From a virus, in IMG/VR virus record IMGVR_UViG_3300009192_000001, positions 1-33,308 of that record: a stretch of 33,308 nt of DNA; one strand, given 5' to 3'. Made by a program: the position numbers and the translations under genes. The notes beneath the pieces were generated by a model. It searched no databases and was not told where the DNA came from. It saw only the letters and a list, made by a program, of their open reading frames with translations. Shown here in pieces: positions 1 through 33,308 of the stretch. Every line of letters begins with the position of its first letter. The stretch's first letter is position 1.

Positions 1-34
1 TGAATAGCCCGAAATGAATACATAAAATAATTAC

Positions 35-1387
35 TTAAAAACGCCAAATGATTTCGACGTTTTCATTATTGATATAAATCTGTTCTATAAAGTTGTTGAT
101 TATAATTTGTTTTTCTTTAAACTCTAATGTTTCAAATAAATCATCTATCGCAGTTAAAGTTACTTCACGAGAAAGAGATTCTTCTGATCTTTGTTGTTTA
201 AGAAGGAGTTTTTCTTTTTCTAAATTAAGTTTTTCCATTTGTTGTTCTAAAAGGTTTCTACTTATATTTGTAGTGTTCATAAATAAATCAAGCAAACGTT
301 CCATTTTTTTATCTATATCTTTAATTAGTTTTGCGTAATTAATCTTTTTCTCTTTTTTGTGAGTTTGTTTTTTTTCTTCAGTTAAACTTTTTAATTCAGA
401 AATAACAACTTCTTCAAGTTTTTTTCTGGACCAGGTTTTATTCATACATCTTTCTTCATATTCAGCTGGGAATCTCTTTGCTCTACAAATGTAGTAATAA
501 TATCTTTTGGATTCAACATCTTTAGATTTACCTGTACTATAGGCTACATAATTCTCTCCGCAACAAGAACAGGTTATAAGACCTGATAAAAGACTTTGTT
601 TAGCTTTATGGGCATTATGCCCCTTGTGACGTTCCAAAAGCACCTGTACACGTTTAAACTGTTCTGATGAAATGATAGGCTCATGTTGACCTTCGTATTC
701 TTTTCCTGCAAATGTTACACGCCCTATATATAATATATTAGAAAGAATGTCCCTATATCGTCTGAATCTCCAAATGGGATAACCTTCCTCCTTTAATATC
801 TCCTGTACCCTAGTGATTGAATGGTATTGCTCATATAAGTCAAAAACTCTCTTAATGTGTTTAGCTTCATCAGTTTTTATTATTAAATATCCATTTTCTC
901 TTGTGTAACCAGATGGATCATAGTCTCCACCGTTTCCTCTTAAACCATTTTCAGCTCGTTTGATATGTCCCATTCTCATTCGTTCTGCAATTGTTTCACG
1001 TTCTAATTGGGCAAATACAGACAGAATACCAATCATCGCTTTACCAAATGGTGTGGAAGTATCTAATGTTTCTGTGATAGATACAAAATCTACATTGCTT
1101 TTCAAAAAATGCTCTTCAATTAATTCTAATGTGTCCCTTTGAGAACGTGATAGCCTATCTAATTTGTATACAACAACTACATCTATATTTTTTAAATCGT
1201 TTAAAAGTTTTTTTATACTTGGTCGTTCTAAATTTGAACCAGAATAACCACCGTCTATATATTCATCATAGACGTCCCAATTTTTAGCCTTGCAAAACGC
1301 TCTTATTCTTTCTCGTTGAACCTCTATACTATAATTTTCAACTTGGTCCTGCGTACTAACACGAATATATATAGCTGCTTTAGTCAA
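35..1387 (-). CDS. int: Large serine recombinase (phage integrase)
   Basis: Site-specific recombinase that would join phage and host attachment sites through a 5'-phosphoserine link. The 450-residue protein has the N-terminal resolvase fold with IYIRVSTQDQ (catalytic Ser11), then the conserved KLDRLSR and FAQLERETIAERM stretches to about residue 135. A 'recombinase' DNA-binding domain follows, then a zinc ribbon with Cys273, Cys276, Cys301 and Cys314, and a Lys/Glu-rich coiled coil near residues 315-430. Length is usual for large serine integrases. I chose TTG at 1387 because AAAGGTGA lies five bases upstream; an upstream in-frame GTG at 1396 falls inside that binding site. The gene starts 18 bases after the repressor stop, so the two are probably co-transcribed. 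It ends 34 bases from the window edge. An attachment site is likely near one end of the gene, but its core cannot be identified without the other junction. Confidence 0.95.
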   Translation of the reverse strand: MTKAAIYIRVSTQDQVENYSIEVQRERIRAFCKAKNWDVYDEYIDGGYSGSNLERPSIKKLLNDLKNIDVVVVYKLDRLSRSQRDTLELIEEHFLKSNVDFVSITETLDTSTPFGKAMIGILSVFAQLERETIAERMRMGHIKRAENGLRGNGGDYDPSGYTRENGYLIIKTDEAKHIKRVFDLYEQYHSITRVQEILKEEGYPIWRFRRYRDILSNILYIGRVTFAGKEYEGQHEPIISSEQFKRVQVLLERHKGHNAHKAKQSLLSGLITCSCCGENYVAYSTGKSKDVESKRYYYYICRAKRFPAEYEERCMNKTWSRKKLEEVVISELKSLTEEKKQTHKKEKKINYAKLIKDIDKKMERLLDLFMNTTNISRNLLEQQMEKLNLEKEKLLLKQQRSEESLSREVTLTAIDDLFETLEFKEKQIIINNFIEQIYINNENVEIIWRF

Positions 1388-1405
1388 AATAATCACCTTT
1401 TACAT

Positions 1406-2062
1406 TTAAAATTTAGCGTTAAGAGGTGCCATATACCAAACTAATTTTCCTTTTACTACAACAGGAGTGTGTTCTTGTGTTTTAGAATCATAAAATTGTG
1501 TTTTATATTCAGGATTATAACTTTCAGGTTCTAAAGTAATTCCATCTTGGAACCTATAAAATCTTTTTAGAGTTGCATCAAATCCATTAACCGCAACTGC
1601 AGCAATATCTCCATTTTTAATTTCAACATCTGGATCTATCAACGCTAACATATTCGGTGGTATTACTTTACTCATACTATCGCCAATTACTCTTAATAAA
1701 AAAGCATGTGGATGACAATCTGTAATTTCAACTGGAACATTAATCCATTCTTCCACAGCGACCATTTCAAGAGGAGTGCCTGCTGCTATTGATCCTAGCA
1801 ATGGAATAGCTTTGCAATTATTTTTAATTTCAGGTTGATTAGGTCTAATGTGAGTGACATTAGTATCTTGATCCTCAATGATATCGCTTTTTAAAATTCC
1901 AAAATGATCAGCGATTTTTTGGATAGCTCCCATTCTTGGTTCTTTTAGTCCCTTTTCCCAAGTTGATACGGCTTTATCTGAAACGCCAGCTATTTCCCCA
2001 AATTCTTTTTGCGAAAGATTATGTTTATCCCTTAATTTTTTTATATTTTTTCCTATGCTCAT
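1406..2062 (-). CDS. CI/LexA-type phage repressor with S24 self-cleavage domain
   Basis: Transcriptional repressor of the lytic genes, 218 residues. Residues 3-62 form an XRE-type helix-turn-helix (LSQKEFGEIAGVSDKAVSTW). Residues about 85-215 are a peptidase S24/LexA domain with the cleavage pair Ala94-Gly95 in SIAAGTP, nucleophile Ser129 in GDSM and general-base Lys166 in TLKRFY. All parts needed for RecA-stimulated self-cleavage are present, so SOS induction is expected. I chose ATG at 2062 because GGAGGT lies six bases upstream; a longer reading from TTG at 2080 would place the binding site inside the gene. It is divergent from the Cro-like gene, and its promoter overlaps an operator half, which suggests self-regulation. 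Confidence 0.95.
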   Translation of the reverse strand: MSIGKNIKKLRDKHNLSQKEFGEIAGVSDKAVSTWEKGLKEPRMGAIQKIADHFGILKSDIIEDQDTNVTHIRPNQPEIKNNCKAIPLLGSIAAGTPLEMVAVEEWINVPVEITDCHPHAFLLRVIGDSMSKVIPPNMLALIDPDVEIKNGDIAAVAVNGFDATLKRFYRFQDGITLEPESYNPEYKTQFYDSKTQEHTPVVVKGKLVWYMAPLNAKF

Positions 2063-2095
2063 ATTAGTGACCTCCGTCAACTTTATACCTATAAT

Positions 2096-2124
2096 ATTAT
2101 ACTAAAAGTAGAGTTTATTCAATA
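2096..2124 (-). promoter_or_regulatory. Probable repressor-integrase promoter
   Basis: On the minus strand, TATTGA (plus 2119-2124) and a perfect TATAAT (plus 2096-2101) are 17 bases apart, 33 bases before the repressor ATG. The -10 box overlaps the operator at 2098-2112, so repressor binding here would block its own transcription. The -35 is weak, which would fit a need for activation. Confidence 0.6.
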
Positions 2125-2217
2125 AAAAGTCGGAAAAATTCTACTTTTAATTATTTTAAATGGTATAAAAGTAGATTAATATAGTTTTATCGGTGTTGAC
2201 ATTCTACTTTTAGTAGA
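2098..2217. promoter_or_regulatory. Operator array of the lysogeny switch
   Basis: Four copies of the 10-mer TAAAAGTAGA or its complement lie between the divergent genes: 2103-2112 (forward), 2140-2149 (reverse), 2166-2175 (forward) and 2203-2212 (reverse). At 2203-2217 the site is a full perfect dyad, TCTAC-TTTTA-GTAGA. At 2098-2112 it is a dyad with one mismatch (TATACTAAAAGTAGA). The two inner copies are half-sites. The four are placed exactly symmetrically around 2157.5. This is not the Gram-positive LexA box, so it is presumably specific to the phage repressor and Cro-like protein. Confidence 0.8.
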
Positions 2218-2224
2218 TTATTAT
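2196..2224 (+). promoter_or_regulatory. Early lytic promoter
   Basis: Consensus TTGACA (2196-2201) and TATTAT (2219-2224) are separated by exactly 17 bases. The perfect operator dyad at 2203-2217 fills the spacer, so a bound repressor would exclude RNA polymerase. The -10 box overlaps an ATG at 2223, which shows that this ATG cannot be the start of the Cro-like gene; transcription should begin near 2231. Confidence 0.85.
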
Positions 2225-2258
2225 GAGTTTACAAGCGAATAGAAACGAGGTGAAAGTG

Positions 2259-2495
2259 ATGATTCTCACTATTAAACAAGCGCGATTACTAAAAGGATTT
2301 ACTCAAAATGAAATGGCGCAACAGCTAAATGTCCATGTTCAGACATATAGAAACATGGAAAATCATCCTGATGAGGTGACTGTAGGAAATGCAAAGAAAA
2401 TTTGTGATTTGCTAGACATTAGTTATGATCAAATTTTTTTTAATGTAGACTCTACTTTAAGTAGAGTTAGTGGTGGAGTCACTCTTGAAATGTAG
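2259..2495 (+). CDS. Cro-like XRE-family regulator
   Basis: Small DNA-binding protein of 78 residues with one XRE helix-turn-helix: LTIKQARLLKGFTQNEMAQQ is followed by a recognition helix around NVHVQTYRNMENHP. Its position as the first gene under the early promoter, opposite the repressor, suggests the Cro role of shutting off repressor synthesis, or it may be a second early regulator. The start is ATG at 2259 with GAGGTG six bases upstream; the earlier in-frame ATG at 2223 lies within the promoter. The 3' end contains another operator copy (2451-2465). The function is inferred from fold and position. Confidence 0.85.
   Translation: MILTIKQARLLKGFTQNEMAQQLNVHVQTYRNMENHPDEVTVGNAKKICDLLDISYDQIFFNVDSTLSRVSGGVTLEM
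2451..2465. promoter_or_regulatory. Operator copy inside the Cro-like gene
   Basis: TCTAC-TTTAA-GTAGA is a 15-base dyad with both five-base arms identical to the perfect operator at 2203-2217; only the central five bases differ. It encodes Ser-Thr-Leu-Ser-Arg in the Cro-like protein. It lies about 245 bases from the perfect operator and just before the next gene, so it could act as a roadblock or a looping partner. Confidence 0.7.
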
Positions 2496-2507
2496 AAGGT
2501 GTATGAA

Positions 2508-2741
2508 ATGATTATTAGAGAAGGTATTGAGGTAACGAGAATTACATTAGATGGTTATGAATTACCGATTCCAGAAGGGTATTCTGAATTTCTACTTCGT
2601 GCTGGATATTGGGGATACGGTGAAGAAGTAGAAAAAATAAATCGCGAGGAAATTTTGTCGAATTATGACAGGGAAGTGGTCATGAAAGATGGGAAATTAC
2701 GAACGATATTAACTTATAAAGGAAAAAAGAAAGGGAGGTGA
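2508..2741 (+). CDS. Small early protein, unknown function
   Basis: Not recognised. It is a 77-residue soluble protein with no membrane segment or signal peptide. The sequence begins MIIREGIEVTRITLDGYE and ends in a Lys-rich tail (KGKKKGR). The start is ATG at 2508 with AAGGTG six bases upstream; an in-frame GTG at 2499 lies within that binding site. It is the second gene of the early operon, and its stop codon overlaps the ribosome binding site of the next gene, so the two are probably translationally linked. Confidence 0.75.
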   Translation: MIIREGIEVTRITLDGYELPIPEGYSEFLLRAGYWGYGEEVEKINREEILSNYDREVVMKDGKLRTILTYKGKKKGR

Positions 2742-2747
2742 CCATTT

Positions 2748-2915
2748 ATGAATGGAGTATTATCTGCAAGCAAATTAATGAAAGCATCAGAGGTTGTAAG
2801 AAAATGTGCAGAAATGAGAAATAGTCCAGCGTTATTACTTATTACTGAATTAGAAGCAAAGTGTCAGTTAAGGGAAATGAACCGTAAGGTTTCATCTCGA
2901 AGGGAGGTGAGTTAA
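2748..2915 (+). CDS. Small early protein of 55 residues, unknown function
   Basis: Starts MNGVLSASKLMKASEVVRKC and is probably almost all helical, with a basic C-terminus (NRKVSSRREVS). An excellent GGAGGTGA lies six bases before the ATG at 2748. The stop directly abuts the TTG start of the next gene, and the last codons double as that gene's ribosome binding site. No family recognised. The strong initiation signal and snug fit between neighbours make it a real gene despite its size. Confidence 0.75.
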   Translation: MNGVLSASKLMKASEVVRKCAEMRNSPALLLITELEAKCQLREMNRKVSSRREVS

Positions 2916-3266
2916 TTGAAGGAAGTAACGTTGGTTTTTAAATCAGGTGCAAAGGTTAGTTTTACGGCAGCGCAATTTAAAACATTTAAAAATAGCTTTG
3001 GTTTTTTATCAGGAATTGAATATGAAGGCGCAACTGGAAAGGTACCATTCCACATTGGTGTGAGTAATATCGATGCAATACTTGTGGAAGACATTGCTGA
3101 AGAGGAATCTATTAAGGAGCCTGATCATCCAATTGCAGATTTCTATGGTTGTGAAATTCAGCAAGATGATAAGTATTTTATGTTTGGACAGGATGTCGTA
3201 CTTAGAGAAAATTTAACGGACTACTTAATTGAGCAACAAAATGTTGAATGTTTTCGAGCTGTATAA
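2916..3266 (+). CDS. Conserved-type early phage protein, unknown function
   Basis: A 116-residue acidic soluble protein. The N-terminal half (KEVTLVFKSGAKVSFTAAQF) looks like a small beta-rich domain, and a charged linker (EEESIKEPDHP) separates it from a second part ending in Phe-Arg-Ala-Val. The start is TTG at 2916, preceded by GGGAGGTGA with five bases between. It follows the previous stop without a gap. A 35-codon gene in another frame begins inside its 3' end (3241). I do not recognise a family with certainty. Confidence 0.8.
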   Translation: MKEVTLVFKSGAKVSFTAAQFKTFKNSFGFLSGIEYEGATGKVPFHIGVSNIDAILVEDIAEEESIKEPDHPIADFYGCEIQQDDKYFMFGQDVVLRENLTDYLIEQQNVECFRAV

Positions 3267-3348
3267 AAAGGAGAAACCGCCAGTTGGGGCTGACGGTCCA
3301 ATAAAAACACATGTTGAGGTCATTATAGCATGGAATTTGGTGATGTAA
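3241..3348 (+). CDS. Candidate 35-residue small protein overlapping two genes
   Basis: Reading ATG at 3241 gives a 35-residue peptide that begins MLNVFELYKKEKPPVGADGP and ends AWNLVM. It overlaps the end of the preceding gene by 26 bases in a different frame and stops exactly one base before the ATG of the SNF2 ATPase. It fills what would otherwise be an 82-base gap. No good ribosome binding site is visible, so it would depend on translation arriving from the upstream gene. It could work as a protein or only as a device that passes ribosomes to the ATPase start, which also lacks a strong binding site. No family assigned. Confidence 0.5.
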   Translation: MLNVFELYKKEKPPVGADGPIKTHVEVIIAWNLVM

Positions 3349-4572
3349 ATGAAACTATTTCCGCACCAAGATAGAGCGTTGAACGATACCTATAAACATA
3401 ATCGTGTTGCGTACTACCTTGATATGGGTCTAGGAAAGACCTTTGTAGGCTCTGAAAAGATGTGGGAACTAAATACACCGTATAACTTATTAATCTGTCA
3501 GAAGTCCAAAATAGACGACTGGAAAGAGCATTTTGAACAACATTATGACTACAAGGTAATCGTGTTCGATAAACAATGTATGGAAGAAATTCCGGAAGAA
3601 AGTGTTCTAATCGTTAATTATGAACGTGCATGGCGACGTGAAGAATTATTGAAGTTAAATAATTTCACACTCATGTTGGACGAGTCTTCAAAAATTAAAA
3701 ACGATAAGTCCAAACAAACAAAATTTATTTTGAGATTAAATGCTGAAAACATCATATTGCTATCAGGAACACCGACGGGTGGAAAGTATGAAGAATTATG
3801 GTCACAACTTCACTTGTTAGGTTGGAAGATTGCTCAAAAGTTGTTTTTAAAACAATTTGTAGTCCAGGAGTGGGACGACAGGAACAGTAAATACAAAATC
3901 ACCGGTTATAAAAATGTCGACCGTTTAAAAGCGAAATTAAAGCAATACGGTGCGGTGTTTATGAAGACTGAGGAAGTATTTGATTTACCAGAAACAACGG
4001 ATGTGAAAGTAAAAATACCTGGTACCAAAATGTATACGGAATTTAAGAAGCATCACATTGTTGAAATTGGCAAAGAGTTACTTCTCGGTGACACACCTGC
4101 AGCTAAGAAATTGTATTTACGACAATTAGCCGGAAGTTATAACGAAAACAAACTGCAGTATGTAAAGGACCTGATTGAAAGTACGAATGACCGAATTATT
4201 ATCTTTTACAACTTTAAAAAAGAATATGAAGCATTAGTGGATTTAATCGAAAAACCAATTAGTACGGTTAACGGAAGTCTTAAAGATTTAACAGCTTATG
4301 AGAAATTCGAAAACAGCGTAACGTTGATTCAATATCAAGCCGGAGCGATGGGATTGAACTTACAGAAAGCCAATAAGATTGTGTATTTTACGCTAACAGA
4401 TAAGAGTGAGTTATTTGAGCAAAGTAAGAAACGAACACACCGTATTGGACAAGAAAGGCCTTGTTTCTATTATTACTTGCTTACAGATGGATCGATAGAA
4501 TGGCGTATGTTAGACGTGCTAAAAGAGCGTAAGGATTACACAGATGCGTTATTTGAGAAGGAGGAAATATAA
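3349..4572 (+). CDS. SNF2-family DNA-dependent ATPase (phage helicase-like)
   Basis: Superfamily 2 ATPase of 407 residues, likely a DNA translocase or remodeller used in phage replication or recombination. Motif Q-like FPHQDRAL starts the protein. Walker A is DMGLGKT (Lys30), the Walker B/DExx box is LDESSKIK (Asp111, Glu112) and motif III is SGTPTGG (from Ser139). The C-terminal RecA-like lobe has QAGAMGLNLQ and motif VI QSKKRTHRIGQ (residues 358-368), typical of the SNF2 group. The protein is short, near the minimal two-lobe core, with no accessory domain. The start ATG abuts the stop of the small gene at 3241-3348 and has only a weak binding site, so coupled translation is likely. The VRR-NUC nuclease lies a few genes downstream, a common phage association. 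Confidence 0.93.
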   Translation: MKLFPHQDRALNDTYKHNRVAYYLDMGLGKTFVGSEKMWELNTPYNLLICQKSKIDDWKEHFEQHYDYKVIVFDKQCMEEIPEESVLIVNYERAWRREELLKLNNFTLMLDESSKIKNDKSKQTKFILRLNAENIILLSGTPTGGKYEELWSQLHLLGWKIAQKLFLKQFVVQEWDDRNSKYKITGYKNVDRLKAKLKQYGAVFMKTEEVFDLPETTDVKVKIPGTKMYTEFKKHHIVEIGKELLLGDTPAAKKLYLRQLAGSYNENKLQYVKDLIESTNDRIIIFYNFKKEYEALVDLIEKPISTVNGSLKDLTAYEKFENSVTLIQYQAGAMGLNLQKANKIVYFTLTDKSELFEQSKKRTHRIGQERPCFYYYLLTDGSIEWRMLDVLKERKDYTDALFEKEEI

Positions 4573-4776
4573 ATGGCTAAATTTACACCGGAACAAATTG
4601 AACGTGCAGCCGCTAACGGTATTAGTAAACAACTGTTATATGAACGCACAAGTAAAAAAGGAAAAATGAGCATAGAAGAAGCCATAACTACACCTAAGAT
4701 GTCAAAAGCGGAAGCTGGACGTAAAGGGAAAGAAAATGGACCTGATTTTACTTTTAAACGAGGTGACCTTAAATGA
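4573..4776 (+). CDS. Small helix-turn-helix-like protein
   Basis: A 67-residue protein with the pattern EQIERAAANGISKQLLYERT followed by MSIEEAITTP, which resembles short helix-turn-helix modules seen in phage regulators and nuclease-linked proteins. The second half is basic (KMSKAEAGRKGKENG). It starts at ATG 4573 right after the ATPase stop, with GGAGG eight to nine bases upstream. It overlaps the next gene by four bases (ATGA). DNA binding is inferred from the sequence pattern; the target is unknown. Confidence 0.7.
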   Translation: MAKFTPEQIERAAANGISKQLLYERTSKKGKMSIEEAITTPKMSKAEAGRKGKENGPDFTFKRGDLK

Positions 4777-5087
4777 ATGAAGTACAAGCGTTTGAAAATA
4801 AGTATTTAGCGGTTATGACAGCAATTGCAATTCACACTCAACAAGAAAAGAATCTTGCAGCGCAGTCTAAAAAGCTAAAAGAAGAACTTGAAAAGGCAAT
4901 GGATGAACACAGTATTACATCTATTGATAATGACTTAATCAAGATTACTAGAGTTGAAGCAACTACTTCAACAACGATAGATGTAACAAAGTTAAAAGCT
5001 GAAGAACCAGAGCTGTACGGTGAATTACTTGGTGATTATCCAAAAGTATCAAATCGAAAAGCTCACGTGAAATTTACGGTGAAGTAG
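4773..5087 (+). CDS. Coiled-coil early phage protein (Gp157-like layout)
   Basis: A 104-residue protein. Residues about 5-50 form a helix or coiled coil (QQEKNLAAQSKKLKEELEKA). A beta-rich part follows (LIKITRVEATTSTTIDVTKL), then a charged tail. This layout, and its place between the SNF2 ATPase and the nuclease/RecA-like genes, resembles Siphovirus Gp157-type proteins. The similarity is in architecture only, and this protein is shorter. It starts at ATG 4773 in an ATGA overlap with the previous stop, with GAGGTGA five bases upstream. Confidence 0.65.
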   Translation: MNEVQAFENKYLAVMTAIAIHTQQEKNLAAQSKKLKEELEKAMDEHSITSIDNDLIKITRVEATTSTTIDVTKLKAEEPELYGELLGDYPKVSNRKAHVKFTVK

Positions 5088-5098
5088 GGGAGACGAGT

Positions 5099-5302
5099 AT
5101 GAATAAACAGTTAAAAACACAAGTTTCATATTTGGTTATGATGGGGAATTTATTTGTTTCTAATTTAGAAGTATTAACTGTAACTAGAAACATTGAGAAT
5201 GCTAGAAAGTTTGACAGTGTAAATGCTGAGAGAGCAGCTAAAGAACTCGGTGGAGTAGTAGTTCAAAGAACGGTTGAGTACGAAGTGATTCTACATGCGT
5301 GA
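5099..5302 (+). CDS. Small early protein of 67 residues, unknown function
   Basis: Not recognised. The order of segments (YLVMMGNLFVSNLEVLTVT, then NIENARKFDSVNAERAAKEL, then VVVQRTVEYEVIL) suggests a compact beta-alpha-beta fold, as in several tiny phage early proteins. GGGGAGA lies just before ATG 5099. The 3' end overlaps the VRR-NUC start by eight bases, which places it in the same operon. Confidence 0.65.
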   Translation: MNKQLKTQVSYLVMMGNLFVSNLEVLTVTRNIENARKFDSVNAERAAKELGGVVVQRTVEYEVILHA

Positions 5303-5573
5303 ATCAGCATTTCAAAAACAAGTCATTAAATTCTTAAAAGAGCAAGATGTTTGGCACGTAAAGTATTGGGCTGGATCTCAGTACACGAAAGAAGGTATTC
5401 CAGATATTTTAGCTTGTATAAATGGTGTGTTTCATGGAATCGAGTTGAAAACTGATGTTGGGGTTCCAAGTAAATTACAACTCTATAACATTCGAAAGAT
5501 AAATGATTCAGGCGGTGAAGCTTACATTTTAAGACCGAAGGACTTTGAGTCCTGGAAAGAAAGGTGGTTCTGA
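5295..5573 (+). CDS. VRR-NUC domain nuclease
   Basis: A stand-alone PD-(D/E)XK-type nuclease of 92 residues, the usual size for phage VRR-NUC proteins. The core motif is GIPDILACINGVFHGIELK: Asp37, Glu50 and Lys52 form the metal-binding and catalytic set, and Gln in PSKLQ follows. The family includes Holliday-junction resolvases and FAN1-type nucleases, and stand-alone phage members commonly sit next to SNF2-type ATPases as here. It starts at ATG 5295, inside the end of the preceding gene. It probably processes branched DNA during replication or recombination; the exact substrate is inferred. Confidence 0.92.
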   Translation: MRESAFQKQVIKFLKEQDVWHVKYWAGSQYTKEGIPDILACINGVFHGIELKTDVGVPSKLQLYNIRKINDSGGEAYILRPKDFESWKERWF

Positions 5574-5875
5574 TGGATAAACCAAAGGAAAAGCAAGTCT
5601 TAATTGAAATTGGTAATGTTCGTGTAAAAGAATATGACAGTTTAAATGTTGTAGTAGAAAGGCTTGAAAAGCCATTAAGTAAATCAAACATTGAATCCGT
5701 ATCGAAATGGAGATTTAAAGGGTATGCAAAGAGCATTCACAGTGCTTTGAAATACATTATTAACAGTGAGCTATTAATCGATAAGAGCAAAGTCGAAGAC
5801 TTACAGTCCTATGTTGAACAAGTTGAGAAATCAAACGAGACGGTATTAAGTGCCGTTAAGGAAGTGATGGAATGA
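5573..5875 (+). CDS. Early phage protein, unknown function
   Basis: A 100-residue protein with a short beta segment (KQVLIEIGNVRVKEYDSLNV), then KWRFKGYAKSIHSALKYI and a C-terminal helix that may form a coiled coil (VEDLQSYVEQVEKSNETV). The start is ATG 5573, which overlaps the nuclease stop (TGATG) and has AAAGGTGG five bases upstream; an in-frame GTG at 5564 lies within the binding site. Its tight packing between the VRR-NUC gene and the nuclease-ATPase fusion suggests a helper role in DNA metabolism. No family assigned. Confidence 0.75.
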   Translation: MDKPKEKQVLIEIGNVRVKEYDSLNVVVERLEKPLSKSNIESVSKWRFKGYAKSIHSALKYIINSELLIDKSKVEDLQSYVEQVEKSNETVLSAVKEVME

Positions 5876-7806
5876 CCCAGTACTCTTACTCACGAGTATC
5901 ACTATTCAATGATTGTCCATATCATTTTGGATTACGATACATTGACAAACTCACAGAGATTCCTGATTTAACAAGGGCTGATAATGCTTTAATCATTGGC
6001 CATGCGTTACATACAGGAATTGAAAATGATGTAGAAACAGCATTAAACGAATACTATAATTCATTTCCAGTAATGAACGATGCGATTGTAGAAGAATCTA
6101 TGAAACTTGAAATTTTGATTCCAAAAGTACATGAGTTTCTTGAGAAAAATTTCGCGGATTGCGAGTTGATCCACGAATACAAAATTGATAAGCCAAACTA
6201 TATCGGATTCGTTGATCTAATTGTGCAAGCACCTGATGGCACGTGTATGGTAATTGATTTTAAGTATTCCAACTACATCAAGAACTATATGGACAGTGCT
6301 CAATTGCACATATATAGAGATTACTTGAAACAGGATGGATTCAATGTTGAAAAATTAGCATACCTGTTTGTTCCTAAAACGAGTATTAAGAAAAAGCAAG
6401 ATGAAGATTTGCATACGTTTAGAAAACGATTGGTTCAAGCCGTTGAAGAATCAAACCTTACTTTTGTACCAATTGAGTTTGATGACATGAAGACAATTTA
6501 TTTCCTAAATAACATCGATGAAATTGAAAAAACAAAAGACTTTTCTAAGAGAAATAAAAGTAAAAACTGTTTCGCTTGCAATCCAAGATTTAGACCAAAT
6601 TATTTAGAAGCAATTGAAAATGCCAAAGGAGAGATTGAAATGATTTTACCTGAAAACAAACGTCGTGAAAAAAAGATTGATACAAAGCCAGACTTATGGA
6701 TCTATGCGGATAGCTACACTGGTAAAAGCACATTCGTAGATAAAGTTGAAAACGTATTGTTCTTAAATACGGATGGTAACACAGATAATACAACTGCACC
6801 TGTTATTTCAATTAAAGATGAAGTAACGAAAAAGGGTCGTGTTACAAGTCGTAAATTAGCCTGGGATTTATTCTTGGATGTAGTTGCTGAATTAGAAGCT
6901 GAAGACAATGATTTTGAAGCGGTATCAATTGATTTGGTTGAAGACCTCTATGAACATTGCCGAGTGTATGTATTCGATAAAAACGGATGGGAACATGAGT
7001 CTGATGGTACATATGGTAAAGGTTGGTCAATGGTCACAACTGAATTTAACAACGCTATGAAGCGTTTAAAAGCATTAGGTTACCAAATCATTTATATCAG
7101 TAAAGAAAAGGTTGAAGAGTACACTCTTAAAGGTGGAGCGAAGCGTACAACATTCAAACCAAATATCAATGATAAAGTAGCGAATTTCCTTTCTGGAACA
7201 GTTGATTTAACATTACGTGCTTATGTCGATTCAGATGATAAACGTTTCTTGCAGCTTGCTAAGAAACAAAATGTATTCGGTGGCGGCCGTTATGACTTCC
7301 AAGTGGATACAATTCCATTAGAGATGGATGCATTCATTGAAGAGTTAACTGCAGCTCAAGAAGGAAATGAAGGTCAAGCTGAAAAGCCAAAACGTGAGCG
7401 TAAGAAAAAAGAAAAGCAACAAGATGAAGAAAATGTGGCCCAAAAAACTATGTACTTCCAACATGAAGGATCTGAAGATTTTGTTGTAGTTAAAAAGGGC
7501 GAGTCATTAGATTTCTTAGATAATGATATTTTTGATGAACGTACTAAAAAAGATTACGAGAAATGGCTTGCTGAAAATCAAAAAGAGTCTGCAGATGATG
7601 AGCTAGAAGAAAAGCCGAAGCGTGAACGTCGTTCTCGTAAAGCTAAAGAAGAAAGTGAAGAACCTGCAGCAGAAGAAAAACCAAAACGTCAACGTCGCCA
7701 ACGTAAATCGGTAGAGGATGATACACCGCCAGGTGAAGCCAATGGGGATGTTCAATCTGAAGATGAAGCACCTAAACGTAGAACTAGAAGAAAGAGAGGA
7801 GAATAA
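5872..7806 (+). CDS. Fused RecB-like nuclease / RecA-like (Sak4-type) ATPase with basic repeat tail
   Basis: A 644-residue fusion likely central to phage recombination. Residues 1-245 are a RecB/Cas4-type PD-(D/E)XK nuclease: SRVSLFNDCPYHFGLRYID at the start, Asp115 in GFVDL, Asp129-Phe-Lys131, and Gln144...Tyr148 in the QxxxY motif. Cys15, Cys233 and Cys236 recall the iron-sulfur cysteines of Cas4 and AddB, but a fourth near the C-terminal pair is not seen. Residues about 265-490 are a RecA-like ATPase of the AAA_24/Sak4 type with Walker A ADSYTGKS (279-286, first Gly replaced by Ala) and a Walker B-like VSIDLVEDL. Residues 500-644 are highly charged, with four basic blocks (PKRERKKK, PKRERRSR, PKRQRRQR, PKRRTRRKR) between acidic stretches, probably disordered and DNA- or partner-binding. 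The start overlaps the previous stop (ATGA). Confidence 0.88.
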   Translation: MTQYSYSRVSLFNDCPYHFGLRYIDKLTEIPDLTRADNALIIGHALHTGIENDVETALNEYYNSFPVMNDAIVEESMKLEILIPKVHEFLEKNFADCELIHEYKIDKPNYIGFVDLIVQAPDGTCMVIDFKYSNYIKNYMDSAQLHIYRDYLKQDGFNVEKLAYLFVPKTSIKKKQDEDLHTFRKRLVQAVEESNLTFVPIEFDDMKTIYFLNNIDEIEKTKDFSKRNKSKNCFACNPRFRPNYLEAIENAKGEIEMILPENKRREKKIDTKPDLWIYADSYTGKSTFVDKVENVLFLNTDGNTDNTTAPVISIKDEVTKKGRVTSRKLAWDLFLDVVAELEAEDNDFEAVSIDLVEDLYEHCRVYVFDKNGWEHESDGTYGKGWSMVTTEFNNAMKRLKALGYQIIYISKEKVEEYTLKGGAKRTTFKPNINDKVANFLSGTVDLTLRAYVDSDDKRFLQLAKKQNVFGGGRYDFQVDTIPLEMDAFIEELTAAQEGNEGQAEKPKRERKKKEKQQDEENVAQKTMYFQHEGSEDFVVVKKGESLDFLDNDIFDERTKKDYEKWLAENQKESADDELEEKPKRERRSRKAKEESEEPAAEEKPKRQRRQRKSVEDDTPPGEANGDVQSEDEAPKRRTRRKRGE

Positions 7807-7808
7807 TC

Positions 7809-8150
7809 ATGGCAGTAAAAGAACTGAATTCAAAAGAACAACATTATGCAGATACTCGTGAAGAAGCGGAAGAAATCGTTGAGGAAGCAAAAGATGATGT
7901 GTATTTAACGTCATTCAAAATCAGCGAGAAACATAATAAATACGGTACTTATTTCTTGGTGGATTTAGCGTTTAGTTATGATACTCCACGTGAAATCATG
8001 GAAAGTGCTGCCGCTAGAAAAGAAGTAGAAGAACATACTGAACCACATGAAGGGGTGGAATACAGTGTTAATCAGGATGGGACGACGGAAGTTGTTCCTG
8101 GTCAATTAGAAATGGATGCACTAAATGAAAACGAAGGAGACGAAGAATAA
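7809..8150 (+). CDS. Acidic early phage protein, unknown function
   Basis: A 113-residue, strongly acidic protein. A central stretch, SFKISEKHNKYGTYFLVDLA, looks like two or three beta strands. The N-terminal helix (TREEAEEIVEEAKDD) and the tail (LNENEGDEE) are very acidic. GAGGAGAA precedes the ATG at 7809. The stop overlaps the ATG of the DUF669 gene (TAATG). Position between the recombination ATPase and an ssDNA-binding-type protein suggests a recombination accessory, but nothing in the sequence proves it. Confidence 0.75.
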   Translation: MAVKELNSKEQHYADTREEAEEIVEEAKDDVYLTSFKISEKHNKYGTYFLVDLAFSYDTPREIMESAAARKEVEEHTEPHEGVEYSVNQDGTTEVVPGQLEMDALNENEGDEE

Positions 8151-8638
8151 TGGCTGAGAAAAAATTTAACTGGGGTAAATTTGATAAAAAAGTAGATTTA
8201 GAAGCGTTAGCTGCAGATGTGAAAGAAGTAGAAGAAAACGGCGGTGGAGATTTCGAACCGCTTCCAGACGGTCAATATGAAGTAGCTGTTGAAAAATTAG
8301 AGCTTACTGAGTCTAAAAAAGGCGATCCAATGCTTACGATTTGGTTCAAGATTGTAGAAGGTGATTATGAAGGACAACGTCTCTTCTATAACAAGGTGAT
8401 GCAGCCGCAAAATGATAAGGCGTTTGGATTCCAGGTTCACCAAAATAACGAAATGTTACGTGCGTTATGGGATTGCGATAAAGATGATGTTAAGTTTACT
8501 AGCTTTGGAGAGTATGCGGATTTAGTGCTTGATATTCATGAAGATATCGATGGTCAAGTTGAATACTTACTAAGTAAAGAAACAGATAAAAATGGCTTTG
8601 ACCAGTTCAAAATTTTAGAAGTGTTTGAAGTTGAATAA
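8150..8638 (+). CDS. DUF669 family protein, probable ssDNA-binding replication protein
   Basis: A 162-residue protein with the hallmark of DUF669: LPDGQYEVAVEKLELTESKK, then DPMLTIWFKIVEGDYEGQRL and a Phe-Tyr-Asn segment, all in the first two thirds. The family is widespread in Firmicute phages, sits in recombination/replication clusters beside Sak4-type ATPases, and is thought to be an OB-fold, SSB-like protein. Here it follows the nuclease-ATPase fusion with one gene between. The last residues are acidic (FEVE), as in many SSB tails that recruit partners. The start ATG overlaps the previous stop by one base. A terminator hairpin follows ten bases after its own stop. Confidence 0.85.
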   Translation: MAEKKFNWGKFDKKVDLEALAADVKEVEENGGGDFEPLPDGQYEVAVEKLELTESKKGDPMLTIWFKIVEGDYEGQRLFYNKVMQPQNDKAFGFQVHQNNEMLRALWDCDKDDVKFTSFGEYADLVLDIHEDIDGQVEYLLSKETDKNGFDQFKILEVFEVE

Positions 8639-8647
8639 ATGAATAAG

Positions 8648-8674
8648 GGGAGCCAATGAGCTCCCTTTTATTTT
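8648..8674 (+). terminator. Rho-independent terminator after DUF669 gene
   Basis: GGGAGC (8648-8653) pairs with GCTCCC (8660-8665) around a six-base loop and is followed by TTTTATTTT. It sits within the early operon, so it may be leaky and set a step-down before the polymerase genes. Confidence 0.75.
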
Positions 8675-8695
8675 GGAGAATAGGAGATGACAATC

Positions 8696-8860
8696 ATGAA
8701 TCCTTTAGATGAAATAACAAAAATCGCATCGCAATTACCTTTAAAAGTTTTAGAAGATATTACAAAACGAATTAGTGATTGGATTGTAAGTGGTGGAAAA
8801 AATGATGATCCATACATCGAAATGCAGTTAAGATACGCAAAGCGGTTTATAAAGGAGTGA
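8696..8860 (+). CDS. Small protein of 54 residues, resembles DUF6877
   Basis: The peptide begins MNPLDEITKIASQLPLKVLE and continues with a DWIVSGGKNDDPYIEMQLRY segment and a basic end (AKRFIKE). The DW-SGG-DDPYI-QLRY pattern recalls the small DUF6877 proteins of Bacillus phages; the match is from memory of the pattern and not a search. AGGAGATGA lies five bases before ATG 8696. An ATG at 8687 is also in frame but overlaps that site. It is four bases upstream of the polymerase gene, and its last codons contain the polymerase ribosome binding site, so the two are co-translated. Confidence 0.75.
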   Translation: MNPLDEITKIASQLPLKVLEDITKRISDWIVSGGKNDDPYIEMQLRYAKRFIKE

Positions 8861-8864
8861 TAGC

Positions 8865-10550
8865 ATGCTCTTTTATGACTTTGAAGTATTCGCAAATGAT
8901 TGGTTAGTAGTTATTGCAGATACCGACGATCAATCGGAAAAAGTATTTGTTAATAATGAACGAGCTTTAATTGATTACTATCATGAGCATAAAAATGATA
9001 TTTGGATTGGTTATAACTCACGTCATTATGACCAATTTATTTTAAAGGCAATCATATGTGGTTTTACACCGCAAGCAATTAATGAATGGATTATTCTTGA
9101 TCATAAACCAGGCTGGAAGTTTTATAAGGACTTTTGGAAAATACAGCTTTATAACTTTGATGTTATGACAAATAAGTTTCGCTCTTTGAAACAGTTAGAA
9201 GGATTCCAAGGTCATGACATTCGTGAAACATCAGTGTCGTTCAATATAAGGCGTGAATTAACAGAAGAAGAAGTTGAAGAAGTTACTAAATACTGTCGTC
9301 ACGATGTACATGAAACAATGCACATTTTTATGGAGACAATTACAGAGTTTGAATCACAAATTGAGCTATTAAAAATGTTTAATCTTCCTTTAAGAAACAT
9401 ATCAAAAACAAAAGCTCAATTGAGTGCATTTATCTTGGATGCAAAACAACCTGCAGTTCCAAGAGACGATGAGTTTAATTTTACGTTTCCAAATACATTA
9501 CAAATTAATAAATACACAGAAGTCCTGGACTTCTATAAAGAAAATAAAGATTACAACAAGGTTTTAGAATTAAATGTTGCAGGTGTACCGCACTTATTTG
9601 CTTGGGGTGGTTTGCACGGTGCAAGAAACAATTATTATGGTGAAGGTTATTTTCTTAATATTGATGTTGAAAGTTATTATCCGGCACTCATGATTGAATA
9701 CGATTATTTATCAAGGAACATTAAAGACCCTGCTAAGTTCCGTGAAGTTCGTGATACAAGGCTTAAATATAAAGCGGCTAAAGATAAACGTCAGGCGCCG
9801 CTAAAGATTGTAATTAATGGTACATACGGAGCGATGAAAGATAAATACAACGGGCTTTATGACCCACTTATGGCCAACAACGTTTGTATTGCTGGAATGA
9901 CATTGCTCCTAGATCTAATTGAAAAGCTTGAACCATATTGTGAGGTTGTTCAATCAAACACCGATGGTGTCCTGGTTAAATTGCGTAACTATGAGGACTA
10001 CGATTTAATCGATGATATTTGTTATGAATGGGAACAACGTACAAGAATGGGATTAGAGTTTGATGAATTTGCAAAAGTAATTCAAAAGGACGTTAATAAT
10101 TACATCTTAGTAGATGCGGATGGTAACTATAAGTCAAAAGGTGCGTATGTAAAGAAATTGAATCCACTTGATTATGATTTACCGATTGTAAATGAAGCAG
10201 TTGTGAATTACTTCGTAAAGGGCATTGATCCAGAAGAAACCATATTTAATTGTACGGAATTAGTCAAGTTCCAAAAGATCGTGAAAATTAGTAGTAAGTA
10301 TAGTCATGCCAGATACGGTACAAGAAGGATGAATGAAAAAGTATTTCGAGTGTTTGCTAGTGTAGACGAAAACGACAAACAGTTATGCAAAGTAAAAGAT
10401 GGTGTTGCTGAGAAAATAGCGTATGTTCCGGAACGATGTTTCATTATGAATGATGATATTAAAGGTATGAAAGTACCAGGTAAGTTAGATTATTGGTGGT
10501 ATTGGAAATTAGCTAATAAACGAATCGATGATTTTTTAGGAAAAGAATAA
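8865..10550 (+). CDS. Compact family B-like DNA polymerase with 3'-5' exonuclease
   Basis: Phage replicative polymerase of 561 residues. The proofreading domain has ExoI YDFEVF (Asp5, Glu7), ExoII GYNSRHYD (Asn51, Asp56) and ExoIII YCRHD (Tyr143, Asp147). The palm has motif A DVESYYPALM (Asp267), motif B KIVINGTYG (Lys314-Gly322) and motif C SNTDG (Asp367), where the usual first Asp of DTD is Asn365. The protein is much shorter than cellular family B polymerases; finger and thumb regions must be small. No clear terminal protein-priming insertion was recognised, and a primase-helicase is encoded next, which points to primer-based replication. AAAGGAGTGATAGC precedes the ATG. A hairpin just after its stop serves mainly the opposing gene. 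Confidence 0.88.
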   Translation: MLFYDFEVFANDWLVVIADTDDQSEKVFVNNERALIDYYHEHKNDIWIGYNSRHYDQFILKAIICGFTPQAINEWIILDHKPGWKFYKDFWKIQLYNFDVMTNKFRSLKQLEGFQGHDIRETSVSFNIRRELTEEEVEEVTKYCRHDVHETMHIFMETITEFESQIELLKMFNLPLRNISKTKAQLSAFILDAKQPAVPRDDEFNFTFPNTLQINKYTEVLDFYKENKDYNKVLELNVAGVPHLFAWGGLHGARNNYYGEGYFLNIDVESYYPALMIEYDYLSRNIKDPAKFREVRDTRLKYKAAKDKRQAPLKIVINGTYGAMKDKYNGLYDPLMANNVCIAGMTLLLDLIEKLEPYCEVVQSNTDGVLVKLRNYEDYDLIDDICYEWEQRTRMGLEFDEFAKVIQKDVNNYILVDADGNYKSKGAYVKKLNPLDYDLPIVNEAVVNYFVKGIDPEETIFNCTELVKFQKIVKISSKYSHARYGTRRMNEKVFRVFASVDENDKQLCKVKDGVAEKIAYVPERCFIMNDDIKGMKVPGKLDYWWYWKLANKRIDDFLGKE

Positions 10551-10554
10551 AAAA

Positions 10555-10576
10555 AGAAATGGTGTAATCCATTTCT
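10555..10576 (-). terminator. Terminator of the inverted gene at 10582-10917
   Basis: AGAAATGG (10555-10562) pairs with CCATTTCT (10569-10576), eight perfect base pairs around a six-base loop. On the minus strand it is followed by a run of T residues (TTTTTT), so it ends the minus-strand gene; on the plus strand the T-run is poor. It lies five bases after the polymerase stop. Confidence 0.75.
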
Positions 10577-10581
10577 CTTAA

Positions 10582-10917
10582 TTATCTAATAATGCAAAAT
10601 GTCCAACTAGATTGATTATCATGCAATAAATGTATGAATTTAATCGGATGATCATTAAATGAACTTAACGTGTTATTTAATGATTCTAAGTCAAAATCTT
10701 TGCTGATAATAGCATCATAACTAATTAAATCGATAGAAGATGATTGAATTTCAAGTGAATTCCCATTACTCAGATGTAAAGTCAAAGAGGACTCAGAAAA
10801 ATGAATTCCACTTAAGGTTACATTTTCTTCTAAATCGCTATATTGATGAAGGACATTAAAATGGTATTGATTATTACGAATAAAGTCAAATAATCTTTTT
10901 AGAACTATAGTTTGCAA
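10582..10917 (-). CDS. Inverted self-standing gene, unknown function
   Basis: A 111-residue protein read against the early operon, between polymerase and primase. It begins MQTIVLKRLFDFIRNNQYHF and has a Ser/Leu-rich beta-like middle (SSLTLHLSNGNSLEIQSSSI) and an end rich in aromatic residues (SSWTFCIIR). No membrane segment or signal peptide is evident. I chose TTG at 10917 because AAAGGAGTGA lies just before it; an in-frame GTG at 10926 is inside that binding site. It has its own promoter (10939-10966) and terminator (10555-10576), the mark of a 'moron' gene that can be expressed from the prophage. No family recognised; roles such as superinfection exclusion are speculation. Confidence 0.7.
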   Translation of the reverse strand: MQTIVLKRLFDFIRNNQYHFNVLHQYSDLEENVTLSGIHFSESSLTLHLSNGNSLEIQSSSIDLISYDAIISKDFDLESLNNTLSSFNDHPIKFIHLLHDNQSSWTFCIIR

Positions 10918-10938
10918 TTTTATCACTCCTTTAAATCA

Positions 10939-10966
10939 ATTATACTGTTTTACATTTTAAATTCAA
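10939..10966 (-). promoter_or_regulatory. Promoter of the inverted gene at 10582-10917
   Basis: On the minus strand, TTGAAT (plus 10961-10966) and a perfect TATAAT (plus 10939-10944) are separated by 16 bases, about 20 bases before the start codon. No copy of the repressor operator is seen near it, so it should be active in the lysogen. Confidence 0.7.
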
Positions 10967-10985
10967 AAGAAAGTAGGTGATGAAC

Positions 10986-12848
10986 ATGTACAAGGGTTAT
11001 TTAAAAGGAAATGGTAAACATGCTGCCAGTAAGTTTAAAGATGGTGCAAAACTATTATCCTATCATACAGCAAGAAAAGAAGATTCATTCGTTGGTATCT
11101 TGGATGATGAATATATCATGGTTGATGTTGATGATATAGGCGAAGCTGAAACATTATTGGATATTATCGAAGATAAGAACATTAATTGTTCCGTATTAGA
11201 AACGACAAACGGTATGCATTTTTATTTCAAAGGCTATGATATAACGGCCAATAAAATAAAGTGGTTCTCCAATATTGGTATTCTTTGTGATTATAAGCTA
11301 GGAATCAAAAATACAGCTGATCCACTCAAGATTGATGGTAAAACTCGTAAATGGTTAAGAAAATGTACGGAACATGATTCATTACCAAGCTGGTTATATC
11401 CATACAACAAGAAAAATCCGAACCTTACCAAAATGGGTGAAGGCGATGGACGTAACGATAAATTATTTACGTACATCTTAAAGCTGCAGTCACAAGGAAT
11501 GGCTAAAAATGATATTAAAGAAACCATTTCTATTATAAATAACTACATTTTAGAAGAACCGGTGACACAAGGTGAACTGAATGTAATCTTACGTGATGAA
11601 GCATTCATGAAGGAGTCCTTTTACATAAAGGGTTCCTTCCAACATGAAAAGTTCGGTGATTTCCTTATTAATGAACATCATATTTGTAAGGTCACGAATG
11701 TCCTTCATATCTATAAAGACGGTGTATATTCGGACAAGCAAGAAGACATTGAAGAAGCTATGATACGTCATATTCCAGCGTTAAAACGAATGCAACGACA
11801 AGAAACAATTGCGTATCTGCAGCTAAAGGCAAAACATAAAAATTTCGCCTCTACCAAATATGTAGTTGTTAAAAATGGCGTATTTAATTTAGAAACGTGG
11901 CAATTAGAAGATTTTACACCGGGGATTATTACACGTAACAAAATACCAGTTGCATATATTCCTGGTGCTTATTATGAAGTAACGGACAAGACGTTTAATA
12001 AAATAGCCGTGAATGATAAAAAGGTTCGTGCCATTTTAGAAGAGATTCTCGGATACATTTTATTCCGGAGGAATGAGTTTGCCGCTACCTTTATTCTCAC
12101 TGGTGATGGTAGTAATGGTAAGTCATCATATTTGAAAATTATTCGTAATTTAATAGGTTCAGATAATGCATCGTCATTAGATTTGAATGAATTGGACCAG
12201 CGTTTTAAAACAGCTGAGTTATTTGGGAAGTTAGCAAACATTGGTGATGATATTGGTAAAGGATATATTAAAGAATCATCGATATTTAAGAAACTTTCTA
12301 CTGGTGAAACATTAAACGTAGAAAGAAAGGGTAAGGATCCATTCGACTTTACGAATTATGCAAAGTTAATCTTTAGTGCAAATGAAATGCCGCGTATTAA
12401 TGATTTTAGTGATGGTTTAGGGCGAAGACTTCAAATTGTTCCATTTAAAGCAAAGTTTACACCGAATGATGATGATTATGATCCGTTTATCACTGATAAG
12501 CTGCTAAGTGATGAATCGATGCAATATGTATTGAACCTTGCATTGAAAAGCTTAAAACGATTGTTAGTTGAAAAGAAATTCACGAAATCAAAAGCGGTTG
12601 AAGATGAATTGATTAAATATCAAGAAGAAAACAATCCGATTATTAGTTTTGTAAATAATGAGGATGTCGAATTGGAACGTGCTATAGTCGGTGATGTTTA
12701 TCTGCAGTATAAAGTGTATTGTGCGGAAAATGGTTTTCAATCCGTGAGTAATGTGAATTTTAGTAAGCAAGTAACGCAATTATTTGGTTATAAATCACAT
12801 GTTCAAAAAGTAGATGGAAAAAGTAAAAGAATCTTCATTAGTGATTAA
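10986..12848 (+). CDS. Primase-helicase of the D5/P4 type
   Basis: Replication protein of 620 residues. The N-terminal part resembles an archaeo-eukaryotic primase/polymerase domain, with acidic motif MVDVDD and, some 35 residues later, GMHFYF holding the conserved His. A D5_N-like helical part leads into a superfamily 3 helicase: Walker A GDGSNGKSS (Gly373 to Ser381, Lys379), Walker B-like LANIGDDIGKG and a sensor stretch IFSANEMPRI. The C-terminus looks like a winged-helix DNA-binding segment. It would open the origin and make primers for the adjacent polymerase. The start ATG 10986 has GTAGGTGA five bases upstream; GTG 10977 and ATG 10980 in the same frame overlap that site. A hairpin and then the repeat-rich gap follow its stop. 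Confidence 0.9.
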   Translation: MYKGYLKGNGKHAASKFKDGAKLLSYHTARKEDSFVGILDDEYIMVDVDDIGEAETLLDIIEDKNINCSVLETTNGMHFYFKGYDITANKIKWFSNIGILCDYKLGIKNTADPLKIDGKTRKWLRKCTEHDSLPSWLYPYNKKNPNLTKMGEGDGRNDKLFTYILKLQSQGMAKNDIKETISIINNYILEEPVTQGELNVILRDEAFMKESFYIKGSFQHEKFGDFLINEHHICKVTNVLHIYKDGVYSDKQEDIEEAMIRHIPALKRMQRQETIAYLQLKAKHKNFASTKYVVVKNGVFNLETWQLEDFTPGIITRNKIPVAYIPGAYYEVTDKTFNKIAVNDKKVRAILEEILGYILFRRNEFAATFILTGDGSNGKSSYLKIIRNLIGSDNASSLDLNELDQRFKTAELFGKLANIGDDIGKGYIKESSIFKKLSTGETLNVERKGKDPFDFTNYAKLIFSANEMPRINDFSDGLGRRLQIVPFKAKFTPNDDDYDPFITDKLLSDESMQYVLNLALKSLKRLLVEKKFTKSKAVEDELIKYQEENNPIISFVNNEDVELERAIVGDVYLQYKVYCAENGFQSVSNVNFSKQVTQLFGYKSHVQKVDGKSKRIFISD

Positions 12849-12870
12849 TTTTTAACATCGTGACTTTTTT

Positions 12871-12903
12871 CGGTCAAAAACATAGGGTATTTGACCGTTT
12901 TTG
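12871..12903 (+). terminator. Probable terminator after the primase-helicase
   Basis: CGGTCAAA (12871-12878) and TTTGACCG (12890-12897) form a perfect eight-base-pair stem with an 11-base loop followed by TTTTT. Outer GTGAC (12860-12864) and GTCAC (12904-12908) could extend the structure. The loop is long, so efficiency is uncertain; a protein-binding dyad is the alternative. Confidence 0.55.
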
Positions 12904-12952
12904 GTCACAAAAAACACTGTATTCACACTAATATATGGTAAAAATAGACCTC

Positions 12953-13211
12953 GGTTACAGTGAAATGCGTAACCAGTTACAGATACCTGTAACCTTTAAA
13001 ACCTAGTGATATCAAGGGTTTAAGGGGTGTGGTTACAGGGTTACAGTGAAAATCACTTTCTTTTAAAATATATAGTTAAAAAATGAAAAGATAAATATAT
13101 AAAAGAAATTTAGGGGGTAAATGCGTAACCGTGGGAGTTTGAAAGTGCTATGAATTCAGTCATATCAAGGGTTCAAGGCGGTTACAGATGGTTACAGTAG
13201 GTTACGCATTT
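12953..13211. repeat. GGTTACAG / AAATGCGTAACC repeat cluster, candidate replication origin
   Basis: The 386-base gap 12849-13234 has no credible gene. It holds GGTTACAG at 12953, 13031, 13039, 13180 and 13190, a variant AGTTACAG at 12975 and an inverted CTGTAACC at 12987. AAATGCGTAACC occurs at 12963 and 13119 and inverted as GGTTACGCATTT at 13200. A 17-base element ATATCAAGGGTTTAAGG (13009) recurs at 13162 with one mismatch. The elements keep the same order in both halves, offset by 149-156 bases, so the region is an imperfect tandem duplication. An AT-rich stretch (about 13050-13110) separates the halves. Iteron-like repeats beside an AT-rich block and right after the primase-helicase are typical of an origin. 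This is an inference; no DnaA boxes were seen. Confidence 0.65.
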
Positions 13212-13234
13212 TACTCTAAAAAGGATGGTTATGC

Positions 13235-13624
13235 ATGGCTGAATGGTTAAGAGACTTTCAAAAGTTAGAAATAGATGTGCTATATCTTGAAAATAAATTA
13301 GAACGTTCGAAAAAAGAATTAGGAAGATGGATCAGTGGTGACTTGCGTGATGTACGTTTGACGGCTGATTCAGATGGTGCAAAAGTAGAAGATACAATTG
13401 AAATACTTGAGTATGAACTGGCACACAAGATGAATGACGTATATGATATGAAAAAACTGATTTGTACGTTTAATGGATTAGATAATCAGATATTATATAA
13501 AAAATATGTAGAAGGTATGACATTAGAAAAAATAGCGGAAGAGTTAGATTACAGTCCACGTTATATTTATAATAAACACTCGCAAATAAAGCGTATGATT
13601 GAATATGCTAAAAACCTAAGTTAA
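13235..13624 (+). CDS. ArpU/sigma-region-4-like late transcription regulator
   Basis: A 129-residue protein. The N-terminal part is helical (LYLENKLERSKKELGRWISG). The C-terminal third is a sigma-70 region 4-like helix-turn-helix: DNQILYKKYVEGMTLEKIAE, then LDYSPRYIYNKHSQIKRMI. This matches the ArpU/RinA-like group of phage proteins that sit just before the terminase genes and switch on late transcription. AAGGATGG lies six bases before ATG 13235. An inverted repeat with a possible promoter follows downstream (13641-13688), a plausible target. Family placement is by pattern and position. Confidence 0.8.
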   Translation: MAEWLRDFQKLEIDVLYLENKLERSKKELGRWISGDLRDVRLTADSDGAKVEDTIEILEYELAHKMNDVYDMKKLICTFNGLDNQILYKKYVEGMTLEKIAEELDYSPRYIYNKHSQIKRMIEYAKNLS

Positions 13625-13640
13625 TAAAATATTAAGTTCA

Positions 13641-13688
13641 CAATAGTTCATGTTAACTATTGAAAAACTGATTTATAGTAATAACATA
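13641..13688 (+). promoter_or_regulatory. Inverted repeat and possible late promoter
   Basis: CAATAGTT (13641-13648) and AACTATTG (13655-13662) form a perfect dyad with a six-base spacer. Its right arm overlaps TTGAAA (13660-13665); TAACAT (13682-13687) lies 16 bases further and matches four of six -10 positions. A regulator bound to the dyad could contact polymerase at the -35. The promoter is weak by sequence alone, as expected if it needs an activator. Confidence 0.45.
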
Positions 13689-13700
13689 AGGTTTTGACGG

Positions 13701-13731
13701 AAGAGCAAATGGTGCATGGTTGCTCTTTTAT
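13701..13731 (+). terminator. Terminator or attenuator ahead of the late genes
   Basis: AAGAGCAA (13701-13708) pairs with TTGCTCTT (13720-13727) around an 11-base loop, followed by TTTATTAT. It would stop early transcripts running past the ArpU-like gene. It lies downstream of the possible promoter at 13660-13687, so it could also gate the late transcript. Confidence 0.7.
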
Positions 13732-13763
13732 TATGTAAAAATTACATAGGTGGTGTAGAGTAA

Positions 13764-14057
13764 ATGATTACTGAAATTAGAAAAACAATATCAGGTACAG
13801 AGTACTGGGATAATGAAAAGAAGAAGAGTCTATTTGTTCCTCATAATGTAGACCCTGACTTTTTAGTAACTGTTAATCCTGAGAGTATGCTTATTGGTGT
13901 AGATATGGCAAATGGTTCTGACACAACAGTAGTAAGTGAAGTACCAGTACTAAGTAACATGACAGTGAAACAGTTACGTAAGTATGCTGATGAGTTGGGT
14001 ATTGAGATTCCAGCTGATGTTAAAAAGAAAGAAGACATCATTGAATTACTATCATGA
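13764..14057 (+). CDS. Small phage protein with C-terminal SAP/HeH-like motif
   Basis: A 97-residue protein. The first 60 residues are beta-like, with a possible small barrel (NVDPDFLVTVNPESMLIGVD). The end, MTVKQLRKYADELGIEIP plus KKKEDIIELL, has the helix-extended-helix pattern of SAP/HeH or Rho N-terminal modules, which bind nucleic acid. GGTGGTG lies a few bases before ATG 13764. It overlaps the HNH gene by four bases (ATGA), so the two are linked. It opens the packaging/late block; proteins with this end are often found next to head genes. Function not established. Confidence 0.75.
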   Translation: MITEIRKTISGTEYWDNEKKKSLFVPHNVDPDFLVTVNPESMLIGVDMANGSDTTVVSEVPVLSNMTVKQLRKYADELGIEIPADVKKKEDIIELLS

Positions 14058-14446
14058 AGTACTGTGACTTTAACGGCTGCCATAACAAGATAAACAAAGG
14101 TCGTTGCTGCGAGGAACATAAGCGTAACAAACCAAGGAAGAAGAAAGATAAGAAGAACATCTATCATCATGATAACAAACCATTCTATCGCACTGATGCA
14201 TGGAAGTATGTCAGGTCAAAGGTATATGAAAGAGAGAATGGCTACTGTCAACGATGTGGAAGGTTCGTCTTTGGTCGAAGTGCTCATGTTCATCATGTAA
14301 TACCAATTAAACAAGATGAAACACTTAAATTAGAAGAGAATAACTTAAGGTTACTTTGTCCAGTTTGTCATACAATCGAAGAAAATGAAGATAAACCCAA
14401 AAAAGTTTTCCCAAGTTATTTTGGAAGCCCCCCTATCAAAAATTAA
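14054..14446 (+). CDS. HNH endonuclease (packaging-associated)
   Basis: A 130-residue HNH nuclease. A basic N-terminal half (RNKPRKKKDKKN) with two Cys-rich turns precedes the HNH core: CQRCG, AHVHHVIPI holding the catalytic His pair, then NLRLLCPVCHT, whose CxxC completes the structural zinc site. Genes of this type directly before the terminase genes encode partners of terminase that help cut DNA at cos in HK97-like phages. The GC-rich inverted repeat that may be cos begins inside the 3' end of this gene. The start overlaps the preceding stop. Confidence 0.93.
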   Translation: MKYCDFNGCHNKINKGRCCEEHKRNKPRKKKDKKNIYHHDNKPFYRTDAWKYVRSKVYERENGYCQRCGRFVFGRSAHVHHVIPIKQDETLKLEENNLRLLCPVCHTIEENEDKPKKVFPSYFGSPPIKN

Positions 14447-14483
14447 AATTTGTCCTCTGGGGAGGATAGGTAGCGTAGGGGGC
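14427..14483. other. Candidate cos / packaging recognition site
   Basis: In this AT-rich genome, a GC-rich nested dyad lies between the HNH and small terminase genes. GCCCCCCTA (14427-14435) is mirrored by TAGGGGGC (14476-14483). Inside, TCCTC (14453-14457) pairs with GAGGA (14462-14466), and CCTATC (14432-14437) also matches GATAGG (14465-14470). A cos site commonly lies at this point in HNH-containing siphophages. The cut positions cannot be read from sequence alone. Confidence 0.5.
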
Positions 14484-14530
14484 ATTTCTATCGTTAGACA
14501 ACATTTTAAAAAAATAAAGGGGGGTGTGAA

Positions 14531-14968
14531 ATGTCTACGAAAAAAGAGCGTCAAAAAATTGTGGCCGATAAAACGGAAGCTGAGAAAAATCGGATATTAA
14601 AAATCATGCGTGATGCAGATATTTACACCCTTACTTTAGATCCATTAATTGAATCATATTTAGATATTTTCGAAGTTTACATGACGATGTTTATCGAATG
14701 GAAAGAGAAAGGATTTCCTCCTACTCAGCGTCACACCAATAAAGCAGGTGCCACAAATAATTCAAAGCACCCATTGGCGCAACAAGTAGAAACATGGGCC
14801 GATAAAAAAACCAAAGCATTAGATTTATTGGGGCTTACAAACAGAGCCAAAGTAGGCAGACAAATCACTGGCGGTTCCTCTGTAAGAAAGGATGAAGAAT
14901 TGAAGAAACCAAAAGCTACAGTAAGTCCATTAGATAAACATCGTTCGAAATGGCGGAATGCTACATGA
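14531..14968 (+). CDS. terS: Small terminase subunit, P27 family
   Basis: Recognises phage DNA for packaging and hands it to the large subunit. The 145-residue protein has the P27/Terminase_4 layout: a charged helical start (TKKERQKIVADKTEAEKNRI), a central helical part (LIESYLDIFEVYMTMFIEW) and the family tail motif around NSKHPLAQQVETWADK and ALDLLGLTNRAKV. It ends with a basic segment (KHRSKWRN). GGGGGGTG precedes ATG 14531. Its stop overlaps the large terminase start. Confidence 0.92.
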   Translation: MSTKKERQKIVADKTEAEKNRILKIMRDADIYTLTLDPLIESYLDIFEVYMTMFIEWKEKGFPPTQRHTNKAGATNNSKHPLAQQVETWADKKTKALDLLGLTNRAKVGRQITGGSSVRKDEELKKPKATVSPLDKHRSKWRNAT

Positions 14969-16692
14969 TTGAACGTGGCGTTAATTATGCAGATATTTAT
15001 ACAAAACAAGTAAGAAAGAATCCTAAAAAATATCCCGATACTATCAAAGCAATGGTAGATCGTTATTATAAATGGAAAAAGCGTAAAGATATTTGGTTCG
15101 ATGTGGACCGAGCGAATGAAATGATGGATTGGGTTGAAACGTTTGTCCGTCATACTAAAGGTGATTTAGCTGGACAACCTTTTATCCTGGAGGATTGGGA
15201 GAAGTTTGCTTATTCCTGGATCTATGGATGGGTTCATGAGAATGAAAAAGGACAAATTGTCCGAGTTACTCGTGAAGCTTACATTCAGGTTCCTAAGAAG
15301 AATGGTAAAACTTTAATCGGTGTTGGTGCTCTTGGTTATGCGATGTACGGTGAAGGCGTACTTAGTGCCGATTGTTATTGTTGTGCGAGTGATTTTAACC
15401 AGGCTCAATATGCAGCAAAGCCATTTGCAGCAACAATTATGAACCATGATGTATTAATGGATTGCTCACATATATATAAAGGTCCAAAAGGTACCATTTC
15501 TAGTGTGACTTATGACTACATTCGTGATGATTTAGCTTATCAAAACCAATTCATTGTAATGAGTAAAAACATTCAATCCATTGAGGGTTCCAATCCACAC
15601 TTCATTCTAAATGATGAGCTTCATGCTCAAGAAAATATGGATCAGTACGATAACTTTAAATCAGCACAGGTTTCTCGTGCTGAGCCGATTATGTTTAATA
15701 TCAGTACGGCTGGTAAAGGTTCTTCATCGGTTGGTATGCGAGTATATCGTGAAGCAAAAGAAGTATTGAAACGTGATGATAATGATTCAAGTTTCGTCAT
15801 GATATACGAACCTAACAAGAATTATGATTGGACAGACCGTAATGTTTGGGCGATGGTTAACCCGAATATTGGTGTTTCTGTAACGATGAGTGCACTTGAA
15901 ACAGAATTCATCTCCGCATCACGTTCAGCACATAAAAAAGCCGAATTCCTTTCTAAACATTTGAATGTATTCGTAAATGGAGCTGAGAACTTCTTTGAAC
16001 AAGGACAAGTTGAGCATGTTCTTGTGGAAGAGCTGGGTGATTTAACAGGTGAAACTTGCTACCTCGGCCTAGACTTATCGAAAACAACTGATTTAACATG
16101 TGTTAGCTTGAATTTCCCTAACGCTGGTTATACCGAAGACGGGAAATCCATTCTAAAAGTTAAACAAATGTATTTTGTGCCTAATGAAGATATTGAACAT
16201 CGTGAAAAAGAAGATAATGTTCCATATACTGATATGGTTGAACGTGGTTTTGTTACTTTTTGTGATGGCAAGATGATAAACCAAGACCAGGTTATGGATT
16301 ATATTGTGGAATGCTTAAATTTGTATGATGTACAACAAATAAACTATGATCCAGCGATGTCTCAAAAGTTAATTGAAAAACTTGAGAATCTTGGTCTTGA
16401 ATGCATTTCTGTAGGCCAGTACCCTAATGTTATGAATGCGATGATGGATGATTCAGAAATACTTATTTATGAAAAACGTATAATGACCGATAATCCTTTG
16501 TTTGTTTATTGCGCTCTTAACGTTGTAGTTGTAACAAATATCAATGGAATGAAAGCCCCAAGTAAGCGACAGTCCAAAAAGAAGATTGATGGATTTGTTG
16601 CTTTTTTATGTGCTCATAAAGAAACGATGATGGTTATGGATAGCATAACTGAAGAGGGTATGGATGAATTGATTGGTGATATTTATCGATAA
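14965..16692 (+). CDS. terL: Large terminase subunit (Terminase_1 family)
   Basis: Packaging motor and nuclease, 575 residues. The ATPase half contains Walker A-like VPKKNGKT (Lys115) and Walker B LNDELHA (Asp217, Glu218), with ISTAGKG as the following coupling motif. The nuclease half starts at YLGLDLSKTTDLT with its metal-binding Asp and includes YDPAM and IDGFVAFLCA. The length matches HK97-type large terminases. I chose ATG 14965, which overlaps the small-subunit stop (ATGA); ATG 14950 is in frame and would add five residues but has no binding site. This is the best gene for placing the phage among relatives. Confidence 0.96.
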   Translation: MIERGVNYADIYTKQVRKNPKKYPDTIKAMVDRYYKWKKRKDIWFDVDRANEMMDWVETFVRHTKGDLAGQPFILEDWEKFAYSWIYGWVHENEKGQIVRVTREAYIQVPKKNGKTLIGVGALGYAMYGEGVLSADCYCCASDFNQAQYAAKPFAATIMNHDVLMDCSHIYKGPKGTISSVTYDYIRDDLAYQNQFIVMSKNIQSIEGSNPHFILNDELHAQENMDQYDNFKSAQVSRAEPIMFNISTAGKGSSSVGMRVYREAKEVLKRDDNDSSFVMIYEPNKNYDWTDRNVWAMVNPNIGVSVTMSALETEFISASRSAHKKAEFLSKHLNVFVNGAENFFEQGQVEHVLVEELGDLTGETCYLGLDLSKTTDLTCVSLNFPNAGYTEDGKSILKVKQMYFVPNEDIEHREKEDNVPYTDMVERGFVTFCDGKMINQDQVMDYIVECLNLYDVQQINYDPAMSQKLIEKLENLGLECISVGQYPNVMNAMMDDSEILIYEKRIMTDNPLFVYCALNVVVVTNINGMKAPSKRQSKKKIDGFVAFLCAHKETMMVMDSITEEGMDELIGDIYR

Positions 16693-16706
16693 GGAGCGAA
16701 TGAGAA

Positions 16707-16919
16707 ATGAATTTTGGCCAAGCGTTTGAAGAAGTGAAAAAAGGTAAGGGGATGCGATTATCACAATGGAGTAAAGATGTTGTAATTCGTGCTCAATTCC
16801 CTGATGAACACAGTAAAATGACAGCCCCATATTTGTATGTAGAATCTCGTTTTGGTAGAGTTCCATGGAAAGAAACGAATATTGAATTATTCGCTGAGAA
16901 TTGGGAGGTTGTTAAGTAA
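16707..16919 (+). CDS. DUF2829 protein, Tad2-like (Thoeris anti-defence)
   Basis: A 70-residue protein matching the DUF2829 pattern along its whole length: MNFGQAFEEVKKGKGMRLSQW at the start (family form M-FG-A-E-LK-G-R--W), a PYLYVES strand, then GRVPWKETNIELFAENWEVV (family form VPW--S--D-LAEDW-VV). DUF2829 includes Tad2, phage proteins that bind the cyclic ADP-ribose-type signal of Thoeris defence and so stop host suicide. Whether this copy binds that signal is inferred from family membership; not every DUF2829 member has been tested. It sits directly behind the large terminase, within the late transcript, with AAGGAG about 12 bases and GAG closer to the start. The next gene overlaps it by one base. 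Confidence 0.8.
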   Translation: MNFGQAFEEVKKGKGMRLSQWSKDVVIRAQFPDEHSKMTAPYLYVESRFGRVPWKETNIELFAENWEVVK

Positions 16920-17134
16920 TGAAATTGAAAGAACAATTTATGGAAGAAGTAAAAACGGTAGGTACACCACAAATTATTTCTGTTGCAGTAAAGCTACCGA
17001 GTGGCGCAATTGAAGTAATTACAAATACTCAAGAAACTGTATCGAAGGCAGATTATTATATCAATACTTATGACGACGAGTTTAAATTGAAACATAACAA
17101 TGTAATTCAAATTGTAGGTTATATGATTGTTTAA
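16919..17134 (+). CDS. Small protein following Tad2-like gene, unknown function
   Basis: A 71-residue protein with a helical start (MKLKEQFMEEVKTVG) and a beta-rich body (IISVAVKLPSGAIEVITNTQ, then VIQIVGYMIV). It starts at ATG 16919, overlapping the previous stop, with GGGAGGTTG upstream. It is not recognised as a named family. Because it is co-translated with the Tad2-like gene and ends at a bidirectional terminator, it could be a second accessory or counter-defence gene; this is guilt by association only. Confidence 0.75.
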   Translation: MKLKEQFMEEVKTVGTPQIISVAVKLPSGAIEVITNTQETVSKADYYINTYDDEFKLKHNNVIQIVGYMIV

Positions 17135-17166
17135 AAATATGGAACGAAAATATCGCTCCATATTTT
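17134..17166. terminator. Bidirectional terminator between convergent genes
   Basis: AAAATATGGA (17134-17143) and TCCATATTTT (17157-17166) form ten perfect base pairs with a 13-base loop that itself can pair GCG-type bases. A/T-rich arms give T residues on both strands. It closes the plus-strand gene ending at 17134 and the minus-strand gene ending at 17170. Confidence 0.75.
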
Positions 17167-17169
17167 AAG

Positions 17170-17550
17170 TTAGTTAGGAACTTCAATATGATGAAGTTCT
17201 AGTAATAATGCTAAATCATTATAAGCTTCAATGAATTCATTGTAGTATCCAAAAGTCCATTGCATACTATGACCTGATTCTCTACTATTAATGAATTCTC
17301 TACTAAATTGTTCAAACTTTTCAATGAAACTATCATATTCCCAATGTGATAATTCATCGTTTTGAAGATAATAAGATTTCATTGCCATAAAGCTTGAATA
17401 AGCCATGGAATGATAGCCATATAAAGCGTGTTCGTTTATTTTTTGATCATTTAATTCTTTCTTTAATAAACGATACATATGTTTACAGTTAAATACCGAA
17501 GTTGAAACGAAATTCTTAATATTCTCTTTGTGATATAAAAATTTATCCAT
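17170..17550 (-). CDS. Inverted self-standing gene, unknown helical protein
   Basis: A 126-residue, probably all-helical protein rich in aromatic and charged residues. It begins MDKFLYHKENIKNFVSTSVF; further on is YHSMAYSSFMAMKSYYL, and the end is LALLLELHHIEVPN. No signal peptide or clear membrane span. AGGAGGTG lies six bases before ATG 17550, one of the best initiation sites in the window. It is read against the late operon, with its own extended -10 promoter and a bidirectional terminator. That is the arrangement of a moron, expressed from the prophage independently of the late genes. No family recognised. Confidence 0.75.
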   Translation of the reverse strand: MDKFLYHKENIKNFVSTSVFNCKHMYRLLKKELNDQKINEHALYGYHSMAYSSFMAMKSYYLQNDELSHWEYDSFIEKFEQFSREFINSRESGHSMQWTFGYYNEFIEAYNDLALLLELHHIEVPN

Positions 17551-17574
17551 TATATCCACCTCCTTCCACAATTA

Positions 17575-17583
17575 ATTTTAGCA
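17575..17583 (-). promoter_or_regulatory. Extended -10 promoter of the inverted gene
   Basis: On the minus strand the sequence TGCTAAAAT (plus 17575-17583) is an extended -10 box (TGnTAAAAT). TTACAA lies 15 bases before the hexamer as a poor -35. The start codon is 25 bases downstream. No repressor operator is seen. Confidence 0.6.
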
Positions 17584-17631
17584 TATAAAGATATATTGTA
17601 AGTAGGGAGATATTTGAAAGGCGGTGAGAAA

Positions 17632-18816
17632 TTGGGTTTAAGGGATAGGTTTTCAAATTACTTATTTAAAAAAGCTGAAAAGCGCGGTTACCTCGATGAT
17701 GTTTTAGGAAAAAGCATTCGTTACGGCGGTGTATATGTTACAGATTCAAACATCTTGCAATCTAGCGATGTTTACGAGTTGTTGCAAGACATCAGTAATC
17801 AAATGGTATTGGCTGATATTATTGTGGAAGATGAATTTGGTAATGAAATCAAAGATGATATTGCACTTCGAATCTTAAGGAATCCTAACAATTATCTAAC
17901 ACAATCTGAGTTCATTAAATTAATGACTAATACCTATTTACTCGAGGGCGAAACATTCCCAATATTAAATGGTGCTCAAATACATTTAGCTTCAAATGTT
18001 TTTACCGAGTTAGATGATAATTTGGTAGAGCATTTTAATATTGGTGGTCACGAGGTTCCCTCTTTTATGATTCGTCATGTGAAAAATATTGGTGCAGATC
18101 ATTTAAGAGGAAAAGGTCTTCTTGATTTGGGAAGAGATACGCTCGAGGGCGTTATGTCGGCTGAGAAAACTTTAACTGACAAATATAAAAAGGGTGGACT
18201 ATTAGCATTCTTGTTAAATTTGGATGCCCATATCAATCCACAGAATGGTGCACAGTCAAAGTTAATCAATGCAATTTTAGATCAACTGGAATCAATCGAT
18301 GAAGCAAGGTCTGTAAAAATGATTCCACTTGGAAAAGGGTACTCAATTGACACGCTTAAAAGCCCGCTAGACGACGAAAAGACCTTGGCATATCTAAATG
18401 TATATAAGAAAGACTTAGGCAAGTTTTTAGGCATAAATGTGGATACATACACAGAGTTAATCAAAGAAGATATTGAAAAAGCAATGATGTATATCCACAA
18501 CAAAGCAGTAAGACCTATAATGAAAAATTTCGAAGACCATTTGAGTCTTCTTTTTTATGGCCAGAATTCAGGAAAACGAATTAAATTCAAAATTAATATT
18601 CTTGATTTTGTTACTTATAGCAACAAGACAAATATTGGTTATAACCTTGTGCGTACAGCCATTACTTCACCTGACAACGTTGCTGATATGCTCGGATTCC
18701 CTAAACAAAATACAAAGGAATCACAAGCTATTTATATTTCAAATGATTTAACTGAAATTGGCAAGAAAGAAGCGGCGGATGGTTCATTGGGAGGAGGTGA
18801 AGAGAATGAAAATTGA
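17632..18816 (+). CDS. Portal protein (HK97 gp3-type)
   Basis: Forms the twelve-subunit ring at one capsid vertex through which DNA passes. The 394-residue length and motifs fit the phage_portal family: MGLRDRFSNYLFKKAEKRG at the start, RILRNPNNYLTQSEFIKLM, a stretch YLLEGETFPILN, HLRGKGLLDLGRDTLEG, and the stem/crown region around MIPLGKGYSIDTLKSP and KDLGKFLGI. I chose TTG 17632 with AGGCGGTGA four bases upstream; TTG 17614 in frame, with GGGAG before it, would add six residues and is the alternative. It overlaps the protease gene by 11 bases. Confidence 0.93.
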   Translation: MGLRDRFSNYLFKKAEKRGYLDDVLGKSIRYGGVYVTDSNILQSSDVYELLQDISNQMVLADIIVEDEFGNEIKDDIALRILRNPNNYLTQSEFIKLMTNTYLLEGETFPILNGAQIHLASNVFTELDDNLVEHFNIGGHEVPSFMIRHVKNIGADHLRGKGLLDLGRDTLEGVMSAEKTLTDKYKKGGLLAFLLNLDAHINPQNGAQSKLINAILDQLESIDEARSVKMIPLGKGYSIDTLKSPLDDEKTLAYLNVYKKDLGKFLGINVDTYTELIKEDIEKAMMYIHNKAVRPIMKNFEDHLSLLFYGQNSGKRIKFKINILDFVTYSNKTNIGYNLVRTAITSPDNVADMLGFPKQNTKESQAIYISNDLTEIGKKEAADGSLGGGEENEN

Positions 18817-19387
18817 GGTCCGAGGGAATCAAGTCATACTTGATGGTTATGTAAATGTTGTGGACAGAGAAAGTCGCATGTTGCCTTCACCAAGAGGATA
18901 TTTCAAAGAGAAGATTGTCCCAAAGACGTTTGAAAAAGCGTTAAAGAAAGCAAAGAATGTGGACTTGCTTTTTAATCATGATAAAACTAGAAAACTTGGT
19001 TCTATTGAAAACGGAAATCTGGAATTGTATGAAGACAATATTGGTTTAAGAGCCATTGCTACGGTTACAGATGAACAAGTGATTCAAAAAGCCAAGGATA
19101 AAGAATTGCGTGGTTGGTCATTTGGTTTTGTTTCTGAAAAAGATTCATGGGAAGAGGGCGAATCTGGTGTTCAAAAGCGTTCTATTGAAGAACTAGAGCT
19201 TTTAGAAGTTTCTATTTTAGATATGACACCAGCCTATGTTGCGACTTCTATTGAAACCAGGGGCGAAAATGCAACCATGATTGAAATGAGAAGTACAGAA
19301 GTAGCTGTAAAAACAATTGTGGAAGATGATACGGAAGAAAGAAACAATCTTATCAAACAAATAAAAAAAGTTCTGGAGGACAATTAA
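18806..19387 (+). CDS. HK97-family prohead protease
   Basis: Cleaves the capsid scaffold region during head maturation. The 193-residue protein has catalytic His58 in LLFNHDKTRKLG and Ser105 in LRGWSFGF, followed by the typical VSILDMTPAYVATSI segment. The helical C-terminus would bind capsid precursors. The start is ATG 18806, inside the portal gene end, with AGGAGGTGA just upstream; a longer in-frame start at 18758 has no such site. Order portal-protease-capsid is the standard HK97 arrangement. Confidence 0.95.
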   Translation: MKIEVRGNQVILDGYVNVVDRESRMLPSPRGYFKEKIVPKTFEKALKKAKNVDLLFNHDKTRKLGSIENGNLELYEDNIGLRAIATVTDEQVIQKAKDKELRGWSFGFVSEKDSWEEGESGVQKRSIEELELLEVSILDMTPAYVATSIETRGENATMIEMRSTEVAVKTIVEDDTEERNNLIKQIKKVLEDN

Positions 19388-19388
19388 C

Positions 19389-20699
19389 ATGAAATTAAAA
19401 GAAATCTTAAAAGCATCTCAAGCACGAAATAAAGCTCGATTAGCAGAATTACAAGGTAAAGTTGAAAAAGGTGAAGTTCGTTCAGAAGAATTAGCAGCTG
19501 TTAAGGCTGAAGTAGAAGCATTAACAAAAGAAGCCCAAACTCTTGCTGATGAAATTGCGAAATTAGAAGCAGGCGAAAAAGAAGAAGATCCGGACAAAAA
19601 GAAAGAAGAAGATCCAAATAAAAAAGAAGACCCAGCCGCAAAAGAAGATCCAGATGCAAAAACTGAACTGTCAGAAGAGCAGCGTTCTGAAATCATGGCA
19701 GCTATTGGAACTGGTCTTTCTACTAAAGGTCATAAATCTTCTAAAAACAAAGAAACGGAAACTCGTTCAGCTTTCGCTAATTATATTGTTGGTAATATTG
19801 ATGAGAGAGAAGCCCGTTCATTAGGGTTAGTTACTGGTAATGGTTCTGTTACGATTCCAGATTTCTTAAGTAAAGAAATTATTACGTATGCACAAGAAGA
19901 AAACTTCTTACGCCGATTAGGAACAGGAGTAAAAACAAAAGAAAATATTAAGTATCCTGTTTTAGTTAAAAAGGCAGAAGCACAAGGTCATAAAAATGAG
20001 CGAACAAATAATGAAATTCCAGAAACGGATATCGAGTTCGATGAAATCGAATTATCACCAACGGAATTTGATGCACTTGCTACAGTAACGAAGAAGTTAT
20101 TGGCACGTACAGGTTTACCGATTGAACAAATCGTTATGGACGAACTGAAAAAAGCTTATGTTCGTAAAGAAACTCAATATATGGTTAATGGCGATGAAGC
20201 TAATAACATAAATGATGGTGCATTGGCAAAGAAAGCCGTTGAATTTAAAACGGATGAAAAAAATCTTTATGATGCATTAGTAAAAATGAAAAATACACCT
20301 GTTAAAGAAGTTCGTAAAAAAGCACGATGGGTATTAAATACAGCAGCATTAACTAAAATCGAAACAATGAAAACAGATGACGGTTTCCCATTACTTCGTC
20401 CATTTAATCAAGCGGAAGGTGGAATTGGCTATACGCTATTAGGCTTCCCTGTTGAGGAAGAAGATGCAATTGACATTACAGGCGAACCAGATACGCCAGT
20501 CTTCTACTTTGGTGACTTTTCTAAATTCTATATTCAAGATGTCATTGGATCATTAGAAGTGCAAAAGCTAGTTGAGTTATTCTCACGTACAAATCGTGTA
20601 GGTTTCCGTATCTGGAACTTACTAGATGCACAACTCATTCATTCACCATTTGAAGTTCCAGTTTATAAGTACGTTTTAAAAGCTTCTACTGGAGCTTAA
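19389..20699 (+). CDS. Major capsid protein, HK97 fold, with scaffold domain
   Basis: Main shell protein of 436 residues. The first ~125 residues are a delta/scaffold domain: a coiled coil (EELAAVKAEVEALTKEAQTL) followed by an unusual Lys/Asp/Pro-rich stretch with four EDP repeats (EEDPDKKK, EEDPNKKED, then two more). The mature part probably starts near ETETRSAFANY (around Arg126), the likely protease cut by analogy with HK97. The shell domain then has RSLGLVTGNGSVTIPDFLS and the E-loop and P-domain regions; VGFRIWNLLDAQLIHSPFEV lies near the end. GGAGG precedes ATG 19389. Confidence 0.95.
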   Translation: MKLKEILKASQARNKARLAELQGKVEKGEVRSEELAAVKAEVEALTKEAQTLADEIAKLEAGEKEEDPDKKKEEDPNKKEDPAAKEDPDAKTELSEEQRSEIMAAIGTGLSTKGHKSSKNKETETRSAFANYIVGNIDEREARSLGLVTGNGSVTIPDFLSKEIITYAQEENFLRRLGTGVKTKENIKYPVLVKKAEAQGHKNERTNNEIPETDIEFDEIELSPTEFDALATVTKKLLARTGLPIEQIVMDELKKAYVRKETQYMVNGDEANNINDGALAKKAVEFKTDEKNLYDALVKMKNTPVKEVRKKARWVLNTAALTKIETMKTDDGFPLLRPFNQAEGGIGYTLLGFPVEEEDAIDITGEPDTPVFYFGDFSKFYIQDVIGSLEVQKLVELFSRTNRVGFRIWNLLDAQLIHSPFEVPVYKYVLKASTGA

Positions 20700-20700
20700 T

Positions 20701-20961
20701 ATGGATGATTTAATTGAGAAATTAAAATCTCATATTCATTGGGAAGAGGGTATGGATGAAACCATGCTCTCTTTTTATATCACTCAAGCAAAGACTTATG
20801 TAAAGAATGCGACAGGCAAACAGACCGAATATCTAATTATTATGGTCGCCGGTATTTTCTACGATTACAGAGTCGCTGAAAAAGAATTAGGTCAGGCACT
20901 TGATGCAATGACTCCTTTCTTTATCCAGGAGGTTTATGTCGATGAAGAGACAGACAAATAA
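20701..20961 (+). CDS. Head-tail connector, gp6-like adaptor
   Basis: An 86-residue helical protein: MDDLIEKLKSHIHWEEGMDE, then LSFYITQAKTYVKNATGK, then a long hydrophobic helix (EYLIIMVAGIFYDYRVAEKE). This is the standard gp6/gp15 connector pattern of a ring that binds below the portal. It starts one base after the capsid stop with GGAG a few bases upstream. It overlaps the next gene. Confidence 0.9.
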   Translation: MDDLIEKLKSHIHWEEGMDETMLSFYITQAKTYVKNATGKQTEYLIIMVAGIFYDYRVAEKELGQALDAMTPFFIQEVYVDEETDK

Positions 20962-21271
20962 ACTTAGATGGATGGGTGAGCTACTTAAACTAGGGGAGAC
21001 CATTGATCCAGAAACAGACCGTCTTATTATGGGATATCCATTAGAACGGAAGATTCGTTATAACAATATTGGAGTTACGGCCACTGACAAATTTACAACG
21101 AAAGATACGAATGAAATTGTAAAGAAAATTGAAGTTCGTATTGATCGGGAGATTGAAAACAATCAAAAGGATTACCGTGTAAAAGTTGCTGGCCGTATTT
21201 ACAATATTGAACGCATTTATGTAAAAGAAGAAGACCGATTAATGGAGGTGTCACTATCTTATGCAAATTAG
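20942..21271 (+). CDS. Head closure / head-tail adaptor protein
   Basis: A 109-residue beta-rich protein of the phage head-tail joining type (SPP1 gp16-like). The stretch RVKVAGRIYNIERIYVKEED near the end is the typical family signature (a strand pair with an Arg-Ile-Tyr core), and LRWMGELLKLGET opens it. It would plug the DNA channel until the tail joins. I chose ATG 20942, with AGGAGG nine bases upstream; ATG 20936 is only three bases from that site and would add two residues. Confidence 0.85.
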   Translation: MKRQTNKLRWMGELLKLGETIDPETDRLIMGYPLERKIRYNNIGVTATDKFTTKDTNEIVKKIEVRIDREIENNQKDYRVKVAGRIYNIERIYVKEEDRLMEVSLSYAN

Positions 21272-21590
21272 TTTTCAAGAGTTACGAGACACCATGAAAA
21301 AATCAGGTATCCCAGTATATCGTGATGAAGCTCCTACAACGGCAAAATACCCATACATTGTTTATGAATTTGTGAACGAGCAACAAAAGAGGGCTTCTAA
21401 TAAGGTCCTAAAAGATATGCCGCTTTATCAGATTGCTGTTATAACAAATGGTACTGAAAAAGATTACGAGCCGTTAAAGGCTGTTTTTAACGATGTAGGC
21501 GTGTCTTATTCTCAATTCGATGGAATGGGTTATGACGAAAACGACGACACTATCACGCAGTTTATAACGTATGTGAGGTGCATTCAGTAA
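21261..21590 (+). CDS. Head-tail joining or tail-terminator-like protein
   Basis: A 109-residue protein with MQISFQELRDTMKKSGIPVY, a Pro-Tyr-Ile-Val-Tyr strand (YPYIVYEFVNEQQKRASNK), then YQIAVITNGTEKDYEPLKAV. The strand-helix pattern and position match small tail-completion/terminator proteins (DUF806- or DUF3168-like) in Firmicute siphophages. The order is unusual in that it precedes the gp10-like gene, so naming between 'terminator' and 'head-tail joining' is uncertain. GGAGGTG lies ten bases before ATG 21261, inside the end of the previous gene. Confidence 0.75.
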   Translation: MQISFQELRDTMKKSGIPVYRDEAPTTAKYPYIVYEFVNEQQKRASNKVLKDMPLYQIAVITNGTEKDYEPLKAVFNDVGVSYSQFDGMGYDENDDTITQFITYVRCIQ

Positions 21591-21967
21591 TGGCTTCAAA
21601 TAATAATGGATTCGCTGAAGCCTTAGAAGATATCAATACATTATTAAGGGTTGATAAACAAGTAAGCCTGGATGTATTGGACGAAGCAGCAAAGTATTTT
21701 GCGAGTAAATTAAAACCAAGAATCAAAGCATCCAATAAAAACAAGCGAACACATTTAAGAGATAGCCTAAAGGTTGTCATAAAAAATGATCGTGTATCTG
21801 TGGAATTTGAGGATGCGTCATGGTATTGGTATTTAGTTGAACATGGCCATAAAAAAGCAAATGGCAAAGGCCGTGTGAAAGGAAAACACTTTGTACAAAA
21901 CACTTTCGATGCAGAAGGTGAAAAAATTGCCGATATTATGGCACAAAAAATAATAGATAGAATGTGA
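21590..21967 (+). CDS. HK97 gp10-like tail component
   Basis: A 125-residue protein of the HK97-gp10_like family: SLKVVIKNDRVSVEFEDASW is followed by WYLVEHGHKKANGKGRVKGK, the family's conserved VEHG and GRVKGKHFV parts. It takes part in joining or finishing the tail. The start is ATG 21590, overlapping the previous stop (TAATG) with GAGGTG nine bases upstream; an in-frame GTG at 21578 overlaps that binding site. Confidence 0.9.
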   Translation: MASNNNGFAEALEDINTLLRVDKQVSLDVLDEAAKYFASKLKPRIKASNKNKRTHLRDSLKVVIKNDRVSVEFEDASWYWYLVEHGHKKANGKGRVKGKHFVQNTFDAEGEKIADIMAQKIIDRM

Positions 21968-21978
21968 GGATGATAGAA

Positions 21979-22608
21979 ATGCCAGTCGTAAATAAAGAGA
22001 TTCAATATTCCGTAGGGATTGAAGAGTTATATCTATGCATGATGGAAGGCGCTGAAACATCAGATGCACTTCCTACTTATGAAGAGGATATTTATAAGCA
22101 AACAAATATTTCTGATTTGACGATTTCCACTACTTCTACAAACTTTACAAAGTGGGCTTCTAATAAAAAAATCATTAATATCGTAAAAAATACAGCGTTC
22201 GGACTAGCGTTTAACCTTGCCGGTCTAAACCGTGAAGTAAAAGATAAAATCTTTGCAAAAACACGTAAAAAAGGCGTGTCTTTTGAAACTGCAAAGGCGA
22301 AAGAATATCCAAAGTTTGCAGTAGGTGTTGTATTTCCACTGAATGATGGAACAAAAGTATTACGTTGGTATCCAAAATGTACAGTTGCTCCAATAGAAGA
22401 ATCTTGGAAAACACAAGGTGATGAAATGACTGTGGACGACGTTGCTTACACAATTACAGCAGATCCATTGTTATTTAATGATGTTACACAAGCTGAATTA
22501 GATACTGGTGATCCAGAAGCGAAAGGAATTAAAGTTACTGATTTCTTAAAACAAGTTATTTGCGATGAATCTCAATTAGCGCAACTTGGTGGAACTACAG
22601 GACAATAA
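21979..22608 (+). CDS. Major tail protein (phi13/TP901-1 family)
   Basis: Tube-forming protein of the long tail, 209 residues. Pattern: KEIQYSVGIEELYLCMMEG near the start, FNLAGLNREVKDKIF, then a strand-rich part (KFAVGVVFPLNDGTKVLRWY), then MTVDDVAYTITADPL, all typical of phi13-type major tail proteins. ATG 21979 has GAGGATGA five bases upstream; GTG 21964 and ATG 21970 in the same frame lie in or before that site. It is followed at once by the tail chaperone genes. Confidence 0.9.
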   Translation: MPVVNKEIQYSVGIEELYLCMMEGAETSDALPTYEEDIYKQTNISDLTISTTSTNFTKWASNKKIINIVKNTAFGLAFNLAGLNREVKDKIFAKTRKKGVSFETAKAKEYPKFAVGVVFPLNDGTKVLRWYPKCTVAPIEESWKTQGDEMTVDDVAYTITADPLLFNDVTQAELDTGDPEAKGIKVTDFLKQVICDESQLAQLGGTTGQ

Positions 22609-22619
22609 GGAGTGATATT

Positions 22620-23006
22620 ATGGCGCGTTTAAGCGATTTAGTTAACGTTGATATAAATAGAAATAAAATTAAGATACAGAAGGTGGAAATTCCTGTGATT
22701 TTCACAATGGATTCATTTCCTTATGTGGAAGAGTCATATGGTGGGGATTATCATGTATTCGAAAAAGAATTGAATGGAATGATGGCGAAAGAAAAATTCA
22801 GCTTAGGTGAAAAAGAAATTAAGTTAATGAGTACGCTGATTTATGCGATGGTCCGCAGTGGAGGTACTGAATGTACACCTGAAGAAATCAAAAATTCAAT
22901 ACCTATGTATGATTTACCTGATGTTTTCAAAGTTGTAATGGACATTTTCCAAGGTCAAACTTTCCAAAACTCTGATATGGAGAAGCTGAATCAAGAAAAA
23001 AAGTAA
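22620..23006 (+). CDS. Tail assembly chaperone, short form (gpG-like)
   Basis: A 128-residue protein made without frameshifting. It lies between the major tail and tape measure genes, the fixed place of tail chaperones that coat the tape measure before tail assembly. The mid part FTMDSFPYVEESYGGDYHVF and the helical end (PDVFKVVMDIFQGQ) suit the role. It ends NQEKK-stop directly after a slippery A AAA AAG sequence. GGAGTG lies a few bases before ATG 22620. Confidence 0.9.
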   Translation: MARLSDLVNVDINRNKIKIQKVEIPVIFTMDSFPYVEESYGGDYHVFEKELNGMMAKEKFSLGEKEIKLMSTLIYAMVRSGGTECTPEEIKNSIPMYDLPDVFKVVMDIFQGQTFQNSDMEKLNQEKK

Positions 23007-23233
23007 AAAACATACTGAATAAAAATGAAGAATCTCAGTCCGAATTGGATTGGGATTTTTATTTTTATGTCGGTAATACGTTGCTGGGATTAAGCATGGA
23101 TGACTTTTGGAAAATCACTCCTAATCATTTTTTAAAGCAATTCATTATGCATCTACGATATAACAACCCAGATGCTTTGAATGAGAAGAAGCCAAAACAA
23201 ATTTACACGTTAGATCAAACTCCGTTCCGATAA
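22620..23233 (+). CDS. Tail assembly chaperone, frameshifted long form (gpGT-like)
   Basis: Slipping back one base at 22997-23003 lets ribosomes continue from GTA at 23003 to the stop at 23231-23233, giving a 204-residue product: the 128-residue short form plus 76 residues (VKNILNKNEESQSELDWDFY and on, ending LDQTPFR). The extension has no ribosome binding site or good start codon of its own. The added part (GLSMDDFWKITPNHFLKQF) resembles the C-terminal domains of gpGT-type proteins that bind the tape measure. Coordinates span both frames. Confidence 0.88.
22997..23003 (+). promoter_or_regulatory. Programmed -1 ribosomal frameshift site
   Basis: A AAA AAG in the zero frame is a canonical slippery heptamer, here at codons 127-128, directly before the UAA stop. 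The -1 frame is open through to 23233. No strong downstream stem-loop was seen; in this family the heptamer alone can be enough. Confidence 0.85.
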
Positions 23234-23246
23234 GTGAGGTGAGAAA

Positions 23247-26200
23247 ATGGCAGGGAATAATAAGGAAAGAAATGTCGTTCTTAATTTCAAGATGGATGGA
23301 CAAGTTCAGTATGCTCAGACATTGAAGCAAATTAATATGGTTATGAATAATGCAGCAAAGGAATATAAAAATCATATTTCCGCAATGGGTCAAGATGCAA
23401 CAGCGACTGATAAATTAGCAGCTGAAAAGAAGAAGTTAGAAATTCAAATGGAAGCTGCTAAAAAACGTACAGCCATGTTGCGTTCTGAATACCAAGCAAT
23501 GTCTAAAGATACAAATACGACAGCAGAACAACTTAATAAAATGTACGGTAAGTTACTTGATGCAGAACGTGCTGAAACTTCTTTAAATAATGCAATGAAA
23601 CGAGTAAACGAAGGTCTTTCAGAACAAGCAATTGAAGCAAGAGAAGCACGTGGTACATTACTTGATTTACAAGAGAACTCAAAAAAGCTTGAGGCAGAGC
23701 AAAAACAATTAGCAAGCGCCTTTAAGCTCCAAACTGCTGAGTTAGGTCGAAATGCTAGTGAATCCGATAAATTGGAGTTAGCGCAGGAACAATTACGTCA
23801 GCAAATGGAAATGACGGATAAAATCGTAAACAATTTAGAGCAACAATTGAGTGCAGCGAAAAGTGCATATGGTGAGAATTCTACAGAAGTGAAAAAACTT
23901 GAAGCGAGTTTAAACCAAGCTAAAACTACTTTAAAACAATTCGAGAATTCGTTAGAAACTACGAATGAAGGCCTTTCAGAACAGGCAACCAAGTCTAGAA
24001 AAGCAAAAGCTGATTTAGATTCTTTACAGCAAAGTGAAAAGAATTTAGAAGCTGAGCAAAAGAGATTAACAAGCGCTTTTAAATTACAGAATACTGAATT
24101 AGGAGCAAACGCCAGTGAAGCTGATAAATTAGGTTTAGCTCAAAGGCAGTTGAATCAACAAACAGAAATGACTGGCAGGATTGTAAGTAATCTGGAACGT
24201 CAATTGAGTGCAACTAAGAAAGTATATGGTGAAAATTCTAAAGAAGTACAGCAACTTGAGACAAAGCTAAATCAAGCTAAAACTACATTGAAGCAATTTG
24301 AGAATTCGTTACATAGTGTTGGTCAAAGTGGTTCGCAAGCCGCAGAGGGTATGGAGCAATTAGGAAAGAAATTAGACTTGCACAATATGATGGAAGCCAC
24401 TCAAATGCTAGAAGGAATGTCACAACAGTTAATTGAGCTTGGTAAAGCGACTGTAGGTATAGCGATAGATTTTGATAGATCACAAAGGAAAATACAAGCT
24501 TCATTAGGATTAACTCAAAAAGGTGCAGAGAATCTCGGTAAGATTTCAAAAGATGTGTGGAAAAAGGGATTTGGTGAAAGTCTTGAAGAGGTTGATCAGG
24601 CTCTTATAAAAGTCTATCAAAATATGAGAGATGTTCCACATGAAGAACTACAAGGTGCGTCTGAAAATGTTTTAACCTTAGCGAAGGTCTATGATGTGGA
24701 TTTAAATGAAGCTACTCGTGGTGCAGGACAATTAATGTCACAGTTTGGTTTATCTACACAGGAAACCTTTGATTTGCTTGCTGCAGGTGCTCAAGAAGGC
24801 CTAAATTACTCGGATGAGTTGTTTGATAACCTTTCAGAATATGCACCGTTATTCAAACAAGGTGGTTTTAGTGCTCAAGAAATGTTCACCATTCTTGCGA
24901 ATGGGACTAAAAGCGGTTCATACAATCTCGATTACATTAATGACCTTGTGAAAGAATTCGGTATTCGTGTACAAGATGGATCTAAAGGCGTCGCTGAAGG
25001 ATTTGGTGATTTATCCAAAGAAACTCAAGGTGTTTGGAAATCATTCAATGAAGGGAAAGGAACCGCAGCGGATGTGTTTAACGCTGTATTAGGTGACCTC
25101 CAAAAAATGGATGATAAAGTAAAGGCAAACCAGATTGGTGTAGCGTTATTCGGTACCAAATGGGAAGACATGGGTGCAGAAGCTGTTCTAAGTCTAAATG
25201 ATGTGAATGGTGGTCTTGGTGATGTAAATGGTCGTATGGATGAAATGAAAAAGCTTCAAGAAGAATCTTTAGGACAGCAATTTCAAAAAGCATTAAGAGA
25301 AACTCAAGCAGCATTAGAGCCCGTTGGAAAGAAACTTGCTGAATTAGCTAAAGATATTTTGCCACCAGTAGTAGAAGGAATTAAATCGGTAGTTGATTGG
25401 TTCACAAACTTACCAGGGCCAATTCAAAACTTTGCTTTTATTTTTGCTGGATTAGTAGCTGTAGTCGGTACTTTGGCACCAATCATTGCAGTGGTCGTAG
25501 CATCGGTTGGTGTATTAGGTACAACACTTGGTGTAGTTATCGGTGTTATCGCTGGAGTAGCGGCTGTAATAGCCGGTGTTATTTGGGCAATACAAAATTG
25601 GGGGCAGATAACCGATTGGCTTTCTGAAAAGTGGTCACAATTTAAAGATTGGTTTGGTGAATTGTGGGATAGTATAGTTCAAACTTGTGAAGATGCTTGG
25701 TCCGCCACAGTGGATTATTTTTCAAATGCCTGGTCTTCTTTTTTAGATATGGTAAATGAGTTCTTCGAACCAATTGCTCAGTTCTTTAGTGACTTGTGGA
25801 CAGGGATTTCTGATACGGCATCTGAAATTTGGACTGGTATTAATGATTTCTTTTCAAAAACGTGGTCTTCATTTTTAGAATTAGCAAATAGCATATTGTC
25901 TCCTATTGGTGAGTTCTTTAGTAATCTATGGACTGGTATTGTCGAAACCGCATCTGAATTGTGGGGGACATTAGTACAAAAATGGCAAGAAACGTGGAAT
26001 ACGATACTTACAGTCTTAGATCCAATTATTTCGGCAGTTTCTACCGTTTTAGAAGCAGGATGGCTATTGATACAAGCGGGTACACAAATTGCCTGGGCTG
26101 CAATAAGTAAATACATTATTGAACCGATTCAAAAATCTTATAAAGAAGTAAAAGAGAAAATTAGTGAGCTAGCAACTTGGTTAAGTAATAATTGGGAACT

Positions 26201-27134
26201 TATAAAAGCCGCGGCACAGATTGCTTGGGATTTACTGAAGCAATATATTGTAAAGCCAATTCAAGATGCTTGGAATACTGTAAAAGAGAAGGTTAGTGAG
26301 CTAGTCTCCTGGTTAAATTCACAATGGGAAACTATAAAATCCTATACGTCCGCAGCTTGGGGTTTGGTAAAACAGTATGTAATTCAACCAGTCCAAGATT
26401 TATGGAATACAACGAAACAAAAACTTGGAGAATTAGCAAATTGGATATTACAAAACTGGGAAAAAATCAAATCATATACACTTTCAGCCTGGAATACAGT
26501 GAAAAAATATGTGATTGATCCAGTGGTTGAAGCGTATAATCAGGCCAAACAAAAATTTACTGATTTATATAACGCAGCTAAAGATAAATTTGATTCTGTG
26601 AAGAATACTGCGAAGGAAAAATTTGATGCAGCAAAGAGATTTATTATTGATCCAATAAAAGATGCTGTGGATAAAGTGAAGGGATTTATTGATAAAATCA
26701 AAGGGTTTTTCAGTGATTTGAAATTAAAGATTCCTAAACCGGAAATGCCTAAAATGCCACATTTTAGTTTAGAAACTAGCACGAGAAATGTTTTAGGTAA
26801 AGATATTACGTATCCTTCTGGTATTGGTATACAATGGCGTGCAAAAGGCGGTATTTTTACTCGACCAACCATATTTGGAATGAATGGTGGACAGTTCCAA
26901 GGAGCAGGTGAAGCAGGACCGGAGGGTGTATTACCATTGAATAAAAAGACATTAGGTGCGATTGGTGAAGGGATTGCAGCAACGATGTCTACTGAACCGA
27001 CTGTAATTAATATTTATAATCCTTCAGTGAGAAATGATCGTGATATCGAACAAATGGTGGAAAAAATTGATGATGCACTTGCTAAAAAAGGTCAATCATT
27101 AAATATCGGTATAGGGAGGACTTCACGTGCTTGA
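23247..27134 (+). CDS. Tape measure protein
   Basis: Sets tail length and helps deliver DNA. At 1295 residues it predicts a tail around 190 nm by the usual rule of about 0.15 nm per residue. Residues about 1-360 are coiled coil with a perfect-length internal duplication (119 residues, twice). Residues about 370-720 hold the phage_tail TP901 core (FDRSQRKIQASLGLTQKGAE; AQEMFTILANGTKSGSYNLD). A very hydrophobic stretch near residues 725-790 (AGLVAVVGTLAPIIAVVVAS and on) could cross a membrane. Then come Trp-rich repeats of 44 residues, built of 11-residue units, to about residue 1110. The end has GPEGVLPLNKKTLGA and VINIYNPSVRND, common closing motifs. GAGGTGAG precedes ATG 23247. Confidence 0.96.
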   Translation: MAGNNKERNVVLNFKMDGQVQYAQTLKQINMVMNNAAKEYKNHISAMGQDATATDKLAAEKKKLEIQMEAAKKRTAMLRSEYQAMSKDTNTTAEQLNKMYGKLLDAERAETSLNNAMKRVNEGLSEQAIEAREARGTLLDLQENSKKLEAEQKQLASAFKLQTAELGRNASESDKLELAQEQLRQQMEMTDKIVNNLEQQLSAAKSAYGENSTEVKKLEASLNQAKTTLKQFENSLETTNEGLSEQATKSRKAKADLDSLQQSEKNLEAEQKRLTSAFKLQNTELGANASEADKLGLAQRQLNQQTEMTGRIVSNLERQLSATKKVYGENSKEVQQLETKLNQAKTTLKQFENSLHSVGQSGSQAAEGMEQLGKKLDLHNMMEATQMLEGMSQQLIELGKATVGIAIDFDRSQRKIQASLGLTQKGAENLGKISKDVWKKGFGESLEEVDQALIKVYQNMRDVPHEELQGASENVLTLAKVYDVDLNEATRGAGQLMSQFGLSTQETFDLLAAGAQEGLNYSDELFDNLSEYAPLFKQGGFSAQEMFTILANGTKSGSYNLDYINDLVKEFGIRVQDGSKGVAEGFGDLSKETQGVWKSFNEGKGTAADVFNAVLGDLQKMDDKVKANQIGVALFGTKWEDMGAEAVLSLNDVNGGLGDVNGRMDEMKKLQEESLGQQFQKALRETQAALEPVGKKLAELAKDILPPVVEGIKSVVDWFTNLPGPIQNFAFIFAGLVAVVGTLAPIIAVVVASVGVLGTTLGVVIGVIAGVAAVIAGVIWAIQNWGQITDWLSEKWSQFKDWFGELWDSIVQTCEDAWSATVDYFSNAWSSFLDMVNEFFEPIAQFFSDLWTGISDTASEIWTGINDFFSKTWSSFLELANSILSPIGEFFSNLWTGIVETASELWGTLVQKWQETWNTILTVLDPIISAVSTVLEAGWLLIQAGTQIAWAAISKYIIEPIQKSYKEVKEKISELATWLSNNWELIKAAAQIAWDLLKQYIVKPIQDAWNTVKEKVSELVSWLNSQWETIKSYTSAAWGLVKQYVIQPVQDLWNTTKQKLGELANWILQNWEKIKSYTLSAWNTVKKYVIDPVVEAYNQAKQKFTDLYNAAKDKFDSVKNTAKEKFDAAKRFIIDPIKDAVDKVKGFIDKIKGFFSDLKLKIPKPEMPKMPHFSLETSTRNVLGKDITYPSGIGIQWRAKGGIFTRPTIFGMNGGQFQGAGEAGPEGVLPLNKKTLGAIGEGIAATMSTEPTVINIYNPSVRNDRDIEQMVEKIDDALAKKGQSLNIGIGRTSRA
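23607..24320 (+). repeat. 357-base tandem duplication in the tape measure gene
   Basis: Two in-frame copies (23607-23963 and 23964-24320), each 119 codons, both begin NEGLSEQA and end with LNQAKTTLKQFENSL plus a few residues. They differ by many substitutions but no length change. Each unit is coiled coil and would add a fixed length to the tail. Confidence 0.85.
26175..26570 (+). repeat. 132-base tandem repeats in the tape measure gene
   Basis: Three in-frame units of 44 residues (26175-26306, 26307-26438, 26439-26570) share a W-NW-IK pattern, then AW--VKQY, then the P-Q--WN--K-K--EL form; a partial fourth precedes them. An upstream pair with YFSNAWSSFLDM and FFSKTWSSFLEL is also offset by 44 residues. 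44 is four times the 11-residue Trp/Phe repeat known in tape measures. Confidence 0.8.
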
Positions 27135-27813
27135 TATTAGAATAGACGATAAATTAGGGACGGACTACCGGGTTTGTATGGTGGATCGTCCTGCCATTCC
27201 TTCCGCAGTGGAAAAGGTCGAATTTATTGATATTCCAGGAAGGGAAAACGGTTCTTTAACTAAGAAAAATGGTTACGAAGATGTAGAGTTCACGATTAAT
27301 TTTAATTTATTGGAAGATTACAATGTAAAATCATTGTTGAGGAAAGTTAAAAGATGGTTACGCAATGCGAAAACTCTATCTTTTACGGACGATAATGTAT
27401 ATAGAAAAATCAAAAGTGTAACTATTGGCGATATCGATAATCAATTCGAAGAATATGGACAGTTTGAAGTTACATTTAAGTCTGATCCCTACGAATATAT
27501 TATTGAGCAACCTATTGACTTAACAATGCCAATGACTGTTATGAACTATGGCACATATTATTCTTTACCGAAATTCACCATTACAGGGACGGGAACTGTG
27601 ACTGTTTATGTAAATGGAATTGGTTTTCAAATAAAAGATATCGTGAATCCTGTGGTTGTCGATTCTGATTTACTTTTATGCTATTCCGGTAGTTTTCCAA
27701 TGAATAATAAAATGATCGGGAATTTTCCTGTATTAAAAGAAGGTGAAAATGAAATATTGTGGACGGGTACCGTCTCTAAAATAGAATTAGAAGTTAGGGG
27801 ACGATGCGTTTGA
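27127..27813 (+). CDS. Distal tail protein (Dit)
   Basis: Hub of the tail tip, 228 residues, forming a ring that joins the tail tube to Tal and the baseplate. N-terminal pattern FIDIPGRENGSLTKKNGYED, with KVKRWLRN and KLSF-like parts, then QFEVTFKSDPYEYI is typical of Dit/phi3626 gp14-type proteins. The second half (YSLPKFTITGTGTVTVYVNG) is a beta-sandwich. It starts at GTG 27127, inside the tape measure gene end, with GGGAGGAC upstream. It overlaps the Tal gene. Confidence 0.92.
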   Translation: MLDIRIDDKLGTDYRVCMVDRPAIPSAVEKVEFIDIPGRENGSLTKKNGYEDVEFTINFNLLEDYNVKSLLRKVKRWLRNAKTLSFTDDNVYRKIKSVTIGDIDNQFEEYGQFEVTFKSDPYEYIIEQPIDLTMPMTVMNYGTYYSLPKFTITGTGTVTVYVNGIGFQIKDIVNPVVVDSDLLLCYSGSFPMNNKMIGNFPVLKEGENEILWTGTVSKIELEVRGRCV

Positions 27814-30695
27814 TTAAACTTTTTAAACCAGATGAAACAGACTTTACACACAATGGTATCGGTATTTTGAGCGATGCGGTTCATGAAGCTACTGTTCAAG
27901 AAGATTTAAATGGTGTTTATGTATTATCGTTCAAATATCCGTTATTCTCTCCACATGGATTGGATATAAAAGGTCAAAGTTTGATACAAGTACCAACACC
28001 AGACGGTGAACAATTATTCAGGGTAGCGAATCCATCGCCTTCAATGGGGATTGTAAGTGTATTTTGTTATCATGTTTTCTACGATTTAATTGATAATTTC
28101 ATAGAAGATACAAACATTGTAGGTAAAACAGGACTAGGGGCACTAACTCAATTAAAAGGCGCTCTACAATATCCTAGTCGTTTTAATTTCTTCAGTGATA
28201 TTGGCAAGTCAAATAACGCGCGTCTAGTCCGAATGAATCCAGTCGAAGCTTTATTAGACACTGGAAAAGATAACAGTTTCTTAAACCGTTGGGGTGGCGA
28301 ATTAAAAAGGGATAATTTTCTTGTAAACATTTTAGAAAAACGCGGCCGCGACCGTGGTGTTGTCATTCAACACAAGAAGGATTTATTAGGATATGACGCT
28401 AGTGTAGATTGGCAAAGTCCTATTACAAAGATAATGCCTATTGGTTTCGACGGGCTTCTACTTCCTGAAAAGTATGTTACCAGTGCTAATGTGGACAAAT
28501 ATGTTAATCCTAAAATCAAAACAGTGGCATTCGAAAATGTTAAAGCGGCTATTGGTGATTATGTAGACGATGAAGACGCTATTCCATTAGAAGATGCATA
28601 TGCTTTATTAAGACAGAAAGCACGTGAAATGTTTGAAAAAGAGCATGTAGACCAACCTTTAGCGAACTATCGAGTTAGTTTTCAGGAGTTATCCCAAACG
28701 GAAGAATACAAAAATTTCGCTGTTTTGCAATCCGTTTATATGGGTGATACGGTGACGGTCGATCATAGTGAAGACGGAATATATGTTCAAGCTAAAGTTA
28801 TATCTTATAAGTATGATCCCGTAAAAGAGAGATACATTGATATAACACTCGGTAATTTCAAAGATTCATTTACTAGTAAAGCGAACAAGATTGATAAAAT
28901 TCAAGATGACGTTTTAAATATAACAACTGATATTAACACAGGATTGGGCAATGCTGATGAAAGGTTAAAGAAGTTAAGAGAAGATTTAACAAAAACGAAT
29001 GGAAATCTAGATACAACTAATAGCAATTTAGATACGACAAATGGAAATTTGAACACTACAAACGGAAAAGTAAACGATTTAGAAACTGGATTGGGTACAA
29101 CTAATTCGAATCTAAATACCACTAATGGAAAAGTGAATGATTTAGAAGGTGGCTTAAACAGTGCTAACGGTCGCATAGACGACATTATAACCGATGTGAA
29201 TAATCTAGGTCCTAATATTTTAGAACAAGCTAAAGAAAACGCAACTAATTTAATTAACAGTGGTTTCGGTTCTTATGTCCGAGTATATCCCGATCGTATT
29301 TTAATCATGGATACAAACAGTGAAATGACCGCTAAAAAGGTTTGGCAATGGAATGTTAATGGATTAGGGTATTCATCAACAGGTGTAAATGGCCCATATG
29401 GAGTCGCTATTACAAAAGATGGGTCAATAGTAGCGGATTTCATAAAGACTGGTACACTTGATGCCGGAATGGTTAGAACAGGTTTCAACGAATACGGTAA
29501 CACTATTAAAATGATGCCAGAAGGTTTGCAATCACAAGTTAATGGCGTAAAACGAATGGAATTGAATAACCTCGGGCAATTAGCTGTTTACGATTCAGAT
29601 GCAAATAAAGTAGGGTCATTAGGGTATCAATATAGAGTTTCCGATAATACAAAAGGCGTAACGATGAACATCGAACCAGGCCGTTATTTGAGTTTTTCTG
29701 TATTAGATACAACAACGCAACTTTATGAACCGAAATTCGAAGTGGTTGATAATGCTACAACTTATGGATTCAGAGGTATATTCGCGTGGCAAAATCTTTG
29801 GATGAATACTAGTAAAGTTGTTTTCTCTTCTCAATCTAGAGGTAAAGAGAGCAATTACATGCAAGAATTATTATACTCGAACGATTCTAGACGTTTAGCA
29901 ATGATTTCTGATACCGGAATGGACTTTGTATTAAGAGAAAACAATGCAAATACAGCGTGGGCAGGTATGGACGCGAATAAATTCTACACTTATAAAACAT
30001 TGTTTGCTTACAAGGGAATCATTTTTGACGAAAACGGAACGCGTTTTAAAGGCGGAATAGACAAAGATGTGACAGGAACGTTAACTATTTCGAATGAAGG
30101 GACAACGCAATTTCTTTACAAAGAAGGAGAATACGCACATGTTCTAATGGAGTTGAACGCCAGGGATAGAATACGAGCAAGGGTTACTTTAGATATGAGC
30201 GGTAACAGTATAATTAACGCTCGTATATCCAGTACATTATCTAATGATAATGCGCCACAACCAGCTTCATTTGCGAGAATGGCAGCGCCTAAACCAGTTG
30301 AAAAAGATATGCACAGTGTTATGAATTCGTCCGAAACTTTTACCCACATAGGTAATGGATCAACTGTGGACAGAAAAGCCGTTATTAATCTTCCTATCTT
30401 CTTACAAAACGAAACAGAAAATTACCATGTATTTATTAGCAAATACGGACAAGGTGATATTTGGGTTTCCGAACGGACGGGAACTTTTTTTATTGTGGAA
30501 AGCGAAAATGATATTGATTTTTCTTACGAGATTAAGATTGTAAAAGAAGAACCTGTATTCGAGGCATTTAGCTTTAGAAGTGCTACTAAACGTAAATCTA
30601 GTATTTTTGATAGAAATACAAGTTCAGTAGTAAAAACAGAAGATGACTTTAAAATTGATCCTAATGAGGGGGGGATAAGACAATATGAAAATTAA
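27804..30695 (+). CDS. Tail-associated protein (Tal / prophage endopeptidase tail family)
   Basis: Tail-tip protein of 963 residues. The first ~380 residues match the Prophage_tail/gp27-like hub: KLFKPDETDFTHNGIGILSD, RVANPSPSMGIVSVFCYHVF and the closing KVISYKYDPVKERYIDITLG. A region of TTN-type heptad repeats (28997-29172) follows as a probable trimeric coiled coil. The remaining ~450 residues are a beta-rich stalk and tip (GLGYSSTGVNGPYGVAITKD; KTGTLDAGMVRTGF), common in Bacillus and Listeria siphophages; no clear peptidoglycan hydrolase motif was seen. ATG 27804 is only two bases from AGGGGA, so TTG 27810 (eight bases away) may be the true start. Confidence 0.9.
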   Translation: MRLIKLFKPDETDFTHNGIGILSDAVHEATVQEDLNGVYVLSFKYPLFSPHGLDIKGQSLIQVPTPDGEQLFRVANPSPSMGIVSVFCYHVFYDLIDNFIEDTNIVGKTGLGALTQLKGALQYPSRFNFFSDIGKSNNARLVRMNPVEALLDTGKDNSFLNRWGGELKRDNFLVNILEKRGRDRGVVIQHKKDLLGYDASVDWQSPITKIMPIGFDGLLLPEKYVTSANVDKYVNPKIKTVAFENVKAAIGDYVDDEDAIPLEDAYALLRQKAREMFEKEHVDQPLANYRVSFQELSQTEEYKNFAVLQSVYMGDTVTVDHSEDGIYVQAKVISYKYDPVKERYIDITLGNFKDSFTSKANKIDKIQDDVLNITTDINTGLGNADERLKKLREDLTKTNGNLDTTNSNLDTTNGNLNTTNGKVNDLETGLGTTNSNLNTTNGKVNDLEGGLNSANGRIDDIITDVNNLGPNILEQAKENATNLINSGFGSYVRVYPDRILIMDTNSEMTAKKVWQWNVNGLGYSSTGVNGPYGVAITKDGSIVADFIKTGTLDAGMVRTGFNEYGNTIKMMPEGLQSQVNGVKRMELNNLGQLAVYDSDANKVGSLGYQYRVSDNTKGVTMNIEPGRYLSFSVLDTTTQLYEPKFEVVDNATTYGFRGIFAWQNLWMNTSKVVFSSQSRGKESNYMQELLYSNDSRRLAMISDTGMDFVLRENNANTAWAGMDANKFYTYKTLFAYKGIIFDENGTRFKGGIDKDVTGTLTISNEGTTQFLYKEGEYAHVLMELNARDRIRARVTLDMSGNSIINARISSTLSNDNAPQPASFARMAAPKPVEKDMHSVMNSSETFTHIGNGSTVDRKAVINLPIFLQNETENYHVFISKYGQGDIWVSERTGTFFIVESENDIDFSYEIKIVKEEPVFEAFSFRSATKRKSSIFDRNTSSVVKTEDDFKIDPNEGGIRQYEN
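28997..29172 (+). repeat. Heptad repeats in the Tal gene
   Basis: Codons for units such as TNGNLDT, TNSNLDT and TNGNLNT, then two 21-residue units starting NTTNGKVNDLE, repeat in frame. Period seven fits a parallel coiled coil that may set the length of the tail-tip stalk. Such repeats can shrink or grow by slippage. Confidence 0.75.
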
Positions 30696-32283
30696 ACTGG
30701 TATTGGACATAAATAAAAACCAGCAAGCACAATTAAATGCAGTTGTAACAGGTCGTCAAGGGGATAAAGCGACCGTAACGGTAAATGTATTCGTTGTAGA
30801 TGGTGGCGTTCCTTATAATTTAACTGGTAATACGATTTATTATGAAGGGTTAAAACCAAACAACGCATACGTTCGTGATACTTCAGGCGTTAAAATGATT
30901 AATGCTACACAAGGTAATTTCGAATATACATTCAGACCAGAAACGTTTGGTGTAGCCGGTGTTGGGAAAAGATCATATTTCTCAATTGAACAGGGTGGAA
31001 CGGTACGGGCTTCAACACAAGATTTCGGACTAGTAACATTAGCTGATGCGATGACAGGCCATACAATGAGCGGCCCATATATTTCTGAATTGGAAGAGTT
31101 AATTCAACAAGCGCAATGGCTGGTAGATGATATTAATAGTAGATGGACTTCGATTAATACGCAATTAACTCAATTGCAAAATAAATTGAACGGAATGGAT
31201 GTCGTGAAACGTAGCGGCGATACTATGACGGGTAACTTAAACTTCCAAACTAAAGACGGCGCGAAAATGTTGCAATGGTACAACGATCAAACTCAACTAG
31301 GAAGACTTGTTTTTCACCCTTCGGGATTAGTTGAATGGTTTGGAAGAAATGGTGCAACCGAAACGGGTGCTTGGAATTATTCTCCGGCTACAAATACATT
31401 TAACGTTGTATCAAACACAAACCTTGTCAAAAAAACGGAAGCATACACGGAACTTGTACAACCTAATGGGGACACTATCAATATTAACGGACAAAATTTA
31501 GATTCTCTACAAAAACCCGGCTCATATGGTGGTAACAATTTAGGTAGCTCACCGGACGGAACAACGGCGTTCTTCTATGTAGATGTTGTTCGATATTCCG
31601 ATAGAAGCTATGTTAAACAAATTGCTACAGTCTTAGCAGGAACTCGTGCATTTACATGGACTAGAAAAATGACAGGTGCAAATGTTTGGAACGCTTGGGA
31701 CAGACATGCATTAAATGACGATGTTCTCAAAAAAGCAGGAGACACTGCAACAGGTAATATGACTTTCAATGGCGTTACTAATTTAAGAAACAATGTAGAG
31801 CATGTATTACAAGCTAATACCGACAAAGGTGTATCAATTGTAATAAATGACTCGCAGAGTAAGTGGTCAATTGGACCGAAGATGACAGGCGCAGTCGATT
31901 GGCAAAAAGAACTTACACTGAACCTTTCTACGGGATTAGTCACAGTTGCGGCATTATCTACGAAACTAGACGGCACAACTACTATTCCGCTATCGGCAGA
32001 AGCTACAGGACCGGATGTTAACTATCCGTTGATGACTATTCGAAGAAATAGTACCGTGGAGTTAAAGGGTGCAGTAACACTAAATGCAAATGCTACAGGT
32101 GTAATAGTAGCTACTCTTCCATCTGATTTAAGACCAACAGGCGGAAACCGTTCTATTTACACACCTACAGCAGACGGAACGGCAATGGTGCAAGTATTTA
32201 TCAACGGTACTACAGGAGCAGTTGCACTAAGCACGAACGCGAAAGGTAAACGAGTAGACTTCACATTAACTTATTTAGTTTAA
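30685..32283 (+). CDS. BppU-family baseplate upper protein with fibre domains
   Basis: A 532-residue baseplate/fibre protein. Residues 1-125 are BppU-like (VFVVDGGVPYNLTGNTIYYE and RSYFSIEQGGTVRASTQDFG), which attaches to Dit. A coiled coil follows (LIQQAQWLVDDINSRWTSIN). Two fibre motifs, KRSGDTMTGNLNF and KKAGDTATGNMTF, are found widely in tail fibres. The beta-rich end (LPSDLRPTGGNRSIYTPTAD) probably contacts the host surface. It is the best candidate for the receptor-binding protein. A G-rich binding site (GAGGGGGGGAT) precedes ATG 30685, which overlaps the Tal stop. Confidence 0.88.
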   Translation: MKIKLVLDINKNQQAQLNAVVTGRQGDKATVTVNVFVVDGGVPYNLTGNTIYYEGLKPNNAYVRDTSGVKMINATQGNFEYTFRPETFGVAGVGKRSYFSIEQGGTVRASTQDFGLVTLADAMTGHTMSGPYISELEELIQQAQWLVDDINSRWTSINTQLTQLQNKLNGMDVVKRSGDTMTGNLNFQTKDGAKMLQWYNDQTQLGRLVFHPSGLVEWFGRNGATETGAWNYSPATNTFNVVSNTNLVKKTEAYTELVQPNGDTININGQNLDSLQKPGSYGGNNLGSSPDGTTAFFYVDVVRYSDRSYVKQIATVLAGTRAFTWTRKMTGANVWNAWDRHALNDDVLKKAGDTATGNMTFNGVTNLRNNVEHVLQANTDKGVSIVINDSQSKWSIGPKMTGAVDWQKELTLNLSTGLVTVAALSTKLDGTTTIPLSAEATGPDVNYPLMTIRRNSTVELKGAVTLNANATGVIVATLPSDLRPTGGNRSIYTPTADGTAMVQVFINGTTGAVALSTNAKGKRVDFTLTYLV

Positions 32284-32301
32284 CTAAAAGGAGGAATATT
32301 G

Positions 32302-32796
32302 ATGGCTAGACAGTACGGTTATTGTTACGATAAAGACGGGCATTTCACTGAAATGATTCCTTTAGAGGAAAAGGCAATAACTGAAAAACAAACCTTCTAT
32401 CGAGAAGAAATAAAAGAGATTGTAACAGAAGAGAAACTTTGTGAACTTCACCAATCAGTTGCGGACGGAACTTACAACCATCCTGAAGATGCAGAAGAAC
32501 CGATTAGTAAATACGATTGCCCTAACTGTGTAATGCGAAATGTAGAATATGAAACTATTAAAGTACCTTATGAGGAAGATGTGATTATTGGTTATGAGCC
32601 TGATATTCCGCCTAATTGTACTTTAGAAGTTTGTCCGGATGGTATTTATTATCCTATATTCACAAATGGTAAATGGGTAAAAACAGTCGAACCAAAACCC
32701 GAAGAACCGAAACCTGAAGAACCTTCAGAGTTAGAACAAATAAAAAAGCAAATGGAATTAATGCAGAAGGCTTTAGATGAATTGATTATGGGGTAA
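32302..32796 (+). CDS. Late protein with possible zinc site, unknown function
   Basis: A 164-residue acidic protein behind the baseplate gene. It has CELH (about residue 50) and CPNC (about residue 76), a spacing that could hold one zinc ion (C2HC). A Pro-rich repeat (EPKPEEPKPEEP) leads to a C-terminal coiled coil (LEQIKKQMELMQKALDELI). The tail resembles small proteins found after fibre genes in Bacillus phages and may be a fibre chaperone or baseplate part. ATG 32302 has AAGGAGGAA five bases upstream; the TTG right before it is less likely. Confidence 0.75.
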   Translation: MARQYGYCYDKDGHFTEMIPLEEKAITEKQTFYREEIKEIVTEEKLCELHQSVADGTYNHPEDAEEPISKYDCPNCVMRNVEYETIKVPYEEDVIIGYEPDIPPNCTLEVCPDGIYYPIFTNGKWVKTVEPKPEEPKPEEPSELEQIKKQMELMQKALDELIMG

Positions 32797-32811
32797 AAGG
32801 GGTGATGATAT

Positions 32812-32958
32812 ATGGCTGAGTACATGGCACAACGGGTAATTGATGAAGTTTATACGTATATAGTTGTTATCACCAAAATGAAGGCTTACAAAGAAAGAAT
32901 CGATAAATATTTAACTGACAATGGAAGAGCAGATTTAATTATGGATAGCGCACAATAG
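32812..32958 (+). CDS. Small late protein of 48 residues, unknown function
   Basis: The peptide starts MAEYMAQRVIDEVYTYIVVI and ends with a charged part (KERIDKYLTDNGRADLIMDS). Proteins of this size and form occur just before the holin in many Bacillus phages, in the place of XkdX-like proteins, though the XkdX motif itself is not seen. AGGGGTGATG lies a few bases upstream of ATG 32812. A terminator follows 40 bases after the stop. Confidence 0.7.
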   Translation: MAEYMAQRVIDEVYTYIVVITKMKAYKERIDKYLTDNGRADLIMDSAQ

Positions 32959-32998
32959 TGGGCTTTTTATTTTGAATAAAATACAGCTTATATAGCAA

Positions 32999-33029
32999 AG
33001 AGGGGCGATTTCGCTTCTCTTTTTCTTTT
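32999..33029 (+). terminator. Terminator between tail and lysis genes
   Basis: AGAGGGGCGA (32999-33008) pairs with TCGCTTCTCT (33011-33020), using two G-U pairs, in a tight hairpin followed by TTTTCTTTT. The holin starts 16 bases further, so read-through or another promoter must supply lysis transcripts. Confidence 0.75.
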
Positions 33030-33044
33030 GGGGAGATGAGAACA

Positions 33045-33275
33045 ATGGAGGATGCAATTTTTAATTCAATGGTTCAACAAGGAGCATTCGCAGCGTTATT
33101 CGTGTGGATGCTTTTTACTACGCAAAAAAAGAATGAACAGCGTGAAGAACAATATCAAAAAGTTATTGAGAAAAACCAACAAGTCATTGAAGAACAAGCA
33201 AAAGCCTTTAGTTCATTAGCAAATGATGTATCAGATATCAAACAAAAAATTATGGGGAATGGTGATGTAAAATGA
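33045..33275 (+). CDS. Holin, BhlA/UviB-like
   Basis: A 76-residue membrane protein. One membrane segment (about residues 8-25, QQGAFAALFVWMLFTTQKKN) is followed by a long charged coiled coil (EQREEQYQKVIEKNQQVIEE), the standard form of BhlA and UviB proteins. It would form membrane holes at the end of the lytic cycle. ATG 33045 has GGAGATGA five bases upstream; ATG 33036 lies within that site. The next gene overlaps it by four bases, so the lysis genes are co-translated. Confidence 0.9.
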   Translation: MEDAIFNSMVQQGAFAALFVWMLFTTQKKNEQREEQYQKVIEKNQQVIEEQAKAFSSLANDVSDIKQKIMGNGDVK

Positions 33276-33308
33276 AAAAATCTATTAAAGTATTAAGTTC
33301 AGTTGCAA
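33272..33308 (+). CDS. Start of a further lysis-cassette gene (cut by window end)
   Basis: Only 12 codons are visible: MKKSIKVLSSVA, from ATG 33272, which overlaps the holin stop (ATGA). The Lys-rich start before a hydrophobic run could be a signal peptide or membrane anchor, so a second holin-type protein or a secreted protein is possible. An endolysin is expected nearby, but there is too little sequence to name it. Confidence 0.5.
   Translation, partial: MKKSIKVLSSVA

Follow-up and report, generated by a model that had tools for sequence, protein, structure and literature searches.

On balance, the 70-residue Tad2-like protein encoded behind the large terminase gene of this phage is probably a sponge for a nucleotide signal, with a rebuilt pocket and a changed ligand that is perhaps not gcADPR. 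This reading is supported by family membership, fold, monophyly, purifying selection, the loss of a pocket signature, clustering with other sponge genes and the position of the gene as cargo. The window, by which we mean the whole 33,308-nucleotide stretch of viral DNA that was analysed, carries the gene among its head and packaging genes.

Position and family of the Tad2-like gene

14,950 to 16,692, plus strand: terminase large subunit (TerL), directly upstream of the Tad2-like gene (PF20441, E 4e-40; PF03354, E 1.5e-15)
16,691 to 16,696, plus strand: strong ribosome-binding site (AAGGAG) for the Tad2-like gene; it overlaps the stop codon of TerL (sequence reading)
16,707 to 16,919, plus strand: Tad2-like gene of the short subfamily "class A", 70 aa (PF11195, fold match, subfamily alignment, tree)
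16,919 to 17,134, plus strand: orf71, a small ORF translationally coupled to the Tad2-like gene (PHROG 3915, E 2e-19)
17,170 to 17,571, minus strand: orf133 (133 aa), an opposite-strand cargo ORF between orf71 and portal (PHROG 20330)
17,614 to 18,816, plus strand: portal protein, the right border of the cargo site, listed start TTG (PF04860, E 4e-26)

The Tad2-like gene starts with ATG 14 bases past TerL, and its stop overlaps the start of orf71 by one base. The gap before its start is too short to hold a separate promoter, and late transcription together with the packaging genes is presumed; scans for promoters and terminators in its surroundings gave no signal that exceeds shuffles. An earlier note on this DNA had placed the gene directly behind the large terminase and had read its product as DUF2829 from end to end, to be checked by profile search. 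The upstream TerL matches confirm the former, and the search bears out the latter: PF11195 (Tad2-like, formerly DUF2829) aligns residues 1-69 to profile positions 1-73 of 73 with an E-value of 8.9e-14 and a score of 52.2 bits, about twice the curated cut-off of 25. The protein also matches PHROG 1048 (E 3e-14), while PADLOC and NCBIfam searches returned no match. In a single-sequence search, solved Tad2 was matched weakly (SptTad2, E 0.005), compared to 7e-15 to 1e-11 against the same solved set for a short Tad2-like protein with the usual signature. Judged by these matches, the protein is a genuine but distant member of PF11195.

In the window, the 921 bases between TerL and portal hold three cargo ORFs. 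Phage ctekg1, which has the same backbone, has an empty site, with the portal gene 21 bases past TerL; two further phages of this backbone, Wrath and YPHTV-1, have a 61-aa and a 107-aa ORF, respectively, between TerL and portal. The Tad2-like gene is a cargo insert in the head/packaging block, and orf133, missing in backbone relatives L006-L010, is a second cargo gene at the same site. Orf71 adjoins the class A gene in backbone relatives L001, L002 and L006-L010. A wider search with orf71 returned backbone relatives that were already known plus distant homologues in staphylococcal jumbo and Mammaliicoccus phages and nothing else; distant homologues sit between ribonucleotide reductase genes in Staphylococcus jumbo phage S6 and in Mammaliicoccus phages. 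Orf71 as a relative of Gp49_66, a family discussed below, was rejected, since profile comparison gave a probability of 3.5%. At the left end of the window, positions 35-1396 encode a large serine recombinase (PF00239, PF07508, PF13408), which fits a temperate phage. Plasmid and phage searches found partial relatives only (Phage Wrath, at 82% over one third of a single stretch, and a scrap of a Bacillus paramobilis plasmid).

Conservation, pocket loops and predicted fold of class A

Relatives of the 70-aa protein were found on viral contigs (102 and 141 in two overlapping scans) and in species-representative genomes (22 in one scan), counts in which very distant relatives are under-represented because the search patterns were derived from the query. 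Among the records are Enterococcus, Paenibacillus, Companilactobacillus, Levilactobacillus, Clostridium, Lachnospiraceae, Oscillospiraceae, Pelotomaculum, Desulfobacterales, Flavobacterium, Parabacteroides, Tannerellaceae, Tenacibaculum, Akkermansia and one gammaproteobacterium, at 44-91% identity; many of them are metagenome bins, so that individual host names are uncertain. The backbone of the window phage is common to only approximately 8 of 80 viral loci and the flanking genes are unrelated in the rest. Class A occurs in unrelated phages and prophages of several phyla. It is also uncommon, with a single clear copy, that of the query genome itself, among 400 genomes searched from one bacterial class.

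For L007-L009, TerL is 52% identical versus 94% for the Tad2-like protein. Across 4,753 pairs of relatives, the median pS is 0.81, which is saturated, versus a median pN of 0.14. Because synonymous sites are saturated, the conservation of class A reflects purifying selection and not recent copying, and recent transfer is ruled out as its cause. The viral relatives of both scans, together with saturated pS alongside conserved amino acids, likewise rule out a chance ORF. Two irregular copies were seen. In the Flavobacterium copy (L090:10001-10210 and L053), the codon for W21, which is invariant elsewhere, is an in-frame TAG, so that this copy is either decayed or has an amber codon that is read through. 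L103:339-671 encodes a class A protein in which an insertion of approximately 40 residues separates beta2 from the PY strand, at the position of the insertion in HgmTad2/AcrIIA7.

Three stretches of the gene matter for what follows:

16,758 to 16,781, plus strand: beta1-beta2 loop, codons 18-25 (LSQWSKDV), where R-x-GWNGKG of other Tad2-like proteins is replaced (class comparison; loop role, PMC12043709)
16,791 to 16,838, plus strand: codons 29-44 (AQFPDEHSKMTAPYLY), among the most conserved stretches of class A (alignments)
16,869 to 16,901, plus strand: beta4-alpha3 loop and alpha3, codons 55-65 (KETNIELFAEN), where SxxDxLAxD of other Tad2-like proteins is replaced

For comparison, two further classes were gathered in the same way as class A: class B (SPO1/Myroides-like, mostly 83-96 aa) and class C (mostly 71-83 aa, with PDxHSKMT and RVPW). 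Class A is monophyletic, lying on one side of a branch with an SH-aLRT of 99 in a tree whose few columns leave most other forks open, and is nearer to class C (99.4%) than to class B (97.1%) in profile comparison. An alignment of 35 class A sequences has a mean column identity of 83% and 23 invariant columns, 16 of which fall within residues 30-62, and the signature MRLPxWxxDVxIxAQxPDExSKMTAPYLYVESRFGxVPWKETxIELF is present in our protein by alignment. The earlier note had described the protein as short and as diverged in the middle (AQFPDEHSKM). Short it is, but sister class C is short too, so that length is not special to this gene. The divergence of the middle does not hold up: AQFPDEHSKMTAPYLYVESRFGRVPW is among the most conserved parts of class A, with Q30, P32, S36 and M38 invariant, and PDxHSKMT is the consensus in class C too, which has the usual Tad2 pocket motif. 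The true divergence of the protein lies in the loop at residues 18-24 and in residues 55-65.

Classes B and C nearly always have R-x-GWNGKG in the beta1-beta2 loop and SxxDxLAxDW in the beta4-alpha3 loop and alpha3, and both signatures are retained in the solved Tad2/AcrIIA7 sequences whose alignments were examined. Six positions were scored (R18, G20, N22, S57, D60 and D65 in the numbering of the window protein). All six are retained in 45 of 51 class C and 53 of 54 class B proteins; among 56 class A proteins, 37 retain none, 17 retain one and 2 retain two, with a register around R17/L18 that depends on the alignment. Class A therefore lacks the pocket signature (R, G and N around W21; S, D and D around alpha3). 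Its replacements are equally fixed (among them L18, D24, V25, E56, T57, I59, E60 and F62), and the core tryptophans W21, W54 and W66 are retained. According to a review, two Tad2 protomers build the gcADPR pocket: one contributes loops beta1-beta2 and beta3-beta4 together with strand beta4, and another contributes loops beta1-beta2 and beta4-alpha3 together with helix alpha3 (PMC12043709); the signature is assigned to the pocket lining from these loop names and not from residue contacts. That the ligand may differ, as the earlier note suggested, is supported at the level of sequence, by the pocket-loop residues and not by the middle segment.

AlphaFold2 predictions, made as single chains, reached a pLDDT of 85.6 with the class A alignment and 95.7 (pTM 0.81) with an alignment of all three classes, taken from the window and the fetched loci. 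The best 16 PDB matches of the model are all Tad2 (query TM 0.78-0.87), namely SPO1 Tad2 in apo and gcADPR-bound form and the Myroides protein in apo and hisADPR-bound form, and the next match has an E-value of 0.8. The best named viral models that match it are Tad2-like as well. The model thus gives a predicted Tad2 fold, its protomer matching solved Tad2 chains. A helix is missing from it between beta2 and beta3, the location given for helix alpha2 of the Tad2 dimer (PMC12043709), and with this SPO1 dimer helix absent, a tetramer with a pocket is not assured.

Among known proteins, SPO1 Tad2 (Bacillus phage; PDB 8sme, 8smf and 8wje), which binds gcADPR, agrees with our protein in fold (query TM up to 0.87, E 1.9e-4), family and core tryptophans, at approximately 20% identity in structural alignment; it differs from class A in having the beta2-beta3 helix, R-x-GWNGKG and SxxDxLAxDW. 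ModTad2 (Myroides odoratus prophage; PDB 8v3e and 9eib), which binds His-ADPR, likewise has the same family and fold (query TM 0.81-0.85) but retains R-x-GWNGKG and S..D..AEDW, both of which are missing in class A. AcrIIA7/HgmTad2 (PDB 8kbi and 9kzr) and SptTad2 (8wjd) have a PF11195-type profile match, as does class A, but their solved domains (101-104 aa) are extended by a long insertion that separates beta2 from the PY strand, described as a cyclic-dinucleotide site in Tad2 (PMC12043709). The AcrIIA7/HgmTad2 insertion is absent from our protein, which has 12 residues there (29-40) versus at least 40 in 8kbi. The nearest relatives, class C (e.g., Mycobacterium phage Curiosium gp4 and Pseudomonas phage PaBG), have PDxHSKMTxPY and RVPW in common with class A but, unlike it, retain R-x-GWNGKG and SQTDxLAxDW. 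We know of no ligand for a class C protein.

Genomic company of class A genes

Neighbours were counted for the 67 class A genes flanked left and right by 2.5 kb or more. In 45 of these contexts (67%), a gene for terminase, portal, capsid or head protease lies within five ORFs, compared to class B at 50% and class C at 35%, as detected with head-gene profiles that were built from pooled neighbours and miss divergent head genes. Within the class A loci, each of the 11 further Tad2-like ORFs and each of the 6 Acb2-like ones (anti-CBASS sponges) directly adjoins the class A gene, with a random expectation of 0.10 in each case, and all 8 Gp49_66 genes lie within two ORFs of it; these cases are related, representing perhaps eight lineages, and are not independent. 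The Acb2 profile was also built from pooled neighbours, and Pfam confirms the neighbours as Acb2/Tad1 hairpin (E 3e-25 to 2e-6) and Gp49_66. A canonical Tad2 gene is directly beside the class A gene in just 10 of 67 contexts, which rules out an obligate heteromer of the two as a general rule. In L020:2916-3630, three different Tad2-like genes (a divergent 76-aa member, class A and class B) follow each other in tandem with overlapping stops and starts; tandem DUF2829 genes have been noted before around AcrIIA7 (PMC6739104).

Other small genes recur nearby. A natural fusion in L182:5995-7032 joins a class B Tad2-like domain to Phage_gp49_66 (PF13876) and crAss001_48 (PF21825), and Gp49_66 genes also adjoin class B Tad2-like genes and a DUF2829 gene on a Cronobacter plasmid; the Gp49_66 family may likewise have a role in counter-defence. 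DUF6275 (PF19791) genes directly adjoin class A genes in L092:9725-9988, L301:6195-6479 and L327:5725-5988, making this family another candidate member of the small-gene cassettes. DUF3310 was seen two genes upstream of class A in L084 and, as a weak match, fused to a class C Tad2-like domain in a Methanomassiliicoccales virus (L110:719-1561). The family, its sponge role and tandem DUF2829 genes are already known. In the open literature that we searched, we found no account of the class A branch, of how it lost the signature or of the way it clusters with Acb2, and we do not claim priority for them.

Ligand, timing and alternative readings

In the proposed mechanism, the small Tad2-fold protein would bind and hold a host-made, nucleotide-derived immune signal, so that the effector (an NADase, nuclease or membrane killer) stays off. 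We infer both the nucleotide binding and a signal other than the gcADPR bound by SPO1 Tad2. Production of the sponge would presumably coincide with that of the capsid proteins late in infection, at the time when a defence that senses capsids would respond. Late timing had been a worry of the earlier note and is partly answered: in a staphylococcal Thoeris, the trigger is the major head protein of the phage, which is produced late (PMC12578639), so that a sponge would be needed only when the signal is made, and 45 of 67 class A genes lie near head or packaging genes. A stronger version, in which class A would sponge a nucleotide immune signal bound by no known Tad2, one chemically fixed and sufficiently widespread for phages of several bacterial phyla to maintain a nearly invariant pocket for it, is possible, and we put it forward tentatively.

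A ligand other than gcADPR is argued for by the replaced signature and by the canonical Tad2 that is frequently next door. However, the retained fold and tryptophans still allow gcADPR binding, and it is conceivable, if unlikely, that class A works as a conventional anti-Thoeris Tad2, with a pocket of different build but equivalent function that still accommodates gcADPR or another ADPR-type signal. Its closest structures are SPO1 Tad2 and the His-ADPR-binding ModTad2, and family members are known to switch among ADPR-type ligands (PMC13299392). Such a protein would have replaced six residues that are fixed elsewhere, and would be redundant where a canonical Tad2 adjoins it. Near-invariance across phyla is unusual for an arms-race protein and counts against the sponge reading; the same very strong conservation speaks for a protein of phage physiology, binding nucleotides for DNA metabolism or packaging. 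Such a non-defence role is allowed because some Tad2-like genes sit among nucleotide-metabolism genes: in Enterococcus phage 9183, relatives have genes for dUTPase and guanylate kinase as neighbours; in Acinetobacter phage XC38, a class C-like relative adjoins ribonucleotide reductase; and DUF3310 is the fusion partner of one class C domain. We nevertheless regard it as quite unlikely in view of the sporadic, cargo-like occurrence of class A (the empty site in a relative and the single copy in 400 genomes) and its adjacency to Tad2 and Acb2 sponges.

Two more functions have been connected with this family. AcrIIA7 carries a DUF2829 domain (PMC6739104), and its solved structure (9kzr) belongs to the family. 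Class A has neither the long insertion nor the signature of AcrIIA7/HgmTad2, making an anti-CRISPR of this kind very unlikely. A type I toxin resembling S. aureus MW1434, which we take to be a DUF2829 protein, is hardly credible, as the class A model is compact, of alpha/beta type, and shows no membrane helix. MW1434 (81 aa) is among predicted type I toxins (PMC6266405), and its toxin status is a prediction only.

If class A is indeed a sponge, its interest goes beyond this phage. Sponges are a direct route to the alarm molecules that bacteria use, and class A is a ready probe, in that a ligand caught by it in a defence-active lysate would likely be an immune signal. The branch presents a Tad2 pocket that was rebuilt and then frozen while moving between unrelated phages, often beside Tad2 and Acb2 sponges, and its context offers a reason for late timing where a defence senses capsids. 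Small cassettes of Tad2-like, short Tad2-like, Acb2-like and Gp49_66 genes in head-gene blocks are a place to seek counter-defence genes. Should class A bind a signal that no known Tad2 binds, this would point to a signalling defence that is undescribed or so far uncountered.
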